Shown here in pieces: positions 1-64,000 of a stretch of DNA of 64,000 nt. Under the pieces are notes generated by a model, which did no database searches, had not been told where the DNA came from, and saw nothing but the letters and a program-made list of their open reading frames with translations. The position numbers were made by a program, and so were the translations under genes. The DNA is taken from contig JAHBUW010000001.1 of NCBI GenBank assembly GCA_019637875.1, positions 310,001 through 374,000 of the forward strand, read 5' to 3'. Source of the DNA: Pseudobdellovibrionaceae bacterium. Its GTDB lineage: Bacteria > Bdellovibrionota > Bdellovibrionia > Bdellovibrionales > Bdellovibrionaceae. How positions within the stretch are numbered: position 1 is the first letter of the stretch; the number at the start of each line of letters is the position of its first letter.

Positions 1-728
1 TCTTTGCGCAGGTACTCGATGCCTTCGACGACTTCGACGGTGGTCAAACCGAACTTCGAACGGGCGCCGCTCGAATCCACCCATTTGCCCGCGCCTTGCG
101 AATTCAGCTTCATGCGGAAGCCGATGTGCGGTTTCGCATTCAACTTTTTCGCCGCGTTGACGATCAGGATCAGCTCTTCGTAGCGATCGACGACGATGAT
201 GGTGTGTTTACCGATCTTCTGCGACAGGATCGCGGTCTCGATGTACTCGGTGTCTTTGAAGCCGTTGCAGATGATCAGCGAGTCGTTGTTTTTCGCCATG
301 GCGAGAACGATCAGGAGTTCGGGTTTTGAACCGCACTCCAGACCCAGGCGACGCGAGGATCCGCGTTTCACGAGCTCTTCGACGAGGTGGCGCTGCTGGT
401 TCACTTTCACGGGGTAAACGCCCGCGTAGTAACCCTTGTAGCTGTGGTCGGCGATGGCTTTCCCGAAGCAGTCGTTGATCAGATCGACGCGGGCTTTGAG
501 GATGTCGGGGAAGCGGATCATGATCGGTACGCGGATTCCGCGGTCGAGCAGATCTTGCGTCAGTTCATGAAGGTCGACGCTGGGGGCATCGGCCGCGCCG
601 CTGTTGTGGACGGCGACATTCCCGGAGTCGTTAATGCGAAAGTAACCTTCGCCCCAAGCGTTGATTCCGTAGACTTCTTCGCTCTGCTGCTTAGACCACT
701 CGCCGGATGAACTGCGGGTTTGTTCCAT
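1..728 (-). CDS. speA: Biosynthetic arginine decarboxylase SpeA (5' part only)
   Basis: PLP-dependent decarboxylation of arginine to agmatine, the first step of the agmatine route to putrescine. I translated the minus strand: residues 1-242 are present and the frame runs off the window start, so the C-terminal two thirds are missing. YAGVYPVKVNQQ (about 101-112) is the SpeA PLP-lysine motif, with Lys108 as the expected Schiff-base lysine. LGLECGSKPEL and later barrel segments also fit the family. The ATG at 728-726 follows a strong GGGAGG Shine-Dalgarno. It lies downstream of leuS on the same strand but a hairpin terminator separates them. The partner enzyme agmatinase (speB) is 47 kb away. 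Confidence 0.93.
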   Translation of the reverse strand, partial: MEQTRSSSGEWSKQQSEEVYGINAWGEGYFRINDSGNVAVHNSGAADAPSVDLHELTQDLLDRGIRVPIMIRFPDILKARVDLINDCFGKAIADHSYKGYYAGVYPVKVNQQRHLVEELVKRGSSRRLGLECGSKPELLIVLAMAKNNDSLIICNGFKDTEYIETAILSQKIGKHTIIVVDRYEELILIVNAAKKLNAKPHIGFRMKLNSQGAGKWVDSSGARSKFGLTTVEVVEGIEYLRK

Positions 729-746
729 CGTTCTGATCGCCTCCCA

Positions 747-778
747 TTATAAAAGTCAGCCGCTTCAAGCGGCTGACT
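747..778 (-). terminator. Intrinsic terminator after leuS
   Basis: A near-perfect inverted repeat at 754-778 (10-bp GC-rich stem AGTCAGCCGC with a TTCAA loop) lies 10 bp past the leuS stop. On the minus strand it is followed by TTTTATAA, which gives a short U-tract. It separates leuS from speA. The U-tract overlaps a TATAAT hexamer, but no -35 sits at proper spacing, so I do not call a promoter there. Confidence 0.7.
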
Positions 779-787
779 AAATATGAA

Positions 788-3169
788 TCAGGCGATCAAA
801 TTAACGATTTTTCCGGCTTTGTAAATGATCTTTTTCAAGGGCTGGCCGTTCACCGCGGCCGCGACCGAAGCCACGGCCAGCGCGGCTTTGACGGCCTCTT
901 CCTCCGAGGCGTCGAGCGCCAGCTCCACCGTGCCGCGCATCTTGCCGTTCACCTGCACGCCCACGACGGCCGTGTTGTCCACGGTCTTTGCGGGATCGTA
1001 GGTGGGCCACGGCGCCAGCGAGACGAGTCCTTCACCGCCCAGGCGCGACCAGAGCTCCTCGGCGATGTGCGGGCCGAGCGGCATCAGCAGCTGCGACAGC
1101 GTGCGCAGGGCCGCTTTGGGACGCAGGTTCTGTTTGTACAGCTCGTTCACGAAAATCATCATGGCCGAGATCGCGGTGTTGTAGCTCAGGATCTCGATGT
1201 CCTCGGTGACCTTCTTGATCGTTTTGTGCAGGAGCTTTTCCACGTCCGCGGGCAATTCCTGATCCAACGCTGACAATTGACCGTCTTCGCTGACGGCCAA
1301 ACGCCACAAACGATCCAGGAAGCGCTTCACGCCGTCGATCCCGTTCGTCGCCCAGGGCTTGTCCTTGTCGGTGGGACCCATGAAGCAGATGTACAGACGG
1401 ACGGCATCTGCGCCGAAGCTCGCGCGAACGTCGTCGGGGTTGATGACGTTGCCGCGAGATTTGGACATTTTCTCGCCGTCGGGGCCTAGGACCAAACCTT
1501 GGTGGAAGAGTTTTTGGATGGGCTCATCGTGCGAAACAAGGCCCGCGTCGAAAAGCACCTTTTGCCAGAAACGCGCGTACAGCAAATGCCCCACGGTGTG
1601 TTCGGCGCCGCCGACGTACAAATCCACGGGCATCCAGTACTTCTGCGCTTCGAAGCTGAACGGTGCCGAGTTGTTTTGCGGATCCGCGTAGCGCAGGAAG
1701 TACCACGAGCTTCCCGCGGACCCCGGCATGGTGTCGGTTTCACGTAAGACGCCCGCGCCGACTTCGACCCAGTCCTTCACTTTCGCGAGGGGGGCTTCGC
1801 CTTTATCCGAGGGTTCGTAGTCCGCGACTTCCGGGAGCACCACGGGGAGCTCCGCCGTGGGCACGGGTTTCAGGCCGTCTTTGGTGTGCAACATGGGGAT
1901 GGGCTCGCCCCAATAGCGTTGGCGCGAAAACAACCAGTCGCGCAGTTTGTACTGCACCTGGCGCTCGCCGAGTCCGCGTTTTTGAATTTCCGCGACCGCT
2001 CGGGTGATCGCCGCCTCTTTCGCGAGGCCGTTCAGGAAATCCGAATTCACGAGCGTACCGTCGCCGGTGAACGGCAAATCGCCTCCATCGAGGACGCGGT
2101 GAACGGGCAGGCCGAATTTGTGCGCGAATTCGAAGTCGCGCTCGTCGTGGCCGGGGACGGCCATGATCGCGCCGGTACCGTAATCCATCAGGACGTAGTC
2201 GCTGATCCACACGGGAATTTGTTTGCCGCTGAAGGGATGAATCACGTGCGCGCCGGTGAAGACGCCGGTCTTCTCGGTCGCGGCTTTGCGGTCGACTTCG
2301 GATTTTGAGGCCGAGACCTTCACGTACTCGTCGACTTGCGCTTTGTGCGCGGCGGTCGTGATCTTCGCGACCAGCGGGTGTTCGGGGGCGAGCACCATGA
2401 AGCTCACGCCGAACAGGGTGTCGGGGCGGGTGGTGAAGACTTTCACTTTGTCTTCCTGGGATCCGTCGACGGCGAAGTCGACGAGCGCGCCTTCGGATTT
2501 ACCGATCCAGTTGCGCTGGCCTTCCTTCGTGCGCTCGGGCCAGTCGATCTTGTCCAGATCGGCCAGCAGGCGCTCGGCGTAGTCGGTGATCTTCAGCATC
2601 CACTGCTTCATGGGCATGCGGATGACGGGGTGACCGCCCCGCTCGGATTTGCCGTCGACGACCTCTTCGTTCGCCAGCACCGTCTTCAGTGCGGGACACC
2701 AGTTCACCGGCACTTCTTTTTGGTAGGCGAGTCCCTTTTCGTAGAGCTTCAGGAAAATGAACTGCGTCCAGTGGTAGTACTTCGGATCGGCGGTCGAAAT
2801 CTCGCGCGACCAATCGAAGCTGTAACCGAAGCTCTGCAACTGACGGCGGAAATTCTCGATCGCTTTTTGCGTCGTGATCGCCGGGTGGATGCCGGTTTGG
2901 ATCGCGTACTGCTCGGCCGGCAGACCGAAAGCGTCGTAGCCCATCGGGTGCAAAACGTTGAAACCGCGCACGCGTTTGTAGCGCGAGATGATGTCGGTCG
3001 GGGTGTAGGAGGCCAAGTGTCCCACGTGGAGACCGGACCCCGACGGATAAGGAAACATATCGAGCGCGTAGTACTTCGGCTTATCCGACTGGTTCTTCGT
3101 CTTGAAGGCCTCTTGGTCGGCCCAGACCTTTTGCCATTTAGAATCGATCTCGTTGTGGGGATAAGCCAT
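788..3169 (-). CDS. leuS: Leucyl-tRNA synthetase
   Basis: Class I aminoacyl-tRNA synthetase charging tRNA-Leu; 793 residues, slightly shorter than many bacterial LeuRS. The HIGH-type motif lies in SGLHVGH (45-51) and KMSKS is at 567-571. The CP1 editing domain is present (TTRPDTLFG and TGAIMAVPGHDERD). The start is set at the ATG at 3169-3167, preceded by AGGAGGCGAA, a near-ideal ribosome site. The frame stays open upstream to about 3658, but that extension lacks synthetase similarity and overlaps the divergent GGDEF gene, so it is not coding. The two genes are divergent with less than 100 bp between their starts. Confidence 0.97.
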   Translation of the reverse strand: MAYPHNEIDSKWQKVWADQEAFKTKNQSDKPKYYALDMFPYPSGSGLHVGHLASYTPTDIISRYKRVRGFNVLHPMGYDAFGLPAEQYAIQTGIHPAITTQKAIENFRRQLQSFGYSFDWSREISTADPKYYHWTQFIFLKLYEKGLAYQKEVPVNWCPALKTVLANEEVVDGKSERGGHPVIRMPMKQWMLKITDYAERLLADLDKIDWPERTKEGQRNWIGKSEGALVDFAVDGSQEDKVKVFTTRPDTLFGVSFMVLAPEHPLVAKITTAAHKAQVDEYVKVSASKSEVDRKAATEKTGVFTGAHVIHPFSGKQIPVWISDYVLMDYGTGAIMAVPGHDERDFEFAHKFGLPVHRVLDGGDLPFTGDGTLVNSDFLNGLAKEAAITRAVAEIQKRGLGERQVQYKLRDWLFSRQRYWGEPIPMLHTKDGLKPVPTAELPVVLPEVADYEPSDKGEAPLAKVKDWVEVGAGVLRETDTMPGSAGSSWYFLRYADPQNNSAPFSFEAQKYWMPVDLYVGGAEHTVGHLLYARFWQKVLFDAGLVSHDEPIQKLFHQGLVLGPDGEKMSKSRGNVINPDDVRASFGADAVRLYICFMGPTDKDKPWATNGIDGVKRFLDRLWRLAVSEDGQLSALDQELPADVEKLLHKTIKKVTEDIEILSYNTAISAMMIFVNELYKQNLRPKAALRTLSQLLMPLGPHIAEELWSRLGGEGLVSLAPWPTYDPAKTVDNTAVVGVQVNGKMRGTVELALDASEEEAVKAALAVASVAAAVNGQPLKKIIYKAGKIVNLIA

Positions 3170-3262
3170 TTCGCCTCCTGGGAAGCCGCCTCTACGTTCG
3201 AAAAACCCGACTCGCGGAAAGCCGAAATTTTGTCGTAAAATATGGATAAGGCAAGGAATTTC

Positions 3263-4237
3263 ATGCAGGAAGCGGTTCGCAAGGTACGTCGGATTCTGGT
3301 CGTCGATAACGACCCCGATAGCCTTGAAATTATCTCGGAGGCACTCAGTTGGGAAGGCTTTGCCGTCCAACGCACACCTTCGGGCAAAGAGGCCCTCGAG
3401 CTCATTCAAAATTGGGAGCCGGATCTCATCGTTCTCGAGCGCAACATGCCGCAGATGAACGGGCTTGAGGTCATTCGCGATCTGCGCCGCAAACTCAGCT
3501 ACGTTTCGATCATCTTCATGTCGGGCGACGCTTCGAGCGAGGCGGTCATCGAGGGTTTGGATGCGGGCGCCGACGACTACGTGGCGAAACCTTTCGATCC
3601 TTTGGAGCTGCTCGCGCGCGTGCGGGCGCAGATTCGGAACAAGGATCTGCACGATCAACTCCGCTCGGCGAATGAGCGTCTGAAAGAGCTCGTCGATACC
3701 GACGATCTGACCGGACTTTTCAATATGCGCTCACTCTTTCAGCGCCTGGAAGTTGAGCTTGAGCGCGGTCGTCGTTACAACCGCCAAGTCGCGGTCGTGA
3801 TGCTCGATATGGATCATTTCAAATCCGTGAACGATGGCCACGATCATCTGTTCGGTTCGTTCGTTTTGAGCGAAGTCGGCGCGATCATTCGTCAGTCGAT
3901 CCGCTCTTTGGATATCGGTGCCCGCTACGGCGGCGACGAATTCCTGATCGTGTTGACCGAAACCGACGCCGAAGGAACCAGTAAATTTTGCGAACGTCTG
4001 CGCAAAACCATCGCGAAACACCACTTCGTCAGCGGCCCGGACTCCATGTACCGCACGGCCAGCCTGGGCTTCGCGATCACCCACCCGGGCCAAGCCGGCG
4101 TGGACCCCCGCTCCCTCGTCCGCGCCGCCGATATGGCGCTCTACCAAGCCAAACACGCGGGCCGCAACTGCGTCCGCCAAATGCCCTTCGAGGCCCCCGC
4201 CGAATCCACCACCACCTCCGGCCGCAAAGCCGGATAG
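3263..4237 (+). CDS. PleD-like response regulator with diguanylate cyclase (GGDEF) domain, Glu at the phosphoacceptor site
   Basis: Receiver domain (about 8-125) followed by GGDEF (about 150-310); makes c-di-GMP from two GTP. The active site GGDEF is intact in ARYGGDEF, and an RSLD sequence five residues upstream matches the RxxD product-inhibition I-site. In the receiver the acidic pocket D15/D17 and the KPFD lysine are present. The phosphorylatable aspartate, however, is replaced: the stretch reads LIVLERNMPQMNG, with Glu59 (GAG) where the family has Asp. A Glu there often mimics phosphorylation, so the cyclase may be constitutively active (inference). The start at 3263 is chosen for AAGGA five bases upstream; an in-frame ATG at 3242 has no ribosome site. 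A palindromic repeat follows the TAG stop directly. Confidence 0.9.
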   Translation: MQEAVRKVRRILVVDNDPDSLEIISEALSWEGFAVQRTPSGKEALELIQNWEPDLIVLERNMPQMNGLEVIRDLRRKLSYVSIIFMSGDASSEAVIEGLDAGADDYVAKPFDPLELLARVRAQIRNKDLHDQLRSANERLKELVDTDDLTGLFNMRSLFQRLEVELERGRRYNRQVAVVMLDMDHFKSVNDGHDHLFGSFVLSEVGAIIRQSIRSLDIGARYGGDEFLIVLTETDAEGTSKFCERLRKTIAKHHFVSGPDSMYRTASLGFAITHPGQAGVDPRSLVRAADMALYQAKHAGRNCVRQMPFEAPAESTTTSGRKAG

Positions 4238-4300
4238 GGTACCATCTACCCTGCTGAGCAGGGTAGATGGTACCACGTACCGCACGCGGTACATGGTACC
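4238..4300. repeat. GGTACC palindromic repeat, two adjacent hairpins
   Basis: Starts at the first base after the TAG stop of the GGDEF gene. First unit: a perfect 18-bp inverted repeat with a single central base (4238-4274), GGTACCATCTACCCTGCT against its complement. Second unit: arms GGTACCACGTACCGC and GCGGTACATGGTACC (4269-4300), 14 of 15 matching, sharing the middle GGTACC. Three GGTACC hexamers in 63 bp. No T-run follows, so a standard terminator is not evident. It could be a REP-like dispersed element or an RNA processing structure. Confidence 0.8.
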
Positions 4301-4346
4301 TGACGCGGGCTTGACGGGGTTGGGGCTGCGCTTTAAAGACTTTGCC

Positions 4347-5096
4347 ATGGATTTGAACAGCCGGGATGCGGAATTGGCGGACGTTTTTGAGGTCGCAGAT
4401 GGGAACGAGTTTCGTCGGCCCCAGATCGTGAAGGTCAGTCAGCTGCGCCATCACAATCAGTATACGATCGCGCTCGAAAACGAGTACCGCGACTATGCGT
4501 TCAATGAAGAGCGTGCGCCGTTGAATCAAGGCCAATGGCGTTCGCAGATTTTCAAGATCGCGGCGGACGCGCCTGTCGATTTGGAGATCGGCACCGGCAA
4601 TGGCGTCAACTTTCGCAACCGTTGTCAGAAAGAGCCGAAGCGTTCGCTCGTTGGCCTGGAGCTGAAATTCAAGCCGCTGATTCAAACCATCCGTGGCGCG
4701 CGTCGCCTGGGGCTAGAGAACGGCCGCATCTGCCGCGCCCATGCGTTCAACATCGACACCATTTTCGCCGAGGGCGAGCTCAATCACATTTTCATGCACT
4801 TCCCGGATCCGTGGACGACTCCGCGCAAACCGAAAAACCGCATGGTCAACGAGCGCATGGTGAAGGTGTACGAAAAGCTCCAGCGCCCGGGTTCGGAGTT
4901 CGAGCTGAAAACCGACAGCGAAGAGTATTTCCGCTGGGCCGTGAAGCATTTCGAAGAGTCGCCTTACGAGCTTCTGCAATACTCGGAGGACTGGCACAAA
5001 GATCCGGCTTCGACTGGACTCGTGCGCACGCAGTTCGAAAATCTCTTCGCGCGCCAAGGGCTTCCGATCTACTATGCGAGATGGAAGCGCCCCTAA
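4347..5096 (+). CDS. trmB: tRNA (guanine-N7-)-methyltransferase TrmB
   Basis: SAM-dependent methyltransferase forming m7G46 in tRNA variable loops; 249 residues from the chosen start. Visible motifs are the SAM-binding DLEIGTGNGVNF, the family signature HFPDPWTTPRKPKNR, and the C-terminal TDSEEYFRWA. An upstream in-frame ATG at 4293 lies inside the GGTACC palindrome and would add 18 residues without similarity, so I prefer 4347 (MDLNSRD), although no strong ribosome site is visible. The first 50 residues before the SAM motif are longer than in many TrmB proteins. The ferredoxin gene follows after 19 bp and may be cotranscribed. Confidence 0.9.
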   Translation: MDLNSRDAELADVFEVADGNEFRRPQIVKVSQLRHHNQYTIALENEYRDYAFNEERAPLNQGQWRSQIFKIAADAPVDLEIGTGNGVNFRNRCQKEPKRSLVGLELKFKPLIQTIRGARRLGLENGRICRAHAFNIDTIFAEGELNHIFMHFPDPWTTPRKPKNRMVNERMVKVYEKLQRPGSEFELKTDSEEYFRWAVKHFEESPYELLQYSEDWHKDPASTGLVRTQFENLFARQGLPIYYARWKRP

Positions 5097-5115
5097 GCCG
5101 CCCGGAAAGGCGACG

Positions 5116-5406
5116 ATGCCGAGAATCCGCCTGCTGAAAAATCCCGACAAAATCATCGAGGTCCCCGCGGGGACCAATCTCATGACCGCATTGATTGACG
5201 CCGGGCAACCGGTGGCCTCCAGCTGCGACGGTGAGGGCGTCTGCGCGAAGTGCCGCATGCAAGTGCATGAGGGCATGGAGAATCTGAATCGTCCCAACGA
5301 GCTCGAGGAGTTCCTGGCGGAGCGTTACGAGCTCAAAAAGGGAGTCCGCATCAGTTGCCAATGCGAAGTGCAGGGCGACGTCACGGTTCACGCCACCTAT
5401 TGGTAA
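5116..5406 (+). CDS. 2Fe-2S ferredoxin
   Basis: Small plant-type iron-sulfur electron carrier of 96 residues. The cluster cysteines are visible as C-x5-C-x2-C in SSCDGEGVCAKC plus a distal cysteine in ISCQC, the usual arrangement. The start at 5116 follows GGAAAGG with good spacing; the longer frame from 5074 overlaps trmB and adds an unrelated extension. It sits between trmB and trxB on the same strand, which suggests a redox housekeeping role, but the electron partners cannot be read from the sequence. Confidence 0.9.
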   Translation: MPRIRLLKNPDKIIEVPAGTNLMTALIDAGQPVASSCDGEGVCAKCRMQVHEGMENLNRPNELEEFLAERYELKKGVRISCQCEVQGDVTVHATYW

Positions 5407-5483
5407 CCGCGTCATGCGGGGGTTCCGGGTGATCGCACGCGGAAAGCCTGATAACCTGCCCCCCATTCAAATTGGGGTGTTTC

Positions 5484-6437
5484 ATGGCAGACGCGACTTC
5501 GAACGCAGCGGACAAAGTTGAAAACGTAATCATCATCGGCTCGGGCCCGGCGGGATTGACCGCGGCGGTCTACACGGCGCGAGCGCGTCTGAATCCGCTG
5601 ATGATCGAAGGCGAAGAGGCGGGCGGCCAGTTGATGACCACCACGGAGGTCGAAAATTATCCCGGCTTCGAACACGGCGTGACCGGTCCGGCGCTCATCG
5701 AGGTCATGCGTAAGCAGGCCGAGCGTTTCGGCACCCGCTTCATGACCCGCAACGTGACCGCGGTCGATTTCTCGCAGCGTCCGTTCAAAGTGACGGCGGG
5801 GAAACACACCTACTTCACGAAGAGCATCATCATCTCGACGGGCGCGAAGGCGAAATACCTGGGCCTCGAGTCCGAGCGCAAATACATGAACCGCGGCGTT
5901 TCGGCCTGTGCGACCTGCGACGGCGCGTTTTTCAAAGACGTGGAGGTCGCGGTTGTCGGCGGCGGCGATACGGCGATGGAGGAAGCAAACTTCCTGACTC
6001 GCTTTGCGAAGACCGTACATCTGCTGCACCGTCGCGATACCTTCCGCGCATCGAAGATCATGGCCGAGCGTACGTTCGCGAATCCGCAGATCAAGATTCA
6101 CTACAATACCGAAGTCACCGAAGTGAAGGGTGACGATCGTGGCGTGAATGGTCTGGTCCTGCGTGACACCGCGAACGGCACCCAGCGGGAAATGCCGGTC
6201 CAAGGTCTGTTCTTGGCCATTGGTCATAAACCCTCGACCGATCTGTTTAAAGACGTGATCGAGCTGGATGAAGTCGGGTACATTAAGACGAAACCCGGAA
6301 GCTCCTACACGAATATTCCCGGGGTTTTCGCGGCGGGCGACGTTCAAGACAGCGTGTACCGTCAGGCGATTACCGCGGCGGGAACCGGCTGTATGGCGGC
6401 GATCGACGTGGAACGTTGGCTGGAGGCCAATCATTAA
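5484..6437 (+). CDS. trxB: Thioredoxin-disulfide reductase
   Basis: FAD- and NADPH-dependent reduction of thioredoxin; 317 residues, normal length. It shows the N-terminal FAD motif IIIGSGPAGLTAA, the redox-active CATC in SACATCDG, the NADPH Rossmann motif VVGGGDTAMEEA, and the C-terminal FAD motif GVFAAGDVQD. The start is the ATG at 5484 (MADATS) with a TTGGGGTG ribosome site; an in-frame TTG 12 bp upstream is less likely. The stop overlaps the ATG of the next gene (TAATG), implying translational coupling to the receiver protein. Confidence 0.96.
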   Translation: MADATSNAADKVENVIIIGSGPAGLTAAVYTARARLNPLMIEGEEAGGQLMTTTEVENYPGFEHGVTGPALIEVMRKQAERFGTRFMTRNVTAVDFSQRPFKVTAGKHTYFTKSIIISTGAKAKYLGLESERKYMNRGVSACATCDGAFFKDVEVAVVGGGDTAMEEANFLTRFAKTVHLLHRRDTFRASKIMAERTFANPQIKIHYNTEVTEVKGDDRGVNGLVLRDTANGTQREMPVQGLFLAIGHKPSTDLFKDVIELDEVGYIKTKPGSSYTNIPGVFAAGDVQDSVYRQAITAAGTGCMAAIDVERWLEANH

Positions 6438-6940
6438 TGGCGAAGAAAAAGATCAACACCGCGGACCTGGTCAGCAAGATCGAAAAAATCACGCGCTCGC
6501 GCATGCTCTCCAGCCCCGTCGTTGAACTTGATTCGTTCCGCGATCTGAAAAAGAAGGCCGAACCTAAAGTCATTCTCGTCATTGAAGACGACGAGACCAT
6601 GCGCAAATCCCTGAAACGGATCTTCGATGCCGACGGTTACGTCGTAAAGCTCGCGGCCGACGGCCCCGAGCTTTCGGTGGCGCTCGATGACGTCCCTCCG
6701 GATCTGATTTTGATGGACGTGGGATTGCCGTGGATGAACGGCTTTGAGCTCGCGCAGCTCTTGAAAGACCACCGGGACCTGAAGTCGATCCCGCTCGTGT
6801 TCGTGTCGGGGAAAACGTCCGATGAAGATATGAAGCAAGCCTTCGATATCGGCGCCGATGATTACATCAAGAAGCCCTTCGACATCGACAAGCTACGCAA
6901 GACCGTGGCGACCTTGTTGAAGGTCAACCAGCAGGGCTAA
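6437..6940 (+). CDS. Single-domain response regulator with N-terminal extension
   Basis: 167 residues. The first 45 are a lysine-rich extension of unknown role; the rest is a CheY-like receiver. The acidic pair is in VIEDDET, the phosphoacceptor Asp in LILMDVGLPWMNG, and the conserved Lys in YIKKPFD. There is no output domain, so signalling is probably by protein contact. GGAGG lies inside the end of trxB and the start overlaps the trxB stop (TAATG). Unlike the GGDEF receiver at 3.3 kb, this receiver keeps the canonical Asp. The partner kinase is unknown. Confidence 0.88.
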   Translation: MAKKKINTADLVSKIEKITRSRMLSSPVVELDSFRDLKKKAEPKVILVIEDDETMRKSLKRIFDADGYVVKLAADGPELSVALDDVPPDLILMDVGLPWMNGFELAQLLKDHRDLKSIPLVFVSGKTSDEDMKQAFDIGADDYIKKPFDIDKLRKTVATLLKVNQQG

Positions 6941-6959
6941 GCCCGCGCTCGCAAGTGGA

Positions 6960-7544
6960 TTAAGCCACAATCAGTTTCGGATCGAGAGTTTTCAGCAGCT
7001 CATAAAGCGCGTCTTGCACGTTCTGCGCGGCGCTGACGAATTTCACGCGGTCACTGGGACCCGAGTTCGTGACGGCTTCACCTTTAAACATCATGTACTG
7101 CTTCTGCTGCGAATCCTCGTCGATGAAGAGGATCTCGATTTTACCGTATTGAAATTCCGTCGGAAGCGCGTCGCGGAATTTCGCGCCGCCCACGCTGATG
7201 TTCAGCGTGCTGGTGCGGAAGCTGCGATTTTTGCAGTAAACGACGACGCTCAGCTCTTTCGCGTAACGAGGAGCGATCCGTCGGCGCGGTCCCGCCGAGT
7301 CGACGAAGTCCTTGACCAAAGCCTCGACGCGCACGGCCTCGGAAGCCTCGGCGCGCAATTGGCTGACATCGAACTCATTGAGGTTTGCGGCATGGGGAGG
7401 CGACGCGGGACGCACGCGAATCGTAATCTCGGTGATTTCGGTGCGCTCTTCCGGCGCGTGGACGGTCACGGACGACTCCGTTTTGGTTGTCGTCTGATCA
7501 TCGGAAATTCGGGCTTTGCGCGCCGAATACGAATTCATTGGCAT
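6960..7544 (-). CDS. PilZ-domain c-di-GMP-binding protein
   Basis: 194 residues. The N-terminal 80 or so are low-similarity and polar. The C-terminal half has the two PilZ c-di-GMP motifs: RxxxR as RIAPR (89-93) and (D/N)xSxxG as NISVGG (115-120). It is expected to bind c-di-GMP and act by protein interaction. The start at 7544 is chosen because GGGGGAAA lies directly upstream on the minus strand; a longer frame reaches 7634 without a ribosome site. It is convergent with the receiver gene at 6437-6940, and the GGDEF protein nearby could supply the ligand (inference). Confidence 0.88.
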   Translation of the reverse strand: MPMNSYSARKARISDDQTTTKTESSVTVHAPEERTEITEITIRVRPASPPHAANLNEFDVSQLRAEASEAVRVEALVKDFVDSAGPRRRIAPRYAKELSVVVYCKNRSFRTSTLNISVGGAKFRDALPTEFQYGKIEILFIDEDSQQKQYMMFKGEAVTNSGPSDRVKFVSAAQNVQDALYELLKTLDPKLIVA

Positions 7545-7661
7545 TTTTCCCCCATCGGAAAACCCCGGTGCCCTCAGACTCCAGTTTAGGGCCTCTGGCG
7601 CGTCTTTTCCGCTCCGGCGTGGGGTTTGGCTCAAATCGACGCAGACATTCGTGACGGGAGT

Positions 7662-7714
7662 GTTTCACGGTGAAACTCAATTCATTTGAACCGTCCCGTC
7701 AAAGCCGTTAAATT
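7662..7714 (+). promoter_or_regulatory. Putative promoter with adjacent palindrome
   Basis: TTGAAC at 7686-7691 and TAAATT at 7709-7714 are spaced exactly 17 bp, each matching 4 of 6 sigma-70 consensus bases. The perfect palindrome GTTTCAC-G-GTGAAAC at 7662-7676 lies ten bases upstream of the -35, in activator position. It would drive the small membrane protein, M14 enzyme and glutaminase-like gene. AAGGAG follows shortly after the predicted start of transcription. Confidence 0.5.
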
Positions 7715-7737
7715 GGACAGACCAAGGAGAATCCCGC

Positions 7738-7935
7738 GTGCTCAAGTTTCTGCTCATCGCAGTCGTCGTTTTTTTCGTAGTCAGCGTGCTGATGGGCCGA
7801 AGCCCGTCGCGAGCGCTGGGCCGCGTGATCGGACGCTTCATGGGGGGAGTGCGTGAAGGAATCGACGCGTCCGGTGATCGCCGAAACGAAGGTGAAGTGA
7901 TCGACGTCAAGGGACGTGAAAAGGATGTGCGATGA
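7738..7935 (+). CDS. Small membrane protein, function unknown
   Basis: 65 residues, GTG start preceded by AAGGAG at good spacing. One N-terminal hydrophobic helix (about residues 3-20, LKFLLIAVVVFFVVSVLM) is followed by an arginine-rich cytoplasmic tail with acidic patches. The stop overlaps the next ATG (ATGA), so it is probably coupled to the M14 amidase gene. I do not recognise the family. Confidence 0.75.
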   Translation: MLKFLLIAVVVFFVVSVLMGRSPSRALGRVIGRFMGGVREGIDASGDRRNEGEVIDVKGREKDVR

Positions 7936-8870
7936 TCCGCGCTCTGGGGACGATTCCGTTTTATTTACTGATGGCCGTCGCGGCCTTGGCCGAGACGAAG
8001 AACGCCGCGCCGGTGGATGCGCAAAGCGTTCCGGTCGTCACGGCGCCGACGGGCACGGCCGCGAAGGCGGTTCCGCGTGGCGTGAGCGATTTGCCGAAGT
8101 ACTGCTTCGACACGCTGAAAGCTTTCCCCGGAAAATTCGACGCGAAACTTTTGAAGGCGGCGTGCGCAAAAGTGGAAGTCTTCGACCAATGCTTCAGCGC
8201 GAAGGGTGATCCGATTTACCACTACAACCGCGCCGGCAATCACAAATCGAATCAAAAAATTCTGGTGTTCTCGCTGATTCACGGTGACGAAACACCCGCC
8301 GGTGCGGTCGGCCGCTTTTGGATGGAGCGCTTGGATGGCATTGATCCCCGCAACTCGTGGCGGGTCGTCCCGATCTTGAATCCTGACGGGGTCGCGCTGA
8401 AGACGCGTACGAACGCGAACAAAGTCGACGTGAACCGCAACTTCCCCACGAAGGATTGGACCGAGAAGGCCCGGGACTACTGGGTGAAACAGCAAAAGTC
8501 GAATCCACGCCGTTTCCCCGGTGATGAGGCGGCCAGTGAGCCCGAAACTTTGTGCGCCCTGAAACACATCGAGGATTTCAAACCCGATTTCGTGGTTTCG
8601 ATTCACACGCCGTTGAAGGTCCTCGATTACGACGGCCCGAAAGTGAAACCGCCGAAGTTCGACTACCTGCCCTGGAGGTCTTTGGGGCATTACCCCGGGT
8701 CCTTGGGGCGCTATTTGTGGTTCGAGCGCGAGACCCCGGTCCTGACGATGGAGCTTCGCGAAGACCTGCCCAAAACGACCGGACCTTTTACCCAACTGCA
8801 AGACATCATCGGTTTACTTGTGAGTTTGGAAGAAACGAAAGAGAAACCCAAGCGCGTGAGCGATCAATAG
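7932..8870 (+). CDS. Secreted M14-family zinc carboxypeptidase, MpaA-like murein peptide amidase
   Basis: 312 residues with a signal peptide (about 1-20, cleavage near ALA-ET). The M14 zinc site is visible: H117 and E120 in IHGDE, and H225 in SIHTP. The substrate-binding NRNFP (168-172) and the catalytic Glu274 in TMELRE are present. The GDE/NRNFP/SEPE pattern fits MpaA-like enzymes that cut gamma-D-Glu-diaminopimelate bonds in murein peptides. Its location is probably the periplasm. It sits between a coupled small membrane protein and a glutaminase-like secreted protein. In a predatory or scavenging cell it could process prey or recycled murein (inference). Confidence 0.88.
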   Translation: MIRALGTIPFYLLMAVAALAETKNAAPVDAQSVPVVTAPTGTAAKAVPRGVSDLPKYCFDTLKAFPGKFDAKLLKAACAKVEVFDQCFSAKGDPIYHYNRAGNHKSNQKILVFSLIHGDETPAGAVGRFWMERLDGIDPRNSWRVVPILNPDGVALKTRTNANKVDVNRNFPTKDWTEKARDYWVKQQKSNPRRFPGDEAASEPETLCALKHIEDFKPDFVVSIHTPLKVLDYDGPKVKPPKFDYLPWRSLGHYPGSLGRYLWFERETPVLTMELREDLPKTTGPFTQLQDIIGLLVSLEETKEKPKRVSDQ

Positions 8871-8913
8871 ATCTTCGCTTGGAACCGGGCCCAAAAGTCG
8901 TCAAAATAAAATC

Positions 8914-9933
8914 ATGATCCTCGCAATGCTCCTGAGCCTTGCCGTCCACGCCCAGCCTCCGCTTTGCTCTCCGCAAGGGGGCGCGCGTTTGTCGCCGAAT
9001 ACGCCCTATGACGCCAACGCCGCCGCGCGGGGCGGATCGCCGCAGAAGGCCCGTCAAATCAGCCAATGCCCCGAAAACGAAGCTTTAGCCGACGTCGAGA
9101 ACAAAGCCGGGAACGTGCGCGTGCAGTCCGGCCGCGAGGCGCCCGCACGTCTGACGCCCATTGATCTTTCCCAAGCGCGTTCGATTTTCCAGCGCTTGAA
9201 AAACGATGCCCGCTACAGCTTCGCGAATCCGGTCGACGGTTGCTTCGCGCGTTCGCACCTCGTGGCGGCGGAGCTGCAACGCGAGGGTGTGGCTTCGGCC
9301 AAGGTGTGGCTGCACGAAGCGCGGGGCCGTCGTTTGCGCGTCGAGCGTGACGGGCGTCGTTTCGAGTGGGAGTTTCACGTCGCGAATTTGATCGCGGTCA
9401 AAAAGAACGACTGCGTGGAGCTGATGGTGCTCGATCCCGGGGTGGCCGATGAGCCCGTGACGATCGAACAGTGGCGGGCGGCGCAGATCAAACACGCGCC
9501 CGATCAGGCGACCCGTCTACAGATCTCATCACGTTTTGATTACGAGCAGGGGAGCGGTCGCGCGAATTGGAACTGCACCCACTTCGCCGCCGCCCGCGAG
9601 GCCAATGAGCAATTTCTGACTCCGGCGGCGGGCACGGCTCCCGCGCCCAGCGTTCCCGGTAAGGGCGGGGTCAGCCGTTGGCTGCTCATGGGATCGCTGG
9701 TCCACGCCGCGGAAGAGAACGTCTATTCGTTTGAAGGCGTGATCACCCGTCTGGAGTCGAAGGCTGAGCTGATCGAAATTTTGGTTAAGGGACGAGCGGC
9801 CTACTACCGACTGGCGCCCGATCACGCGCGGACCTTGCAGCGCCTTCGCGACGCCCATGCCGAAGGCAAAACCGTCCGCTTCACGGTTCGGCAAGCCTCG
9901 GCGCAAGTGACCGCGGTGCAAGTTCTTCCTTAG
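8914..9933 (+). CDS. Secreted protein-glutaminase-like deamidase
   Basis: 339 residues with a short signal peptide. The central region matches the bacterial protein-glutaminase family (papain-like Cys-His-Asp): C110 in VDGCFARSH, H155 in WEFHVAN, and D174 in MVLDPG, with spacings (45 and 19) close to those of the Chryseobacterium enzyme. Such enzymes convert protein glutamine side chains to glutamate. The C-terminal 90 residues (YSFEGVITRLES to the end) look like an added beta domain. No strong ribosome site precedes the ATG at 8914; an alternative ATG lies at 8926. The stop overlaps the convergent gene by 4 bp (TTAG). The role, such as a secreted effector, is inferred. Confidence 0.75.
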   Translation: MILAMLLSLAVHAQPPLCSPQGGARLSPNTPYDANAAARGGSPQKARQISQCPENEALADVENKAGNVRVQSGREAPARLTPIDLSQARSIFQRLKNDARYSFANPVDGCFARSHLVAAELQREGVASAKVWLHEARGRRLRVERDGRRFEWEFHVANLIAVKKNDCVELMVLDPGVADEPVTIEQWRAAQIKHAPDQATRLQISSRFDYEQGSGRANWNCTHFAAAREANEQFLTPAAGTAPAPSVPGKGGVSRWLLMGSLVHAAEENVYSFEGVITRLESKAELIEILVKGRAAYYRLAPDHARTLQRLRDAHAEGKTVRFTVRQASAQVTAVQVLP

Positions 9934-10331
9934 TGCAATTGACCTGAGTTCAGAGCCGAGTGGATCTGCTGGTTGCGCTCTTTGTTGTCCACGACCTTGT
10001 CGTGAATTTCGATCAGGGTCGCGAGCAGATTGTCCTTCGCTTTACGAAGTGCCGCGAAGATATCCGCATCCAAGCCTTCCGCTTCGAGTTTCGTTCCATC
10101 CTCGTGAAGGGTGATCGAAATGCGGTACATTCGGGCCAGCTCCGCCTTCGGGGGGAGGTCGCCCGCGTCTTCTTTTTTCCGCAACGCAAGAGGATCTTTC
10201 GCGATCACGGCCACGGTCGTTTCCGGCGTCGTGTACGGCTCAAATTCGCTCAGAATTTGGTAGATGTACGATTTGACCTCGGGACCTACGTTATCCAGGT
10301 CCAACTGAGGGCCTAAGGCATCTTTTTCCAT
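9930..10331 (-). CDS. Small HPF-like protein of unknown function
   Basis: 133 residues, start at 10331 with GGGAGG upstream. The segment MYRISITLHEDGTKLEAEG followed by an amphipathic helix ending in DNKERNQQ resembles the beta-strand plus helix of ribosome hibernation-promoting/sigma-54 modulation proteins. The match is weak and the N-terminal half does not fit clearly. The frame remains open upstream to 10460 but without a ribosome site. It is convergent with, and overlaps by 4 bp, the glutaminase-like gene. Confidence 0.65.
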   Translation of the reverse strand: MEKDALGPQLDLDNVGPEVKSYIYQILSEFEPYTTPETTVAVIAKDPLALRKKEDAGDLPPKAELARMYRISITLHEDGTKLEAEGLDADIFAALRKAKDNLLATLIEIHDKVVDNKERNQQIHSALNSGQLH

Positions 10332-10510
10332 CGGAACCTCCCAGTGCTTACAGGATACATTGAGTCCGAAACAAAAGGTGGCAAGTCGAAGTCCAGGAGG
10401 CAAAAATGAGACACCGGGCTTAAGATTTCGAATAGGCCCCAGAAGCGGGAGTCTCAACAAGGGGCGTCTCAGATTGAGTCAGTCCAGGTTTTTCATGCTA
10501 GAAGAAAGCC

Positions 10511-11248
10511 ATGCGTGAACCACGAATTTTGATGGCAGGTATCGAAGAGGGGAAAGGTGTCGGCGACGCTGGACCGGCGGTGAAACTCGAGGAGTCCTGG
10601 CGGAAGCGCTTACAGCCTGAGTTTGAGGCCGATTACATGAAATCGCTGCGCGAGTTTCTACGCGCGGAACTCCAAAAAGGAAAACGCATCTTTCCGCGCG
10701 GCGATCAGTACTTCGCGGCGCTGAACCGCACACCGTTCGAAAAAGTGCGCGTCGTGATTCTGGGGCAAGATCCTTATCACGGAGCCGGACAGGCCCACGG
10801 TCTTTGCTTCTCGGTGCCCGCGGGCGTGCGTCTGCCGCCTTCACTGCAAAACATCTTCAAAGAACTGAACGACGATCAGGGCGTCCCGCTTTCGAAGAAC
10901 GGCAACCTGGAACGTTGGGCGGATCAGGGCGTACTTCTGTTGAACAGCGTGCTGACCGTCGAAGAGGGAAAGGCCGCCGCGCACCAAGGCCGCGGTTGGG
11001 AACGCTTCACCGACCGGATCATCCAACTTCTGAACGAAGAGCGCGAAGGCCTCGTGTTCATTCTGTGGGGCTCGTACGCGCAGAAGAAGGGCGCGTTCAT
11101 CGATCGCAAAAAACACCTGGTCTTGGAGTGCGTGCATCCTTCGCCGCTGTCATCCCATCGCGGATTTTTCGGCAGTAAACCTTTTTCGAAGACCAACGCC
11201 TATTTGCAAGCACGCCAACTTCCCGTCATTGATTGGAATCCCCATTGA
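10511..11248 (+). CDS. ung: Uracil-DNA glycosylase
   Basis: Family 1 UDG removing uracil from DNA; 245 residues. It has the catalytic motif GQDPYHG with Asp87, the uracil-pocket LLLNSVLTV, and the leucine-loop HPSPLSSHRGFFG with His209. The first 25 residues are an extension with no similarity, and ATGs at 10511 and 10532 both fit; 10511 is preceded by a weak AGAAGAAAG. The stop TGA overlaps the TTG proposed for aroB (TTGA), so ung appears to be the first gene of the shikimate operon. The 180-bp upstream gap contains no clear sigma-70 pair. Confidence 0.95.
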   Translation: MREPRILMAGIEEGKGVGDAGPAVKLEESWRKRLQPEFEADYMKSLREFLRAELQKGKRIFPRGDQYFAALNRTPFEKVRVVILGQDPYHGAGQAHGLCFSVPAGVRLPPSLQNIFKELNDDQGVPLSKNGNLERWADQGVLLLNSVLTVEEGKAAAHQGRGWERFTDRIIQLLNEEREGLVFILWGSYAQKKGAFIDRKKHLVLECVHPSPLSSHRGFFGSKPFSKTNAYLQARQLPVIDWNPH

Positions 11249-12261
11249 ATTTCGATTCCCGTCGCCGCTACTTTAAGAATTTTCCGAAATTGACCGGTGC
11301 GGACCGCGAAGACGCTTTGCTGATCTTCGACGCGAAACTCGCACGGTCGGCGTCGCCTTTGATTCGTCAGTTTCGCCGGCGGATCGCCGTGCGTGCGGGT
11401 GAAGGCCTCAAAAGTTTCGCGCAGGCCGAAAAAGTTCTGGGCCAGATGTTGAAGAAAACGGCCGACGCGCGCCGATCGCGGCTGCGGATCTTCGTTCTGG
11501 GCGGAGGATCGGTCGGAGACTTCGGGGGATTCTGCGCCAGCGTGCTTCGTCGGGGCACGCCCGTCGTGCAAATTCCGTCGACTTGGCTTGCGGCCGTTGA
11601 TTCGGCTCATGGCGGGAAGACGGCGCTCAATCTGGCGGGGGCGAAGAACCAAGTGGGTACGTACTGGCCCGCCGAAGAGGTCTGGCTGATCGAGAAGCTT
11701 CTGCGCGCGCAGCCCGCGGCGCTCGCGCTCGATGCACGTGGGGAAGTCTATAAGTCCGCGCTGATCGCGGGGGGCGCGCTTTTCAAAATGGTCGGTCGCG
11801 CGACCACGCCTTGGCCGGTACTCAAGCCGATCATCGATACCAAAATGAAAGTCGTGCGTGCCGATCCGCGCGAGCAAAAGGGGCTGCGGCATACGCTGAA
11901 CTTGGGCCACACCGTGGGCCACGTGCTGGAAAGTGCGCGCGGTCTGTCGCACGGGCGCGCGGTCCTTTACGGATTGGCTTTTGCGGTGGAGTGGCGTCGT
12001 CACGAAATGTTGATGGCGGGACACTTCCGCCTTCCCCGCTGGCTGGATGAAGTTCGGGATTGGCCGGGCTGGCCCACGGCGGAAGAGCTGCGCCGTGAGC
12101 TGCGGGGCGTGCGGGATTGGACGAAGCGTTTAGACACGGATAAAAAGTCTCTCGGCGGGGGACGCCTCCGTTTTATTTTTCCGCTTGAGCCTGGTCGCAT
12201 CGATGTGCAGACGCGGCGTCTGGCGGATCTTGTCGCGGAAATCGAACGGCAGGCGGAATGA
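11245..12261 (+). CDS. aroB: 3-dehydroquinate synthase
   Basis: Second step of the shikimate pathway: NAD- and metal-dependent cyclisation of DAHP to 3-dehydroquinate. 338 residues from TTG 11245. Family motifs are the NAD loop LGGGSVGDFGGF, the AAVDSAHGGKTALN segment, the metal-ligand region with E-x-K in GEVYKSALI, and LNLGHTVGHVLE with metal-binding histidines. A Lys-rich DKKSLGGG precedes the C-terminus. The TTG overlaps the ung stop; an upstream in-frame TTG at 11233 is the alternative. The 3' end overlaps aroA (ATGA). It is the first of the four chorismate-forming genes. Confidence 0.93.
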   Translation: MNFDSRRRYFKNFPKLTGADREDALLIFDAKLARSASPLIRQFRRRIAVRAGEGLKSFAQAEKVLGQMLKKTADARRSRLRIFVLGGGSVGDFGGFCASVLRRGTPVVQIPSTWLAAVDSAHGGKTALNLAGAKNQVGTYWPAEEVWLIEKLLRAQPAALALDARGEVYKSALIAGGALFKMVGRATTPWPVLKPIIDTKMKVVRADPREQKGLRHTLNLGHTVGHVLESARGLSHGRAVLYGLAFAVEWRRHEMLMAGHFRLPRWLDEVRDWPGWPTAEELRRELRGVRDWTKRLDTDKKSLGGGRLRFIFPLEPGRIDVQTRRLADLVAEIERQAE

Positions 12262-13451
12262 CGCGCTTTCAGTTTCGCGGGGATGTTCCGGCCTCGAAAT
12301 CTTTCTACAATCGCGCGATGATCGCGCGCAGCTTTTTCCCCGAATTGGAATTGAAAGGGACCTCCGATTGCGATGATGTCCGCGTAATGCAAAAGGCGGT
12401 GGCCTGCATGTGGGCGGGGGAAACGCGTATCCCTTGCGGTGAAGCGGGAACCGTCTTTCGCTTCATGGCGTTTCGGGTCAGTCGGCAGAAGGGCGATTTT
12501 CTACTGACGGGAAGCCCGCGCCTCTTGGCCCGTCCGCAAAAAGAGATTTTGCGCATTCTTCCCCAGTTGGGCGCGAAGGTGGAAAGTCGTCCCGAGGGTT
12601 TATGGATTCGCAGCGCCGGATGGCTTCCGCCACGTGAGCGCTTACGTATTCGTGCGGATGAGTCCAGTCAGTTCGTTTCGGGTCTTTTACTGTCCGCTTG
12701 GAATCTGCCATTCAATCTGGAGTTCGAAATCGAGGGCGCACGCGTTTCGAACGCCTACTGGGAAATGACTCAACGGTTCTTGGCCCGGATCGGTTTGAAG
12801 GTCGAACTGCGGGACGGCGTTCACCGCGTCGCGGGCGCGCAGGTGCCCCAACTGACTGTCGTGTCCGTTGAGCCTGATTTTAGCTCGGCGTTTCCGCTCG
12901 CCGTTGCGGGAAGTCTTTGGGGCGAGACCCGTTTGGATGGAATGGGCGGGGCTAGCCTGCAACCGGATGCGATCTTTCCCTCATTACTTGAGAGCTGCGG
13001 TGCTGCGGTCGTGCGTGAGGGCGCGGATTTGATTTTCCGCGCGCAGGGTCCCCTTAAGGGACGTACTCATCATTTGCTCGAGACGCCGGATCTTTTTCCG
13101 GTTCTCGCGGTGGCGGCGGCTTTCTCTGAGGGGGAAAGTTTTCTTGGCGGGGCCCCCCATCTGGTTGCGAAAGAGTCCGACCGGCTGGCGAAAACGCGGG
13201 AGCTTTTGTCCTTAGCGCGGATCCCCTGCTCTGTGGAGGGCAGTGGTCTACGTGTGCAGGGGCAAGGTCCGAGTTGTGTCCCGGCGACCTTCAGCTTCAA
13301 TCCGGATCAGGATCACCGCATGGCGATGGCGGCGGGGCTTTTGAAACTGAAGAATCAACGTATCGAAATTCAAACTCCCGACGTGGTTGGAAAAAGTTAT
13401 CCCGGCTTTTGGCGCGACCTCGGCACGGGCGCGGGTCTGAGGCTTCCTTGA
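12258..13451 (+). CDS. aroA: 3-phosphoshikimate 1-carboxyvinyltransferase (EPSP synthase), divergent
   Basis: Transfers enolpyruvyl from PEP to shikimate-3-phosphate. 397 residues, shorter than the usual 425-450. Recognisable points are the N-terminal PASKSFYNRAM (substrate Lys/Ser/Arg), GEAGTVFRFM in place of the usual GNAGTAxR (Asn replaced by Glu), an acidic DLFPVLAVAAAF, KESDR, and DHRMAMAA near the end. Overall conservation is low, but all charged catalytic motifs are in place. It overlaps aroB by ATGA and the next gene by TGATG, so it is translationally coupled on both sides. Confidence 0.9.
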   Translation: MTRFQFRGDVPASKSFYNRAMIARSFFPELELKGTSDCDDVRVMQKAVACMWAGETRIPCGEAGTVFRFMAFRVSRQKGDFLLTGSPRLLARPQKEILRILPQLGAKVESRPEGLWIRSAGWLPPRERLRIRADESSQFVSGLLLSAWNLPFNLEFEIEGARVSNAYWEMTQRFLARIGLKVELRDGVHRVAGAQVPQLTVVSVEPDFSSAFPLAVAGSLWGETRLDGMGGASLQPDAIFPSLLESCGAAVVREGADLIFRAQGPLKGRTHHLLETPDLFPVLAVAAAFSEGESFLGGAPHLVAKESDRLAKTRELLSLARIPCSVEGSGLRVQGQGPSCVPATFSFNPDQDHRMAMAAGLLKLKNQRIEIQTPDVVGKSYPGFWRDLGTGAGLRLP

Positions 13452-15193
13452 TGTATGTGATCGTTGGTCAGCGCGGAACTGGTAAATCCCACTTGGCGCG
13501 GCGATTCGCGCCGGGTCCCGTGATCGATCTGGATGAAGAGATCCGCGTGCGAACCGGGCGTGATCCGCGCGCGTGGATCGAAACCGACGGGGAGCGCGCC
13601 TTTCGCGAAATCGAGAAGAAAACTTTGCGGGAGTTGATGACCGCGACCTACGCGACGCCTCCGTGGATCGTGCTCGGCGCGGGCTTTGAACTCGACGACT
13701 TCGATTGGTCGGTGGCCCCGTTCGAAATGATTCATTGGCGACGGACCACCGACGCTTGGGGGCGGATCTTTACCGATCGCCCGCGTTTGAATACGAACGT
13801 TGATCCGCTGACCGAATACCTCGAACGTTACGCGGACCGCGAAGCGCGGTTTCGTCAATCCGCGGACTGGATTTTGGAGTGGCCCGAAGGCGGGCATTTG
13901 AACGCGAACTCGCAGGCCCGCGCGATGCTGGCGGGCGAGTCGCTTCCGTCGCATGCGGGGATTTACACTTTGCGCGCGTCGGACCGCGAACGCGCCCGCA
14001 CCATCCTTGAGCGCTTCGTCAATTTCGGTTTCCAGGCTTTCGAGCTGAGGACGGATCTGTTGAGCGATGCCGATCTGGAATTCTGGCTTTCGCGCCTGCC
14101 GGCGGAAAAGATTCTTTTCGCCGAACGCCGTGCCGAGGCGAAAGTGCCGAGTGCGAATTTCTTCGGTAAGGACTGGGCGCTGGAGTGGGGGAAGCCTCCG
14201 CCCGGTTATTCGATCTGGTCGAATCACGGCGGTAACGAGTCGACATTCCCCGTTCATGCCGTGGACGTGCATCTGAAGTGGTCGCCCTTGATCGAAAGTT
14301 TCCGCGAGCTTCAGCGTGGCTACCAGTGGCAGCAGAAAGATCCCGCGCACCGGTCGTTCCTGCCCCGCTCGCTGGACGGGCGGTGGACGTGGTTTCGTTT
14401 GTGGATGAAGTCGCGCCAGAAACTCAACTTCCTGCGCGAAGCCGACAACGCCGAGGCTCCGGACCAGCCCTCGTTCTTGGAGTTCATCGATACGCCCACG
14501 GGCGTGAACTTCGCCGCGATCTTGGGCGATCCGGTCGCGCACAGCTGGACGCCGGGCGTGCAGGCGGCCTTCTTCGCCGAGCGGGGAATGCCCGTCTTGC
14601 GCGTTCAAGTGGCGCAGGACGAATGGGACGATGCCATCGAAGTCTTGCGGCATATGGGACTCACCGCCGCGGCCGTGACCTCGCCGCTGAAGCTGAACGC
14701 CTTCGCGACCGCAAAGGTGCGGACGCCCGAAGCGCAGCGTTTCGAGTCGGTGAATACGCTGCAGTGGACGGAAGACGGCTGGCACGGACACAACACCGAC
14801 GAGACGGGACTACGTGAAAGTCTGCAAGCCGAGGGGTTGCTGAATGCTCCGCTGGTGCGGATCTACGGCGGGGGCGGGACGCTCGCGATGCTGGCCACGC
14901 TCTTCCCGCAGGCCGCGCGTTACGGACTGCGCACGCAAGGTTTGCGTTCCGATAGTCCGCCCGAGACGGGCGGCGGTACGGGCGGGCTGTTCATCTGGGC
15001 CGCGGGCCCGCAGGACGAACCGCCCCGTTTCGAGGTGGCGCCCGAGATCGTTTTGGATTTGAATTACCGGCAGGACTCGAACGCGCGGGCCTTTGCGCTG
15101 GCGAAGGGCGCACGCTACATCGACGGTTCGGGAATGTTCTTGGCGCAGGCCGAAGGCCAACGTCAGTTTTGGAGTGCATATGGGCGCGAATAG
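13451..15193 (+). CDS. aroK-aroD-aroE: Trifunctional shikimate kinase / type I 3-dehydroquinase / shikimate dehydrogenase fusion
   Basis: 580 residues with three pathway domains in order. Shikimate kinase (1 to about 148): P-loop GQRGTGKS (6-13), IDLDEE, a GERAFREIE region, and RPRLN in the lid. Type I dehydroquinase (about 165-345): FELRTD with E198/R200, SNHGG with H259 as the catalytic His, VHLKW with K276 as the Schiff-base Lys, SRQKLNF, and APDQ with Q339. Shikimate dehydrogenase (about 350-580): GDPVAHSWTP, AVTSPLK with K414, HNTDETG with D450, the nucleotide loop IYGGGG, and Q566 near the end. Every catalytic residue I looked for is kept. The order K-D-E equals the C-terminal half of eukaryotic AROM. 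Oddities are GAG instead of the kinase GGG loop and Thr for the second Ser in HSxSP. It overlaps aroA by 1 bp and aroC by 14 bp. Confidence 0.88.
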   Translation: MYVIVGQRGTGKSHLARRFAPGPVIDLDEEIRVRTGRDPRAWIETDGERAFREIEKKTLRELMTATYATPPWIVLGAGFELDDFDWSVAPFEMIHWRRTTDAWGRIFTDRPRLNTNVDPLTEYLERYADREARFRQSADWILEWPEGGHLNANSQARAMLAGESLPSHAGIYTLRASDRERARTILERFVNFGFQAFELRTDLLSDADLEFWLSRLPAEKILFAERRAEAKVPSANFFGKDWALEWGKPPPGYSIWSNHGGNESTFPVHAVDVHLKWSPLIESFRELQRGYQWQQKDPAHRSFLPRSLDGRWTWFRLWMKSRQKLNFLREADNAEAPDQPSFLEFIDTPTGVNFAAILGDPVAHSWTPGVQAAFFAERGMPVLRVQVAQDEWDDAIEVLRHMGLTAAAVTSPLKLNAFATAKVRTPEAQRFESVNTLQWTEDGWHGHNTDETGLRESLQAEGLLNAPLVRIYGGGGTLAMLATLFPQAARYGLRTQGLRSDSPPETGGGTGGLFIWAAGPQDEPPRFEVAPEIVLDLNYRQDSNARAFALAKGARYIDGSGMFLAQAEGQRQFWSAYGRE

Positions 15194-16220
15194 TTTCGGA
15201 CATCTTTTTCGGATCACCACTTTCGGCGAAAGCCACGGAACCGCGCTGGGTGCGATCATCGACGGCTGCCCCGCGGGAGTGAACTTCGACGAAGATCTTT
15301 TGCGTCGCGAGCTCGCCCGCCGTCGTCCCGGGTTTTGGGAGGGCGAAGCCTCGGCCCCGGTCAGCGCGCGCCAAGAGGCGGATCTTCCCGAAGTGCTGAG
15401 CGGCGTCTTCGAGGGCCGCACGTTGGGAACGCCCATCGCCATTCAGGTCCGCAATCAAGACGCGCGTTCGCAGGACTACGCCGCGCTGAAGGACAATCCG
15501 CGCGCGGGTCACGCCGACGACACATGGGCCGTGAAGTTCGGCCACCGCGATCATCGCGGGGGCGGGCGCTCCTCCGGGCGCGAGACCGTCGCGCGCGTGA
15601 TGGGCGGCGCGGTCGCGAAGATGCTCCTGCAGCAGATCGCACCCGCGTTGCGGATTCGCGCTTACGCAGAGGCCCTCGGCCCGCACCGTTTGACCGACTC
15701 CGAAAAGTTGGCGTTCCTGAAAGGGACAGACGCGGCCGATCGCTACGCCGTCCGTTTTCCGAGTCCGCGCGCGCCGACGGTGGTCGAGGATCTCAAGCGC
15801 ATCCAGGCCGCGCACGACAGTTGGGGCGGCATCGCCGAGATCGTGATTCAAGGCGCGCCGGCGGGTCTGGGGCAACCGGTCTTCCATAAACTCAAATCGG
15901 ATCTGGCCATGGCGATGATGAGCGTGGGCGCGACCAGCGGTTTCGAACTGGGTGAGGGCCTGCACGACGCCGCCCAAACCGGAAAAAGCTTCCACCAAGA
16001 CGCCGCGTCCGCGAACTACGGCGGCATCCGCGGCGGAATCTCCACGGGCGATGAAATCCGCTTCCGCGTCCACTTCAAACCCACTTCCTCGATTCTGGAC
16101 GTCGCCAAGCAGGGCCGCCACGACCCCTGCATCGTGATCCGCGCCCTTCCGGTCCTGGAGTCCATGACCGCGCTGGTCCTGGCCGACCACGCCCTGTGGT
16201 CCCGCCTCGACCGCCCCTAG
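15180..16220 (+). CDS. aroC: Chorismate synthase
   Basis: FMN-dependent conversion of EPSP to chorismate; 346 residues, normal length. Signatures are FGESHGTALGAIIDG near the N-terminus, GHRDHRGGGRSSGRETVARV, and a C-terminal SVGATSGFELGEG region. The start ATG at 15180 has TTGGAG upstream and lies inside the end of the trifunctional gene (14-bp overlap). It is the last gene of the operon; a hairpin plus T-run begins at its stop codon. Together with aroB, aroA and the fusion it makes the pathway complete from DAHP to chorismate. Confidence 0.97.
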   Translation: MGANSFGHLFRITTFGESHGTALGAIIDGCPAGVNFDEDLLRRELARRRPGFWEGEASAPVSARQEADLPEVLSGVFEGRTLGTPIAIQVRNQDARSQDYAALKDNPRAGHADDTWAVKFGHRDHRGGGRSSGRETVARVMGGAVAKMLLQQIAPALRIRAYAEALGPHRLTDSEKLAFLKGTDAADRYAVRFPSPRAPTVVEDLKRIQAAHDSWGGIAEIVIQGAPAGLGQPVFHKLKSDLAMAMMSVGATSGFELGEGLHDAAQTGKSFHQDAASANYGGIRGGISTGDEIRFRVHFKPTSSILDVAKQGRHDPCIVIRALPVLESMTALVLADHALWSRLDRP

Positions 16221-16292
16221 GGACCTTCTTCCCTTTGCTTGCGCAGGTGCGCCACTCGCCGCGCGCCACCAAAGGGAAGAAGGTACCTTTTT
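16221..16292 (+). terminator. Intrinsic terminator of the shikimate operon
   Basis: Starts at the base after the aroC TAG. Left arm GGACCTTCTTCCCTTTG (16221-16237) pairs with CAAAGGGAAGAAGGTACC (16270-16287) with one bulged base. The loop contains a smaller hairpin, GCGCA-GG-TGCGC. TTTTT follows at 16288-16292. The GGTACC end recalls the repeat at 4238-4300. Confidence 0.8.
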
Positions 16293-16318
16293 GCGTTCCG
16301 ATATCTGACGATGGAGGG

Positions 16319-18136
16319 ATGACATATACCTCCTTGCGTCTGGTGTTCGCCCTCGCTTTGGTTCTTTCCTCGTGTTCGCATGCGCCCGTGCTTCACGGTC
16401 CGGTTCAGAATTACGTCGGTGCGGAAGACCGCGCCGAGGACTGGATGAGCGGCGACGACTACGCGTTTTACGTGCGGCGCTCGCAGCGTTCGCCCTCGAA
16501 TAAGAAAGTCTACAAATACAAGACGACCGGCACCTGCGGCGGCTTCCCGCGGATCGACGTGAAGACCGCGCCGGGATTTTGCGTGGGCTTGGTGTTCGAC
16601 GGTGGACAAGGGACCTTCAAGAAATCGCGCTGGGCCGCGCCCCTTGCGAAGAACAAAGTGCTCATCGTCGACATGGGCGGTTGGGCGCGCAACAACGGCC
16701 GCATCTACGTCCTCGACTTCGGCGTGAAGCCGGCGAAACTTTCGGTGATGCTTGAGCCGAAGCAGTTCCCGGCGGGCCAAGCGGCGCGCGGCATCTTGGA
16801 TGAGCCGAACCAGATCTTGAAACACACCGACGGTAAGTTCTACGTCGGCGGGGCGACGGGCGTTTACCGTTTCGATCCGACGGCCTCGCGTCCGGAAAAA
16901 ACGGTGGAGGTCTTGATCCGCGATCTGCCCGCGACGGGGCTGCATCCGCTGAAGTCCTTCACCTTCGATGAATCCAACGGCTTTTACGTTAACGTTGGGT
17001 CGGCGTCGAACGTCTGCCAGAACTTCACGAAGTACGGCGATACGAACGCGCAGAAGAATCCGCGCAACTGGCAACGCAAGCAGTTCGCGAACTGCCCCGA
17101 AGTCGAAAACATGGAGATCGGCCAAGGCCAAGTGCGCCGCTACGAAGTGCTCGCCGACGGTCGCTTGAGTTCGAACTTCACGGTCTTCGCGAAGGGGCTG
17201 CGTAACTCCATCGGGCTGTTGTGGGATCCTTACCGCAAAGTGATCCTGCAAACCGAAAACGGCCGCGACGCCATCGGCAAATTCGCGCCGAACCTCGTGA
17301 CCGCGGATCTGCCCCATGAAGAGATCAACGTGCTGCAAGCGGGCCGTCACTACGGCTGGCCCTACTGTTACGACAACAATCAGACGAGCCCCGAGTGGAC
17401 GAACGTGGACTGCGCGCAGTTCACGAAGCCGCAAGCTTTCCTGCCGCCGCACTCGGCGCCGTTGGGCGCGATCCTGCACTCGGGCAACAACTGGCCCGCG
17501 TGGTACAAGGGACGCCTGCTCGTCGCGCTTCACGGCTACGAGAAAAAAGGTCACCGCATCGTCGCGATGAAACGCGACGATCAGGGGCTCCCCACCGGCA
17601 TTCCGCAAAGTCTGGTCTACGGTTGGGATCAGAAAGGAGAGCAGGGAGTCGGTAAGCCCACCTCCATGCTCGAACTTGAGGACGGAAGCGTCTTGATCGT
17701 TGAGGACGACGATCAGAACAAGATCTTGAAACTGGTCTATGATCCTACGCAAGGCGATGGGCAGCCCGTGCAGGAAGTCGATCAGGCCGTGGCCGCGACC
17801 GACGACGAGATGGAAAGCGAAGAGGTTCTGAAAAAACGTCTGGACGATAAACTGCGCGGTGGCAATCCACCCGTGTTCTTGCAATTCCAGGTGAAGGTCA
17901 TCGACAAGTACTGCGCCGAATGCCACCAAGCCGCGGGTTCGCCGGGCGTGCGTTTGATCAAGTACGACGATGACGGAAACGCGCTGCGGATCAAACAGTC
18001 CGGCAAAGCGAAAGAGCTTCTCGAGATCATCAAGGGCAATCCCGACTTCATTCCCATGCCGCCGCAGGGCTGGGACACCCCGGCCGAGCAGGCCGAGGCG
18101 GTGAAGCTCCTCGAAGCGTGGATCTCAGGAAAGTAG
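16319..18136 (+). CDS. PQQ-dependent sugar dehydrogenase-like lipoprotein with C-terminal c-type heme site
   Basis: 605 residues. N-terminal lipobox LSSC with Cys19. The body is a beta-propeller resembling soluble aldose sugar/sorbosone dehydrogenases (GLRNSIGLLWDP, GRHYGWPYCYDNN). The C-terminal 90 residues carry one CxxCH heme-attachment motif, C532-A-E-C535-H536. It is expected to oxidise sugars or similar alcohols at the outer face of a membrane and pass electrons to the attached cytochrome; the substrate is unknown. The ATG at 16319 sits only one base after GGAGGG, unusually close. A cruciform follows the TAG stop. Confidence 0.8.
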   Translation: MTYTSLRLVFALALVLSSCSHAPVLHGPVQNYVGAEDRAEDWMSGDDYAFYVRRSQRSPSNKKVYKYKTTGTCGGFPRIDVKTAPGFCVGLVFDGGQGTFKKSRWAAPLAKNKVLIVDMGGWARNNGRIYVLDFGVKPAKLSVMLEPKQFPAGQAARGILDEPNQILKHTDGKFYVGGATGVYRFDPTASRPEKTVEVLIRDLPATGLHPLKSFTFDESNGFYVNVGSASNVCQNFTKYGDTNAQKNPRNWQRKQFANCPEVENMEIGQGQVRRYEVLADGRLSSNFTVFAKGLRNSIGLLWDPYRKVILQTENGRDAIGKFAPNLVTADLPHEEINVLQAGRHYGWPYCYDNNQTSPEWTNVDCAQFTKPQAFLPPHSAPLGAILHSGNNWPAWYKGRLLVALHGYEKKGHRIVAMKRDDQGLPTGIPQSLVYGWDQKGEQGVGKPTSMLELEDGSVLIVEDDDQNKILKLVYDPTQGDGQPVQEVDQAVAATDDEMESEEVLKKRLDDKLRGGNPPVFLQFQVKVIDKYCAECHQAAGSPGVRLIKYDDDGNALRIKQSGKAKELLEIIKGNPDFIPMPPQGWDTPAEQAEAVKLLEAWISGK

Positions 18137-18212
18137 CCGCTGACTTTCCGAAACGCGCTGCGTTTCAGGATGGCAGCGGCTGGGCGCCCCCGGCTGGGCG
18201 CCCCCGGCTACC
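18135..18212. repeat. Cruciform plus 14-bp tandem repeat between convergent genes
   Basis: Begins at the TAG of the PQQ lipoprotein. AGCCGCTG (18135-18142) pairs with CAGCGGCT (18174-18181), with an inner stem GAAACGC-GCT-GCGTTTC (18150-18166). Then come two tandem copies of GGCTGGGCGCCCCC (18178-18205) and GGCTACC. The stop codon of the convergent hydrolase (18208-18210) lies inside this repeat. The 16-mer GGCGCCCCCGGCTACC at 18197-18212 occurs again, inverted, at 44237-44252. It probably acts as a bidirectional terminator, although T-runs are lacking. Confidence 0.75.
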
Positions 18213-19095
18213 TCCCGAGGCGCGAGGCGAGCTCGGTGAAGGCGCGTTCCTTTTCGAGTTCGTTGAAGGACTCGTGGCGGAAACCGGTGAAGGTCACGCG
18301 CTGTTTCGGCGCGCCCTTGCCCGCGTCCAAACGTTGGAACCATTTCGCGGCGATGGGTTCACTCACCAAAGGGTCGGCCAGCGGGGACAGCAAAGTCACC
18401 GGCCACTTCAGCGGCGAGGACGCGCCGACTTGGCGTGCGATCATCTCGGTCATCTGCTGGTACGCGCGCGGGGTGATGAGCCCGTGGTTCAGAGGGTCGG
18501 CGGTGTAGTGCGCGACGACCTCGGGATCATGGGAGACAACCGCGGCGTCGATGTCGTTCGCCAGCGGCAGTTGCGGGGCGAAGGGTTCGATCATACGGCC
18601 CAGGAATGTCTTCCAGGCGGGGGGCTCATGCACCAAGCCCAGCAGCGGCGCCGACAAAAAGAGTTCGCGCGCCGAATGCCAGCGCTCTTGCCGCGCGAGT
18701 TCCAAAGTCACCAGGCCACCGAAGCTGTGTCCGAGCACGCTGATCGTCGCGCGACGGCCTTCCGATTTCAGGCGCGACTCCATGGTCTTGAATGACAGCT
18801 CCACGCCGCCGAGCCAGTCCTCGCTCGTGCGACAAGAACCTTTCGCGCCGGGGGACTGACCGTGCCCGTACAGATCGCTGATGACGATCATGTCGATTTC
18901 GTTTTGCAGATAGTGCGGCCAGTGCCGGTAACGATCGGAGTGTTCCCCCCAGCCGTGAACCAAAAACAAAACGCGCGGGTTTTCCGTGCGCGGCTCTTTC
19001 GTCCAAAAACGCACGAAGGTTTTCAGGGGCTCAAGCTGTTCGGTGGTTTCCTTCCAACCGGAAGGCAAATCGGGGAAGCGGGGACTTGCGGGCAT
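18208..19095 (-). CDS. Alpha/beta hydrolase, monoacylglycerol lipase/lysophospholipase type
   Basis: 295 residues. The hydrolase fold is shown by the oxyanion-region HGWGEHSDRY, the nucleophile elbow GHSFGG, and a C-terminal region with ADPLV (acid) and FRHESFNE (histidine). This motif set fits the monoglyceride lipase/lysophospholipase PldB group acting on lipid esters. No signal peptide is seen. The start has AAGGAGG six bases upstream, but this site is buried in a hairpin (see 19093-19118). It lies downstream of menG on the same strand. The exact substrate is unknown. Confidence 0.85.
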   Translation of the reverse strand: MPASPRFPDLPSGWKETTEQLEPLKTFVRFWTKEPRTENPRVLFLVHGWGEHSDRYRHWPHYLQNEIDMIVISDLYGHGQSPGAKGSCRTSEDWLGGVELSFKTMESRLKSEGRRATISVLGHSFGGLVTLELARQERWHSARELFLSAPLLGLVHEPPAWKTFLGRMIEPFAPQLPLANDIDAAVVSHDPEVVAHYTADPLNHGLITPRAYQQMTEMIARQVGASSPLKWPVTLLSPLADPLVSEPIAAKWFQRLDAGKGAPKQRVTFTGFRHESFNELEKERAFTELASRLGR

Positions 19096-19118
19096 GCGGG
19101 GCCTCCTTGTGGAGGCCC
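19093..19118 (-). promoter_or_regulatory. Hairpin sequestering the hydrolase ribosome-binding site
   Basis: On the minus-strand mRNA the stem GGGCCTCC-ACAA-GGAGGCCC (19118-19099) contains the AAGGAGG ribosome site (complement of 19102-19108). The ATG (19095-19093) follows a 6-base spacer. Pairing would block initiation, so translation of the hydrolase may be switched or damped. No T-run follows, which argues against a plain terminator. Confidence 0.55.
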
Positions 19119-19135
19119 GCCCAAAGCAGGGGCCT

Positions 19136-19849
19136 CTACGCTTTTTGCGCGCGGTACAGGTACGCGATGCCGCCGGTCAGCGTGCGGTATTCGACTTTTT
19201 CGAAGTCGCCCGCAGGACGGAGCAGCTCATTCACGAAACGTTGTCCGCAAGGGAACTCGGCCGAAGAGGTTTGCAGATACTGGTAAGCCTCTTTTTGACC
19301 GGTCACCCAGCCGCCGATCATCGGCAGCACCTTTTCAGAGTAGAACTTGTAAGCGTCTTTGAAAACCGGAATCTCGGGCTGGCCGAATTCCAGAACGAGC
19401 AGACGGCCGCCGGGTTTCAGCACCCGGTGCATCTCGCTCAACGCTTTCTGGGGATTCACGACGTTGCGGATCCCGAACGAAATCGTGACGACGTTGAAGG
19501 TCTGATCGGGGAACGGTAAGTTCGTCGCGTCCGCCCACAGGAACTTCGCCTCGAGCCCCAGGTTTTTCGCCTTGAGGGGCGCGTGGTCGAGCATCTCTTG
19601 GCAGAAATCGGTGCCGGTGACGGTCGCCGACGGATTCGCGGCTTTGAATTCCAAAGCCAGGTCGCCGGTCCCGGTCGCGCAGTCGAGGATCGAGTCCCCG
19701 TCTTTCACGCTCGCCCAGCGGACGAGCTTCTTGCGCCACAGGTGATGGATGCCGGCCGAAAGAACCGTGTTCGCCTGGTCGTACTTGGGCGCGACTTTGG
19801 CGAACATGTTTTGGATGCGTGCGGGATCCTTAGCGGGAGTCTCAAGCAT
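19136..19849 (-). CDS. menG: Demethylmenaquinone methyltransferase (UbiE/MenG family)
   Basis: SAM-dependent C-methylation of demethylmenaquinone, the last menaquinone step; 237 residues, normal length. Motifs are KYDQANTVLSAGIHHLWR at the N-terminus, the SAM loop LDCATGTGDLA, and FGIRNVVNPQKALSEMHRVLKPGG. Because menF, menD and menH are next door and no ubiquinone genes are visible, the menaquinone role is preferred over ubiquinone. The ATG at 19849 overlaps the 3' end of the DAHP synthase gene by 8 bp, so the two are probably one operon. Confidence 0.94.
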   Translation of the reverse strand: MLETPAKDPARIQNMFAKVAPKYDQANTVLSAGIHHLWRKKLVRWASVKDGDSILDCATGTGDLALEFKAANPSATVTGTDFCQEMLDHAPLKAKNLGLEAKFLWADATNLPFPDQTFNVVTISFGIRNVVNPQKALSEMHRVLKPGGRLLVLEFGQPEIPVFKDAYKFYSEKVLPMIGGWVTGQKEAYQYLQTSSAEFPCGQRFVNELLRPAGDFEKVEYRTLTGGIAYLYRAQKA

Positions 19850-20699
19850 GGAGTTCGATCCTTTGCATGTCGCGGCCGAGCGAGGTCACGATGCCGGTGA
19901 TTTGCTTCATCATCACGCGGAAGTCGTCCACGGTGAGAGCCTGTTTGCCATCCGAGAGCGCTTCCGCCGGACGGGGATGAACTTCGACGATGATGCCATC
20001 GGCGCCGACGGCCGCCGCGGCCAAAGCGATCTTCGGCACGTACTCGCGGATCCCCACGGCGTGGGAGGGATCGACGACGACGGGGAACTGGGTCTTCGCT
20101 TTCGCGACCAGGACCGCGTTCAAATCGAAGGTGAAGCGGGTTTCGGTTTCGAAGGTGCGGATGCCGCGCTCGCAGAGCACGACTTTATCGTTACCCGAAT
20201 CGACGATGTAGTCTGCGGCTTTGAACCATTCGCCGATGAGGGCCGCGAACGAGCGCTTCAAAAGGATCGGCTTGTTGGTTTTGCCGAGCTCTTTCAAGAG
20301 CGAGTAGTTGAACATGTTGCGGGCACCGACCTGGTACATCGCCGTGAAGTCGTCGATCTGCTCGACTTGGCGGGGATCGGTGACCTCGGTGACGAGTTTC
20401 ATGTTCTGGCGCTTCAAAACTTCGCGCACGAAATCGAACGACGAGGCGCCCAGACCCTGAAAGGTCTTGTGGCTGGTGCGCATTTTCCAGATTCCGCCAC
20501 GCAAAAGAACGGCACCGAGTTGTTTCACGGCGCGCGCGGTTTCCTCGAATTGAGCTTCGCTTTCGATCGCGCAGGGGCCTGCGATCACGGAGAACGTGCC
20601 CGAACCCAGCTGCGCGGGGCCGACCGACACAATATGCGAACGGGGAGGGACCGGCATGGGATTGGGCTGGGATTCAAAGGACAGAAACGATTCGTTCAC
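19842..20699 (-). CDS. aroF: 3-deoxy-7-phosphoheptulonate (DAHP) synthase, type I-beta
   Basis: Condenses PEP and erythrose-4-phosphate, the first step of the shikimate pathway. 285 residues, the short form without an added ACT or chorismate-mutase regulatory domain. Motifs are AGPCAIES, LRGGIWKMRTS then FQGLG, GARNMFN, LLKRSF and VDPSHAVGIREY. The usual KPRTS reads KMRTS here; the Arg is kept. The start is GTG at 20699 with GAAGGTG upstream. It lies divergent to menF and upstream of menG, so early-pathway carbon entry is linked to menaquinone genes. A KDO-8-phosphate synthase identity is less likely given the RTS and PSHAVG patterns. Confidence 0.9.
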   Translation of the reverse strand: MNESFLSFESQPNPMPVPPRSHIVSVGPAQLGSGTFSVIAGPCAIESEAQFEETARAVKQLGAVLLRGGIWKMRTSHKTFQGLGASSFDFVREVLKRQNMKLVTEVTDPRQVEQIDDFTAMYQVGARNMFNYSLLKELGKTNKPILLKRSFAALIGEWFKAADYIVDSGNDKVVLCERGIRTFETETRFTFDLNAVLVAKAKTQFPVVVDPSHAVGIREYVPKIALAAAAVGADGIIVEVHPRPAEALSDGKQALTVDDFRVMMKQITGIVTSLGRDMQRIELHA

Positions 20700-20837
20700 T
20701 TTTCACCTTCGCCCGCGTGGAAAAACGGGCTATTCTAAACTTCAAAGGCCAGGTCAGAGGCACCTTATATCACCATTTGGACACAGCGCTACCTTCCAGT
20801 ACGCGAAAGCGGTGGTGGAGGCGAGAAAGCAGGGGTT

Positions 20838-21899
20838 ATGGCGCAAAGCGTTAATGAGTCCATTCAGTGGGACGTCTTCTGGAAAACGGGCGCTTTCCTG
20901 CGACTCTCTCAAGAGGAGTTCTTGCTCCTGGAAGGCCCCTTCACCAAATGCGCCGACCACGAGGCGGATTTCGGGGGATTTCACTTCTTCGGCGAGGACG
21001 AGCAGTGGTGGAAAGCCCGCCGCCGCCTGAAGCTGGGCCGTGAAGAATTACGCCGGTCTCTGGAGGGACAGCTCGGACCCCGCTCGCTCTTCCGAAATGA
21101 TTTCACGCCCCCGACGCCCGAAAGCTTCGAGTCCGCGTTCCGTTTGATTCAAGGAAAAATCCAGCGCGAAGAAATCGAAAAGGCGGTGCCGATCCTGAAG
21201 ACGGAAAGCGCCAAAACGCCGGGCCCCGCGGATCTCGCGCACGCGTTCTTCACGCTGTGGAATCTGCCGATGAACTTGCATGTTTACGGATTCTGGAACG
21301 AAGGTCGCGGCGTCATCGGCGCGACTCCGGAAACGCTTTTCGAGCTCGAAGGCACGACGATGAAAACCATGGCGCTGGCGGGCTCGTGCCCGAAGGCTGA
21401 GGCCGTCGATCGCATCCCGCTCTTGAAAGATCCGAAAGAATTGAAAGAGCACCAGATCGTGGTCGACGATCTCGCGATTCGTCTGAAAACCCTGGGCTGG
21501 ATGCGGAGCGATCCCGTCGCCATGATCGAGCTGCCGACGCTCTTTCATTTGATCACGCGTTTCGAGGTCACCGGCATCAACAAGACGCCGAAAGAGATCA
21601 TGCGCCACTTGCACCCCACGCCCGCGATGGGGGTTGCCCCCCGCGCCTACGGCTACCAATGGCTGAAGGATCTGACCGATCAAAAAGATCGGGGTTTCTT
21701 CGGGGCGCCCCTTTTCTTCCGCAAGGATCAAGAGCAGAGCGTGGCGCTGGTCGCGATCCGCAGCCTGTTCTGGGATGCCAAAGGGGCCCGCATCTTTGCG
21801 GGTTGCGGCGTCGTCGCCGCCAGCCAAGCGGAGCGTGAGTTCGCCGAGATCGGGGCGAAGATGGACTCCGTCTTCCAGATGCTCGGTTTGACCCAGTAA
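20838..21899 (+). CDS. menF: Isochorismate synthase MenF
   Basis: Chorismate-binding enzyme, 353 residues. The C-terminal two thirds match the ICS/anthranilate/aminodeoxychorismate synthase fold: GVIGATPETLFELEG, MALAGSCPK, KDPKELKEHQIVVDD, LHPTPAMGVAPR and FAGCGVVAASQAEREFAE. Context with menD and menH makes isochorismate synthase for menaquinone the best assignment over anthranilate synthase. It is divergent from the DAHP synthase gene, with a 138-bp gap that should hold both promoters; I could not identify convincing hexamers. menD follows after 62 bp. Confidence 0.9.
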   Translation: MAQSVNESIQWDVFWKTGAFLRLSQEEFLLLEGPFTKCADHEADFGGFHFFGEDEQWWKARRRLKLGREELRRSLEGQLGPRSLFRNDFTPPTPESFESAFRLIQGKIQREEIEKAVPILKTESAKTPGPADLAHAFFTLWNLPMNLHVYGFWNEGRGVIGATPETLFELEGTTMKTMALAGSCPKAEAVDRIPLLKDPKELKEHQIVVDDLAIRLKTLGWMRSDPVAMIELPTLFHLITRFEVTGINKTPKEIMRHLHPTPAMGVAPRAYGYQWLKDLTDQKDRGFFGAPLFFRKDQEQSVALVAIRSLFWDAKGARIFAGCGVVAASQAEREFAEIGAKMDSVFQMLGLTQ

Positions 21900-21961
21900 G
21901 AGAAACACCGAGTCTCTGGAAGACGCTGGACGAGCCGTCAAACAGAGCCTAGTCTCGCCGC

Positions 21962-23626
21962 ATGTCTTTGACGAACCTCGAGCGCGCGCGGCTCAGCCTG
22001 ACCTATCTTCTCGAATGCGGAGTCACCGAAGTGGTGACCTGCGCCGGGGCCCGCAACGCGCCCCTCGTCGAACTCCTGATGGCGGTGGCCGCCGATTTCT
22101 CGGACGACAAACTGAAGTGCTGGAGTTTCTTCGAGGAGCGCAGTGCCGCGTTCTTCGCGCTGGGCCGCTGCGTGCGGCGCGGGACGCCGATCGCGGTACT
22201 CACGACGTCGGGCACGGCCGCGGCCGAACTTCTGCCCGCGGTGATCGAAGCGAATTACCAAGGCCGTCCGCTGATCGTCGTCACCGCCGACCGCCCTTCG
22301 CGCTTTCGCGGCTCCGGCAGTCCCCAAAGCATGGAGCAGGTCGGTCTGTACGGAAATTACGTCGAGACCTGCTTCGATCTCGAAGACGACTTCGCGACTT
22401 TGACGAAAGCGTGGAGCGGCGAACGTCCCCTGCATCTGAACGTCTGTTTCGAAGAACCCCAGAGTCAGCGGCCCACGCCGCTTGAAACCATGACCGCCGT
22501 GAACGGTCTGCGCTCCGTTTCGTCGCGCGCACGCGTCGATAAAACCGCGGGCGACGCGCGTCCGGCTTGGCCCGCGGCGATGCGCCAGCCGCTGGTGATC
22601 GTGGGGCCATTGCGTCCCGAAGATCGCGCCGCCGCGCTCGAAGTGGTGCGCCGTTTGCCGGGACCCGTGTACGCCGAAGCGCTGTCGGGATTGACGGGCG
22701 AGGCGACCCTGATGGACCGCATGATCCGCGGCGAAGAGATCGCGGGGCTCGCGCTCGACGGAACCGCGGCGAACGGCGGGCTGCCGTTTTGCGACGGCGT
22801 GATCCGTTTGGGGACCGTGCCCACGTGCCGCGTGTGGCGCGATCTTGAAGTGAAACGTCGTGAAGTCCCCGTCGTGAATCTCGTCCCCGCGAACGCGCGT
22901 TGGTCGGGACTCGCGCGCAAGGAACACGTCTTCGCGTTTCCGCTGAACGCACTTCCGGAAATGCCGGCGGCGCAGGGGCTGGATCCGCGCGGGCAGGCGC
23001 TCGTGGAGCTTTCCAAAAATGCCGCCGGTGAATTCGAAAAACTTGTCGCCGATTTTCCGAAATCGGAAATGGCGCTCGTGCGCGCGCTGGCGCTCAGGGC
23101 CGCGCACCCCGCGCATTTGCAGCGCGTGTATCTGGGGAACAGCCTGACGGTGCGGGAGTGGGACGCGGTCAGCCCGCACCACCGTTTCGCGGACGTTTAC
23201 GGTCACCGCGGCGTGAACGGCATCGACGGTCAGGTCTCGAGCTTTCTGGCGTGGTCGGCGGCGGACGCGAAGACCGGTGACCTCGCGGTCGTCGGCGATC
23301 TGACCGCGATGTACGATCTGGCCGCGCTCGGTTTCACGACGCAGCTCGAGCCCGCGAAACGCACGCTCGCCGTGATCAACAACGGCGGCGGCATGATCTT
23401 CAAACGCATTTTCCCCCACGACCTTTTCCTGAACCGCCACGAAACTTCGTTCGGCGACTGGGCGAAGATGTTCAAGTGGAGCTACCACCTCGCGCACCGA
23501 CCCGAGGACTTGCGGTTCGCGCAGTCGCCGGAAAACCTCATTCTCGAGATCCGCCCCGACGCGGGAGAGACGGCCGCGTTTCAAACCCGCTGGGCCGAAT
23601 GGCTTCGCCGCGAGACGGGTGCATGA
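21962..23626 (+). CDS. menD: SEPHCHC synthase MenD
   Basis: Thiamine-diphosphate enzyme adding 2-oxoglutarate-derived succinic semialdehyde to isochorismate; 554 residues, normal for MenD. N-terminal segment CAGARNAPLVELL and catalytic FFEERSAAFFALG (ThDP-activating Glu) are typical. Then come TTSGTAAAELLPAVIEA and ADRPSRFRGSGSPQSMEQ. The C-terminal ThDP motif starts at GDLTAMYDLAAL with NNGGGMIF. The stop overlaps the menH start (ATGA). Confidence 0.95.
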   Translation: MSLTNLERARLSLTYLLECGVTEVVTCAGARNAPLVELLMAVAADFSDDKLKCWSFFEERSAAFFALGRCVRRGTPIAVLTTSGTAAAELLPAVIEANYQGRPLIVVTADRPSRFRGSGSPQSMEQVGLYGNYVETCFDLEDDFATLTKAWSGERPLHLNVCFEEPQSQRPTPLETMTAVNGLRSVSSRARVDKTAGDARPAWPAAMRQPLVIVGPLRPEDRAAALEVVRRLPGPVYAEALSGLTGEATLMDRMIRGEEIAGLALDGTAANGGLPFCDGVIRLGTVPTCRVWRDLEVKRREVPVVNLVPANARWSGLARKEHVFAFPLNALPEMPAAQGLDPRGQALVELSKNAAGEFEKLVADFPKSEMALVRALALRAAHPAHLQRVYLGNSLTVREWDAVSPHHRFADVYGHRGVNGIDGQVSSFLAWSAADAKTGDLAVVGDLTAMYDLAALGFTTQLEPAKRTLAVINNGGGMIFKRIFPHDLFLNRHETSFGDWAKMFKWSYHLAHRPEDLRFAQSPENLILEIRPDAGETAAFQTRWAEWLRRETGA

Positions 23627-24342
23627 TTCAACTTTTCCTGCTTCCCGGATTTCTAGGCGAGGCCCGCGACTTCGATGCCTTCCGCGCCGAGATGGAAAAA
23701 CTCGCGCCCGCGATCCGCACGGACGCGGTCGACTGGATGGACGAGGCCTCGTGGTTGGCGGACGAGGAATTTGAAACCGTCGGCGAGGCCCTCGCGCGCG
23801 AATTGAAAGCGCGCACGCGACCCGGGGCGACCGTCGCGGTGCTGGGCTACTCGCTGGGCGGACGTTTGGCGCTCGCGCTGCACGAGTATTTACGCGCGCA
23901 AGGCGATCACGCGACACGATTCATTTTCGTTTCGGCGAACCCGGGCTTGGCGGTGACGAGCGAGCGCGACGCCCGATTGAAGGCCGACGCGCAGTGGGCG
24001 GGCCGCTTCCGCAGTGAAGAGTGGTCGAAGCTGATGACGGATTGGAACGCGCAGGGCGTGTTTCAGGGTTCGGTCAGTGAACCCGACCGCGCTCGCCGTA
24101 AAGGCCAGCGCGATTTGCTCGCGAAGGTACTGATGCAGTGGTCGCTGGCGAAGCAACCCGATCACCGGGCTCGCCTGACGGCGGCGGCGGATTTTTTATG
24201 GATCACGGGCGGGAAGGACGCGAAGTTCACGGCGCTCGCGCAGGGGATTCCCAACGCAAAAACCATCCCGACCGCGTCGCACCGGGTGCATCTGGATGCG
24301 CCCGCGGACTTGGCCCGGATGGTTTCCGAAGAACTCGCTTAA
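23623..24342 (+). CDS. menH: MenH-like alpha/beta hydrolase (SHCHC synthase)
   Basis: 239 residues, start ATG overlapping the menD stop (ATGA). Hydrolase fold: N-terminal LPGFLGEARDF, nucleophile elbow GYSLGGRLAL, and C-terminal catalytic His in ASHRVHLD. MenH eliminates pyruvate from SEPHCHC, and the coupled position after menD supports this role. No menC, menE, menB or menA is visible in the window. The assignment rests on fold plus context; the sequence is divergent. Confidence 0.85.
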   Translation: MIQLFLLPGFLGEARDFDAFRAEMEKLAPAIRTDAVDWMDEASWLADEEFETVGEALARELKARTRPGATVAVLGYSLGGRLALALHEYLRAQGDHATRFIFVSANPGLAVTSERDARLKADAQWAGRFRSEEWSKLMTDWNAQGVFQGSVSEPDRARRKGQRDLLAKVLMQWSLAKQPDHRARLTAAADFLWITGGKDAKFTALAQGIPNAKTIPTASHRVHLDAPADLARMVSEELA

Positions 24343-24352
24343 AAAGCGTGGC

Positions 24353-24457
24353 TTATAGATTCTGAGTCAGCACGAAGACCGACAGGCAGATCGCCGAGAC
24401 GGGGATCAGCGCGGACAAGAAAACGGTCTGAATGTTGTTTTTAGTACGTTGACTCAT
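24353..24457 (-). CDS. 34-residue single-pass membrane peptide
   Basis: A short reading frame with a polar N-terminus (MSQRTKNN), one hydrophobic helix (about 11-31) and a 3-residue tail. AAAGGA lies nine bases before the ATG. A second, overlapping 14-codon GTG frame (24485-24441) begins upstream behind a very strong AAGGAGG and ends inside this gene. Translation could be coupled, or only one of the two may be real. The family is not recognised. It is convergent with menH. Confidence 0.55.
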   Translation of the reverse strand: MSQRTKNNIQTVFLSALIPVSAICLSVFVLTQNL

Positions 24458-24590
24458 AGGACACATCCTTTCGGTCTAAAGACACGGATCCTCCTTGAGC
24501 AAGGGCCGGACCACGACGAAGAGGGCCCCAGTTCGATTGGAGCCCTCCGGCGGGGCTGGGAAGCGACAATTCCCGAGACAGGACCTGAAG

Positions 24591-25037
24591 TTATTTCTTC
24601 TCGAGGCGTTGAACCCGGGCTTCCAGGGTTTCGATGCGGCGAAGAAGCGCTTCTCGCTCGTTGAGGCTGGATTGGCCAATGACGCCGAAGCCGGGGATCT
24701 GCGAGGGGAGTTCCGACCGGTTCCGGTAAGACTGAGTGTATGTGAAGAGGCGCGCCGTATCGATTTCCAAACGCAGGCTCGGGTCGACCTCCAACGCGGT
24801 CAGCGTGTTGCTCATCTCATTGAGGACGTCGATGTCGACGCAGTTTTGGAAAATCAGGGTTTTTTTGCTCGCGGCCTCGACGCTGATCGCGGTCTGCATC
24901 ATATGGGCCGTGCAAGGACCGAAGCTGGTTTCGATTGAAACCTGCGTTCGCTGCAGATTTTTGAAGATTGCGGCTTGAGCTTGGCCCGCGTGCAGAGTCG
25001 TAAGAAGAAGAAGGGCGCTGATCATCGATGTCTTCAT
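24591..25037 (-). CDS. Secreted hypothetical protein with C-terminal coiled coil
   Basis: 148 residues. Signal peptide with cleavage near QAQAA (about residue 22). The mature part has two cysteines (in FGPCTAH and FQNCVD) that could form a disulfide. The last 25 residues form a leucine/arginine heptad pattern (REALLRRIETLEARVQRLEKK region) typical of a short coiled coil for oligomerisation. The family is not recognised. A weak hairpin GAGGGC...GCCCTC lies about 60 bp downstream. It is divergent from the Spy-like operon. Confidence 0.75.
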   Translation of the reverse strand: MKTSMISALLLLTTLHAGQAQAAIFKNLQRTQVSIETSFGPCTAHMMQTAISVEAASKKTLIFQNCVDIDVLNEMSNTLTALEVDPSLRLEIDTARLFTYTQSYRNRSELPSQIPGFGVIGQSSLNEREALLRRIETLEARVQRLEKK

Positions 25038-25112
25038 AGCTGTACTCCATGTTGCGTCTATTGAGATTCTGAGGCTGCACCGGACTCCTGTTGCAAATTG
25101 GACCGCCTACTT

Positions 25113-25135
25113 TTAGCCTTCCATGGGAAGGCTAA
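25113..25135. promoter_or_regulatory. Perfect palindrome between divergent genes
   Basis: TTAGCCTTCC-ATG-GGAAGGCTAA, 10-bp perfect arms with a 3-base centre, in the 254-bp gap between the secreted protein gene (start 25037, minus) and the Spy-like gene (start 25292, plus). There is no T-run on either side. It could be an operator or a hairpin; nothing else is evident in this gap apart from the ribosome site of the Spy-like gene. Confidence 0.4.
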
Positions 25136-25291
25136 GCTCACGGAACGACTCGAGTCTTAGGTTCTCGCGAAGCCGGAGGGACGAAAATGGGCGGCGTCTC
25201 ATCAAGAAATCGTCGAAAAAAGTGCGGGACAACTGAACCCCAGGAGCCGGTCCCGCGTCCAACCCCCAAACGTCTTCCAGGAGGAAGCCCC

Positions 25292-25747
25292 ATGACGAAG
25301 AGAATTCTGACCCTGACCGCTCTTGTTGTCCCCTTGCTGTTGGCGCTCGGTTTTTCCACGGCGCAGGCGCGTCCCGGCCACCACGGTGGACCGAAGATGC
25401 ACAAGCTGATGAAAGAGCTGAACCTGACCGGTGAACAGAAAGACAAAATCAAAGCCGAGCGCGAGAAGCGTAAACCCGAGATGAAAGCGGCCCGCGAAAA
25501 AGCGAAAGCCGCGCGGGAAAAGCTGCGCGAAGCCTTCAAGCAGAACGCCTCGGCGGATCAGCTGCGCACGTTGAAAAACGAAGTGCAAGCGGCGCAGACT
25601 GCGGCGGGGGATCTGCGTTTCGAAGGGATGCTCGCGCTACGTGAAGTGCTGACCCTCGAGCAGCGGGCGAAGTTCAACGAGTGGCAGGAAAAACGCCAAG
25701 CCAAGGGCTTCCCGGGCCGTGGTGATGACGACGAGGATGACGAGTAA
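25292..25747 (+). CDS. Spy/CpxP-like periplasmic protein (LTxxQ motifs)
   Basis: 151 residues, signal peptide ending near QARPG. The mature protein is a highly charged helical hairpin with LTGEQKDKI (about 45-53) and LTLEQRAKF (about 122-130), the LTxxQ signatures of Spy, CpxP and CnrX-type periplasmic chaperone/sensor proteins. It has an acidic C-terminal tail. AGGAGG precedes the ATG at 25292. Only 3 bp separate it from an ECF sigma gene, which recalls CnrX-type sensor/ECF arrangements, so it may sense envelope stress or metal rather than act as a plain chaperone (inference). Confidence 0.85.
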   Translation: MTKRILTLTALVVPLLLALGFSTAQARPGHHGGPKMHKLMKELNLTGEQKDKIKAEREKRKPEMKAAREKAKAAREKLREAFKQNASADQLRTLKNEVQAAQTAAGDLRFEGMLALREVLTLEQRAKFNEWQEKRQAKGFPGRGDDDEDDE

Positions 25748-25750
25748 ATC

Positions 25751-26242
25751 TTGAACTCGAAGGACGCGCTCTTTCAAGAGTGGTATCGCGACTACGCCCC
25801 GGGATTGCGGAATTTTCTTTTCCGCATCGCCGGGGCGTCCCCGTTGGACGATCTGGTCCAAGAGACTTTTTTGAAAGTCTGGCGCGCGATGGACGGCTTC
25901 GACGGTCGCGCGCAGCCGCGAACCTGGATTTACCGGATCGCCCACAACACGGCGATGGATCGTTTCCGTCAGAAGTGGCCCGATCCTTCGGACGAAATCG
26001 AGTCGCTGGTCGGCGCGACCGAGCCGCGGCCCGAGCTTGCGGATTTGATCGCGAAGGGCGTGGGCGTGCTGTCCGAGACGCTGCGACCCGCGTTCGTCCT
26101 GCATTACCAGCTTGAGTTCAGCGTCGCGGAGATCGCCGGAATCTTGGACGTTCCCGAAGGCACGGTGAAAACGCGCTTGAAAGCCGCCCGCGAAAAGTTC
26201 ATCGAGTTTCTGAGACAAAATGGAGTCGAACATGAGTTCTGA
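25751..26242 (+). CDS. ECF-type RNA polymerase sigma factor
   Basis: 163 residues with sigma-70 region 2 (RNFLFRIAGASPLDDLVQETF through TWIYRIAHNTAMDRFR) and region 4 (LETLRP-like helix, then FSVAEIAGILDVPEGTVKTRLKAAR). It has no region 1 or 3, so it is an extracytoplasmic-function factor. The start is TTG at 25751, just after the Spy-like stop; no later start preserves region 2. It overlaps the next gene by 11 bp. The likely regulator is the membrane protein downstream. Confidence 0.9.
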   Translation: MNSKDALFQEWYRDYAPGLRNFLFRIAGASPLDDLVQETFLKVWRAMDGFDGRAQPRTWIYRIAHNTAMDRFRQKWPDPSDEIESLVGATEPRPELADLIAKGVGVLSETLRPAFVLHYQLEFSVAEIAGILDVPEGTVKTRLKAAREKFIEFLRQNGVEHEF

Positions 26243-26591
26243 TCCGCTTTCCAAATTTCTGAAAGCCCACTCGGGAAGTCCGCCTCCCGCTCCGGCGGAC
26301 GAGCTTGAGCGTATCCTGCGTCGCCGGGAACCCGCGCGGTCTGAACGCCCCGTCGGTCGGATGTGGGCGGGCGGGGGCCTTGCGCTACTCAGCTTCGCGC
26401 TGGCGTTCGTCCTGATCGGTCAGCAACCCGAAATCCGTCAGGCCGGTATGAAGGTCGCGGCGACGCCCGTGCGGATCGCGACTCCGTATCCCCAGGATCT
26501 TCTGGATCAAGAGGTCAGCGATTTCTTCGAGGAGACTCTCGACGGCGAAGAAGCGGAAGAAGCTTGGGCCGACGGGGAATTTCTTCTTTAG
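26232..26591 (+). CDS. Single-pass membrane protein, probable anti-sigma factor
   Basis: 119 residues from the ATG at 26232 (GGAG upstream; an alternative ATG lies at 26220). The N-terminal 45 residues are cytoplasmic and include a charged DELERILRRREPAR helix. One membrane helix (about 47-66) follows, then a short acidic external part. Position and topology fit an anti-sigma factor for the coupled ECF gene. No zinc anti-sigma motif is present, so this is inference. The TAG stop lies at the edge of the long foldback repeat. Confidence 0.65.
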   Translation: MSSDPLSKFLKAHSGSPPPAPADELERILRRREPARSERPVGRMWAGGGLALLSFALAFVLIGQQPEIRQAGMKVAATPVRIATPYPQDLLDQEVSDFFEETLDGEEAEEAWADGEFLL

Positions 26592-26794
26592 AAAGTGACC
26601 CCTGAGTGGGCGTTTTCCGACTCCCGGAGAGTTTCCGAAAGGACTTTTCTTTCGCTCATTTGGGGCACGGCCCTCCTGGCCTCACCGCAGAGTCTTACGC
26701 CGTCCAGGCGCTGCGGAGGCCCCAACTGACCGAAAGAAAAGTCCTTTCGGAAACTTCTGAGATCTGGAAAGCGCCCACTCAGGGGTCACTTTCT
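26590..26794. repeat. 205-bp foldback repeat with 77-bp near-perfect arms
   Basis: Left arm 26590-26666 and right arm 26719-26794 are inverted copies. There is a 23-bp identical outer block (AGAAAGTGACCCCTGAGTGG then GCG), one mismatch, TTTCC, a variable 11-12-base internal loop, then a 24-bp identical block containing GTTTCCGAAAGGACTTTTC, and a last block ending TTGGGGC. The 52-base loop holds CCGCAG...CTGCGG. It starts at the anti-sigma stop codon and ends just before the stop of the convergent small gene. It is far longer than a terminator; a MITE-like element or a stable RNA hairpin are both possible. Confidence 0.85.
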
Positions 26795-26798
26795 TTCT

Positions 26799-27038
26799 TT
26801 AAGTCGGCGCCGGCTTGCGTTCACCGCGGACTCCGTGGTGGAAGAGGGCATGGACCGCGTTTCGTTTTTCATTCTGACCTTGGGCCTCACGGCGGTCCTT
26901 TGCCTCGGTGAGGCGCTCCAGTTCGCCTTTTAGCGGCGCACACTCGACAAAAAGTTCGTCGGGCCAAATCGTTTTAAATCCCCAACCGAGTGCGCAGCCC
27001 CGCGAGTGACAATTTTGCGCCCGGGCCCGACTTTGCAA
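26799..27038 (-). CDS. Possible small protein, function unknown
   Basis: 79 codons from a TTG start that is preceded by AAGGGAG at good spacing. Codon use in the middle (CTG GAG CGC CTC ACC GAG) looks like the neighbours. The protein has a GWGFKTIWPDELF segment, two cysteines and a charged helix (about 38-60). No signal peptide. It ends at the edge of the foldback repeat. Without a homologue I cannot exclude chance. Confidence 0.4.
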   Translation of the reverse strand: MQSRARAQNCHSRGCALGWGFKTIWPDELFVECAPLKGELERLTEAKDRREAQGQNEKRNAVHALFHHGVRGERKPAPT

Positions 27039-27072
27039 TGAACTCCCTTACTCGCAGGAGAAAGGGAAACTC

Positions 27073-27708
27073 ATGACGAACGCTTCCGTTCATACGTTTT
27101 TCGCAATGCTCTTGATCGTATCTACGGTGAAGGCCGAATTGGCCGCGCCGACCTCGAGCCCTCGCCAGACCGGCGCGCGGGAGGCTTTGGGACAACTGAA
27201 GGACGATGCGATGATCCAGTCCTTACCGACCAAAGAGTTCCGCGCCAGTCGCGCGAACGACAAGGAACGTTGCCCGGGAGGGCGTTTTCTAATCGGTAAC
27301 AACAACACCATCACGCTCTATACGAAACGGAACTCCGAGGGGATCTTCTTCGGCGCCGGTGAAGTCATCTCGTTGTCGGAGGTTCAGGGACAGGTGCACA
27401 ACTCGGTCGTGATGAAGCCCGGTTCGGGCGGTCCGGTCCGCTGTCAGTCCGTCACCGATCGCAGCGCCGTTCAAGAGGACGGGCGCGTCGTCGTCACGGA
27501 AACGAAAGTCGAAGATTGCAACGGCGTGAAGACCGAATCGAAAGAAGTCTTTTCGGTCGTGCGCGACGAGAAGGGACAATTGAAGGTTTCTTTTGAACGT
27601 CGGTCGCCGAGCCAGAATCTGAAATGCGAATATTTTGAAGGTGGAAAGTTGGTGCGCCCCAGTCCGGAGCGTCCTTTCCCGCCGACGCTGAAGAAAAAGC
27701 GCGGATAA
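27073..27708 (+). CDS. Secreted hypothetical protein
   Basis: 211 residues. Signal peptide of about 21 residues ending VKAEL. The mature region has four cysteines (ERCPGG, VRCQSV, EDCNG, KCEYF) likely forming two disulfides, and strand-rich sequence with NNNTITLYTK. The C-terminus is proline- and lysine-rich. A GGAGAAAGGG ribosome site precedes the ATG. The family is not recognised. It is convergent with the trypsin-like gene, and a shared terminator lies between them. Confidence 0.78.
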   Translation: MTNASVHTFFAMLLIVSTVKAELAAPTSSPRQTGAREALGQLKDDAMIQSLPTKEFRASRANDKERCPGGRFLIGNNNTITLYTKRNSEGIFFGAGEVISLSEVQGQVHNSVVMKPGSGGPVRCQSVTDRSAVQEDGRVVVTETKVEDCNGVKTESKEVFSVVRDEKGQLKVSFERRSPSQNLKCEYFEGGKLVRPSPERPFPPTLKKKRG

Positions 27709-27733
27709 AAAAAGGGAGGCTTGAGCCTCCCTT
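27706..27733 (-). terminator. Intrinsic terminator shared by convergent genes
   Basis: AAGGGAGGC-TTGA-GCCTCCCTT (27712-27733), a 9-bp GC-rich stem. On the minus strand it is followed by seven T, a good terminator for the trypsin-like gene. On the plus strand it is followed by CGTTCTTT, a poorer tract for the secreted protein gene. Confidence 0.8.
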
Positions 27734-27757
27734 CGTTCTTTCCGCCGATCGTTTCCC

Positions 27758-28657
27758 TTAGAAGGGTTGCGGCATCTTTTTACCGATGGCCTCGGGCTTT
27801 TGCAGATTCACCGCGGTGGTTTTCAGCCACTCCATTTGCGCGGCGACGCTGGAGTACAACGAGAACACTTCGCAGGTATCGTTCGGATCGTCGTGCCCAC
27901 GGCTGGTCACGCCGACGAGCACGAGTTGCCCTTCGACTTCGATGAAGGCGGGGCCGCCCGAGTCGCCGTGGCAGGCGCCCGAACCGGCTTTCTGATTCAT
28001 CTGAATTTCGGAATCCGAGAAGTCGGGGTTCTCGATTTTCACTTTCGTTTTATTCAGACCTTGCGCCTCGGTCTTTTGGCGACCGTTGGTCCAACCGAAG
28101 CCCGCCAGCAGCGCTTCGCCCTGAGCGACGAGCAGGGTTTTGTTCGAAAGCATGCGGACGGGAGCATAATTCGCCGGGATTTCGCCGTCGAAGCGAAGAA
28201 GCGCGATGTCGCCCCAGTTTTTATCCGTCGCGAAATCGTTCTTGGGCCATTGCGGATGAGTCTCGCCCGCGATGACTTTGCGAACCACGCTGGCCGCGGC
28301 GGCTTCGCGCGTTTTCGGCAGCTTGTTGGTGAAGAGGATCGCGAGGTGATTGGGATCTTCGGTCGTGCAGTGACCCGCGGTCACCACCAGATTTTTGCTG
28401 ACGAGCGAGCCCGTGCAGACGATCTGGCCGTAGCGCAGATTCACGATGGCGACGGTGGATTTCAAAACCGCGTCGTCATCCAGGACGGCTTCCCCGCCGA
28501 AAATACCCTGGGTGCCGTTTTTGCCGGAGCCCAGATCTTCGGTGGTCAGCAGACCACTATATTCGTCCACCGACGCCTTCGGCGCGCAGGCCGCGAGGCC
28601 CAAAGTGGATGTCACACACAAACTCAAAAAGAACCGTTCAATCCCTTGCGAAAACAT
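27758..28657 (-). CDS. Trypsin-like (S1) serine protease lipoprotein
   Basis: 299 residues. Lipobox LAAC with Cys24, so probably membrane-anchored. Chymotrypsin-fold catalytic triad: His96 in TAGHC, Asp150 in WGDIALL, Ser233 in GACHGDSGGPA. GIFGGEAV near residue 51 resembles the zymogen activation site, so it may need cleavage. Four cysteines fit two disulfides. Expected to cut proteins outside the cytoplasm. Its upstream region is the structured 28.8-29.0 kb segment. Confidence 0.93.
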   Translation of the reverse strand: MFSQGIERFFLSLCVTSTLGLAACAPKASVDEYSGLLTTEDLGSGKNGTQGIFGGEAVLDDDAVLKSTVAIVNLRYGQIVCTGSLVSKNLVVTAGHCTTEDPNHLAILFTNKLPKTREAAAASVVRKVIAGETHPQWPKNDFATDKNWGDIALLRFDGEIPANYAPVRMLSNKTLLVAQGEALLAGFGWTNGRQKTEAQGLNKTKVKIENPDFSDSEIQMNQKAGSGACHGDSGGPAFIEVEGQLVLVGVTSRGHDDPNDTCEVFSLYSSVAAQMEWLKTTAVNLQKPEAIGKKMPQPF

Positions 28658-28805
28658 CCGTTACCCCCTCAAGTCACGAGATGATGAGCCTTTGTTGGCT
28701 CCGCGTTTGGTTCAGCCCGACGGCGAAGTCCTCTTGGACGACGTTGACCCGTCAGATTTGTTTTTCATGTGAAATACGAGTGGGGGGAGTGAATGATAGA
28801 AAACA

Positions 28806-28975
28806 TGGGTGCTAAGCCCGTCCTCGAAATCCTTGAGTCCGCCTTAGCATCAGGAAAACCGGCCTTGCGGCCGGATTCCTGCCCCCTCCCATGATGCCGG
28901 TGCGATTTTGGAACCACCCCGGCATGGGACTGGAATTACCCAGTCCTGTGGGGTTCAGACAACATCATAGTTGTG
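28806..28975 (-). ncRNA. Candidate structured RNA (five successive hairpins)
   Basis: The 358-bp gap 28658-29015 has no convincing gene. Within it five hairpins follow each other: TGCTAAG/CTTAGCA (28810-28849), CAGGAA plus CCGGCC closing on a 4-base loop (28851-28881), ATGCCGG/CCGGCAT (28894-28925), GGACTG/CAGTCC (28927-28946), and ACAAC/GTTGT (28959-28974). The minus strand is preferred because the second loop reads GCAA (GNRA type) there. On that strand TTTT follows the last hairpin, and the protease start lies 150 bp downstream. It matches no RNA family I know; it could be a free RNA or a leader of the protease mRNA. Confidence 0.4.
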
Positions 28976-29015
28976 ATTCGGTTAATTGAACTTCGTTATG
29001 ACGCTCAGAATCTGA

Positions 29016-29963
29016 TCAAATGCGTGCGAATTCGTCCGCAAAAGCGATCAAAGCCGAGCGAATGCCCGGTTCCGAGGCGGAATGCCCAGCGTCAGGGATG
29101 ATTTCGAGTTTCGATTTTGGAAAGGCGCGGTGCAGCTCCCACGCGGAGCGGGCGGGGCAAACCATATCGTAGCGGCCCTGCACGATGGCGGTGGGGATGT
29201 GTTGGATGCGTTCGATGTTCTCGAGGATCCAATTGTCCGAGGGGAAAAACGCGTTGTTGATGAAGTAGTGGGCCTCGATGCGCGCAAAGGGCAGCGCCTT
29301 TTCGGGCTCTTCCATCGAGTTGATCGCATTGAAGTTGATGCGCAGATAAGAGGTCGCCATTTCCCAACGGCTCCAGGTCCTTGCGGCTTCCAGACGCAGG
29401 CCTTGATCGTCCGACGTCAAACGCTGGTAGTAGGCTTTGACGAAATCGTCGCGTTCGCTCGGGGGAATCAGGTCGCGGTACTCGTCCCAGATGTCGGGGA
29501 AGACGTGGCTTGCGCCCTCTTGGTAGAACCAGCGGATTTCCGAGGGGCGGCACAGGAAAATGCCGCGCAGAAGAAGCCCCTGCACGCGGTCCGCGTGTTG
29601 GATGGCGTAGGTCAGCGCCAGCGTCGAGCCCCAGCTTCCGCCGAAGACGAGCCACTTTTCGATTCCCAGATGGGCGCGCAGCTTTTCGATGTCTTTGACC
29701 AGATCCCAGGTCGTGTTCTCGCGCAGCTCCGCGAAGGGCTTCGAGCGACCACAGCCCCGTTGATCGAACAGAATGACGCGATAACGGGCAGGATCGAAAT
29801 AGCGGCGGTGGTCCGAGTTCGTGCCGCCGCCGGGGCCGCCGTGCAGAAAGACGACGGGCTGGCCTTTGGGGTTTCCCACTTGTTCGTAATAGATTTCGTG
29901 CAGGTCCGAGACTTTCAGGCTGGCGGAATTGTAGGGTTCGATCTCGGGGTAGAAGTCTCTCAT
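29016..29963 (-). CDS. pip: Proline iminopeptidase
   Basis: Alpha/beta hydrolase of peptidase family S33, removing N-terminal proline from peptides; 315 residues. Typical motifs are HGGPGGGTN, DQRGCGRS, the nucleophile elbow GGSWGSTLALTYA, GRYDMVCP near the acid, and a terminal DAGHSASE carrying the His. The ATG at 29963 with GAGGG upstream is chosen; a GTG at 29984 would add seven residues. Cytoplasmic. It is divergent from transketolase. Confidence 0.95.
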   Translation of the reverse strand: MRDFYPEIEPYNSASLKVSDLHEIYYEQVGNPKGQPVVFLHGGPGGGTNSDHRRYFDPARYRVILFDQRGCGRSKPFAELRENTTWDLVKDIEKLRAHLGIEKWLVFGGSWGSTLALTYAIQHADRVQGLLLRGIFLCRPSEIRWFYQEGASHVFPDIWDEYRDLIPPSERDDFVKAYYQRLTSDDQGLRLEAARTWSRWEMATSYLRINFNAINSMEEPEKALPFARIEAHYFINNAFFPSDNWILENIERIQHIPTAIVQGRYDMVCPARSAWELHRAFPKSKLEIIPDAGHSASEPGIRSALIAFADEFARI

Positions 29964-29992
29964 GGCGCAGCCCTCACAGTTCACAACGGTGT

Positions 29993-30021
29993 TTGACGCA
30001 GAAATGCAAAATTGCGATAAG
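29993..30021 (+). promoter_or_regulatory. Putative sigma-70 promoter of transketolase
   Basis: TTGACG (29993-29998, 5 of 6) and GATAAG (30016-30021, 4 of 6) are separated by exactly 17 bp. Transcription would start near 30028, leaving a short leader with the AAGGAGG ribosome site of the transketolase gene. Confidence 0.6.
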
Positions 30022-30048
30022 CAGCCAACCCTACATTAAGGAGGACGC

Positions 30049-32043
30049 GTGGCTCAACCGCTTTCCCTCAAGCAACGCCTTGCCGGAAACCCTTCACAGA
30101 ACCCTCACTTTGCCGTGACCCTTCAGGGGGAGACCGGTGAGCTGAAAGCCACCGATCCGCGCGCGATCCGCGCCCTTGTCGCCGTCATGGACATGCACGC
30201 CGTCCTCGGCGGCGCCGCCAGTCACTACGGCGGTCCCGCGGCCTTCGCGGAATTGAACTCGGCGATGTTCGCGCTGGTTTTCGAACGCGCGAAAAAAGCC
30301 GGCAAAGAGTGGACCGAGATGTTCCACCTGATCAACGACGCCGGCCACTGCGAAAACGGACTCTACGCGCTGAAAGCCAACTACGGCATGGCGGGTCTGA
30401 ACTTCGACAAACTCAAAGGTTTCCGCTCCATCGAAAGCGGCCTCACCGGTCACGGTGAAGCGCATCTCTTCGGCGAAGGCGTCGAGCTGTCCAACGGTCC
30501 GCTCGGCTCGGCCTTCCCGCAATCGCAGGGTCTGGCGATGGGTGACGCTTTGGCGAAGAACTCGCGGGTGACGATCACGGCCATTTCCGATGGTGCGTGC
30601 ATGGAGGGCGAAGCGCGTGAAGCGATGGCCGCCGTTCCGGGCCTCGCGGCGCGCGGACAGATGAATCCCTTCGTCCTCGTCATCAGCGACAACAACACGA
30701 AGCTCACCGGACGTATCGACGATGAGTCGTTCGCCATGACGCCCACCTTTAAGGCCTTCGAGACCCTGGGTTGGGACTACATCTATCTGGAAAACGGTCA
30801 CGATCTGCAGAAGTGCTACGACACCCTGAAGACGGCCGTCGATCGCGCGGTGAAGAACCCGAAAAAGCCCGTCGTCATTCACGCGAAGACGATCAAAGGC
30901 ATCGGGACCGCGGCGACCGCGAAGTCGAACAGCGGCGGTCACGGTTTCCCGCTGAAGTCGGCGGCGGAGCTTCCCGCTTTCATCGAAGAGATTTATTCCG
31001 GCGCGGTCCCCGCCGAGTTCCCCAAATGGATCGAAGAGCTGAAAGTCCGCGAAGCGGATTTGAAAGCGAAGGCGGTGAAACCCGCTCAGCCCGAAGAAAA
31101 AATCCAGACCGGCGTTTCGGCCGCGATGATCCGCGCGCGCAAGGCGGGTTTCCCCGTCGTGTCGGTGACCTCGGATCTTCCCGGTTCGACGGGCGTCGCG
31201 GGCTTCCGCAAGGAATTCCCCGAGGCGTCGTTGGACGTCGGCGTCGCCGAGTCGAACATGATCTCGGTCGCGGCGGGCATGACGAAAGTGGGCTTCATCC
31301 CGTTCGTCGATACCTTCGCGCAGTTCGGCGTCACGAAGGGCGCGCTCCCCATCACGATGGCGAATCTGTCGCTGGCCCCGGTGATCTGCGTGTTTTCGCA
31401 TACGGGCTTCCAAGACGCGGCCGACGGCGCAAGCCACCAGGCCCTGTCATACCAAGCGATGTTGTCGTCCATCCCGCACACGCGCGTGATCCAGCTTTCG
31501 TGCAGCGAAGAGGCCGACGCGCTCGTGACCCAAGCGATCGAAGAGTTCGCGAATCATCTGAAGGCGGGCACGACTCCGCCCACCACGGTGTTCTTCTTGG
31601 GACGTGAAAACTTCCCGAAGAATTTCGGCGCGACGAAGTACGCACTCGATCACGCGCAGACGCTGGTCGACGTGGCGGGACTGGATCCCGTGCTGCTCGT
31701 TCCCGTGGGCTCCATGGTCGGCGAAGCTTTGAAGGCGCAAAAAGAACTCGTGGCGAAAAATCGCGGCGCGGTCGTCATCGCGCCCAGCACGACGAATGTC
31801 GTCGACTGGGCCACGTTCGAACCCGCACTTAAAAAATGTAAACGCGTCGTCGTGATCGAAGATCACCAGAAGATCGGCGGTTACGGCCAGTTCTTGGCGG
31901 CCGAGCTGCTCGAGCGCGGTTTTAAAAATGATCTGCGGATCTTGGGCGTGAAAGGCGAATTCGGGCAGAGCGCGTACAACGCGATCGACCTGTACCGCAA
32001 ACACGGCCTGGATAGCGCGAGCATCGTGAACGCCTGCCTTTAG
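30049..32043 (+). CDS. tkt: Transketolase
   Basis: Thiamine-diphosphate enzyme moving two-carbon units in the pentose phosphate pathway; supplies erythrose-4-phosphate for DAHP synthase. 664 residues, standard length. ThDP/metal motif SDGACMEGEAREA with ISDNNTKLTG, GHGEAHLF, and in the pyrimidine domain DVGVAESNMISVAAGM and FQDAADGASHQ. The N-terminal segment (LINDAGHCENGLYALKANYG) is unlike E. coli TktA, so it belongs to a divergent branch. GTG start with AAGGAGG four bases upstream. The stop overlaps the convergent gene through TTAG. Confidence 0.9.
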   Translation: MAQPLSLKQRLAGNPSQNPHFAVTLQGETGELKATDPRAIRALVAVMDMHAVLGGAASHYGGPAAFAELNSAMFALVFERAKKAGKEWTEMFHLINDAGHCENGLYALKANYGMAGLNFDKLKGFRSIESGLTGHGEAHLFGEGVELSNGPLGSAFPQSQGLAMGDALAKNSRVTITAISDGACMEGEAREAMAAVPGLAARGQMNPFVLVISDNNTKLTGRIDDESFAMTPTFKAFETLGWDYIYLENGHDLQKCYDTLKTAVDRAVKNPKKPVVIHAKTIKGIGTAATAKSNSGGHGFPLKSAAELPAFIEEIYSGAVPAEFPKWIEELKVREADLKAKAVKPAQPEEKIQTGVSAAMIRARKAGFPVVSVTSDLPGSTGVAGFRKEFPEASLDVGVAESNMISVAAGMTKVGFIPFVDTFAQFGVTKGALPITMANLSLAPVICVFSHTGFQDAADGASHQALSYQAMLSSIPHTRVIQLSCSEEADALVTQAIEEFANHLKAGTTPPTTVFFLGRENFPKNFGATKYALDHAQTLVDVAGLDPVLLVPVGSMVGEALKAQKELVAKNRGAVVIAPSTTNVVDWATFEPALKKCKRVVVIEDHQKIGGYGQFLAAELLERGFKNDLRILGVKGEFGQSAYNAIDLYRKHGLDSASIVNACL

Positions 32044-33455
32044 TGACGTGATTTTCCCATGACCCGGTACGCGCTGCCGTCGCAATAACAGTAGGCGCGC
32101 GCATCGGGGAAGTACTCTTTCCGACGGGCGGTCGAACAGCTTCCCAGGTTCGCCGTCGAGATCGGATCGCATCCCATATCAAAGACGTTCAGGGCATCGG
32201 CTCCGTCGGAAGACGTAATGTACAGGTAACGTCCGTAGGGGACGGCTTTTTCCGGCGACGTGATGTTGGCGTTGTTCGTCGAAACCGCGACGGAGGGCGA
32301 TGACGGGGTCGCCACATCCACCATTGAAACGTAGTTGCTCGTCTTCCCGGCCACGAAAGCGTAGCGTCCCCGCAACGTCAGTGCCGTCGCCGTTTGCATG
32401 CGGGTGGTGTCTTGGAAATTGGTGAGGTAGGTGGGCGTCGTTCCGGACACGTTCCAAGAATAGAAGCGGCTGCTGGCATTCGTGACCGCGTAGAGCGTAT
32501 TGCCGTCTTCGCTGAAAGCCGAAAATTCGATGTCCCCCGCATTCGCGTGGGTCGTATAGGCCTGGAAGACCGGGCTGACCGGATTCGCGATGCTGACATG
32601 CGCGATCCCGCCGTCGGCGAAACTGATCAGCAGTTTGTTTCCGAAACGTCGGACTTGGTTGCAGTACTGCTGCGGGCCCCCCATGGCGTTCGTGATGTCG
32701 TAGATTGCGGTTGAGGTGGGGCTTGCGGGGTTCGTGGTGTTGATGACGTGCAGGATGCAACGATTCGCCGTCGGACCCGAGGCCCAACCAATCGCGTAGG
32801 CGATCGTTCCGTCCATCGAAGTGTCGAGGGACCAGATGTTTTGCATTTGCGTGGGAAGGTTCAAGCGACCCGAGAAGGCGGGGGCCGCCGGATTGGCGAC
32901 GTTGACCGTGAAGAAGTTCCGGCCCCCGCGCGCGACGCCGAAAACCCAGTTTCCGACGAGCTTGGAGTCGGTCCAGTCGCCGGCGTTCGCGTTATCGGCG
33001 GTGACTCCCAGGATCGTCGGCGCGGCGGGCGAGGCGCTGATATCCATCACGACGAGTTTTCCGCCGAATTGCGATCCGACGTAAGCCTTCGTCCCGTCCG
33101 GCGAGATCTCGAGGACGTTGGCGACGTTCAGGTCCGCGCTGGTACGGCGGCTCCCGTAAGTGAGTGCCGAGACCGTGCAGCTCGGTGCTCTGATGCGGAT
33201 CAGGTTCGCCCCGTTGCAATGAGTGTATGCGCTTGATCCCGAGTGCCAATCCCAGCGTCCCGCGACGCTGCAAGCGCCCGCCGAGCCGTCGGTGAACATC
33301 GGCACCCAATTTTGGCCATCACAAAAGTGCGCGGTGCCAGAGATATCCTCGCGCGCGCCGGCCTTCGCGCTCGGAGTCGTGCAGTCCGCCGCCGCCTGCG
33401 AAGAGAGAAAAAGAAGACCCATCAGCCATGAGGTCAGTCCATGACGAGCTGGCAT
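32040..33455 (-). CDS. Secreted beta-propeller protein with LVIVD-type repeats
   Basis: 471 residues with a signal peptide (cleavage near QAAAD, about 24). The body consists of repeats of the form xxVVDIsxPxxP (VMDISASPAAP, TVNVANPAAP, HVINTTNPASP, HVSIANPVSP, MVDVATPSSP), typical of LVIVD-repeat propellers. Two cysteine modules bracket the propeller: HFCDGQNWVPM at the N-terminus and CYCDGSAYRVM at the C-terminus. Probably extracellular or surface binding; no enzymatic residues are evident. The 3' end overlaps the tkt stop by 4 bp. The 125-bp gap upstream holds only a hairpin. Confidence 0.82.
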   Translation of the reverse strand: MPARHGLTSWLMGLLFLSSQAAADCTTPSAKAGAREDISGTAHFCDGQNWVPMFTDGSAGACSVAGRWDWHSGSSAYTHCNGANLIRIRAPSCTVSALTYGSRRTSADLNVANVLEISPDGTKAYVGSQFGGKLVVMDISASPAAPTILGVTADNANAGDWTDSKLVGNWVFGVARGGRNFFTVNVANPAAPAFSGRLNLPTQMQNIWSLDTSMDGTIAYAIGWASGPTANRCILHVINTTNPASPTSTAIYDITNAMGGPQQYCNQVRRFGNKLLISFADGGIAHVSIANPVSPVFQAYTTHANAGDIEFSAFSEDGNTLYAVTNASSRFYSWNVSGTTPTYLTNFQDTTRMQTATALTLRGRYAFVAGKTSNYVSMVDVATPSSPSVAVSTNNANITSPEKAVPYGRYLYITSSDGADALNVFDMGCDPISTANLGSCSTARRKEYFPDARAYCYCDGSAYRVMGKSRH

Positions 33456-33539
33456 GACTTCATTCTAGCTTTGCGGCTGCGCGGGGCCTATAGCAACCGC
33501 CCCCGTGTGGAGAATTTTAGTATTCGTAAAGACGTCTGT

Positions 33540-33561
33540 CTGGTTTTGGGACGAAAACCAG
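33540..33561 (-). terminator. Hairpin downstream of the membrane protein gene
   Basis: CTGGTTTT-GGGACG-AAAACCAG, an 8-bp perfect stem 19 bp past the stop of the minus-strand gene at 33581. No T-run follows, so terminator strength is uncertain. Confidence 0.4.
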
Positions 33562-33580
33562 CGTGCGCAGTTAACGAGTC

Positions 33581-34879
33581 TTAATGGGTCTCTTCGCCCG
33601 TGCGGGGAATCATCTGATCGAGTTCGCTGGCGGGATCCGCCGAGGGCTCGAGCGGAATGTCGGAACCCATTTCGGGAAGATCTTCGAGTGTCACGGGAGG
33701 CGCGCCTTGATCGGCACTGGCGTCGCCGGGCTCGGATTCCATGAAGTCGTCTTCGCCGGTTTCGTTGATGCCCCCTTCGGGCACGGCGCCCGCGATCGGC
33801 TCTTCCAGAGCGGGCGGCGCTTCGGTCACGGCGGGAGCTTCGGTCGTCAGCTCTTCGGGTGAAACGGGAGCTTCAGGATTCGCCGAGACGAAGAAAACTT
33901 GTCCCAACCATCCCATCTGCGCTTCGAGTTTCAAATGCGTTGTTCCCGGCGCTTGCAGTTCGCTCGGAACGCGGAAAGTGATCTGCCCGTCCAAGCAACG
34001 GGTCCCGTCGCTCTCGGGAGTGATCTGACATTCGATGACGAATTTTTGCGATGCGAACATCCGGTTCACCGAAGTGAAGACGCCGTGTAACCAGAAGAAC
34101 GCCGACCACGAAAAGAAAATCGCGTAGGCGAGCGCGGTGCGGGTGAAATAGTGCGGGGGCACGCGCAGGGAACTCCATAGAAGTCCCAGCCCCGTCGCGA
34201 ACAAGCTGAGGCCCAGCCACACTTTGAAGGCACGAGGTTCAAGCATCAGGTCGCCGGTCACCAGGAACGGGCGCAAAATCAGCACGACCACGCCCGCGCC
34301 CAGCATCGCGAGCGGCAGCGAGGTCGACCAGCGCCAGCCGCGGATATCGCCCGGTTTCATTTCATTCAAAGGCAGATCGAACTGCACTTCTAAGATGTGG
34401 CTCAGGGCTTCGGTCGCTTTTTGCATTTCGGGCGACTCGAGAAAGTCGTCGCCCATTTTGGTTTGGGGTTGCAGATACCCATGAAGTTCCGAGCCGGTCG
34501 AGATCAGACGGAATTTGCCTTGCTCTTGCAATGCGACGAGCGCGTTCAAGACGCTCACGCGATCGCTGAAGAGCTTCGCGAGTTCGGGATCTTCAACCAA
34601 GGTGTGGAAATGCAATTCAAGAGGCGTCGGCTGGTCGATTTTGAGCGCACTCAAGATCTTGTTCTGCAATTTCGACCACGGCGTGGCGGGGCGAATGTCG
34701 AAGTAGGCGGACTTGAAGCTCGGAATCGAGAAATAGATTCTTTGTTTGTCGCGTTTGATTTCCCACTCGCGCTCGAACAGCCGTTTTTCTTCCCCGGTCC
34801 AGCGACGGCGGTGGGCGCCCCGCGCGAGCAGGACCCAAAGACCAATCAGCAGTAAGAGTGCGACGGCAATCAATGGCAT
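33581..34879 (-). CDS. Integral membrane protein with acidic, proline-rich tail; unknown function
   Basis: 432 residues. One N-terminal membrane helix (about 1-18) is followed by a soluble cytoplasmic stretch (about 20-175), then three to four helices (about 180-280, including LAMLGAGVVVLILRPF), a strand-rich part with two cysteines, and an acidic Pro/Glu/Ala tail (about 340-432). The start is the ATG at 34879 with AGGTGAT upstream; a GTG immediately before it is the alternative. I do not recognise the family. Confidence 0.75.
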   Translation of the reverse strand: MPLIAVALLLLIGLWVLLARGAHRRRWTGEEKRLFEREWEIKRDKQRIYFSIPSFKSAYFDIRPATPWSKLQNKILSALKIDQPTPLELHFHTLVEDPELAKLFSDRVSVLNALVALQEQGKFRLISTGSELHGYLQPQTKMGDDFLESPEMQKATEALSHILEVQFDLPLNEMKPGDIRGWRWSTSLPLAMLGAGVVVLILRPFLVTGDLMLEPRAFKVWLGLSLFATGLGLLWSSLRVPPHYFTRTALAYAIFFSWSAFFWLHGVFTSVNRMFASQKFVIECQITPESDGTRCLDGQITFRVPSELQAPGTTHLKLEAQMGWLGQVFFVSANPEAPVSPEELTTEAPAVTEAPPALEEPIAGAVPEGGINETGEDDFMESEPGDASADQGAPPVTLEDLPEMGSDIPLEPSADPASELDQMIPRTGEETH

Positions 34880-35076
34880 CACCTAAGAGATCGGAAATTA
34901 TTCCCCAGGACTTAACGCTGGTCCGGTCGGGGAGGGCTCCGCGTCGAAAACCCGTGTCAGCCCGGGACGACACGCCTAAGAAATGCGCAAGAGTTCGACG
35001 AATGGCAGCGAAAAAGTCGTTGCCTTGAGGGCGGGCGGCCTTTTAGAACCTCCTGAATCATAACAGGAGTCGTCCC

Positions 35077-35577
35077 ATGAAAGCCGTCACCGAATTCTCG
35101 ACCTTTAAATTGGCTCAAGGCCTCAAAGCGCAAACCGAACTGACTGCCGGTGGCAAATCCCCCGAAGAAGTCGAAGTGGCTTTGGGCGAAAGCATGAAGC
35201 TTGAAGGCGAGAAGCTGAAGTACTTCGTGAACGCTCTCACCGTGGCGTCGACCAATATGGATAAACTGACCCGCGTGATGGTCATGCGCCTGAACGAAGG
35301 CGAGTCGGCTCCCGCGAAAGGTCAGCTGATCGAAGAGTTCTGCTACGTTCCCGAATTCCTGCCCACTCCCAAGGCCGCTCCCGAGAAGTCGGAAGAGGGT
35401 GGTCGTGGCGGACGCGGTGGCCGTGGTGGCCGCGGCGGTGGCGGACCCGGTAAAGGTGGACCCGGCGGCGGTGGTCGCGGTAACGCTCCCAAGTCTTCGC
35501 CCTGGGGCCTGTCGCCCGAAGAAATCGAAGCCAAGAAACAAGCTTCGAAAAACGCAGCGTCTAAAGCTAAAAAGTAA
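35077..35577 (+). CDS. Small RGG-box protein
   Basis: 166 residues. The N-terminal domain (1-100) is mixed helix and strand with no recognised family. Then comes an RGG/GGR low-complexity tract (108-135, repeats of GGR and GGGP) and a basic lysine-rich helix (145-166). RGG boxes usually bind RNA, so an RNA-associated role is likely (inference). CAGGAG precedes the ATG. A strong terminator follows. The DEAD-box helicase 2.4 kb downstream has a similar RGG tail. A short hairpin CGTGTC...GACACG lies about 120 bp upstream. Confidence 0.8.
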   Translation: MKAVTEFSTFKLAQGLKAQTELTAGGKSPEEVEVALGESMKLEGEKLKYFVNALTVASTNMDKLTRVMVMRLNEGESAPAKGQLIEEFCYVPEFLPTPKAAPEKSEEGGRGGRGGRGGRGGGGPGKGGPGGGGRGNAPKSSPWGLSPEEIEAKKQASKNAASKAKK

Positions 35578-35605
35578 TCTCGCGGACTGCGAATTGATCG
35601 ATATG

Positions 35606-35633
35606 AAAAAAGCGGCTTCAGGGCCGCTTTTTT
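35606..35633. terminator. Bidirectional intrinsic terminator
   Basis: AAAAAAGCGGC-TTCAGG-GCCGCTTTTTT: a perfect GC stem flanked by six A and six T, functional in both directions. It serves the RGG protein gene (plus) and pcnB (minus). Confidence 0.9.
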
Positions 35634-35655
35634 CGTTTCTGCTTTGGGTTTGATT

Positions 35656-36969
35656 CTAGTGATTCGTGGGGCGGGTTTCGTCGTCGTCATCCGCCGACGG
35701 GATGGGCGGAAGATCGTCATCCAAGTCGTCGTCTTCCTCGACGGGTTCGTCGAGTTTTGCGTCCAGGATCTGCTCATCGACGGGGGGCGACGACTTGTCG
35801 CCTTTGCCCTTTTCGCGCGCGGGCGGCGGCGGAAGCGGAACGCCATTCAAGCGATCAATCCAGAACTGCAAAGTCGCGGGACTCAATTGGAATTCGTAAG
35901 CCATGATCCGCAACGCCAGAGGCAGCGAGGGATGATGAGTGAACGCCTGCTGGCGGCGCTGACCGCGGCGGCGGAAGTGTTCCGTGTCGACCAGGCGCGG
36001 GCGGAATTGCAGTCCCGCTTCGATCTCGGCCCATTCGGCTTTGAAAACGCCCATTTCCAAACGGTAGAAGGCTTCTTCTTGCTCGGCCGACCAGGGGGCG
36101 TCCGCAGTGGCTTCCCGCAACGCCAGAACGAAGGGCACGTAAAGCTCGACGGGATTCGACGGATCCAAGATGTAGTCGTTCGCGCGCGCGAGCGAGGTCA
36201 AGAAAGTCTCTTGCGCGACGGGATCGCTGAACACCGGGATCAGGCTCGGCAGACAGATTTGCAGCAGGTTCAGATCCCACATCTCGACGAAGGCGCGGAC
36301 GGGATCGTTCAGACGGAAGATCTTCAAGAACTCTTCGCGACGACGGGGCAGCACGCTTTTCGCCAGCCAGTCGGCGTGATCCTGGATCGCCGCGCGCAGG
36401 GGCGTGTCGATCCGGAAGCGCAGCTTGTGCGACAGGCGCAGCGCGCGCAGTGAGCGGATCGGATCTTCCTGGATGCGCTGAACGGGATCGCCGATCATCT
36501 TCAAGATGCGGTTGTTCACGTCCTGCAGGCCGTTCGGATAATCGTGGAGCTCTTCTTTGACGGGATCGTAGAAGAGCGCGTTCATCGAAAAATCGCGGCG
36601 GAGCGCATCTTCCTCGCAGGTGCCGAAGAAGTTGTCGCCGATGGGCGCTTCTTCGCCCTCCACGAAATCCTCGGGGCGGCCCGAGCGGCGGAAGGTCGCC
36701 ACTTCGAACTGCTGGTCGCCGCGCTTCACGAGCACAAGGCGGAAGCGTTTGCCGATCACGTAACTGCCGTGAATGAGCTTGCGGATTTCGTTGGGGAGCG
36801 CGCTGGTCGCGATGTCGTAATCCTTGGGATGGACTTCGCAGAGAAGATCGCGGACGCAGCCGCCAACCAGGTAGGTTTGGTGCCCTTTGGCCTGCAGACG
36901 CTTCACGATATCGAACGCGTCGCGGTCGATCCAACTTGCGTGCAGAGAGGGTCTCACGGTAACTTTCAT
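35656..36969 (-). CDS. pcnB: Poly(A) polymerase (PcnB type) / tRNA nucleotidyltransferase family
   Basis: 437 residues. Class II nucleotidyltransferase head: LVGGCVRDLL and the metal-binding acidic pair in KDYDIAT (about 40-55), then RRDFSMNALFYD and QEDPIRSLRALR. The C-terminal part is poorly conserved and ends in a long acidic tail (EPVEEDDDLDDD onward). Length and layout favour PcnB, which adds A-tails to RNA, over a CCA-adding enzyme, but the two are hard to separate by eye. The ATG at 36969 lies only 11 bp from the ATG of the divergent hydrolase; a TTG at 36978 is the alternative. Confidence 0.85.
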   Translation of the reverse strand: MKVTVRPSLHASWIDRDAFDIVKRLQAKGHQTYLVGGCVRDLLCEVHPKDYDIATSALPNEIRKLIHGSYVIGKRFRLVLVKRGDQQFEVATFRRSGRPEDFVEGEEAPIGDNFFGTCEEDALRRDFSMNALFYDPVKEELHDYPNGLQDVNNRILKMIGDPVQRIQEDPIRSLRALRLSHKLRFRIDTPLRAAIQDHADWLAKSVLPRRREEFLKIFRLNDPVRAFVEMWDLNLLQICLPSLIPVFSDPVAQETFLTSLARANDYILDPSNPVELYVPFVLALREATADAPWSAEQEEAFYRLEMGVFKAEWAEIEAGLQFRPRLVDTEHFRRRGQRRQQAFTHHPSLPLALRIMAYEFQLSPATLQFWIDRLNGVPLPPPPAREKGKGDKSSPPVDEQILDAKLDEPVEEDDDLDDDLPPIPSADDDDETRPTNH

Positions 36970-36980
36970 CGGTTGCAACT

Positions 36981-37847
36981 ATGTCATCTTACCTAGAGCA
37001 GTTCAATTATCAATTCCTCAGTGGTGGTGGTCGCAAGTGGACCCTCGGCGAAGTCCAAGCGGAGAGTGCTTCTCCTGGACTCACGCGCTGGGTGTTTTTA
37101 CACGGTCTGATGGGCTACGCGATCAATTGGCGAAAAATCACCACGCTGATGGGGCCGAACGATTTGTGTCTGATCTTCGATCAGCGCGGTCACGGCCAGT
37201 CCGTGAAGCCCGAGTTCGGCTACGCGCCCGAGGACTACGCGCAAGACCTCAAACACATTCTCGACGAGATCGGCTGGAGCAAGATCAACCTCGTGGGCCA
37301 CTCGATGGGGGCGCGTAACGCGCTTCTCTTCGCCGCCCGGCATGCCGAGTATCTGAACCTCCTCGTGATGGAGGATCTGGGGCCGGATTCCAGCGAAAAG
37401 GCGCTTCCTTATTACGAGATGCTCTTGAATTCGGTGCCGACGCCATTTCCGACGAAGCTCGCGGCCAAAGAGTACTTCATGAACGATTTCCGCAAAGTGC
37501 CCGTGCGCGGGGATCGGGACACCATCGGTCTTTATTTCTACTCCAATATCGTCGATCTGCCGGGTGGGGGCGCCGATTGGCGCTTTTCCAAGCAGGCGAT
37601 TCTGGAGAGCGTCCGCCAAGGACGCGCGAAGGATCACTGGAACGAGTTTCGCGCATTGTCGATGCCCACACTCGTGATCCGGGGCGCCGACAGCGAAGAG
37701 CTCACGCGCGAGACCTTCGAGAAGATGGAGCGGGCAAATCCACGCGTCGAGGCTGCCGAGATAGCTGACGCAGGGCATTGGGTCCACTATGACCAGCCCG
37801 AAAAGTTCGTCGAAGCCTTGAAATCTTTCGCGATGAAGAGCACATAA
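36981..37847 (+). CDS. Alpha/beta hydrolase of unknown substrate
   Basis: 288 residues. Fold motifs are FLHGLMGYAINW, DQRGHGQS, the nucleophile elbow GHSMGARNA, an acid in IRGADSEE, and the catalytic His in AGHWVHYDQPE. Similar to the YbfF/epoxide-hydrolase-like esterase group. There is no signal peptide and no ribosome site before the ATG at 36981, and its start is 11 bp from the divergent pcnB start. The promoter must lie within pcnB or the message is leaderless. Confidence 0.85.
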   Translation: MSSYLEQFNYQFLSGGGRKWTLGEVQAESASPGLTRWVFLHGLMGYAINWRKITTLMGPNDLCLIFDQRGHGQSVKPEFGYAPEDYAQDLKHILDEIGWSKINLVGHSMGARNALLFAARHAEYLNLLVMEDLGPDSSEKALPYYEMLLNSVPTPFPTKLAAKEYFMNDFRKVPVRGDRDTIGLYFYSNIVDLPGGGADWRFSKQAILESVRQGRAKDHWNEFRALSMPTLVIRGADSEELTRETFEKMERANPRVEAAEIADAGHWVHYDQPEKFVEALKSFAMKST

Positions 37848-37870
37848 TGCCCGACCCGGGCCGAGGCATT

Positions 37871-37899
37871 TTGACAAATTTTTGAGCCGCCTTTAGGGT
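37871..37899 (+). promoter_or_regulatory. Putative sigma-70 promoter of the DEAD-box helicase
   Basis: A perfect -35 TTGACA (37871-37876) and a weak -10 TAGGGT (37894-37899, 3 of 6) with 17-bp spacing. The leader would be about 66 nt, long enough for the regulation common in helicase messages. Confidence 0.55.
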
Positions 37900-37971
37900 C
37901 AACTTTTGTGCGCCAAGCAGCGGAATTCCTCGTCGAGTTATTCCCCCTTGGCCTAGCCTTCGGGGACGACA

Positions 37972-39687
37972 TTGAACTTTGCAGATTTAGGCCTGGATTC
38001 TCAACTTCTTCAGGCCATCGAAAAACTGGGATACGCATCCACCACTCCTATCCAAGAGAAAACCATTCCGGTCCTTCTTGAAGGACGCGACGTCTCGGGA
38101 CTCGCGCAGACCGGAACCGGCAAGACCGCCGCTTTCTTGATTCCTTTGATGGACCGGATCCTGAAGGGTCGCGTTTCGACCGAAGGAATGAGCGAAGACG
38201 ACAAAAAGAATCTGGATGCTCGTCGCTTCGTCGACTGGCGCGCGCAGAACTTCATTCTGGTTCTCGTGCCCACGCGTGAACTCGCCGAACAAGTTTACGA
38301 AAACGCGGTGAAGCTCTCGATGGTCTCGGGACTGCGCGCGGTTTCGGTTTACGGTGGAACCTCGTACGAAAAACAAAAAGAAGGTCTCGCGGCGGGCGTG
38401 GAGTTCGTCGTGGCGACTCCGGGTCGTTTGATCGACCTGTACAAAGAGCACGTCTGCGATCTGAAACAAGTCCGCGCCGTGGTTTTCGATGAAGCCGATC
38501 GCATGTTCGACATGGGCTTCAAGGACGATATGAAGTTCATCCTTCAGCGCATTCCGAAAGAGCGCCAAGTCGCGGTCTTCTCGGCGACGATGAACTTCGA
38601 CGTCACCAATACGCTTTACCAATTCGGTTCGGATCCCGTTGAGGTCGACGTCAGCCGCGATCAGCCCAAGGCTGAGAACGTGAAAGATTCGATCTATCAC
38701 TGCGGTCAGGATGAAAAAGCGAAATACCTGCTGTCGATCTTCAAGAAGCACAATCCCAAGCAGGCGATCATCTTCTCGAACTTCAAAAACAACGTTGAGC
38801 GCATCAGCAAGTTCCTGAGCGACAACGGCGTTCCCGCAATGGGCATTTCGTCGTTGCTGACGCAAGCTCAGCGGAATCGCGTGCTGGAGCAGTTCAAAGC
38901 CGAGAACGACAAGAACGTGCTCGTCGCCACCGACGTTGCGGCTCGCGGTCTCGACATCAAAGGTGTCGATCTCGTTGTGAACTTCGAACTCCCTCAAGAT
39001 GCGGAATCCTACGTTCACCGTATCGGTCGTACCGGCCGTGCGGGCGCGACGGGAACGGCGTTCTCGCTCGTCAGCGATCGCGATATCGAATCGCTCGAAC
39101 GTGTTCAGGAATATTTGAAACACAAGTTGGACGTCGAATGGATGGAAGACACCGAGTTCGTCGCGGACTTCAAGCCCTTGCCCTCGGAGCGCGGCGGTTA
39201 CGACCGTGCCGGTGGTGGTGAAGGCCGTGGTCCTCGCCGCGACGGTCCTCGTCGTGACGGCGCAGGTGGTGGACGTCCCGGTGGTCGCGATGGCGGCCGT
39301 GGCGGACGTGATGGTGGTCGCGGTCGTGGACCTCGTGGCGATGGTCCTCGCGCGGACGGTCCTCGTCGTGAAGGTCGCCCCGGCGATCGTCCTCGCGGTC
39401 CGCAAAAGCCGCGTGAAGACGGCGCGCCGACTCTCGGTGCGGAAGCGGGAGCACCCCAAGGGGGACGCCGCGGTGGACGTGATGGTGGTCGCGGTCGTGA
39501 TCAGAATCGTGGACCCCGCCCGCAAAACGCGAATGGTGCGGCGAACGGTCAACGTCCGAAACAGGCGAGCGGTAAACCCCACAGCCGTCCGACGCCGGCG
39601 GGACAACGTCCCAAGTCGGCACCCGGCAAGGCTCCTGCGGGAGTCCTCGGTAAAGTGAAGAGCTGGTTCCGTCGCTTAGTGAACTAA
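37972..39687 (+). CDS. DEAD-box RNA helicase with RGG-rich tail
   Basis: 571 residues. Core (1 to about 390): Q-motif TPIQEKTIP, Walker A AQTGTGKT, PTRELAEQ, VFDEADRMFDMGF (DEAD), FSATM, and HRIGRTGRAG. RhlE-like order and spacing. The tail (about 400-571) is arginine/glycine rich with many GGR, RRDG and GGRG units and ends in a basic helix KVKSWFRRLVN. ATP-dependent RNA remodelling, for example ribosome assembly or RNA decay. The start is a TTG with GGGGAC upstream; no ATG lies near. A bidirectional terminator follows. Confidence 0.93.
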   Translation: MNFADLGLDSQLLQAIEKLGYASTTPIQEKTIPVLLEGRDVSGLAQTGTGKTAAFLIPLMDRILKGRVSTEGMSEDDKKNLDARRFVDWRAQNFILVLVPTRELAEQVYENAVKLSMVSGLRAVSVYGGTSYEKQKEGLAAGVEFVVATPGRLIDLYKEHVCDLKQVRAVVFDEADRMFDMGFKDDMKFILQRIPKERQVAVFSATMNFDVTNTLYQFGSDPVEVDVSRDQPKAENVKDSIYHCGQDEKAKYLLSIFKKHNPKQAIIFSNFKNNVERISKFLSDNGVPAMGISSLLTQAQRNRVLEQFKAENDKNVLVATDVAARGLDIKGVDLVVNFELPQDAESYVHRIGRTGRAGATGTAFSLVSDRDIESLERVQEYLKHKLDVEWMEDTEFVADFKPLPSERGGYDRAGGGEGRGPRRDGPRRDGAGGGRPGGRDGGRGGRDGGRGRGPRGDGPRADGPRREGRPGDRPRGPQKPREDGAPTLGAEAGAPQGGRRGGRDGGRGRDQNRGPRPQNANGAANGQRPKQASGKPHSRPTPAGQRPKSAPGKAPAGVLGKVKSWFRRLVN

Positions 39688-39726
39688 TAGTGAATTCGTT
39701 TTTTGAGTTCACGTGAGTGGATGAAA

Positions 39727-39759
39727 GCAAAAGCCCCGGTTCGACCGGGGCTTTTTTTT
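39727..39759. terminator. Bidirectional intrinsic terminator
   Basis: AAAAGCCCCGGT-TCG-ACCGGGGCTTTT with eight T on the plus strand. It closes the helicase gene and, in reverse, the pseudoazurin gene whose stop is at 39762. Confidence 0.9.
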
Positions 39760-39761
39760 GC

Positions 39762-40199
39762 CTACTTCTGAACTTGGGCCAGGTATTTCGTCAGCCGATC
39801 TTTGTTCAGCACGAAGGTCGCCGCCAAGGGCTGCGCGGCCTTTTCGACCTCACTCAAGTTCGGTGCTTTGTCGCCCACTTGAATCACGCCGACCATGGCC
39901 ATGGTGATGTGCGCTTTGCACTCGTAAAGGTAAACGCCCTCTTCGGTGAGCTTCACGGTCACGCCTTTGTTGAGCGGCGCTTTGAAGGCCTTCGCTTTGG
40001 CGGGAATGCTGACTGAGGACATGTCATGGGCGGCGTCGGTGGGGACGAACTTCACGCTGTCGCCCTTCTTCACCTTCAGGAAGCCGGGCTCGAAGACCAT
40101 GATCCCGTCTTTCCCGTTGTTCAGCATTTTGATTTCGTGAGTGGTTGCGAACGCGGCGCAAGTGCAGAGCAGAGTGGCGAAGAGAACCGGGAGCTTCAT
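39762..40199 (-). CDS. Pseudoazurin-type blue copper protein
   Basis: 145 residues with a signal peptide (MKLPVLFATLL..., cleavage near AFATT). Cupredoxin fold; type 1 copper ligands are His58 (AAHDM), Cys94, His97 and Met102, with C-x2-H-x4-M spacing as in pseudoazurins. A small periplasmic electron carrier, usually serving nitrite or nitrous oxide reductase or other periplasmic oxidoreductases; no partner is in the window. Start at 40199 with AAAGGATG upstream. A C-terminal helical extension of about 35 residues is typical of pseudoazurin. Confidence 0.9.
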   Translation of the reverse strand: MKLPVLFATLLCTCAAFATTHEIKMLNNGKDGIMVFEPGFLKVKKGDSVKFVPTDAAHDMSSVSIPAKAKAFKAPLNKGVTVKLTEEGVYLYECKAHITMAMVGVIQVGDKAPNLSEVEKAAQPLAATFVLNKDRLTKYLAQVQK

Positions 40200-40267
40200 A
40201 CGGACATCCTTTCGTGACCGAAGGCAAAAGCGCCTTCGGGAAAAACGCAAAAGGAAATCCGGAGACG

Positions 40268-40849
40268 TCAAAGGCGGGTCTTGTTGGCTTTCGCGGGAAC
40301 GCTCTTCCACTCGATCTTTCCGGCGATGGCGTTGCAGGCCGGAACGGATTTTGCGAAGTTCAAACGCTCATCGGAACATGTCAGTACGACGGCGCGCCCT
40401 TGGTTGACCTGGATGATCTGACGAATCTGAACATCCTGATTGCGCGAGAGCAGATCGTAGACCACGGTCGGAACGCCGTTCAACTTCATGGGCTTGTTCG
40501 CCAGGATTTTGAAACCGTATTGGTAATAGTCCTTCACCCAACGTTTCGTATAGCTTTCAAGTGTCGCTTTTCCCTTCAAATCCTCGACTTCCACGCGCAG
40601 TCGCGCCGTCGGGTATTGATTGTGGGAATAGGTCACGCCTTCGAGTTGGGCGTGGACTTCGCTCCAGTTCAAAGGACCCGGGATCTTTTCATCGAGTTTC
40701 CAAGCGGTCCCCGAGGTGCCGAGCGTGAAGCCGCGCTGGCTCCAGAAGCGCCCGCTCTGGGGCCGCAGCAAAGACTCTCCGGGGAAGGGGGCCGCCGTCG
40801 AGAATACGGGGGCCAGAAGACCAAGAGCGAGGATCAATTTTTGAACCAC
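40268..40849 (-). CDS. Secreted hypothetical protein
   Basis: 193 residues from GTG 40849, chosen because GGAGG lies five bases upstream; the frame extends to 40885. Signal peptide of about 20 residues ending STAAPF. The mature part is strand-rich with two cysteines near the C-terminus (LTCSDE and VPACNA) likely in a disulfide. No recognised family. It lies upstream of pseudoazurin on the same strand with a 68-bp gap, so cotranscription is possible. Confidence 0.78.
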   Translation of the reverse strand: MVQKLILALGLLAPVFSTAAPFPGESLLRPQSGRFWSQRGFTLGTSGTAWKLDEKIPGPLNWSEVHAQLEGVTYSHNQYPTARLRVEVEDLKGKATLESYTKRWVKDYYQYGFKILANKPMKLNGVPTVVYDLLSRNQDVQIRQIIQVNQGRAVVLTCSDERLNFAKSVPACNAIAGKIEWKSVPAKANKTRL

Positions 40850-41030
40850 AATTTCCTCCGCTGAAATTATGACAGGAACGTCCAAAAGCTCGACGGAGGT
40901 TTTGGGGTCCGCTGAGCCCTTATCGCTGTGATTTGGCGGTTTTATTTTACTTTTCTAGGGGGCGCCGTTACCTTCCGCCCGTCACAGCTTTTAAGCATCA
41001 GCTTAACAGAAAAAAGGGTGGGGATTAATC

Positions 41031-44000
41031 ATGAATTTCAGACTGTTTTTGACCGCTCCCGTCGTCACTGGTCTGGTGATCGGTTTGGCCGCATGTCAGC
41101 GCCCTCAAATGGGCCTGACGGAAACGGGCGGCCTCCACATCTTCAGCGACCGTCCGAGCGAGATCGAACGCTACGTTGTCGTGGTGCGGCTGAAAACCCC
41201 GCCCCTGGCGGCAACCGCCGATGTCTCGAAGGGTCAGCTCGTGATCGACGCCGAGCAGGCCGAGATTCTGAAAGCCGAACAAGAAGACTTCATCAAAGAA
41301 GCGACCGCGATCTCGAGCGAGATCAAAGTGGTCTTCACTTACAGTATGGTTCTGAACGCGGTGGCGATCGATCTGCCGTGGAAATATCGTGACCAGATCA
41401 AAGGCCTGTCGCAAGTCCTGACCATGGACTCCGCGGGCACGATCCTGCGTCCGAGCGTGCCCTATCAAAGCGCGCCGACCGATCAAGCCGTCTCGCCCTT
41501 GAAAGAGCGTAACTCGGTGAAGTTCATCGGCGCGGAAAAACTGCATTCGCGTGAAATCAAAGATGCCAGCGGTAAAGACGTGAAGCTGGACGGAACCGGA
41601 ATGAAGATCGGCGTGATCGATTCCGGGATCGACTACACGCACGCGATGTTCGGCGGCCCCGGCACGGTCGAGGCTTACCAAGCCATCGACCCGAAAACGC
41701 CGAGCGCATTGTTCCCGAATTCACGCGTGAAGGGCGGTTACGACTTCGCCGGATCGAACTTCGATCCCCGTTCGCCGAACCTCGCGCTCCATATTCCCGA
41801 ACCCGACGCGAATCCCTTGGATGAGGGCTCGCACGGTTCGCACGTCGCCGGCACCATCGGCGGCATCGGCGATGGCGTGACGTCGTACAACGGTGTCGCT
41901 CCCGGCGCGGAGCTTTACGCTTTGAAGGTTTTCGCGAAAGGCCCGACCTCGGACACCTTGGTGCTCGCGGCGATGGACTTCGCGATGGATCCCGATCGTG
42001 ATGGGAATCCCAGCGATCGTTTGGACGTTTTGAATCTGTCGTTGGGTCATGCGTTCGGTTCGAACGGCGGTCTTTATGCGGAGGCGATCCGTAACCTGGC
42101 GCGCGCGGGGATCGTAACCGTCGCTTCGGCGGGGAACGAGGGGGACTTCGCGTACATCACCGGCGCTCCCGGCGCGGTGACGGAAGCCCTGTCGGTAGCG
42201 GCATCCATTGACGATGCTTTCCACAATACGCAGTTCCCGACGGTGGCGATCGCGTCGCCCAGTCTGGGGCGCTTGGTCGTTTCGCGCGTCGAAGGACCGA
42301 TCTCGAAAGAGATCGGCTCGATCGTCGTGCCGATGGACGGCAAGCTCGTGGACGTCGGCCTGGCCGACAAGCCCATGACCGAAGAGCAAGCGGCCGCCTT
42401 GAAAGGCAATGTCGCTTTGATCGCGCGCGGTGGCGTCGCCTTCAAACAGAAACTCGACAACGTCGTCGCGGCCGGTGCCGTCGGCGCGCTCGTGACCAAT
42501 AACAATGATGAACCCGCGTTCGTCATGGGTGGCGACGGCTCGGTGGATATCCCGGCGGTCATGATCGACAAAGCGACGGGCGACAAAGTCCGCGCCGCCA
42601 TGGCGACCGAAGAAGTCCGCATTGAGTTCACGGCGAAAGACGTGATCGAAAAGCCCGAGCTGATCGACTCCATTGTTGGCTTCTCGTCGGCGGGTCCGCG
42701 TTCGGTGGACTCGATCATCAAGCCCGAAATCACTTCACCTGGCGCCGCGATCGTTTCGGCGGCGGCCGGTAAAGGAAAAGAAGTCGCGAAAATGTCGGGC
42801 ACGTCGATGGCGGGTCCCCACATCGCGGGCGCGATCGCACTGCTGAAGCAGGCGCATCCCGATCTTTCGGCTTACGAGCTGAAGAACTTGCTGATGGGAC
42901 GTACCGTTCGTTTGAAGACCGCCGATGGCGCGGGCCGCGTTACGGTGGCTCGTCAAGGTGCCGGTCGTGTGCAAGTCGATCGTGCGGTGGAGTCACCCAT
43001 CGTCGCGGACCGTCCTTCGTTCTCGCTGGGACGTCAGCAGGTGCAGGGTCGTAAGGGCCTGCTCGAATCGATCAACTTCAAGAGCATCTCGCAGGAAGAC
43101 GCGGATTATACCGTCGTTCTGGAAAGCCGTCACAAGGGTCTGACCCTGAAGACGCCGGCGAGCTTCACGCTGGCGGCGGGTGAAACCGCGGCCGTGAATC
43201 TGAACTTCCAGATCGATGCGTCCAAAATGGAAAACGACGCCGAGATCATGGATGGATGGGTCATCGTGAAGAACGGTGATGAAGAGGTCTACCACGTCCC
43301 CGTTTTGGCGGTGGTTCGTCAGATCTCGAACATCCAACTCGATTCGATCAAGATTCAATCGACCAGCATCGAGGACGCGGCTGGTGCCGCGACGGAAGTG
43401 AAGTTGAATAACGTCGGCTCGAATAAGGGCGACGTCATGCTCTTCAACTTGATCGACGTGGATGCGCGTAAGCCGAATCCCACGGGCGACGATCTGGCCC
43501 ACAACGTCTGCGATATGCAGGCGGTCGGTTACCGGATCGTGAACAAGGACATCGAAGGCGTTTCGACATCGATGCTGCAGATCGCGGTGAAGATGTATCA
43601 GCCCATGACGACCTTCAATTACTGCGAAGTCTCGGTCCTGTTGGACGCGGACGGCGACGGTAAAGAAGATCAAGAGCTGGCGATGATCACGTTGAAAAAC
43701 GTCGAAGGTCTGTCGACGCCGCAAAACGAGAACACTTTCGCGAGTGTGCTGTTCGACGCGAAAGAGATGCGCCGGATCCGCAAAGCGGCGGAAGACGAGG
43801 CGAAGACCTCGCAGAAGCCGCAGCCGCTCGATTACAAGGCGGCGGTGATCGATATGCTTCCGCATATGCCCCGCAATCACTCGACGGTGAACTGGGTCGA
43901 AGCGCGCATCGATAAGCTGATGCGTTCGAAGACGGGCGATCTATCGGTGAAGCTGGCCAGCCTGCAGCTCGATAGCTCGTCGGATGAGTCCGACGACTTC

Positions 44001-44237
44001 CTGGGCGAAGGCGGCAAGACGTGGCTGAAGATCTCGCTGATGCCTTCGTCACAGAGTTATATGAACCTGCCCGAGATCTTCACGATCGACGCGAAAGGTT
44101 CGAAAACTCTCCAGATCAAAAAAGGCGAGGGCCGCCAACCGCTGATGATCCTGGCGCCCCAGAACCCGACTCTCCAGTCGGATGTTCTGAAGGACGGCCA
44201 AATGCAGCTCGGCGAACCGACCTTCGACTTCGAGTAG
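41031..44237 (+). CDS. Subtilisin-family (S8) serine protease lipoprotein
   Basis: 1068 residues. Lipobox LAAC with Cys22. N-terminal propeptide-like region (about 40-140). The catalytic domain is split by a protease-associated (PA) insertion: Asp197 in VIDSGIDYTH, His271 in GSHGSHVAGT, PA domain about 445-525 (NVALIARGG...AVMIDKATG), Ser592 in SGTSMAGPH. Long C-terminal Ig-like/beta region (about 650-1068) with EF-hand-like LDADGDGKEDQE that may bind calcium. Probably a surface protease like lactocepin-type subtilases. The TAG stop overlaps the dispersed 16-bp repeat. Confidence 0.95.
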   Translation: MNFRLFLTAPVVTGLVIGLAACQRPQMGLTETGGLHIFSDRPSEIERYVVVVRLKTPPLAATADVSKGQLVIDAEQAEILKAEQEDFIKEATAISSEIKVVFTYSMVLNAVAIDLPWKYRDQIKGLSQVLTMDSAGTILRPSVPYQSAPTDQAVSPLKERNSVKFIGAEKLHSREIKDASGKDVKLDGTGMKIGVIDSGIDYTHAMFGGPGTVEAYQAIDPKTPSALFPNSRVKGGYDFAGSNFDPRSPNLALHIPEPDANPLDEGSHGSHVAGTIGGIGDGVTSYNGVAPGAELYALKVFAKGPTSDTLVLAAMDFAMDPDRDGNPSDRLDVLNLSLGHAFGSNGGLYAEAIRNLARAGIVTVASAGNEGDFAYITGAPGAVTEALSVAASIDDAFHNTQFPTVAIASPSLGRLVVSRVEGPISKEIGSIVVPMDGKLVDVGLADKPMTEEQAAALKGNVALIARGGVAFKQKLDNVVAAGAVGALVTNNNDEPAFVMGGDGSVDIPAVMIDKATGDKVRAAMATEEVRIEFTAKDVIEKPELIDSIVGFSSAGPRSVDSIIKPEITSPGAAIVSAAAGKGKEVAKMSGTSMAGPHIAGAIALLKQAHPDLSAYELKNLLMGRTVRLKTADGAGRVTVARQGAGRVQVDRAVESPIVADRPSFSLGRQQVQGRKGLLESINFKSISQEDADYTVVLESRHKGLTLKTPASFTLAAGETAAVNLNFQIDASKMENDAEIMDGWVIVKNGDEEVYHVPVLAVVRQISNIQLDSIKIQSTSIEDAAGAATEVKLNNVGSNKGDVMLFNLIDVDARKPNPTGDDLAHNVCDMQAVGYRIVNKDIEGVSTSMLQIAVKMYQPMTTFNYCEVSVLLDADGDGKEDQELAMITLKNVEGLSTPQNENTFASVLFDAKEMRRIRKAAEDEAKTSQKPQPLDYKAAVIDMLPHMPRNHSTVNWVEARIDKLMRSKTGDLSVKLASLQLDSSSDESDDFLGEGGKTWLKISLMPSSQSYMNLPEIFTIDAKGSKTLQIKKGEGRQPLMILAPQNPTLQSDVLKDGQMQLGEPTFDFE

Positions 44238-44252
44238 GTAGCCGGGGGCGCC
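44237..44252. repeat. Dispersed repeat copy, GGTAGCCGGGGGCGCC
   Basis: An exact 16-bp match, inverted, to 18197-18212. The match continues imperfectly through AGCCG on the distal side. It starts at the last base of the subtilase stop codon. The other copy also lies on a stop codon. Confidence 0.8.
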
Positions 44253-44281
44253 TAGCCGCTTACTTCTTGAAATGCACTGCG

Positions 44282-44309
44282 AAAGCGCTCCCTTGGGGGC
44301 GCTTTTTTT
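44282..44309 (+). terminator. Intrinsic terminator after the subtilase gene
   Basis: AAAGCGCTCCC-TT-GGGGGCGCTTTTTTT: an 11-pair stem with one G-T pair and seven T. It ends 14 bp before the Crp/Fnr gene, which must therefore start transcription very close by. Confidence 0.85.
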
Positions 44310-44322
44310 ATATGCTGGGGTG

Positions 44323-44892
44323 ATGGCTTCTTCGCTTGAACCGATGTTTCGTTTTTTGTCCACTTACCTAGATCTGACGGAGGATGAGCGGGCTCTCGTA
44401 CAACGCACCAATTACGTCCGTACGTACGCGAAAAATGAACTGCTCTCGAGTCGGCCGGGTTGGGCCGAGTCGGTCTACTTCGTTCTTCAGGGCGCCGTGA
44501 GTGTTTCGCTGTTGGCCGTTGACCGTGAAGTCGTCAGCGACTTCTTCTTCGGCGGTGAGCCGATGATTTTTTTGCCCGGCGACGTGCAGATTCGTTTTTT
44601 AGAAGACTCGGTCCTGGCCGTTTCACCCGCTGCTGATGTCGAGAAAATGGTTTGTGAGTTTCCGCGATTTGAAAGCGTTTGCCGGCGTTTCGCCGAGGAG
44701 AAACTCGCCGAGAAAATGCGTTTCAGCGACCGTCTGAAAATTCTGACTCCGCTGGAGCGTTACGAGTTCGTCGCGAGAAGCCGACCCGATTTCATCCAAC
44801 GGGTCCCCCAACACATTCTGGCGAGCTATCTTGGAATGGCACCCGAAACTCTGAGCCGCGCCCGTCGCCAAATCGTCACCCGCGGATCTTGA
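44323..44892 (+). CDS. Crp/Fnr-family transcriptional regulator
   Basis: 189 residues from the ATG at 44323 (GGGGTG upstream); the longer frame from 44272 overlaps the terminator. Cyclic-nucleotide-binding-like barrel (about 20-120, with SVYFVLQGAVSV). The helix-turn-helix (RVPQHILASYLGMAPETLSRARR) is at the C-terminus. No Fnr-type cysteine cluster and no clear cAMP-contact Arg-Ser pair, so the effector is unknown. It resembles the short Crp-like proteins common in Bacteroidetes and Bdellovibrionota. Confidence 0.88.
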   Translation: MASSLEPMFRFLSTYLDLTEDERALVQRTNYVRTYAKNELLSSRPGWAESVYFVLQGAVSVSLLAVDREVVSDFFFGGEPMIFLPGDVQIRFLEDSVLAVSPAADVEKMVCEFPRFESVCRRFAEEKLAEKMRFSDRLKILTPLERYEFVARSRPDFIQRVPQHILASYLGMAPETLSRARRQIVTRGS

Positions 44893-44951
44893 TTTTCGTC
44901 AATGTCTGGTCCGCGGAGCCTCCTTATCCTGAAGGGATACGGAGGTTTGAA

Positions 44952-45536
44952 TTGAAATACTTTTGGCTCATTTTCTTTTTGTTTTCGACCGCCCACGCCC
45001 AAATCGAGGGGGGAAAGTTTTTTGTCGGTTCTTCGGCGTTCATGCTCGCGAACCTGGATCGAACGACCTCTGAACCACCGGATTTTTACCAGCTTAACTT
45101 CGGATACCGACTGACTTCGAATCAGACCTTGGCGATCGAGCTGATCTCTTGGAAGTACTATGGTCCCTTGGGCTTGGGGGTGCACGGAAGTGCCCCCGCG
45201 GCGGATAAATTTCCGGGAAAGGTTTCGGCGCGGGGGGTGGGGCTCGCGTACCAAAACTTCTTTGCCGGTCGATTCTACGGGGCATTTCATGCCCTATGGA
45301 TGAACCAAGATTATGTGGGAACTGCCGATGAAGAGCTCAGCACAGGCCATCAACTCTTCCTGACGGGACGTTTGGGTTATCATTGGGCGCTTGGAAAATC
45401 CTTTTTCCTGGAGCCGTCGGCCGCCGTCACGCATTGGCCGGTGAACACGGGCTTGCCGGCAAGTTTTCAAGAGAGGGAAGACCGACAGCCCAAATTTGCC
45501 GTCGAGCCAGGACTCCACTTCGGATTTGTGTTTTAA
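44952..45536 (+). CDS. Outer-membrane beta-barrel-like protein
   Basis: 194 residues from TTG 44952, placed by GGAGG six bases upstream. Signal peptide ending TAHAQ. The mature sequence has alternating aromatic/hydrophobic strands (YQLNFGYRLTSNQTLAIELI, FLTGRLGYHWALG) and ends in GLHFGFVF, a C-terminal aromatic typical of outer-membrane barrels. About eight strands are expected. Ligand unknown. Convergent with the TolB-like gene; the stops overlap. Confidence 0.8.
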   Translation: MKYFWLIFFLFSTAHAQIEGGKFFVGSSAFMLANLDRTTSEPPDFYQLNFGYRLTSNQTLAIELISWKYYGPLGLGVHGSAPAADKFPGKVSARGVGLAYQNFFAGRFYGAFHALWMNQDYVGTADEELSTGHQLFLTGRLGYHWALGKSFFLEPSAAVTHWPVNTGLPASFQEREDRQPKFAVEPGLHFGFVF

Positions 45537-46621
45537 AGCGGCTGACAGATTCCGGTCGGGCGATTGAGGGTGTCCAGGAAAACCTGGGCATTCGAGCCTT
45601 GCGACAGCGTCCACAGCACTTGCAGCTGGTCACTCGAGATATCGAGGCTGGTGATTTCACCGGGGCCGAGATCCATGGCGCTCGCGCAGTTTTTCGTGGT
45701 GTCGAGCCAGAAAGCCTGACGGGGGCCATCGAGCTTCATTTTCGCGGTGAACAGAAGGTGCGTTTCGGGTTCGGTTTTCGCGCTCGAGAGGCCACGCTCT
45801 TCTTTCGCGGCCCAAAGGTGCAAATCACGAATCTCGAAGAAGTTGGTCACGACGTCCTGGGCTTTGCCGCCGCGACGGGCGATGACGATTTTCGAAGCGC
45901 GGGATTTGTTGTTCTCTTCGACCCAGGCCCGCCAAGCGCGACGATCCAGTGAAGTGAAAGAGTGCAGGTAGGTTCCCGGGCGATCCAACACCAATTCGAA
46001 GCCGGGGGACTTCAGCGACGAGCGCATCAGAATCAACCGCGATTCGGCCTGACGGCTGATCGTGATGGCCAGGCCACGGCCGGGCTCCTGCGCGATCCGG
46101 GGGAAGCCGTCGAAACCGGCGCTCTCGGTCCAGCGCTCGTGAAGCTCGTCATCGGGACGAATGCGGTACACCTCGGTCGCGGGCCAGGCGGAACCTTGCG
46201 CGTTCGGGTAAAGCAGCGCGGGACGTTCTTTGATTTCGTCGGTGGTGGAGGTGTAAAAGACTGAGCCCTCATCCGGCGTGGCCGCGATCTCGAGGACGTC
46301 GCCGTCTTGGAAGGTCAGGCGGCGCTCATTGCGCGTGTCGATGTCCATGACGTAAAGCTGGCGCTGCTTGTGCGACAAGCGGTCGCGCGAGGTGAAATAG
46401 ATTTTGCGCTCACCCGGTGCGAAAACCGCGGCTTCATTTTGTCCCGCTTGGGTGACGGCCTTGCGCCACAATTCGGGATCGGTATGCAGTGGGGAGGTTT
46501 TCGGTTGGCCGGCTTGGGCCTCTTTCCAGGTTTCGCCTTTTTTGGAGGAGGTTTGGCAAGAGGTCGTCGCCAGAATCGTCAAGACGATGAGTACGCCTTG
46601 AAGCAGATCGCGAAAAGACAT
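45533..46621 (-). CDS. TolB-like beta-propeller lipoprotein
   Basis: 362 residues. Lipobox TTSC with Cys22. Repeats such as KIYFTSRDR...QLYVMDIDTRNERRLTFQDG resemble TolB/WD40-like PD40 repeats. Four or five such blades are discernible. Probably a periplasmic scaffold or sensor; no catalytic residues seen. The ATG overlaps the mutY stop (TGATG) so it is translationally coupled to a DNA-repair gene, an odd pairing. Confidence 0.8.
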   Translation of the reverse strand: MSFRDLLQGVLIVLTILATTSCQTSSKKGETWKEAQAGQPKTSPLHTDPELWRKAVTQAGQNEAAVFAPGERKIYFTSRDRLSHKQRQLYVMDIDTRNERRLTFQDGDVLEIAATPDEGSVFYTSTTDEIKERPALLYPNAQGSAWPATEVYRIRPDDELHERWTESAGFDGFPRIAQEPGRGLAITISRQAESRLILMRSSLKSPGFELVLDRPGTYLHSFTSLDRRAWRAWVEENNKSRASKIVIARRGGKAQDVVTNFFEIRDLHLWAAKEERGLSSAKTEPETHLLFTAKMKLDGPRQAFWLDTTKNCASAMDLGPGEITSLDISSDQLQVLWTLSQGSNAQVFLDTLNRPTGICQPL

Positions 46622-47712
46622 CACGCTTTGGCGCGGCGGTTTTCGAGGACCTTGCGGAGCAAGATGGAGGGATTCCATTTTGTTAATTCTCGGATCGACA
46701 CCCATTCCAAATCCTTTGGCCGTGCGGAAGTTCCGTCTTCAATGTGGACGTAGATATCATGATGGGTGATGCCATGGCGAAGATCAAATTTTTTGGGCTT
46801 TTGCGCGCGTCGTTCGGCCCGTCCAGGGAACATCCACTGCCCTTTCAGGAATGGAGCATAATCGTTTTTCACGAGGCCGACTTTATCGCCTTTGAGATGC
46901 AACGTCGGGACCCAGACCCAAGTCTCGATGTCCTTGCGCGGTTTTTTCAAAGGAAGTTGAGCTTGGGAATTGGCCTTCCGCGATTCGCAGGGATCGAACC
47001 AAGGACAAAGCAGGCACTGCGGACTTTTCGGAGTGCAGATCGTCGCGCCGAGCTCCATCATGCCTTGATTGATGACGGCGGGATCGCCCTCGCGGGCCAC
47101 GCGGTCGGCCAGATCTTGCAGAACGAGGCGGCCTTTGTTCGTCCAGTGCTCGATCGGCGCGCCGGCGACGCGTGAAAGCACGCGGATGACGTTGCCATCC
47201 AGAACGCCGACCGACTCGCCGAACGCGAGGCTCGAGACCGCGCGCGAAGTGTAGGGCCCGAAGCCGGGCTGCTCCAGCAGCGCTTCGTGCGTGCGCGGCC
47301 ACTCGGTCAGCGCCGCCAAAGCTTGCGCCGATTTGTGCAGGTTACGCGCGCGGCTGTAGTAACCGAGACCGGTCCACAGCTCCAGAACGCGTTCGACCGG
47401 CGCGCGGGCGAGCAAGTGCAGCTCGGGGAATTCGTGCATGAACTTTTCGTAGTAGGGGATGACGGCGGTGACCGTCGTCTGCTGCAGCATCACTTCCGAA
47501 ATCCAGATCCGGTAGGGATCGCGGTTCACGCGCCAGGGCAACTCACGGCGGTTCTCCAGATACCACGAGGTCAAATGCGTCGCGAGAAAGGCGACGGGCG
47601 CCTTCAGCGACGGAAGCTCGGTCGCCGCGGCACCGAATTTCGGGCGACGGACCGGCGACGCGGATTGCTTGGCTTTCGGCTTTGTGGGAGTCTGTTGACG
47701 GCTCGGGGGCAT
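46621..47712 (-). CDS. mutY: Adenine DNA glycosylase
   Basis: Removes adenine mispaired with 8-oxoguanine; 363 residues. HhH-GPD glycosylase: LPWRVNRDPYRIWISEVMLQQT, EQPGFGPYTSRAV hairpin and catalytic Asp in VLDGNVIRVLSR. The 4Fe-4S cluster ligands are visible as CTPKSPQCLLCPWFDPC (C-x6-C-x2-C-x5-C). The C-terminal NUDIX-like 8-oxoG-recognition domain is short. The 40-residue N-terminal extension is basic and proline-rich. The start overlaps no neighbour; agmatinase begins 26 bp away, divergent. Confidence 0.95.
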   Translation of the reverse strand: MPPSRQQTPTKPKAKQSASPVRRPKFGAAATELPSLKAPVAFLATHLTSWYLENRRELPWRVNRDPYRIWISEVMLQQTTVTAVIPYYEKFMHEFPELHLLARAPVERVLELWTGLGYYSRARNLHKSAQALAALTEWPRTHEALLEQPGFGPYTSRAVSSLAFGESVGVLDGNVIRVLSRVAGAPIEHWTNKGRLVLQDLADRVAREGDPAVINQGMMELGATICTPKSPQCLLCPWFDPCESRKANSQAQLPLKKPRKDIETWVWVPTLHLKGDKVGLVKNDYAPFLKGQWMFPGRAERRAQKPKKFDLRHGITHHDIYVHIEDGTSARPKDLEWVSIRELTKWNPSILLRKVLENRRAKA

Positions 47713-47738
47713 CGCCCTTGGACCTAACAGGAGGCGAT

Positions 47739-48677
47739 ATGGAATTCAAGCCGCTCAGTGGCCGCGAGTTTCCCCGGTTCTCGGCGATTAAAACCTTCTT
47801 CCGTCTGCCGATTGCGGACGTGAACGAGAACTTCGACGTGGCGCTTTTCGGCGTGCCCTACGACGGTGGCGTTTCCTACCGTCCCGGGGCCCGCTTCGCC
47901 CCCAGCCGCGTGCGCGAGAATTCCAGCCTGGGCCGCGGCTTCAACATGGCCCGCGCGGTCAATATTTTCGAGAAGCTGAAAATCGCGGACATCGGGGACT
48001 GCCCGACGGTGCCGATCGATCAGACCCAAACGATGCAGAAAATCGAAAGCTTCGCGGACCAGGTGCTCTCCCGGCATCGTTTCGTCGCCATCGGCGGGGA
48101 CCACTCGACGACGTTGCCGCTCTTGCGGGCGGCCCGCAAGAAGGCGGGGCAGCCGCTGCAGTTCGTGCACTTCGATGCGCATCTGGATACCTACCCGGCG
48201 GCCTGGGGCTGCGAGTATCACCACGGCTCGTTCGCGCGTCACGCGATCGAAGAGGGGCTTGTTGACCCGAAGGGCATGATCCAGATCGGCATTCGGGGCC
48301 CGCTCGCGGGTTCGGACGATTTGGATTTCGTGAAAAAGCACGGCGTGCGGGTTTTCACCATCGACGATATTCGCGCGGGACATCTGCAGGATTTCTTGCC
48401 GAAGCTTCCCGATCTGCGGGGCAAGCCGACCTATCTTTCGTTCGATATCGATTGCCTGGATCCGGCTTACGCTCCCGGTACGGGCACGCCCGTTCCGGGC
48501 GGGATGACGACCTACGAAGCGCAACGCGTTCTGCGCTCCCTGAAAATCGATCAGCTCGTGGGCGCGGACATCGTCGAGATTTCGCCGCCCTTCGATCAAA
48601 GCGACATCACGGCGCTCGCGGGCGTGGACGTGATGTTCGAGCTTTTGTGTTTGATGGCGAACGAAGCGCGTTCGTAA
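47739..48677 (+). CDS. speB: Agmatinase (ureohydrolase family)
   Basis: Hydrolyses agmatine to putrescine and urea; 312 residues. Binuclear manganese site: His122 in GGDHS, Asp146/His148/Asp150 in FDAHLD, and the second acidic pair in SFDIDCLDPAYAPG. The ATG at 47739 has AGGAGG with ideal spacing. With speA at the window start it completes arginine-to-putrescine conversion. Guanidinobutyrase or formiminoglutamase are alternatives within the family, but speA in the same region favours agmatinase. Confidence 0.9.
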   Translation: MEFKPLSGREFPRFSAIKTFFRLPIADVNENFDVALFGVPYDGGVSYRPGARFAPSRVRENSSLGRGFNMARAVNIFEKLKIADIGDCPTVPIDQTQTMQKIESFADQVLSRHRFVAIGGDHSTTLPLLRAARKKAGQPLQFVHFDAHLDTYPAAWGCEYHHGSFARHAIEEGLVDPKGMIQIGIRGPLAGSDDLDFVKKHGVRVFTIDDIRAGHLQDFLPKLPDLRGKPTYLSFDIDCLDPAYAPGTGTPVPGGMTTYEAQRVLRSLKIDQLVGADIVEISPPFDQSDITALAGVDVMFELLCLMANEARS

Positions 48678-48679
48678 AT

Positions 48680-49381
48680 CTACTGGACGGCGTCCGGGGT
48701 CTCGACGGTTTGGTTTTCCGTGGGACCCGCGGCGCCTTCTTTCACTTGGCAGGAATAACGAATCGGGAAGGGCAGCTTGATTGCGGCGCCCTTCTTCGGC
48801 GGCTCGGCGGTCTGCATCTTTTGGATCAGCACGCGCAGGTGGGCGGCACCGGAGTTGTGCGCTTCGCGGACGAGCTCGGCTTGGCGGGCCAAAATCTCTT
48901 TCGTTTTCTCGTCGTTCGTTTCTCCGTTGTGCCTCATCTGGCGCAGTTCGGAAATCGTGCGATCCAGTTTGATGTACTGGGGGTTGTAGTCGCGACCGTA
49001 TTCCGGAAGCGTGACGACTTGCCAGCGCGTCCCGATCACGGCGGAAAATGCGCTGAGGTGAGCGTCCGCGACGGCGGCGGTGGACGCCGAGAAGTCGATG
49101 GCCGCGTCTTTGAACTCTTGGCCTTCCGGGCAGAGGCCTTTCAGTGATCCCGTATCACGGGCCTGCAGGGCACGCAGTTTTTTGAGATTGAGCTTCAACT
49201 GCTCGCCGTCGACCTCAATCAGGCTGGTGACCCAGTTCCGGTTCATCGTCACCACGCCGGTGCGTTCTTCGACCTTGGGAAGCGCCGGGGTGACGGGTTT
49301 GGACACGCGACCGCTTTTGCCGGTTTGCGCGAGGGCGCTTTGGGCACAGAAGAAGGCGAGCGCGATTTTCAAGATGAACAC
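48680..49381 (-). CDS. Secreted hypothetical protein
   Basis: 233 residues from GTG with AAGGGG upstream. Signal peptide ending SALAQ. The mature part is mostly helical, with two cysteines (GLCPEG and YSCQVK) and a long charged helix (about 135-175). The family is not recognised. Its stop is 2 bp from the convergent speB stop. Confidence 0.75.
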   Translation of the reverse strand: MFILKIALAFFCAQSALAQTGKSGRVSKPVTPALPKVEERTGVVTMNRNWVTSLIEVDGEQLKLNLKKLRALQARDTGSLKGLCPEGQEFKDAAIDFSASTAAVADAHLSAFSAVIGTRWQVVTLPEYGRDYNPQYIKLDRTISELRQMRHNGETNDEKTKEILARQAELVREAHNSGAAHLRVLIQKMQTAEPPKKGAAIKLPFPIRYSCQVKEGAAGPTENQTVETPDAVQ

Positions 49382-49394
49382 GAGTTCCCCTTGT

Positions 49395-49853
49395 TTAGGA
49401 GTTCAGATAGCTGCGGAGGATATAAAGCGCGAGGATCAGCGGGGGAAGCTGCAGAAGTCCGATGATGACGAGAAGCACCCGTGCCCGCCAGTCCTTCGCG
49501 CTCTTTTGCCAGTAGAGCTGCGCATGGGTCAGGCTCGCGTAGTTGAAGATGATCGGCAGAATAAAGGCCGCCGCGAAAGCGAAGAACACCGCTTTACGCA
49601 GGTGATTCGGCGCGGGCACCTCGGTCTGGGGATCGGCACCGGCTTCGCGCACGCGCATCTCGCGCAACAAGCTGCGCGCGTCTTCGAGACGGTCATCGGG
49701 CACCATCAGGTTGTAGCGGCCTTGGGTACCGCCGGCGACGATGGCCGAGTAGTCGCGGGCACCGACGACATTGCAGTCGATGCCCTGGGCTTTCAGGAAA
49801 CTTTGGATCAAAAGCGCTTCGGACTGTTGGTGGACGACTTCGAGTCGTTGCAC
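49395..49853 (-). CDS. DUF2007-like protein with two membrane helices
   Basis: 152 residues from GTG. The N-terminal 70 residues (VVHQQSEALLIQSFLKAQGID...YNLMVPDDRLEDARSLL) match the small putative signal-transducing DUF2007 domain. Two hydrophobic helices follow (about 88-106 and 125-147). It begins one base from the stop of the NtrC-type regulator gene and is probably cotranscribed. Function unknown. Confidence 0.75.
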   Translation of the reverse strand: MQRLEVVHQQSEALLIQSFLKAQGIDCNVVGARDYSAIVAGGTQGRYNLMVPDDRLEDARSLLREMRVREAGADPQTEVPAPNHLRKAVFFAFAAAFILPIIFNYASLTHAQLYWQKSAKDWRARVLLVIIGLLQLPPLILALYILRSYLNS

Positions 49854-49854
49854 G

Positions 49855-51264
49855 TCACGCTTCCATCAACGGCAGGCCGCTCGGGGGACGCAAGCCCTTC
49901 TTTTTCATTTTTTCGACGAGCGTCGTGCGGTTCAGCTTCAATAGCTGCGCGGCCTGGTTGCGGTTCCAGCCGGTTTTTTCGAGCGCTTGCAGAATGAGTT
50001 GGTTTTCGAAGCGATCGACCGCCGAGTTGAAATCGACGCCATCCTCGGGAAGCGCGATGACTTCAACCGCCGCATTCACGCTGACCTGCGTGCGGTATTT
50101 CGCGGGCAGGTCGTTGATTTCCACCGAGCCTTGTCCCTTCAAGATCGCCAGACGCTCGACTAAGTTTTCGAGCTCGCGGATATTGCCGGGCCATGCGTAG
50201 TTGCACAGGCACTCCAGCGCTTCGGCGCTGATGCCGGTCAGATTGCGGTTTTTCGTGCGATTGAAATGGGTCAGAAAGTGCGAGGCCAGCAGCGGGATAT
50301 CCGCACGGCGCTCGCGCAAAGCGGGGATCGAAATCGGGATCACGTTCAGGCGGTAGTAAAGATCCTCGCGGAACTGACCTTGGGCGACCGAGTCTTCCAG
50401 ATTCTTGTTTGTCGCGCAGATCACGCGGACGTTCACTTGCACGGACTTGGTCGAACCGACGGGTTCGAAGCTGCGCTCCTGCAGAACGCGCAGGAGCTTC
50501 ACTTGCAGCGAAGGCTCCATGTCGCCGATTTCATCCAGGAACAGCGTTCCGCCGTCGGCCATTTCGAAACGGCCCAGGCGATTGGCGATGGCGCCGGTGA
50601 AGGCGCCTTTGACGTGACCGAAAAGCTCGCTTTCCAGAAGTTCGGCGGGGATTGCGCCGCAGTTGATGGCGACGAAGGGCTGTTGCGCGCGCTGGGAGTT
50701 GTAGTGAATCGCGCGGGCGATCATCTCTTTCCCGGTGCCGCTTTCCCCGGTGACCAGGACCGTGGAGTCCGAATCCGCGACGCGCGAGACGAGATCCAGC
50801 ACCTGACGGATGCCTTCGCTTTGGCCCACGATCTGTTCGAATTGGTATTTACGTCCCAGCTCGGTGCGCAGCTGTTCGTTTTCTTGTTTCAGCTCGCGGT
50901 GAGTGAGCGCGCGGGCCGCGATCGAGTTCAGCTCTTCCAGCGAGAAAGGCTTCGTCATGAAGTGGAAAGCGCCGTGCTGGGTCGCTTTCACGGCGGTCTC
51001 GATCGAGCCGTGTCCGGTCAGGATGATCGTTTGGCTTTGGGGATGCGTTTGCTTCAGGTACGTGAGCAGCTCGAGACCGTCGCCGTCGGGCAGGTTCAAG
51101 TCCACGATCGCCAGATCGAGAGGCTGTTCGACGGGAGTCAGCGCTTTCGCCTCGCTGATCCGGCTGGCCGTCACCACTTGATAACCCTTGCGATCGAAAA
51201 CGCGGAACAGGGCGGTGCGGAGCGTGGATTCGTCGTCAACTACCAGAACTCGGGGAATACGCAT
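49855..51264 (-). CDS. Sigma-54-dependent NtrC-family response regulator
   Basis: 469 residues: receiver (1-120, DD pair in VVDDES, phospho-Asp in AIVDLNLPDGDG, Lys in TKPFS), AAA+ domain (about 140-375, Walker A GESGTGKE, the sigma-54 contact loop GAFTGA, LFLDEIGDM, R-finger region), and a Fis-type HTH (NRNQAAQLLKLNRTTL). Activates sigma-54 promoters when phosphorylated. The start at 51264 is chosen for GGAAGG upstream; an ATG at 51279 is the alternative. The likely partner is the kinase 134 bp upstream on the same strand. Confidence 0.95.
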   Translation of the reverse strand: MRIPRVLVVDDESTLRTALFRVFDRKGYQVVTASRISEAKALTPVEQPLDLAIVDLNLPDGDGLELLTYLKQTHPQSQTIILTGHGSIETAVKATQHGAFHFMTKPFSLEELNSIAARALTHRELKQENEQLRTELGRKYQFEQIVGQSEGIRQVLDLVSRVADSDSTVLVTGESGTGKEMIARAIHYNSQRAQQPFVAINCGAIPAELLESELFGHVKGAFTGAIANRLGRFEMADGGTLFLDEIGDMEPSLQVKLLRVLQERSFEPVGSTKSVQVNVRVICATNKNLEDSVAQGQFREDLYYRLNVIPISIPALRERRADIPLLASHFLTHFNRTKNRNLTGISAEALECLCNYAWPGNIRELENLVERLAILKGQGSVEINDLPAKYRTQVSVNAAVEVIALPEDGVDFNSAVDRFENQLILQALEKTGWNRNQAAQLLKLNRTTLVEKMKKKGLRPPSGLPLMEA

Positions 51265-51398
51265 CGGTCGACCTTCCATGGTGGACTTTATGTTTCTGTT
51301 TTCATGCTATTGGAAAATTGGCGGACCTGTCAAAAAATCGGCGACCCGAAAGCTTTTCCGGTCACAGGGCCAGTCCTGTGGAAGGGCTCTTCTTTTTT

Positions 51399-53249
51399 TT
51401 AACCGATTTCAATTTTGGGCATGGTGACCTTCACCAAGCGCAGGCCGCGTCCGGGCAGAAGGATTTCCAAGTTGGCGTCGTGATCCAGGAAAATCTGTTG
51501 CGCTAGCGGCAAGGAAAGTGTTGGCGCGGCCCCGGCTCCGGGCCCGTTGTCCAGGATACGAATTTCAACTTGCGCGCCCAAATCGTTCATGAGGATTTCG
51601 ATTTGCGGCTGGTTTTTTGACGGCCCTTGAGTCAGGTTCTGAACCGCATTCTGCATCAGGTTCGTGAGCGCCTGCGAGAGAAGGTTCGGATTGCCTTTCA
51701 CCATCTGCGCGACGGCGGGAATCGATCTTCGCGCTTCGAATCCTTGCGATCGGGTTTGCAAATCTAGAATGGCTAAAGCCCTTTGCAAGGCTTCGCGCAA
51801 ATCGAAGTTCTTCTTTTCCTCGAGATGGGACGATCGCGTGAATCCTAGAAGATTTTGGACGATGTCCCGGCAGCGCAGAACTCCGTTCTCCATCTCCTCG
51901 ACGTCGGACCGGTGTGGGCTATCCGGCGGCAAATCCATCTTCATCATCTGGACGAAAGAAAGGATCCCGCCCAGCGGATTGTTCAATTCGTGGGCAATGC
52001 TGGAGCCGATGATCCCCAATTCCGCTAAGCGCGCGCCTTCGATCAGTCGCCGTTCCATGCGGAGCTGCTCGGTGATGTCGAGATACTGGTGGAAAAAGAC
52101 GGGGTCTTCACCGGGGGCGAGCACGAGGGGCTGGCTGGTGACGTCCCAGGTTTCGGGACGGCCGCGACCGGGCTCCAGACGGAACGAGCGTCCGAGGTGG
52201 CAATGCACGCAAGGCGAGTCGCGATCGAACAGCACGCGGTAGCATTTGGCTCCGGCGGGAATTGCCGCGCCCGCGTGGTGACCGCGCGCCTTCGCTTGGA
52301 AGGCCGAGTTACTTTGAATGATGTCGTAGTTCGCCGTGATGAGTCCCACGGGATCGGTGATCGCGTTGAAGGTCGCCTGCCATTGTTCGCGCAAGGTGCG
52401 CGTGATTTCCATTTGGTTCAGGCGGCGCACCGCGAGCGCGATCCCTTCCGAGATCTTCTGCAAGAAATCTTTTTCTTCAAGGGTGAAGGGCCAGCCCTTG
52501 TCGCGCAGGAAAAGCGCGAAGCCGATCAGGACGTCTTGATCCTGGAATAGGCGTACGCGATGGATCGCGACCGGAGAGTCCGCGCGATCCGTCTGCGCGA
52601 GCGAACTCTGCTGGTGCAAGATGATGCGCACTTCAAGAAGATTCAGCGATTCCTGCAAGACTTGGGTCAGCTGGCGTTCCATCTCGCCGACGGTCGAGGC
52701 CTCGTGCGTGGCTTCGGTCGCTTGCTTCAAGGTCTGCCAACGGAACTGGGCGATCAGGTTTTTGCGCCGGGCCTCTTCCAGATAGCGTTGGCGTTTCTGC
52801 ACCCGATCTTCGAGCTCCGCGTGCAGGTTCTTCATCCGCTCGGTTTGATCGGCGACGAGTTTTTGCAGCTGCTCGTTTTGACCGAACCAGTGCGAGCGTT
52901 CGACGGCCTCGAAGATACCCCACTCCAGATCGGGTTCATCGAGTGACTCGTAAATGCGGAAAACGGGAAGTTCGCGCTGCACTTCGAAGACCAGCTCGGG
53001 CGGAGTCTGACTCTCGGCGATGACGATGAGCTGCGTGCCGGTGTTCGCGAATTTCAACTCGCTCCACAGTGACATGAAACGATCGGACAGCAGCACTTCG
53101 ACGGGCGCGATGAGCACGTCGGATTTCAAGTTCCCGCGATCGGGCGAAAGCGGCCAACCGAGCTCACGCGCTTCCAAATGGGAAAGATTCGCCGGGAGCG
53201 GCAGAATCGACAGGATCGAGGTGCGCGGCGAAATGTTCACAGCCGGCAT
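51399..53249 (-). CDS. NtrB-like sensor histidine kinase with atypical ATP-binding domain
   Basis: 616 residues, no membrane helices. Order: receiver-like N-terminal domain without clear phospho-Asp (about 10-118), coiled coil (about 120-165), GAF-like (170-280), PAS (290-395) with a cysteine motif C336...C347-x-x-C350-H, then HisKA with His420 in SSIAHELNNPLGG, and HATPase. The N-box (LMQNAVQNL) and G1 box (DNGPG, 567-571) exist, but the glycine-rich G2 box (GxGLGL) is replaced by PTLSLPLAQQIF. ATP binding may therefore be altered. The start overlaps the end of the HAD gene by 13 bp. Confidence 0.9.
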   Translation of the reverse strand: MPAVNISPRTSILSILPLPANLSHLEARELGWPLSPDRGNLKSDVLIAPVEVLLSDRFMSLWSELKFANTGTQLIVIAESQTPPELVFEVQRELPVFRIYESLDEPDLEWGIFEAVERSHWFGQNEQLQKLVADQTERMKNLHAELEDRVQKRQRYLEEARRKNLIAQFRWQTLKQATEATHEASTVGEMERQLTQVLQESLNLLEVRIILHQQSSLAQTDRADSPVAIHRVRLFQDQDVLIGFALFLRDKGWPFTLEEKDFLQKISEGIALAVRRLNQMEITRTLREQWQATFNAITDPVGLITANYDIIQSNSAFQAKARGHHAGAAIPAGAKCYRVLFDRDSPCVHCHLGRSFRLEPGRGRPETWDVTSQPLVLAPGEDPVFFHQYLDITEQLRMERRLIEGARLAELGIIGSSIAHELNNPLGGILSFVQMMKMDLPPDSPHRSDVEEMENGVLRCRDIVQNLLGFTRSSHLEEKKNFDLREALQRALAILDLQTRSQGFEARRSIPAVAQMVKGNPNLLSQALTNLMQNAVQNLTQGPSKNQPQIEILMNDLGAQVEIRILDNGPGAGAAPTLSLPLAQQIFLDHDANLEILLPGRGLRLVKVTMPKIEIG

Positions 53250-53746
53250 ACGGGGATTAACTCCTCATGGCGGCGGATTTCGAAATCGGGAATGTCCTCC
53301 GGTTTTTCCACCGGATCGTGCACATGTTCTCCATGGGCGAAGAAGCAGGTTTGGTAGCCCAATTCTTTGGCTTCGCGTAGGTCCGTTGCCCGACGATTGC
53401 CGACCGAAAGATGATGCGAAGCGGGGCGACCCGAACGTTTCAAGATCTCGGCGAAGTAGCGACCTTTCGAATGACCGGGGCCGGGCTCGAAAACGAAACA
53501 TTCACGAAAGTAGGAGGCGACGCCAAGGCTCGCGATCTTCTGTCGCTGAAATTCCACACGACCTTGCGTGACCAGGTAGAGTTCGTATTTGGTTTGGAGC
53601 ATTTCGAGGTTTTTAACGGCTCCCGGCATCGGCGGCAGGCTTTCGCGGATGCGCGCTTCGAAGGCCGGCGTCCCCGCGATGGGAATCAGCAGCTTCGAGG
53701 TGTCCAGCAGGGTGTCGTCTAAATCAAACACGATGACTTCAATCAC
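53237..53746 (-). CDS. HAD-superfamily hydrolase
   Basis: 169 residues from GTG. Motif I FDLDDTLLD (nucleophile and acid Asp), motif II VTQG, motif III Lys in the HSKGRYF region, and motif IV SVGNRRATDL. The small cap type is like phosphoglycolate-phosphatase relatives. Substrate unknown. The 3' end overlaps the kinase start by 13 bp, so the phosphatase, kinase and regulator probably form one transcription unit. Confidence 0.88.
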   Translation of the reverse strand: MIEVIVFDLDDTLLDTSKLLIPIAGTPAFEARIRESLPPMPGAVKNLEMLQTKYELYLVTQGRVEFQRQKIASLGVASYFRECFVFEPGPGHSKGRYFAEILKRSGRPASHHLSVGNRRATDLREAKELGYQTCFFAHGEHVHDPVEKPEDIPDFEIRRHEELIPVCRL

Positions 53747-53889
53747 AGATTGAAATTCTACACATGCGGACCCAAGGACACAAAGCCCGTTCTGCCGGGC
53801 TGGACCGGGTGGGGTGTGGCGTGCGGGCTACGCTCGACAAGGGCAATTTCCGGGATGAATTTTCCCCTCGCCCGTGAGAGTTTAGGGCC

Positions 53890-55329
53890 ATGAAAACAAA
53901 CACGCCCGAATCCAAGCCCTGGACCGTGATCGTTCTCGCCGCGGGGCAGGGAAAACGTATGAAGTCGCCGTTGCCGAAGGTCCTTCACCCGGTCGCGGGT
54001 TTGCCTTTGATTCATCACGTGATCGAGTCCTGCCACGGCGCGGGTCTGCGCGACATCCGGCTCGTCGCGGGGGTGGGCCTACCGCTCGTGAAACAGGTTG
54101 TCGAACCCTTGGGCGTTCAGGTCTTCGTGCAGAACAAACCTCAGGGAACCGGGGACGCCGTTCGCGCGGCCCGGCCGGAAGAGCTGACCGGCAACGTCAT
54201 GATCCTGAACGGCGATCACCCTTTGGTGCAACCCGAGGACTTGCGCGCGTTCATCACCCAATTCGAAGAGGACAAGCTCGATCTGATGCTCGTGACGACG
54301 ATCCTGAAAGATCCGAAGTCGTTTGGCCGCATCGTTCGCAGCGGTGGTCAAATGCGCGCGATCGTCGAAGCGAAGGACGCTTCGGCGGAAACGCTGAAAA
54401 TCAAAGAGGTCAACACCGGCATCTATCTTTGCAAGGCGGATCTGCTCGCCGAGCAATTGCCGAAAATTAAAAATAACAACGCCCAAGGCGAGTACTACCT
54501 GACCGACGTCGTTTCGATGTCGATCGACGATGGCGACAAGGTCGGGACCTGTGTCGGACCGAAACACGTTTCCGTGGGCGTGAACAACCAACTCGAACTC
54601 GCGCGCGCCAGCCGCTGGATGTTCGCATGGAAAGCGCGCAAGCTGATGGAAGAGGGCGTGGTCATCGTCGATCCGCGCACCGCTTACATCGAAAAAAATG
54701 CGCAGATCGGTCCCGGCAGCGTGGTCATGCCGAACGTCACGATCCGCGGGAAAAGCCGCATCGGCGCCTTCGTTTCGATCGAACCGAATTGTTACATCAA
54801 CGACAGCGTCATCGCGGACTCGGTGCAGATCCGCGCGAATACTTACCTGGAAAGCGTGAAGATCGGCCTGAAAGCGTCGATCGGTCCTTTCGCGCGCTTG
54901 CGTCCCGACACCGAAATCGGCGAGGACGCCCACGTCGGGAATTTCGTCGAGATGAAAAAAGTGAAGTTCGGCAATAAATCGAAAGCCGGGCATCTGACTT
55001 ATCTGGGCGATGCGGAAATCGGCCAGGAAGTGAACATCGGTTGCGGCACGATCACTTGCAACTACGCCGTCGACAAAAAGAAGTACAAGACTTACATCGG
55101 CGATCGTACGTTCGTCGGCAGCGACTCGCAGTTCGTGGCGCCCGTGCGGGTCGGCGCGGACGCGGTGATCGGTTCGGGATCGACGATCACGAAAGACGTA
55201 CCGGATCGCGGCCTCGGCGTCGCGCGGGCCAAACAATTTACGAAAGAAAATTACGTCAAAATTCCGGATGCGAATGCGGAAGTCACGGCTCGCCCGAAGG
55301 GCGATTCGGATGAAGGAAAAAGGGGATAA
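53890..55329 (+). CDS. glmU: Bifunctional GlcN-1-P acetyltransferase / GlcNAc-1-P uridylyltransferase
   Basis: 479 residues, two domains. Uridylyltransferase (about 10-240): LAAGQGKRMKSPLPKVLHPV, QNKPQGTGDAVR, NGDHPLV, KEVNTGIY. Left-handed beta-helix acetyltransferase (about 260-460) with hexapeptide repeats (IGPGSVVMPNVTI) and RLRPDTEIGEDAHVGNFVEMKK, NYAVDKKKYKT. Makes UDP-GlcNAc for peptidoglycan and LPS. Three bases separate it from glmS, so the pathway pair is cotranscribed. A hairpin AGCCCG...CGGGCT lies in the upstream gap. Confidence 0.97.
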   Translation: MKTNTPESKPWTVIVLAAGQGKRMKSPLPKVLHPVAGLPLIHHVIESCHGAGLRDIRLVAGVGLPLVKQVVEPLGVQVFVQNKPQGTGDAVRAARPEELTGNVMILNGDHPLVQPEDLRAFITQFEEDKLDLMLVTTILKDPKSFGRIVRSGGQMRAIVEAKDASAETLKIKEVNTGIYLCKADLLAEQLPKIKNNNAQGEYYLTDVVSMSIDDGDKVGTCVGPKHVSVGVNNQLELARASRWMFAWKARKLMEEGVVIVDPRTAYIEKNAQIGPGSVVMPNVTIRGKSRIGAFVSIEPNCYINDSVIADSVQIRANTYLESVKIGLKASIGPFARLRPDTEIGEDAHVGNFVEMKKVKFGNKSKAGHLTYLGDAEIGQEVNIGCGTITCNYAVDKKKYKTYIGDRTFVGSDSQFVAPVRVGADAVIGSGSTITKDVPDRGLGVARAKQFTKENYVKIPDANAEVTARPKGDSDEGKRG

Positions 55330-55332
55330 CCC

Positions 55333-57219
55333 ATGTGCGGTATCGTCGGTTATTTGGGGGCGCAAAATCCCAAAGACGTCATTCTACAGGGACTGAAGAA
55401 ACTTGAATATCGCGGTTACGACAGCGCGGGTGTCGCCATCTTGAACGATGGCCATTTCAAACGCGTGCGCGCGGAAGGAAAGTTGAAAAACCTCGAGGCC
55501 CGTTTGAATGAAGAGAGCTTCAATGGCCATTTGGGGATCGGGCACACGCGCTGGGCGACCCACGGCGTCCCCAGCGAACGGAACGCCCATCCACACCAAG
55601 TGAACGGCGTGAGCCTTGTTCACAACGGCATCATCGAAAACTACCTCGAGATCCGCGAGGACCTGCGCAAGCGGGGCGCGGTCATCACCAGCGATACGGA
55701 CTCGGAATTGGTTGCGCACTTGGTGGCCGAAGAGGTCGTGAAGACCCAAGATCTGCGCCAAGCGGTCTTGAACGTCTTGCCGCAGCTGCGGGGAGCGTTT
55801 TCGGTGTTGGTCGTTTGGGAGAAGCAGCCGGATCGTTTGCTCGCGTTCAAGGACGGTCCGCCGCTGATCCTCGGCGTGGCCGAGAAACAAGCCTTCGTCG
55901 TTTCCGACGTGCAGGCCGCGCTCAATCAAACGCGTCAGTTCATCTACCTGGACGATCGCGAAGTCGCGGAAGTCCGCGCCGGCGGTTACGAGATTTTCGA
56001 TCTGCAAGGAAAGCCGATCCAAAAGCCCATCACGACCATTGACTGGAATACCGAGCAGTCCGAAAAGATGGGCTACTCGCACTACATGCTGAAAGAGATC
56101 TACGAGCAGTCGCGCGCGGTGGCGGCGGCGCTCGCACCCCACGTGATCGCCGGTGAGGACCGCGTCGCTTTGTCGCGCGTGGGACTTAAGGGCGTGACTC
56201 CGCAAGCCCTCGAACAGTTGGATCAAGTGCAAGATGTCATCGAGACGGACGCCGTCTTCCGTGACGTTGAGCGCGTCGCGATCGTCGCGTGCGGGACCAG
56301 CTACTACGCGGGGCTCTACGGAAAATATTTGATCGAACGTCTGGCGGGTCTTTCTTGCGAAGTGGACGTCGCCAGCGAGTTTCGCTATCGCCATCCCGTG
56401 CTGACGCCGAAGACCCTCGTGATCACGGTTTCGCAAAGCGGAGAGACCGCCGACACTCTGGCCGCCGTCCGTTTGGCGAAACAGCAGGGTTGCCGCGTGC
56501 TTTCGATCTGCAACGTGCGCAATTCTACGATCGACCGCGAGGCGCACGGCCATCTGTACATGAATACGGGAACCGAAGTCGGCGTCGCCTCGACCAAGGC
56601 CTTCACCGCGACGCTCGCGCTGTTCAACCTCGTGGCATTATCCATGGGTCGGGCGCGGGGCCGCGTGAACGAAGCCGAGGAGAAATCACACGTCGCGGCT
56701 TTGCTCGCGTTACCCAGTCAGATCGAAGTCGTGCTCGCTTTCGACAAGTATTTTATGGACGCGATCGAGGACTTCCGCACGCACAAGGGTTTCCTGTACA
56801 TGGGACGCGGGGTGAGTTACCCGCTCGCGCTCGAGGGCGCGCTGAAGATGAAAGAGCTCGCGTACCTGCACGCGGAAGGCTACGCAGCCGGCGAAATGAA
56901 GCACGGGCCGCTCGCACTGATCGACGAAAAGATGGCGATGGTCATGATCGTCCCGCAGGACGATCTGTACGAAAAAACCATCTCGAACCTCGAAGAAGCG
57001 AAGGCCCGCGGCGGTCACATCATCTCGATCGGAACCGGCGACGATGAGCGTTTGAAGTCGGTCAGCCACCGTTACCTGGCTTTGCCGAAAGCGCACTGGG
57101 CGACGAACGCGATTCTGGCGGCGGTGCCGCTGCAGTTGATGGCGTTCCACATGGCGCAGGCGTTGGGACACGACGTGGATCAGCCCCGCAACCTCGCGAA
57201 GTCGGTGACGGTGGAGTAG
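55333..57219 (+). CDS. glmS: Glutamine-fructose-6-phosphate aminotransferase (isomerizing)
   Basis: 628 residues. N-terminal glutaminase with nucleophile Cys2 (MCGIVGYLG) and GHTRWATHG. Two SIS isomerase domains: CGTSYYAG, SQSGETADTL, and the C-terminal signature DQPRNLAKSVTVE. Converts fructose-6-P to glucosamine-6-P. No glmS ribozyme can fit in the 3-bp gap to glmU. The last two codons and the stop are part of a 16-bp direct repeat. Confidence 0.97.
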   Translation: MCGIVGYLGAQNPKDVILQGLKKLEYRGYDSAGVAILNDGHFKRVRAEGKLKNLEARLNEESFNGHLGIGHTRWATHGVPSERNAHPHQVNGVSLVHNGIIENYLEIREDLRKRGAVITSDTDSELVAHLVAEEVVKTQDLRQAVLNVLPQLRGAFSVLVVWEKQPDRLLAFKDGPPLILGVAEKQAFVVSDVQAALNQTRQFIYLDDREVAEVRAGGYEIFDLQGKPIQKPITTIDWNTEQSEKMGYSHYMLKEIYEQSRAVAAALAPHVIAGEDRVALSRVGLKGVTPQALEQLDQVQDVIETDAVFRDVERVAIVACGTSYYAGLYGKYLIERLAGLSCEVDVASEFRYRHPVLTPKTLVITVSQSGETADTLAAVRLAKQQGCRVLSICNVRNSTIDREAHGHLYMNTGTEVGVASTKAFTATLALFNLVALSMGRARGRVNEAEEKSHVAALLALPSQIEVVLAFDKYFMDAIEDFRTHKGFLYMGRGVSYPLALEGALKMKELAYLHAEGYAAGEMKHGPLALIDEKMAMVMIVPQDDLYEKTISNLEEAKARGGHIISIGTGDDERLKSVSHRYLALPKAHWATNAILAAVPLQLMAFHMAQALGHDVDQPRNLAKSVTVE

Positions 57220-57250
57220 CCACCCCACTGGCCAGTGGAGTAGCCACCCC
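57211..57250. repeat. Direct repeat duplicating the glmS 3' end
   Basis: GTGGAGTAGCCACCCC at 57211-57226 recurs exactly at 57235-57250 (period 24). ACTGGCCAGT, a palindrome, spans the junction. Copy 1 includes the last two codons and TAG of glmS. Confidence 0.85.
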
Positions 57251-57286
57251 GTCATCCGTCCAGAATCTTGACGGGAATTGCACAAC

Positions 57287-57308
57287 CAGCCCCCTTGATC
57301 AGGGGCTG
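57287..57308 (+). terminator. Hairpin downstream of glmS
   Basis: CAGCCCC (57287-57293) pairs with GGGGCTG (57302-57308) across a short loop. There is no T-run; it may be a weak terminator or a leader structure of the next gene. Confidence 0.4.
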
Positions 57309-57365
57309 TCGTGCGGCTTCGTTTCTCATACACTGTCATGCGATCCACACCATGGAAGGGGAAGC

Positions 57366-58247
57366 ATGATGAGTTCAGGTCTTTTTTTACGTTTTCAATT
57401 GAGTCTGCTCGCGGTCGCGGGCCTTGCGGGCTGCGCCACGCTGCTGATGTTGCCGGATGCGGTCAACGAAGATCACTACCGCGCGCAGGCCGGTGATTTG
57501 CGTCCGCAGATCGACGCGAAAATGAAAGTCATCAGTTCGGGCGGTCGGGTGACGGCCACCGGTGGGAAGCAGATCGGAATCCTTCCCGTGGTTTACATCT
57601 ACGACGCGACCAACACTTTGAAACCGAATGAAGAGGCCTACTACGTCTCGATTTTCAATAACGGCAGCGGCTCATGGGTGCGTCCTTTCGCGGTTTCCGC
57701 AAGCAATGCGATTCGCGACGAACTGAAAGCGCGGGGTTTCGAGCCTTTCATTTACGCGAACTCGGATTTCGAAAAGCTCGGCATGAAACAGGTGAATGAG
57801 GTCGTCGACAAAGAAATCTTCGGAACGCAATTTCGTGCGGTCGCGTACAACGGCGATAGCGACGAGACGAACTACGCCATGACGGATATCACGCGTTTCC
57901 GAAACGCGATCGTAAGTGATGTCGAAGGCGTGATGTTCATGAAGATCAAAGCGGATTGGGAGCCGTCGTCGGCCAATACGATGAACGGGGACATCGTGAT
58001 GAATACGGGCGTGAAGCTCGGCTACGAGATCGTCCTGTGCGGCCGGGACTCGGGTTGCACCAGCCTGCAAACACCCTTTGAAAACGGACTCGGCACCAAT
58101 CTGTTCATGCCCAATCGCAACACCATCGACCGCGAGGGGCGTGACAAGAACTACGATTTCTTGAGGTCTCTGCATGGGGATCAGCTCGCCTTGATCGTCA
58201 AATCGGCGTTCCGTAAAATGGATGCCCAGGGTGCGTTCAAAAAATAG
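57366..58247 (+). CDS. Lipoprotein of unknown function
   Basis: 293 residues. Lipobox LAGC with Cys23. GAAGGGG precedes two adjacent ATGs (57366 and 57369). The mature part shows mixed strand/helix with IGILPVVYIYDATN, a region ISVFNNGSGSWVRP-like and two cysteines in LCGRDSGCTS. Probably outer-membrane-anchored in the periplasm. The family is not recognised. Confidence 0.8.
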   Translation: MMSSGLFLRFQLSLLAVAGLAGCATLLMLPDAVNEDHYRAQAGDLRPQIDAKMKVISSGGRVTATGGKQIGILPVVYIYDATNTLKPNEEAYYVSIFNNGSGSWVRPFAVSASNAIRDELKARGFEPFIYANSDFEKLGMKQVNEVVDKEIFGTQFRAVAYNGDSDETNYAMTDITRFRNAIVSDVEGVMFMKIKADWEPSSANTMNGDIVMNTGVKLGYEIVLCGRDSGCTSLQTPFENGLGTNLFMPNRNTIDREGRDKNYDFLRSLHGDQLALIVKSAFRKMDAQGAFKK

Positions 58248-58262
58248 AGGTCCGGGCCGGGC

Positions 58263-58292
58263 TTGACTCCGGCCTTTCGATTTACATATAAT
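58263..58292 (+). promoter_or_regulatory. Promoter of dinB, predicting a leaderless mRNA
   Basis: TTGACT (58263-58268, 5 of 6) and a perfect TATAAT (58287-58292), 18-bp spacer. Counting seven bases from the -10 end puts transcription start on the A of the dinB ATG (58299). No ribosome site lies between. Confidence 0.7.
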
Positions 58293-58298
58293 CTACAC

Positions 58299-59399
58299 AT
58301 GAGCCGAGTGAGGAAGATCCTGCACCTGGACATGGACTGTTTCTACGCGGCCGTCGAGATCCGCGAGAATCCCGCTTTGCGCGGGAAGCCTTTGGGCATC
58401 GGCGGTCCCGCGAATTCGCGTTCGGTGCTGACGACCGCAAGTTATGAAGCCCGCAAATACGGCGTGCGCTCGGCGATGCCGTCGTCCCAGGCCGTGCGTT
58501 TATGTCCGGGCTTGATTCTGATCTCTCCCCGGATGTCGCTCTACAAACAGGAAAGCGCGAAGGTCTTCGAGATCTTTCGTCGCTTCACCGACAAGATCCA
58601 GCCGCTCTCTTTGGATGAGGGTTATCTCGATGTGACCGACATCGCCCAAGAGCCCGGCGAGGCGACCCGCATCGCGCGCGAGATCCGGCGTCTCGTGAAA
58701 GAGGAGCTGGGGCTGACCGTCTCGGCGGGGGTCGCGGCGAATAAGTTTTTGGCGAAGGTCGCCAGCGACTGGCGCAAACCCGACGGGCTTTTCGTTTTGC
58801 CTCCGGAAAAGGTCGCCGAGTTCATGCCCTCTTTGAAGATCGAGAAAATCCCCGGCGTGGGACCGAAATCGATCGTGAAGTACCACAAGCTGGGGCTGCA
58901 CACCTGCGGCGATTTACAGAAGCTTTCGCTTTACGATTTGAAACGCCATTTCGGCTCGTGGGCTTTCGATCTTTACAATTTGTGTCGCGGCGAGGACCAC
59001 CGCGAAGTCGACGTGAGCTGGGATCGGAAGTCCTTCACGGTCGAAGATACGCTCGACCGCGACGTCGCGAACTTCGAAGAGGCCCGCCCGGTCATTCATC
59101 GCATCTACCATGATTGGAAAACCCGTTTCGAAAAGCGCGACTTCAAGCCGCTGATCCACGGGGCGCTCGTCAAAATCAAATTCAACGACTTTCAGCGCAC
59201 GACCTGCGAACGTAAGATCACGGACATGCCGAGCCTTGCGGACTTCGAGAATCTTTTCATCGAGGCGTGGAAACGTTCGGATAAACCCGTGCGGCTTTTG
59301 GGATTGGGCGTGCGGTTGGCGACACCTTCGGAGCGGGTACCGCAGCTCAGCCTTTTCGGGGAAGAAACGCCCGCGAGTGTCGTCGCGGGCGCCTCTTGA
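58299..59399 (+). CDS. dinB: DNA polymerase IV (Y-family translesion polymerase)
   Basis: 366 residues. Metal-binding D11 and the steric-gate region in DMDCFYAAVE, TTASYEARKYGVRSAM, and the second acidic pair D106/E107 in SLDEGYLD. HhH motifs in KIPGVGPKSI. The C-terminus has QLSLFG, a beta-clamp-binding motif. Error-prone bypass of DNA lesions. The start at 58299 is set by the family N-terminus (RKILHLDMDCF); promoter spacing indicates a leaderless transcript. I see no recognisable LexA box. Confidence 0.95.
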   Translation: MSRVRKILHLDMDCFYAAVEIRENPALRGKPLGIGGPANSRSVLTTASYEARKYGVRSAMPSSQAVRLCPGLILISPRMSLYKQESAKVFEIFRRFTDKIQPLSLDEGYLDVTDIAQEPGEATRIAREIRRLVKEELGLTVSAGVAANKFLAKVASDWRKPDGLFVLPPEKVAEFMPSLKIEKIPGVGPKSIVKYHKLGLHTCGDLQKLSLYDLKRHFGSWAFDLYNLCRGEDHREVDVSWDRKSFTVEDTLDRDVANFEEARPVIHRIYHDWKTRFEKRDFKPLIHGALVKIKFNDFQRTTCERKITDMPSLADFENLFIEAWKRSDKPVRLLGLGVRLATPSERVPQLSLFGEETPASVVAGAS

Positions 59400-59402
59400 T
59401 TC

Positions 59403-61289
59403 TTAACGGATCGAAATCGTTTTACCTTGCCAGAGCGGGATGCGTCCCGCCTTCGGCGCTTGACGGAAAACTTCCAACGAGACGGTGACCGAGTCACCGC
59501 TGGCGAAGTGCTCCAGCAGATTGGCGTCGCTGACGCCGAGCTCACGGAAGGTCAGACGGTAGTTACCGTCCGCGCCCAGCGCGAGATCGTTTCGATCGAA
59601 GCTCCGGTCCTGCATGTAGGCGGTTTTGCCGCCGCTTTTCCGCGAAGTCGAAATCTTGTAAGTCGTCTGCACGTCGGGGTGCGCGGGCGCCAGATCCTGG
59701 AACACCAGGGTCGCGGCGTCTTGGCTGCCTTCGATGTCGACGATTTTGATTTTCGAATTGTCCTTTTGCACATTCAGATCAAGGACGCCCGTGTAGACGG
59801 TCTGCACTTGGAAGTCCGTGGAGCCGCCCGCGATGACGATTCCCTGGCGGTTCACATCGAGCAGCACTTGCAGCTTCTTTTCTGCCGGGAGCAGCACGGG
59901 GAGTTGGATCTGCACCCAACCCGCCGCAAGGTTCGCCGCGGAGCTTTGCACTTGCGTCAGGATCTGGTCGGCGTCGTCGAGCACCGTCACGCGGTAGTTC
60001 GTGACGACGCGGTTCTTGCGACCGTTGTCCTGGAAGCGCACCGACGAGGGCGCGTTTCCGGGAACTTGCAGTTGCAAACCTTGGATCGTGACGGAACCCA
60101 GGTCGCCGGGCGTGTACTTCGGCGTCAGTCCCAGCTCAATGACGATCAGACCGGGAGTCACGTCTTGACGGAGAACTTGGTATCCATAGACGGAATCCAG
60201 AATCTGCAGGTTCACTTGCGGCGCTTGCTCCGATCCGGTCAGCGTCAACTGAATGCTCTCGCGTTCGCCGGCATTCAATGTCGCTTGCGCCGGGAAGATC
60301 ACGGTCACCGGTTGCGTCCATTGATGATCGAAGACCTCGCGGGTTTTGGTCACGCAGCAACGGGTTTCGGTGCGGTACTTCGTGACGGTGCGGGTGCGCT
60401 GCTCACGACGGTAACGGGTTTCCTCGCGGTACTTCGTGACGGGGCGAGTTTTGCGCACGCTCTCGTAGCCGCATTTTTCGCGCGACACGGGCACTTGATG
60501 ACACTTCTCGACCTGACGGCAATCGCGGCCACCGGGTTCGGTATGACAAACGCGGCGCGGGCGGCAGTCGGGGCGGTCGGGACGACCCGGGCGATCAGGA
60601 CGGTCGGGGCGGTCAGGGCGATCGGGACGACCCGGGCGATCGGGACGGTCAGGGCGATCGGGACGACCCGGGCGATCGGGACGGTCAGGGCGATCGGGAC
60701 GACCCGGGCGGTCGGGGCGATCCGGACGATTCGGGCGATCTTCGCGGCCCGGGCGGTCTTCGCGACCGGGACGGCCGGGCCGACCGGGGCGCAGTTCTTC
60801 GCGGTTGTCGGCGTTGACGATTCCGCCTTGGACCAAGAAGGCGATCCCGCCTTCGACATCCGAGTCGGCCATGGCGCCAAGTTCGATGTGGCCGCGGCAG
60901 TCGTTCACGATTTCGCAGCGTTCACGGCCGGGACGATTCGTGCACTCGGTTTCGGTGCGGCATTCGCGGCGATAATCGGTCTCGCGACGGCAGCGATACT
61001 CTTGCTCCCAATAGTCTTCGTAGTCGGTGTAAGGAACGTGTTCGGTGTACGGGACGTTCTCGAAATAGGTTTCCGTGGTTTGATAAGGAACCTGCTCGGT
61101 GTACTCCGCTTGATAGCTTTCCGTCCGGTAGATGTTTTTTGCGAGCGTGGTTTTCAATTCGGCGAGGCCCGCCTCCCGAATCAAAGTCTGCTGCGGCCCA
61201 TCGACGGGTGCGGACAGAACCGGGTTGGCGAACGAACTTGCCGAGTAAGCCAGCAAGAGCGCGTGTGTCATGAAAGTACGAAAGGCCAT
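59403..61289 (-). CDS. Secreted repeat protein with Arg-Pro-Asp low-complexity tract
   Basis: 628 residues from ATG 61289 (AAGGGGAG upstream). Signal peptide ending SSFAN. Then a tyrosine-rich part with VPY repeats (EQVPYQ, ENVPYT, EHVPYT) and paired cysteines. Next is a low-complexity tract of RPD and RPG triplets (about 168-245). A second cysteine/arginine-rich part follows (VTKYREETRYRREQR), and a C-terminal half of strand-rich Ig-like domains. Eleven or more cysteines suggest disulfide cross-linking. Function unknown; a surface or matrix protein is likely. Confidence 0.82.
   Translation of the reverse strand: MAFRTFMTHALLLAYSASSFANPVLSAPVDGPQQTLIREAGLAELKTTLAKNIYRTESYQAEYTEQVPYQTTETYFENVPYTEHVPYTDYEDYWEQEYRCRRETDYRRECRTETECTNRPGRERCEIVNDCRGHIELGAMADSDVEGGIAFLVQGGIVNADNREELRPGRPGRPGREDRPGREDRPNRPDRPDRPGRPDRPDRPDRPGRPDRPDRPDRPGRPDRPDRPDRPDRPGRPDRPDCRPRRVCHTEPGGRDCRQVEKCHQVPVSREKCGYESVRKTRPVTKYREETRYRREQRTRTVTKYRTETRCCVTKTREVFDHQWTQPVTVIFPAQATLNAGERESIQLTLTGSEQAPQVNLQILDSVYGYQVLRQDVTPGLIVIELGLTPKYTPGDLGSVTIQGLQLQVPGNAPSSVRFQDNGRKNRVVTNYRVTVLDDADQILTQVQSSAANLAAGWVQIQLPVLLPAEKKLQVLLDVNRQGIVIAGGSTDFQVQTVYTGVLDLNVQKDNSKIKIVDIEGSQDAATLVFQDLAPAHPDVQTTYKISTSRKSGGKTAYMQDRSFDRNDLALGADGNYRLTFRELGVSDANLLEHFASGDSVTVSLEVFRQAPKAGRIPLWQGKTISIR
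60575..60735. repeat. In-frame 36-bp minisatellite encoding RPDRPDRPDRPG
   Basis: Two exact 36-bp copies (60619-60654 and 60655-60690) starting CGATCGGGACGACCCGGG, a third exact for 20 bp (to 60710), and diverged copies on both sides. The period is a multiple of 3, so copy-number change keeps the frame. Confidence 0.85.
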
Positions 61290-61396
61290 TTTGACTCCCC
61301 TTGTGTGGTGACGTGCTCCAATGAGCAAGGCTTATGCCTTCCATCACGGGGTCAAAAGGAGTCTGAATTCACGAAACACGAAACATTCGAAACGCA

Positions 61397-62569
61397 TTAG
61401 CGGCGAAAGTTCAGGATCGACTGCACGGCGATCCCGGCGACGAGGCCCCAGAAGGCCGAACCGACACCGAAGAGCGTGAGCCCCGACGCGGTGACGGCGA
61501 AGGCGACGAAAGCCGATTCACGGTATTCGTCGCGCGCGAGCGTCGCGTGCAGTGAGGCGGCGACGGTTCCTAAGAGCGCCAGCCCCGTGATCGCCAGCAC
61601 CATGTCGCGCGGGAAGGCCGCGAAGAGCGAGGTGATCACTCCCGCGAACAAACCCAAGAAAATATAGAGGACGCCCGAAACGACACCCGCCATGTACCGA
61701 CGTTCGCGATCGGGATGGGCTTCGGGACTCATCCCGATGGCCGCGGTGATCGCCGCCAAATTCAAAGAGAATCCGCCGAACGGCGCGATGATCAGGTTTC
61801 CCAATCCCGACCAAGTCAGAATGGGTGAAACCGGAGTCTGGTACCCGAACGTCCGCATCGTGGTCACGCCGGTCAGATTTTGCGAAGCCATGGTCACGAT
61901 GAAAAGCGGCGCGCCCAGATTCAAAATCGCGCGCCACGTGAACTCCGGAGCGACGAACGAAAATTCGGTCGCGGTGAGACGGAACTCGTCGAGCTGCAGA
62001 AGATCGAGTGAAAGTCCGAGCAGGACCGCCACCACGAGAACGCCCAGCATGCTGACGCGCGGGAAGAAACGTTTGCCGATGACGTAGGTCACGAACATCG
62101 CGCCGATCAAGTAGGGTTGGGATTTCATCGCCGCGAAAGTCTCGAGTGCGAAGTGCAAAAGAACGCCGGCCAGTAGCGCCGAGGCGAGTGGTACGGGAAT
62201 CCGGTTCATGATGCGATCGAAGATGCCGGTGACTCCCGTCAGCAAGATCAAAAGGCTCGAGACCATGAAGGCGCCGACCGCTTCATTCAGTGAAAGCCCT
62301 TCCATTCCGGTGACGATCATCGCGGCGCCGGCGGTGGACCAGGCGATCAGGACGGGGGCGCGGTACCACAAACTCAAGCCCAGCGATAAAACGCCGACCG
62401 CAAGCGCGAGGCTTCCCAACCAACTTCCCGCTTGGGCCGTCGTCGCGCCCGCGCTGATCGCGGCCTGATAGACGAGGACCGCAGAGCTCGTCACGCCGAC
62501 CAGGGTGATCAACAGTCCGGCAACCACCGATTGCAAAGAGAAGTCTTGAAGCCATCGTTTCAGAATCAT
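61397..62569 (-). CDS. benE: BenE-family benzoate/H+ symporter
   Basis: 390 residues, about 11-12 membrane helices. Typical BenE features: N-terminal SLQSVVAGLLITLVGVTSS, the central MASQNLTGVTTMRTFGYQTP, and GGFSLNLAAITAAIGMSPEAHPD. Proton-coupled uptake of benzoate or related aromatic acids; no benzoate catabolic genes are in the window, so the true substrate may differ. Divergent from the AbgT-family gene, 106 bp apart. Confidence 0.9.
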   Translation of the reverse strand: MILKRWLQDFSLQSVVAGLLITLVGVTSSAVLVYQAAISAGATTAQAGSWLGSLALAVGVLSLGLSLWYRAPVLIAWSTAGAAMIVTGMEGLSLNEAVGAFMVSSLLILLTGVTGIFDRIMNRIPVPLASALLAGVLLHFALETFAAMKSQPYLIGAMFVTYVIGKRFFPRVSMLGVLVVAVLLGLSLDLLQLDEFRLTATEFSFVAPEFTWRAILNLGAPLFIVTMASQNLTGVTTMRTFGYQTPVSPILTWSGLGNLIIAPFGGFSLNLAAITAAIGMSPEAHPDRERRYMAGVVSGVLYIFLGLFAGVITSLFAAFPRDMVLAITGLALLGTVAASLHATLARDEYRESAFVAFAVTASGLTLFGVGSAFWGLVAGIAVQSILNFRR

Positions 62570-62675
62570 TGCGATGGATTGTCCTCTTCCCCGTGTGAAG
62601 GGTCAATGAAGCCGCGTGCGCCCTTGATTCCGTCACGGAAACGCGGTCGACTGCGGCTTAATAAGGAGACGATCG

Positions 62676-64000
62676 ATGAAGCGATTGCAAAACATCCTGG
62701 CGCGGGTGGAACGCGCCGGAAACGCCCTTCCCCATCCGGCCATCCTGTTTCTGATCCTTTCGGGGGCGGTCATCGTCATGAGCGGCATCGTGAAGTGGTT
62801 CGCGATCGAGGCCGTGCATCCCGTCACCAAAGAGGCCATCGTCGCGACGAATCTGCTTTCGCTGGGCGGCCTTCATTTTCTGCTGACCGATCTCGTGAAG
62901 AACTTCACCGGCTTCGCGCCGCTGGGCTCGGTCCTGGTCGCGATGCTGGGTTTCGCCATCGCGGAAAAGTCGGGACTGCTCGCGACGCTCCTTCGCTGGA
63001 TGGTGATGAAGGCGGGGCGCAAACTTTTGGTCCCCGCCATTTTGATCGCGGGGATCGTCTCGCATACGGCGGCGGATCTGGGGTACGTGCTTCTGATTCC
63101 GCTGGCGGCGTTGAGCTTTCATGCGGCGGGGATGCATCCGCTCGCGGGTTTGGCGGTGGGTTTTGCGGGCGTCTCGGGGGGCTTTGCGGCGAACTTTCTT
63201 TTGGGCGCCATCGATCCGCTACTCGCGGGGTTGAGCCAAGAGGGCGCGCGCATCCTGGATCCGAACTATACGGTGTCACCGGTTTCGAACTACTACTTCT
63301 TCGCGGCGTCGAGCGTTTTGATCGTCGGGGTGGGAACCCTGATCGCCAATCGCATCACGATTCCTTTTCTGGGAAAATACGGCGGTGAGGCACCGGCTCC
63401 CGTACAGGCCCTCACGTCCCCAGAGAGAAAAGGCTTGATGGCGGCGGGAGTGACCAGTCTGATCCTGCTTGCGATTTTACTTCTGGGCCTCGTTCCCGAG
63501 AGCGGATTTTTGCGCGATCCCGCTTCGGGCAGCGTGATCTCGTCCCCGGCGATGAAGGGCATTGTCGCGATCATCTTTATCTTCGGATCGTTGACGGGCC
63601 TTGCGTACGGTTGGGCGGCGGGCACGATGCGCGGCTCGAATCAGGTCGTCGGCGCGCTCCAGGACGCCATGGTCACGATGGCTCCCTATTTGGTCCTCGT
63701 GTTCTTCGCGGCGCAGTTCATCGCGCTGTTCGCGGCATCCAATGTCGGCTTGATCTTCGCGGTTCACGGTTCGGACGCGCTGAAGGCGCTGAATATCGGC
63801 CCGGTGCCGCTGATGATCGGTTTCATTCTGTTCACCTGTTTGCTCGATCTTTTTGTCGGTAGTGCTTCTGCGAAGTGGGCGATGATGGCGCCGGTGTTCG
63901 TGCCGATGTTCATGTTGTTGGGAATTTCCCCCGAACTTTCGCAAGCCTCCTACCGGGTCGCCGACTCCGTGGTGAATATCATTTCGCCGTTGATGCCCTA
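62676..64000 (+). CDS. AbgT-family transporter (3' truncated by window end)
   Basis: 441 residues read, frame open at the end of the window. AATAAGGAGACGATCG places the ATG at 62676. About ten membrane helices seen. Family signatures: VERAGNALPHPAILF at the N-terminus, SHTAADLGYVLLIPLAA, GGFAANFLLGAIDPLLAGL, and SASAKWAMMAPVFVPMFMLLG. AbgT proteins import p-aminobenzoyl-glutamate or export sulfonamides. The link to folate/chorismate chemistry here may be coincidental. Confidence 0.92.
   Translation, partial: MKRLQNILARVERAGNALPHPAILFLILSGAVIVMSGIVKWFAIEAVHPVTKEAIVATNLLSLGGLHFLLTDLVKNFTGFAPLGSVLVAMLGFAIAEKSGLLATLLRWMVMKAGRKLLVPAILIAGIVSHTAADLGYVLLIPLAALSFHAAGMHPLAGLAVGFAGVSGGFAANFLLGAIDPLLAGLSQEGARILDPNYTVSPVSNYYFFAASSVLIVGVGTLIANRITIPFLGKYGGEAPAPVQALTSPERKGLMAAGVTSLILLAILLLGLVPESGFLRDPASGSVISSPAMKGIVAIIFIFGSLTGLAYGWAAGTMRGSNQVVGALQDAMVTMAPYLVLVFFAAQFIALFAASNVGLIFAVHGSDALKALNIGPVPLMIGFILFTCLLDLFVGSASAKWAMMAPVFVPMFMLLGISPELSQASYRVADSVVNIISPLMP

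Follow-up and report, generated by a model that had tools for sequence, protein, structure and literature searches.

The MITEs of IS elements are short, non-coding and dispersed in several copies, and they carry the terminal repeats of a resident IS and target duplications of IS length. The REP, BIME and REPIN sequences that go with RAYT genes are extragenic and palindromic, and are sometimes paired in opposite orientation (PMC3733652, PMC3116915, PMC2817692). In brief, REPs are 20-40 bp long; their stems measure 5-13 bp and have a GTAG or CGTC foot (PMC3733652); their dissemination by TnpA-REP is a subject of PMC8266576. Upkeep of hairpins by template switching has been described for RNA genes (rRNA, microRNA); it is marked by multibase compensatory changes and perfect stems, and intrastrand switching predicts more G-C and U-A pairs (PMC8794818). 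The element described here shares the listed traits of MITEs (with duplications of IS length at five of its copies), the extragenic, palindromic and sometimes paired arrangement of REPs, and the compensatory changes, perfect stems and pair excess of template-switch hairpins.

The window, by which we mean the whole 64,000-nucleotide stretch of DNA that was analysed, contains a long fold-back at the end of an ECF sigma factor operon. The features at this locus are the following.

25751..26242, + strand: ECF sigma factor gene with Sigma70_r2 and r4_2 domains, a neighbour outside the element
26220..26591, + strand: 123-aa ORF 3' of the ECF sigma gene, without a Pfam match, a candidate anti-sigma factor by position only
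26584..26590, + strand: left flank direct repeat TTCTTTA, a putative degraded target duplication, not a clean 9-mer
26591..26793, + strand: non-autonomous hairpin element (MITE-type) with ends GAAAGTGACCCC...GGGGTCACTTTC; 14 copies in the genome; terminal-repeat-like ends whose spacing to the tip matches that of eight other copies
26590..26666, + strand: 5' arm of the stem
26667..26718, + strand: conserved branched tip, laid out as AC, hairpin 1, TCA, hairpin 2, AG; covariance-model match at 26646-26742
26669-26681, + strand: tip hairpin 1, GGCC-CTCCT-GGCC
26685-26716, + strand: tip hairpin 2, CCGCAG-(AGTCTTA bulge)-CGCC-GTCCA-GGCG-CTGCGG, with a 7-nt bulge
26719..26794, + strand: 3' arm of the stem
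26795..26801, + strand: right flank direct repeat TTCTTTA

The initial annotation had described a 205-base fold-back at 26590-26794, and both its arms and its folding bear this out. With its flanks the hairpin folds at -168.8 kcal/mol, compared with -97.1 +/- 5.5 for 200 shuffled sequences (z = -13), none of which folds as low. The centre is no simple loop; it consists of two small hairpins. The arms share an identical block of 23 bp (AGAAAGTGACCCCTGAGTGGGCG), as had been noted, and shorter blocks of 7, 5 and 3 bp; the second long block measures 25 bp and not 24. The difference between the arms lies mostly in one internal loop, at about 26619-26629 against 26756-26765, also as first described. 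A search of the hairpin against Rfam gave no match at the gathering score.

The TAG stop of the 123-aa ORF takes its last letter from the first base of the element. The window hairpin is a MITE-type insertion that landed in this stop codon, behind the ECF sigma gene, and it is not part of the ECF operon. Judging from its GAAAGTGACCCC ends and the offset TTCTTTA repeats, it probably inserted at the operon's end some time ago. Together with the gene for an LTXXQ-type protein, the ECF sigma gene and the 123-aa ORF (window 25187-26591) likely form an envelope-stress operon. A gene for a trypsin-like protease lies on the - strand at 27758-28657.

In the genome that holds the window, a covariance-model search found the branched tip exactly 14 times, each time on a long stem; this first model was built from 13 copies. 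A DNA search of the same genome gave full-length relatives with 79-84% identity and other places that matched in the tip alone. When the latter were read by eye, they too had long stems, of different sequence. The copies are dispersed and carry no transposase gene. Terminal repeats of about GAAACTGSCCCC are found on nine of them, including the window copy, and are weak in two (L006, L008). The spacing from this motif to the tip is constant in the nine and in one copy of G072, a genome of another genus whose own IS carries the same terminal repeats as its hairpin copy. Exact 9-bp direct repeats stand outside the arms of five copies (L003, AAACTAGAA; L004, AAATAAAAA; L005, CTTCATTTC; L009, TATCGAGTA; L010, TGAAAGGCT), and the window copy has only the offset 7-bp repeat, no clean 9-bp duplication.

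No transposase adjoins the fold-back, as the initial annotation stated; a matching IS is nevertheless present elsewhere in the genome. A search with the end motif identified a single-copy IS1-like element of 966 bp (G000:C8:27957-28922; L148:1501-2466) that shares the ends of the hairpins, is flanked by a 9-bp duplication (AATTTCTAA) and encodes a 306-aa transposase. It resembles the IS1 family in its 9-bp duplication and in a 138-aa match between the transposase and NCBIfam's model of IS1 (44.1 bits, E 2e-11), but this score is below the curated cut-off of 100; the resident IS, as predicted from its sequence, is therefore best called IS1-like. The ends of classical IS1 differ from those of the resident IS. 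Of the 119 genomes in the group, 56 encode homologs of its transposase, and several of these homologs have ends that resemble RAAACTGSCCCC. The suggestion of a MITE-like element, to be checked by a search for further copies with target-site duplications, is supported by the dispersed copies, their terminal repeats and the five duplications. The resemblance to MITEs has limits, in that the hairpin is a palindrome over nearly all of its 205 bp and its tip is kept beyond the relationship to the IS. IS ends are missing from five of the genome's own copies (L011-L013, L015, L016) and from almost every copy in other genomes, and in the other surveyed elements IS ends at the expected distance from the tip were nowhere clearly above background. 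The IS therefore explains only one branch of the family.

At E <= 0.01 the first tip model matched 49 of the 119 genomes, the window's own included. At E <= 1e-6 a second model, made from 57 diverse copies, matched 72 of the 369 phylum genomes searched. Since it was trained on hits of the first model, the independent control is a set of 22 unrelated genomes, which gave no matches at E <= 0.01. Distant members checked by eye have both tip and stem. The stems are 25-83 bp long and differ in sequence by locus and species; G110 has eight copies, including perfect stems of 83/83 and 52/52 pairs. Relatives have anywhere between 0 and 26 copies, the most being in G010. In two loci from another class of the phylum (L404 and L405, G328) foot and tip are shared and the perfectly paired middle of the arms is wholly different. 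A one-off inverted duplication, the outcome foreseen by the initial annotation if there were no copies, no conservation and no transcript, is almost certainly wrong given the 14 copies and the relatives across the phylum.

No description of this hairpin family was found in the literature. A scan of public genomes with a pattern for part of the tip, which is ill-suited to such a search, gave chance matches only, in G+C-rich genomes, and two viral matches that are apparently due to chance. The family looks new, and its mode of evolution is unusual.

The pairing between the arms is maintained, as the initial annotation had suspected, and covariation in relatives is massive. In a matrix of 33 pairs by 57 sequences 96.8% of the cells are paired, and two-sided changes occupy 620 cells, compared with 173 +/- 10 after shuffling and 108-184 in slid controls. 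Between close copies two-sided changes outnumber one-sided ones (for instance 12:0, 5:0 and 3:0), and single-base insertions are mirrored in the opposite arm (L111/L117, L123/L132). At orthologous sites the tip is kept above the noncoding flank and the arms are not; in L116 and L118 the tip is 98% identical, compared with 46% for the noncoding flank and 45% for the arms. For the arms of L112 no donor was found elsewhere in its own genome, where the tip alone matches, or in five relatives. On the strength of this one locus, gene conversion from another copy was rejected as the source of new arms.

The stem pairs are also biased in direction, with 892 G-C against 727 C-G and 1016 T-A against 648 A-T, counts to which orthologous loci contribute partly dependent data. 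This is the bias predicted for intrastrand template switching (PMC8794818). The 5' arm is G+T-rich at 73 of 88 loci. Most copies have a pyrimidine-rich tract in the 5' arm, 5-20 bp from the tip, with T at about 0.4-0.5; it is a preference within arms whose sequence is free elsewhere, and the excess of T-A is partly due to this tract. In L066 and L085 a partial second tip and part of a stem adjoin the full hairpin, as if left by aborted copying. The two-sided changes, the mirrored insertions, the variable arms and the donorless L112 point to copying between the arms in place, of the kind known from quasipalindrome correction or template switching. We infer that stem complementarity is best explained by copying at the DNA level, in which one arm serves within the hairpin as template for the other. 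It should be noted that the published work on template switching concerns RNA genes, whereas here the object is a DNA element repeated at many loci, each with private arms.

Selection on an RNA is the other way to read such covariation; the hairpin would then be an RNase III substrate, an mRNA 3' stabiliser or a regulator of the gene in front. Its placement agrees with this, as copies often lie 20-60 bp past a stop codon, the upstream gene runs towards them on the + strand in 31 of 47 cases (rough gene calls, orthologs included), and a pair lies between rplL and rpoB. The stems speak against it. G-U occupies about 8 of 1806 cells (~0.4%), and a strict reading of 105 stems gave 3283 Watson-Crick pairs, 10 G-T, 46 A-C and 85 others. 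RNA stems show far more G-U than this, and the G-U pairs and intermediates expected of a functional RNA stem are not in evidence here. Their near absence counts against an RNA stem as the main target of selection, as does the missing Rfam match. The more specific proposal of a regulatory RNA of the ECF operon is not supported, since the genome has the same element in 13 further places; the hairpin could be an RNase III substrate, provided that it is transcribed.

Mismatches in the stems bear on the same question. Those unstable on the + strand and stable on the - strand outnumber the reverse by 81 to 17 (own genome left out, kinship ignored); counted by genome, with the own genome included and kinship again ignored, the bias is 23 to 2. 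That one folded strand matters could suit an RNA, but the bias favours the - strand fold, while the upstream gene would transcribe the + strand. It is the - strand fold, with GGA or CGA in the tip loops, that seems to be selected. Single-stranded DNA thus fits better than an mRNA element, and we regard a function as RNA as decidedly unlikely. CsrA-type binding to GGA loops of the - strand was rejected, as the loops of many tips are TCG instead, which reads CGA on the - strand. A replication-strand bias was also rejected, as the strands look mixed by eye along G080 and G081.

HUH enzymes read strand-specific folds. The tip could be the recognition hairpin of an HUH/Y1 transposase (RAYT or IS200-like), with the family as a giant-armed REP system; the strand-specific folding and the pairs in opposite orientation, reminiscent of REP dimers, would suit this. 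Paired tip hairpins at L067, L068, L069, L076, L078, L087 and L408 are always + then -, about 170-560 bp apart, and several of the pairs lie between rplL and rpoB. In G010 a RAYT gene sits between inverted copies with the same arms, much as RAYT genes go with REPs and REPINs. This locus (L165:1292-2776, G010:C50), with a RAYT gene of 182 aa and cut by a contig end, looks like a composite element. It is, however, the only one of 30 RAYT loci with tips nearby; the other 29 have none, and neither do two further RAYT fragments of G010. Several carriers are without RAYT, among them G020, G030 and G062, which have hairpins and gave no RAYT match in either search. The stems of 25-83 bp also exceed those of REPs, and the conserved part is the tip and not the foot, which is variable. 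With a link in G010 only, RAYT was rejected as the general mover, and we consider the HUH reading unlikely. G110 gave no match in the RAYT searches or in the search for the IS transposase. No single mover explains the family; some carriers lack the IS, and some lack RAYT.

One genus (g7) has many copies at orthologous intergenic sites, with gene names assigned by reading the sequences: a pair between rplL and rpoB, one copy between prpD- and prpB-like genes, and others after rpoD, after ssb and elsewhere. Their retention, with the tip kept above the noncoding flank, would be expected if the tip were a host protein binding site or a DNA-structure signal at fixed chromosomal places, with mobility secondary. 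This reading is somewhat doubtful, as copy number ranges so widely between relatives and the window's own genome has recent insertions. Our leading guess is that the tip is read by a single-strand reader, either a transposase or a host protein.

Based on these observations, we suggest that the window fold-back is probably a 0.2-kb non-autonomous mobile hairpin of a phylum family, whose arms are kept complementary at the DNA level. The mobile element would carry the branched tip of this wider family and spread in its own genome as a MITE of the IS1-like element, whose transposase, judging from the ends and duplications, may act in trans on the GAAACTGSCCCC ends and leave 9-bp duplications. The arms were most likely re-copied from each other repeatedly as the hairpin was replicated, through template switching within it. 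The tip and the fold of one strand may in addition be under purifying selection, a possible cause of the statistical bias. More tentatively, the family as a whole could be phylum-level DNA hairpins in which the tip is a folded single-strand signal and the free arms copy themselves, a class not tied to one particular transposase.

Changes on both sides of a stem commonly count as proof that an RNA is functional. This family has hundreds of such changes, with almost no G-U and with insertions that are compensated, spread over dozens of loci of related genomes. The family is therefore a clean data set for asking how often template switching in DNA alone makes 'covariation', and it would be a clear example from nature of DNA arms that copy each other; if this is true, bacteria have kept in it a natural record of template switching at many loci. 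The conserved branched tip would be a recognition signal of a family that is phylum-wide but has no Rfam entry, and the IS1-like ends illustrate one way in which hairpins of this kind may become mobile.
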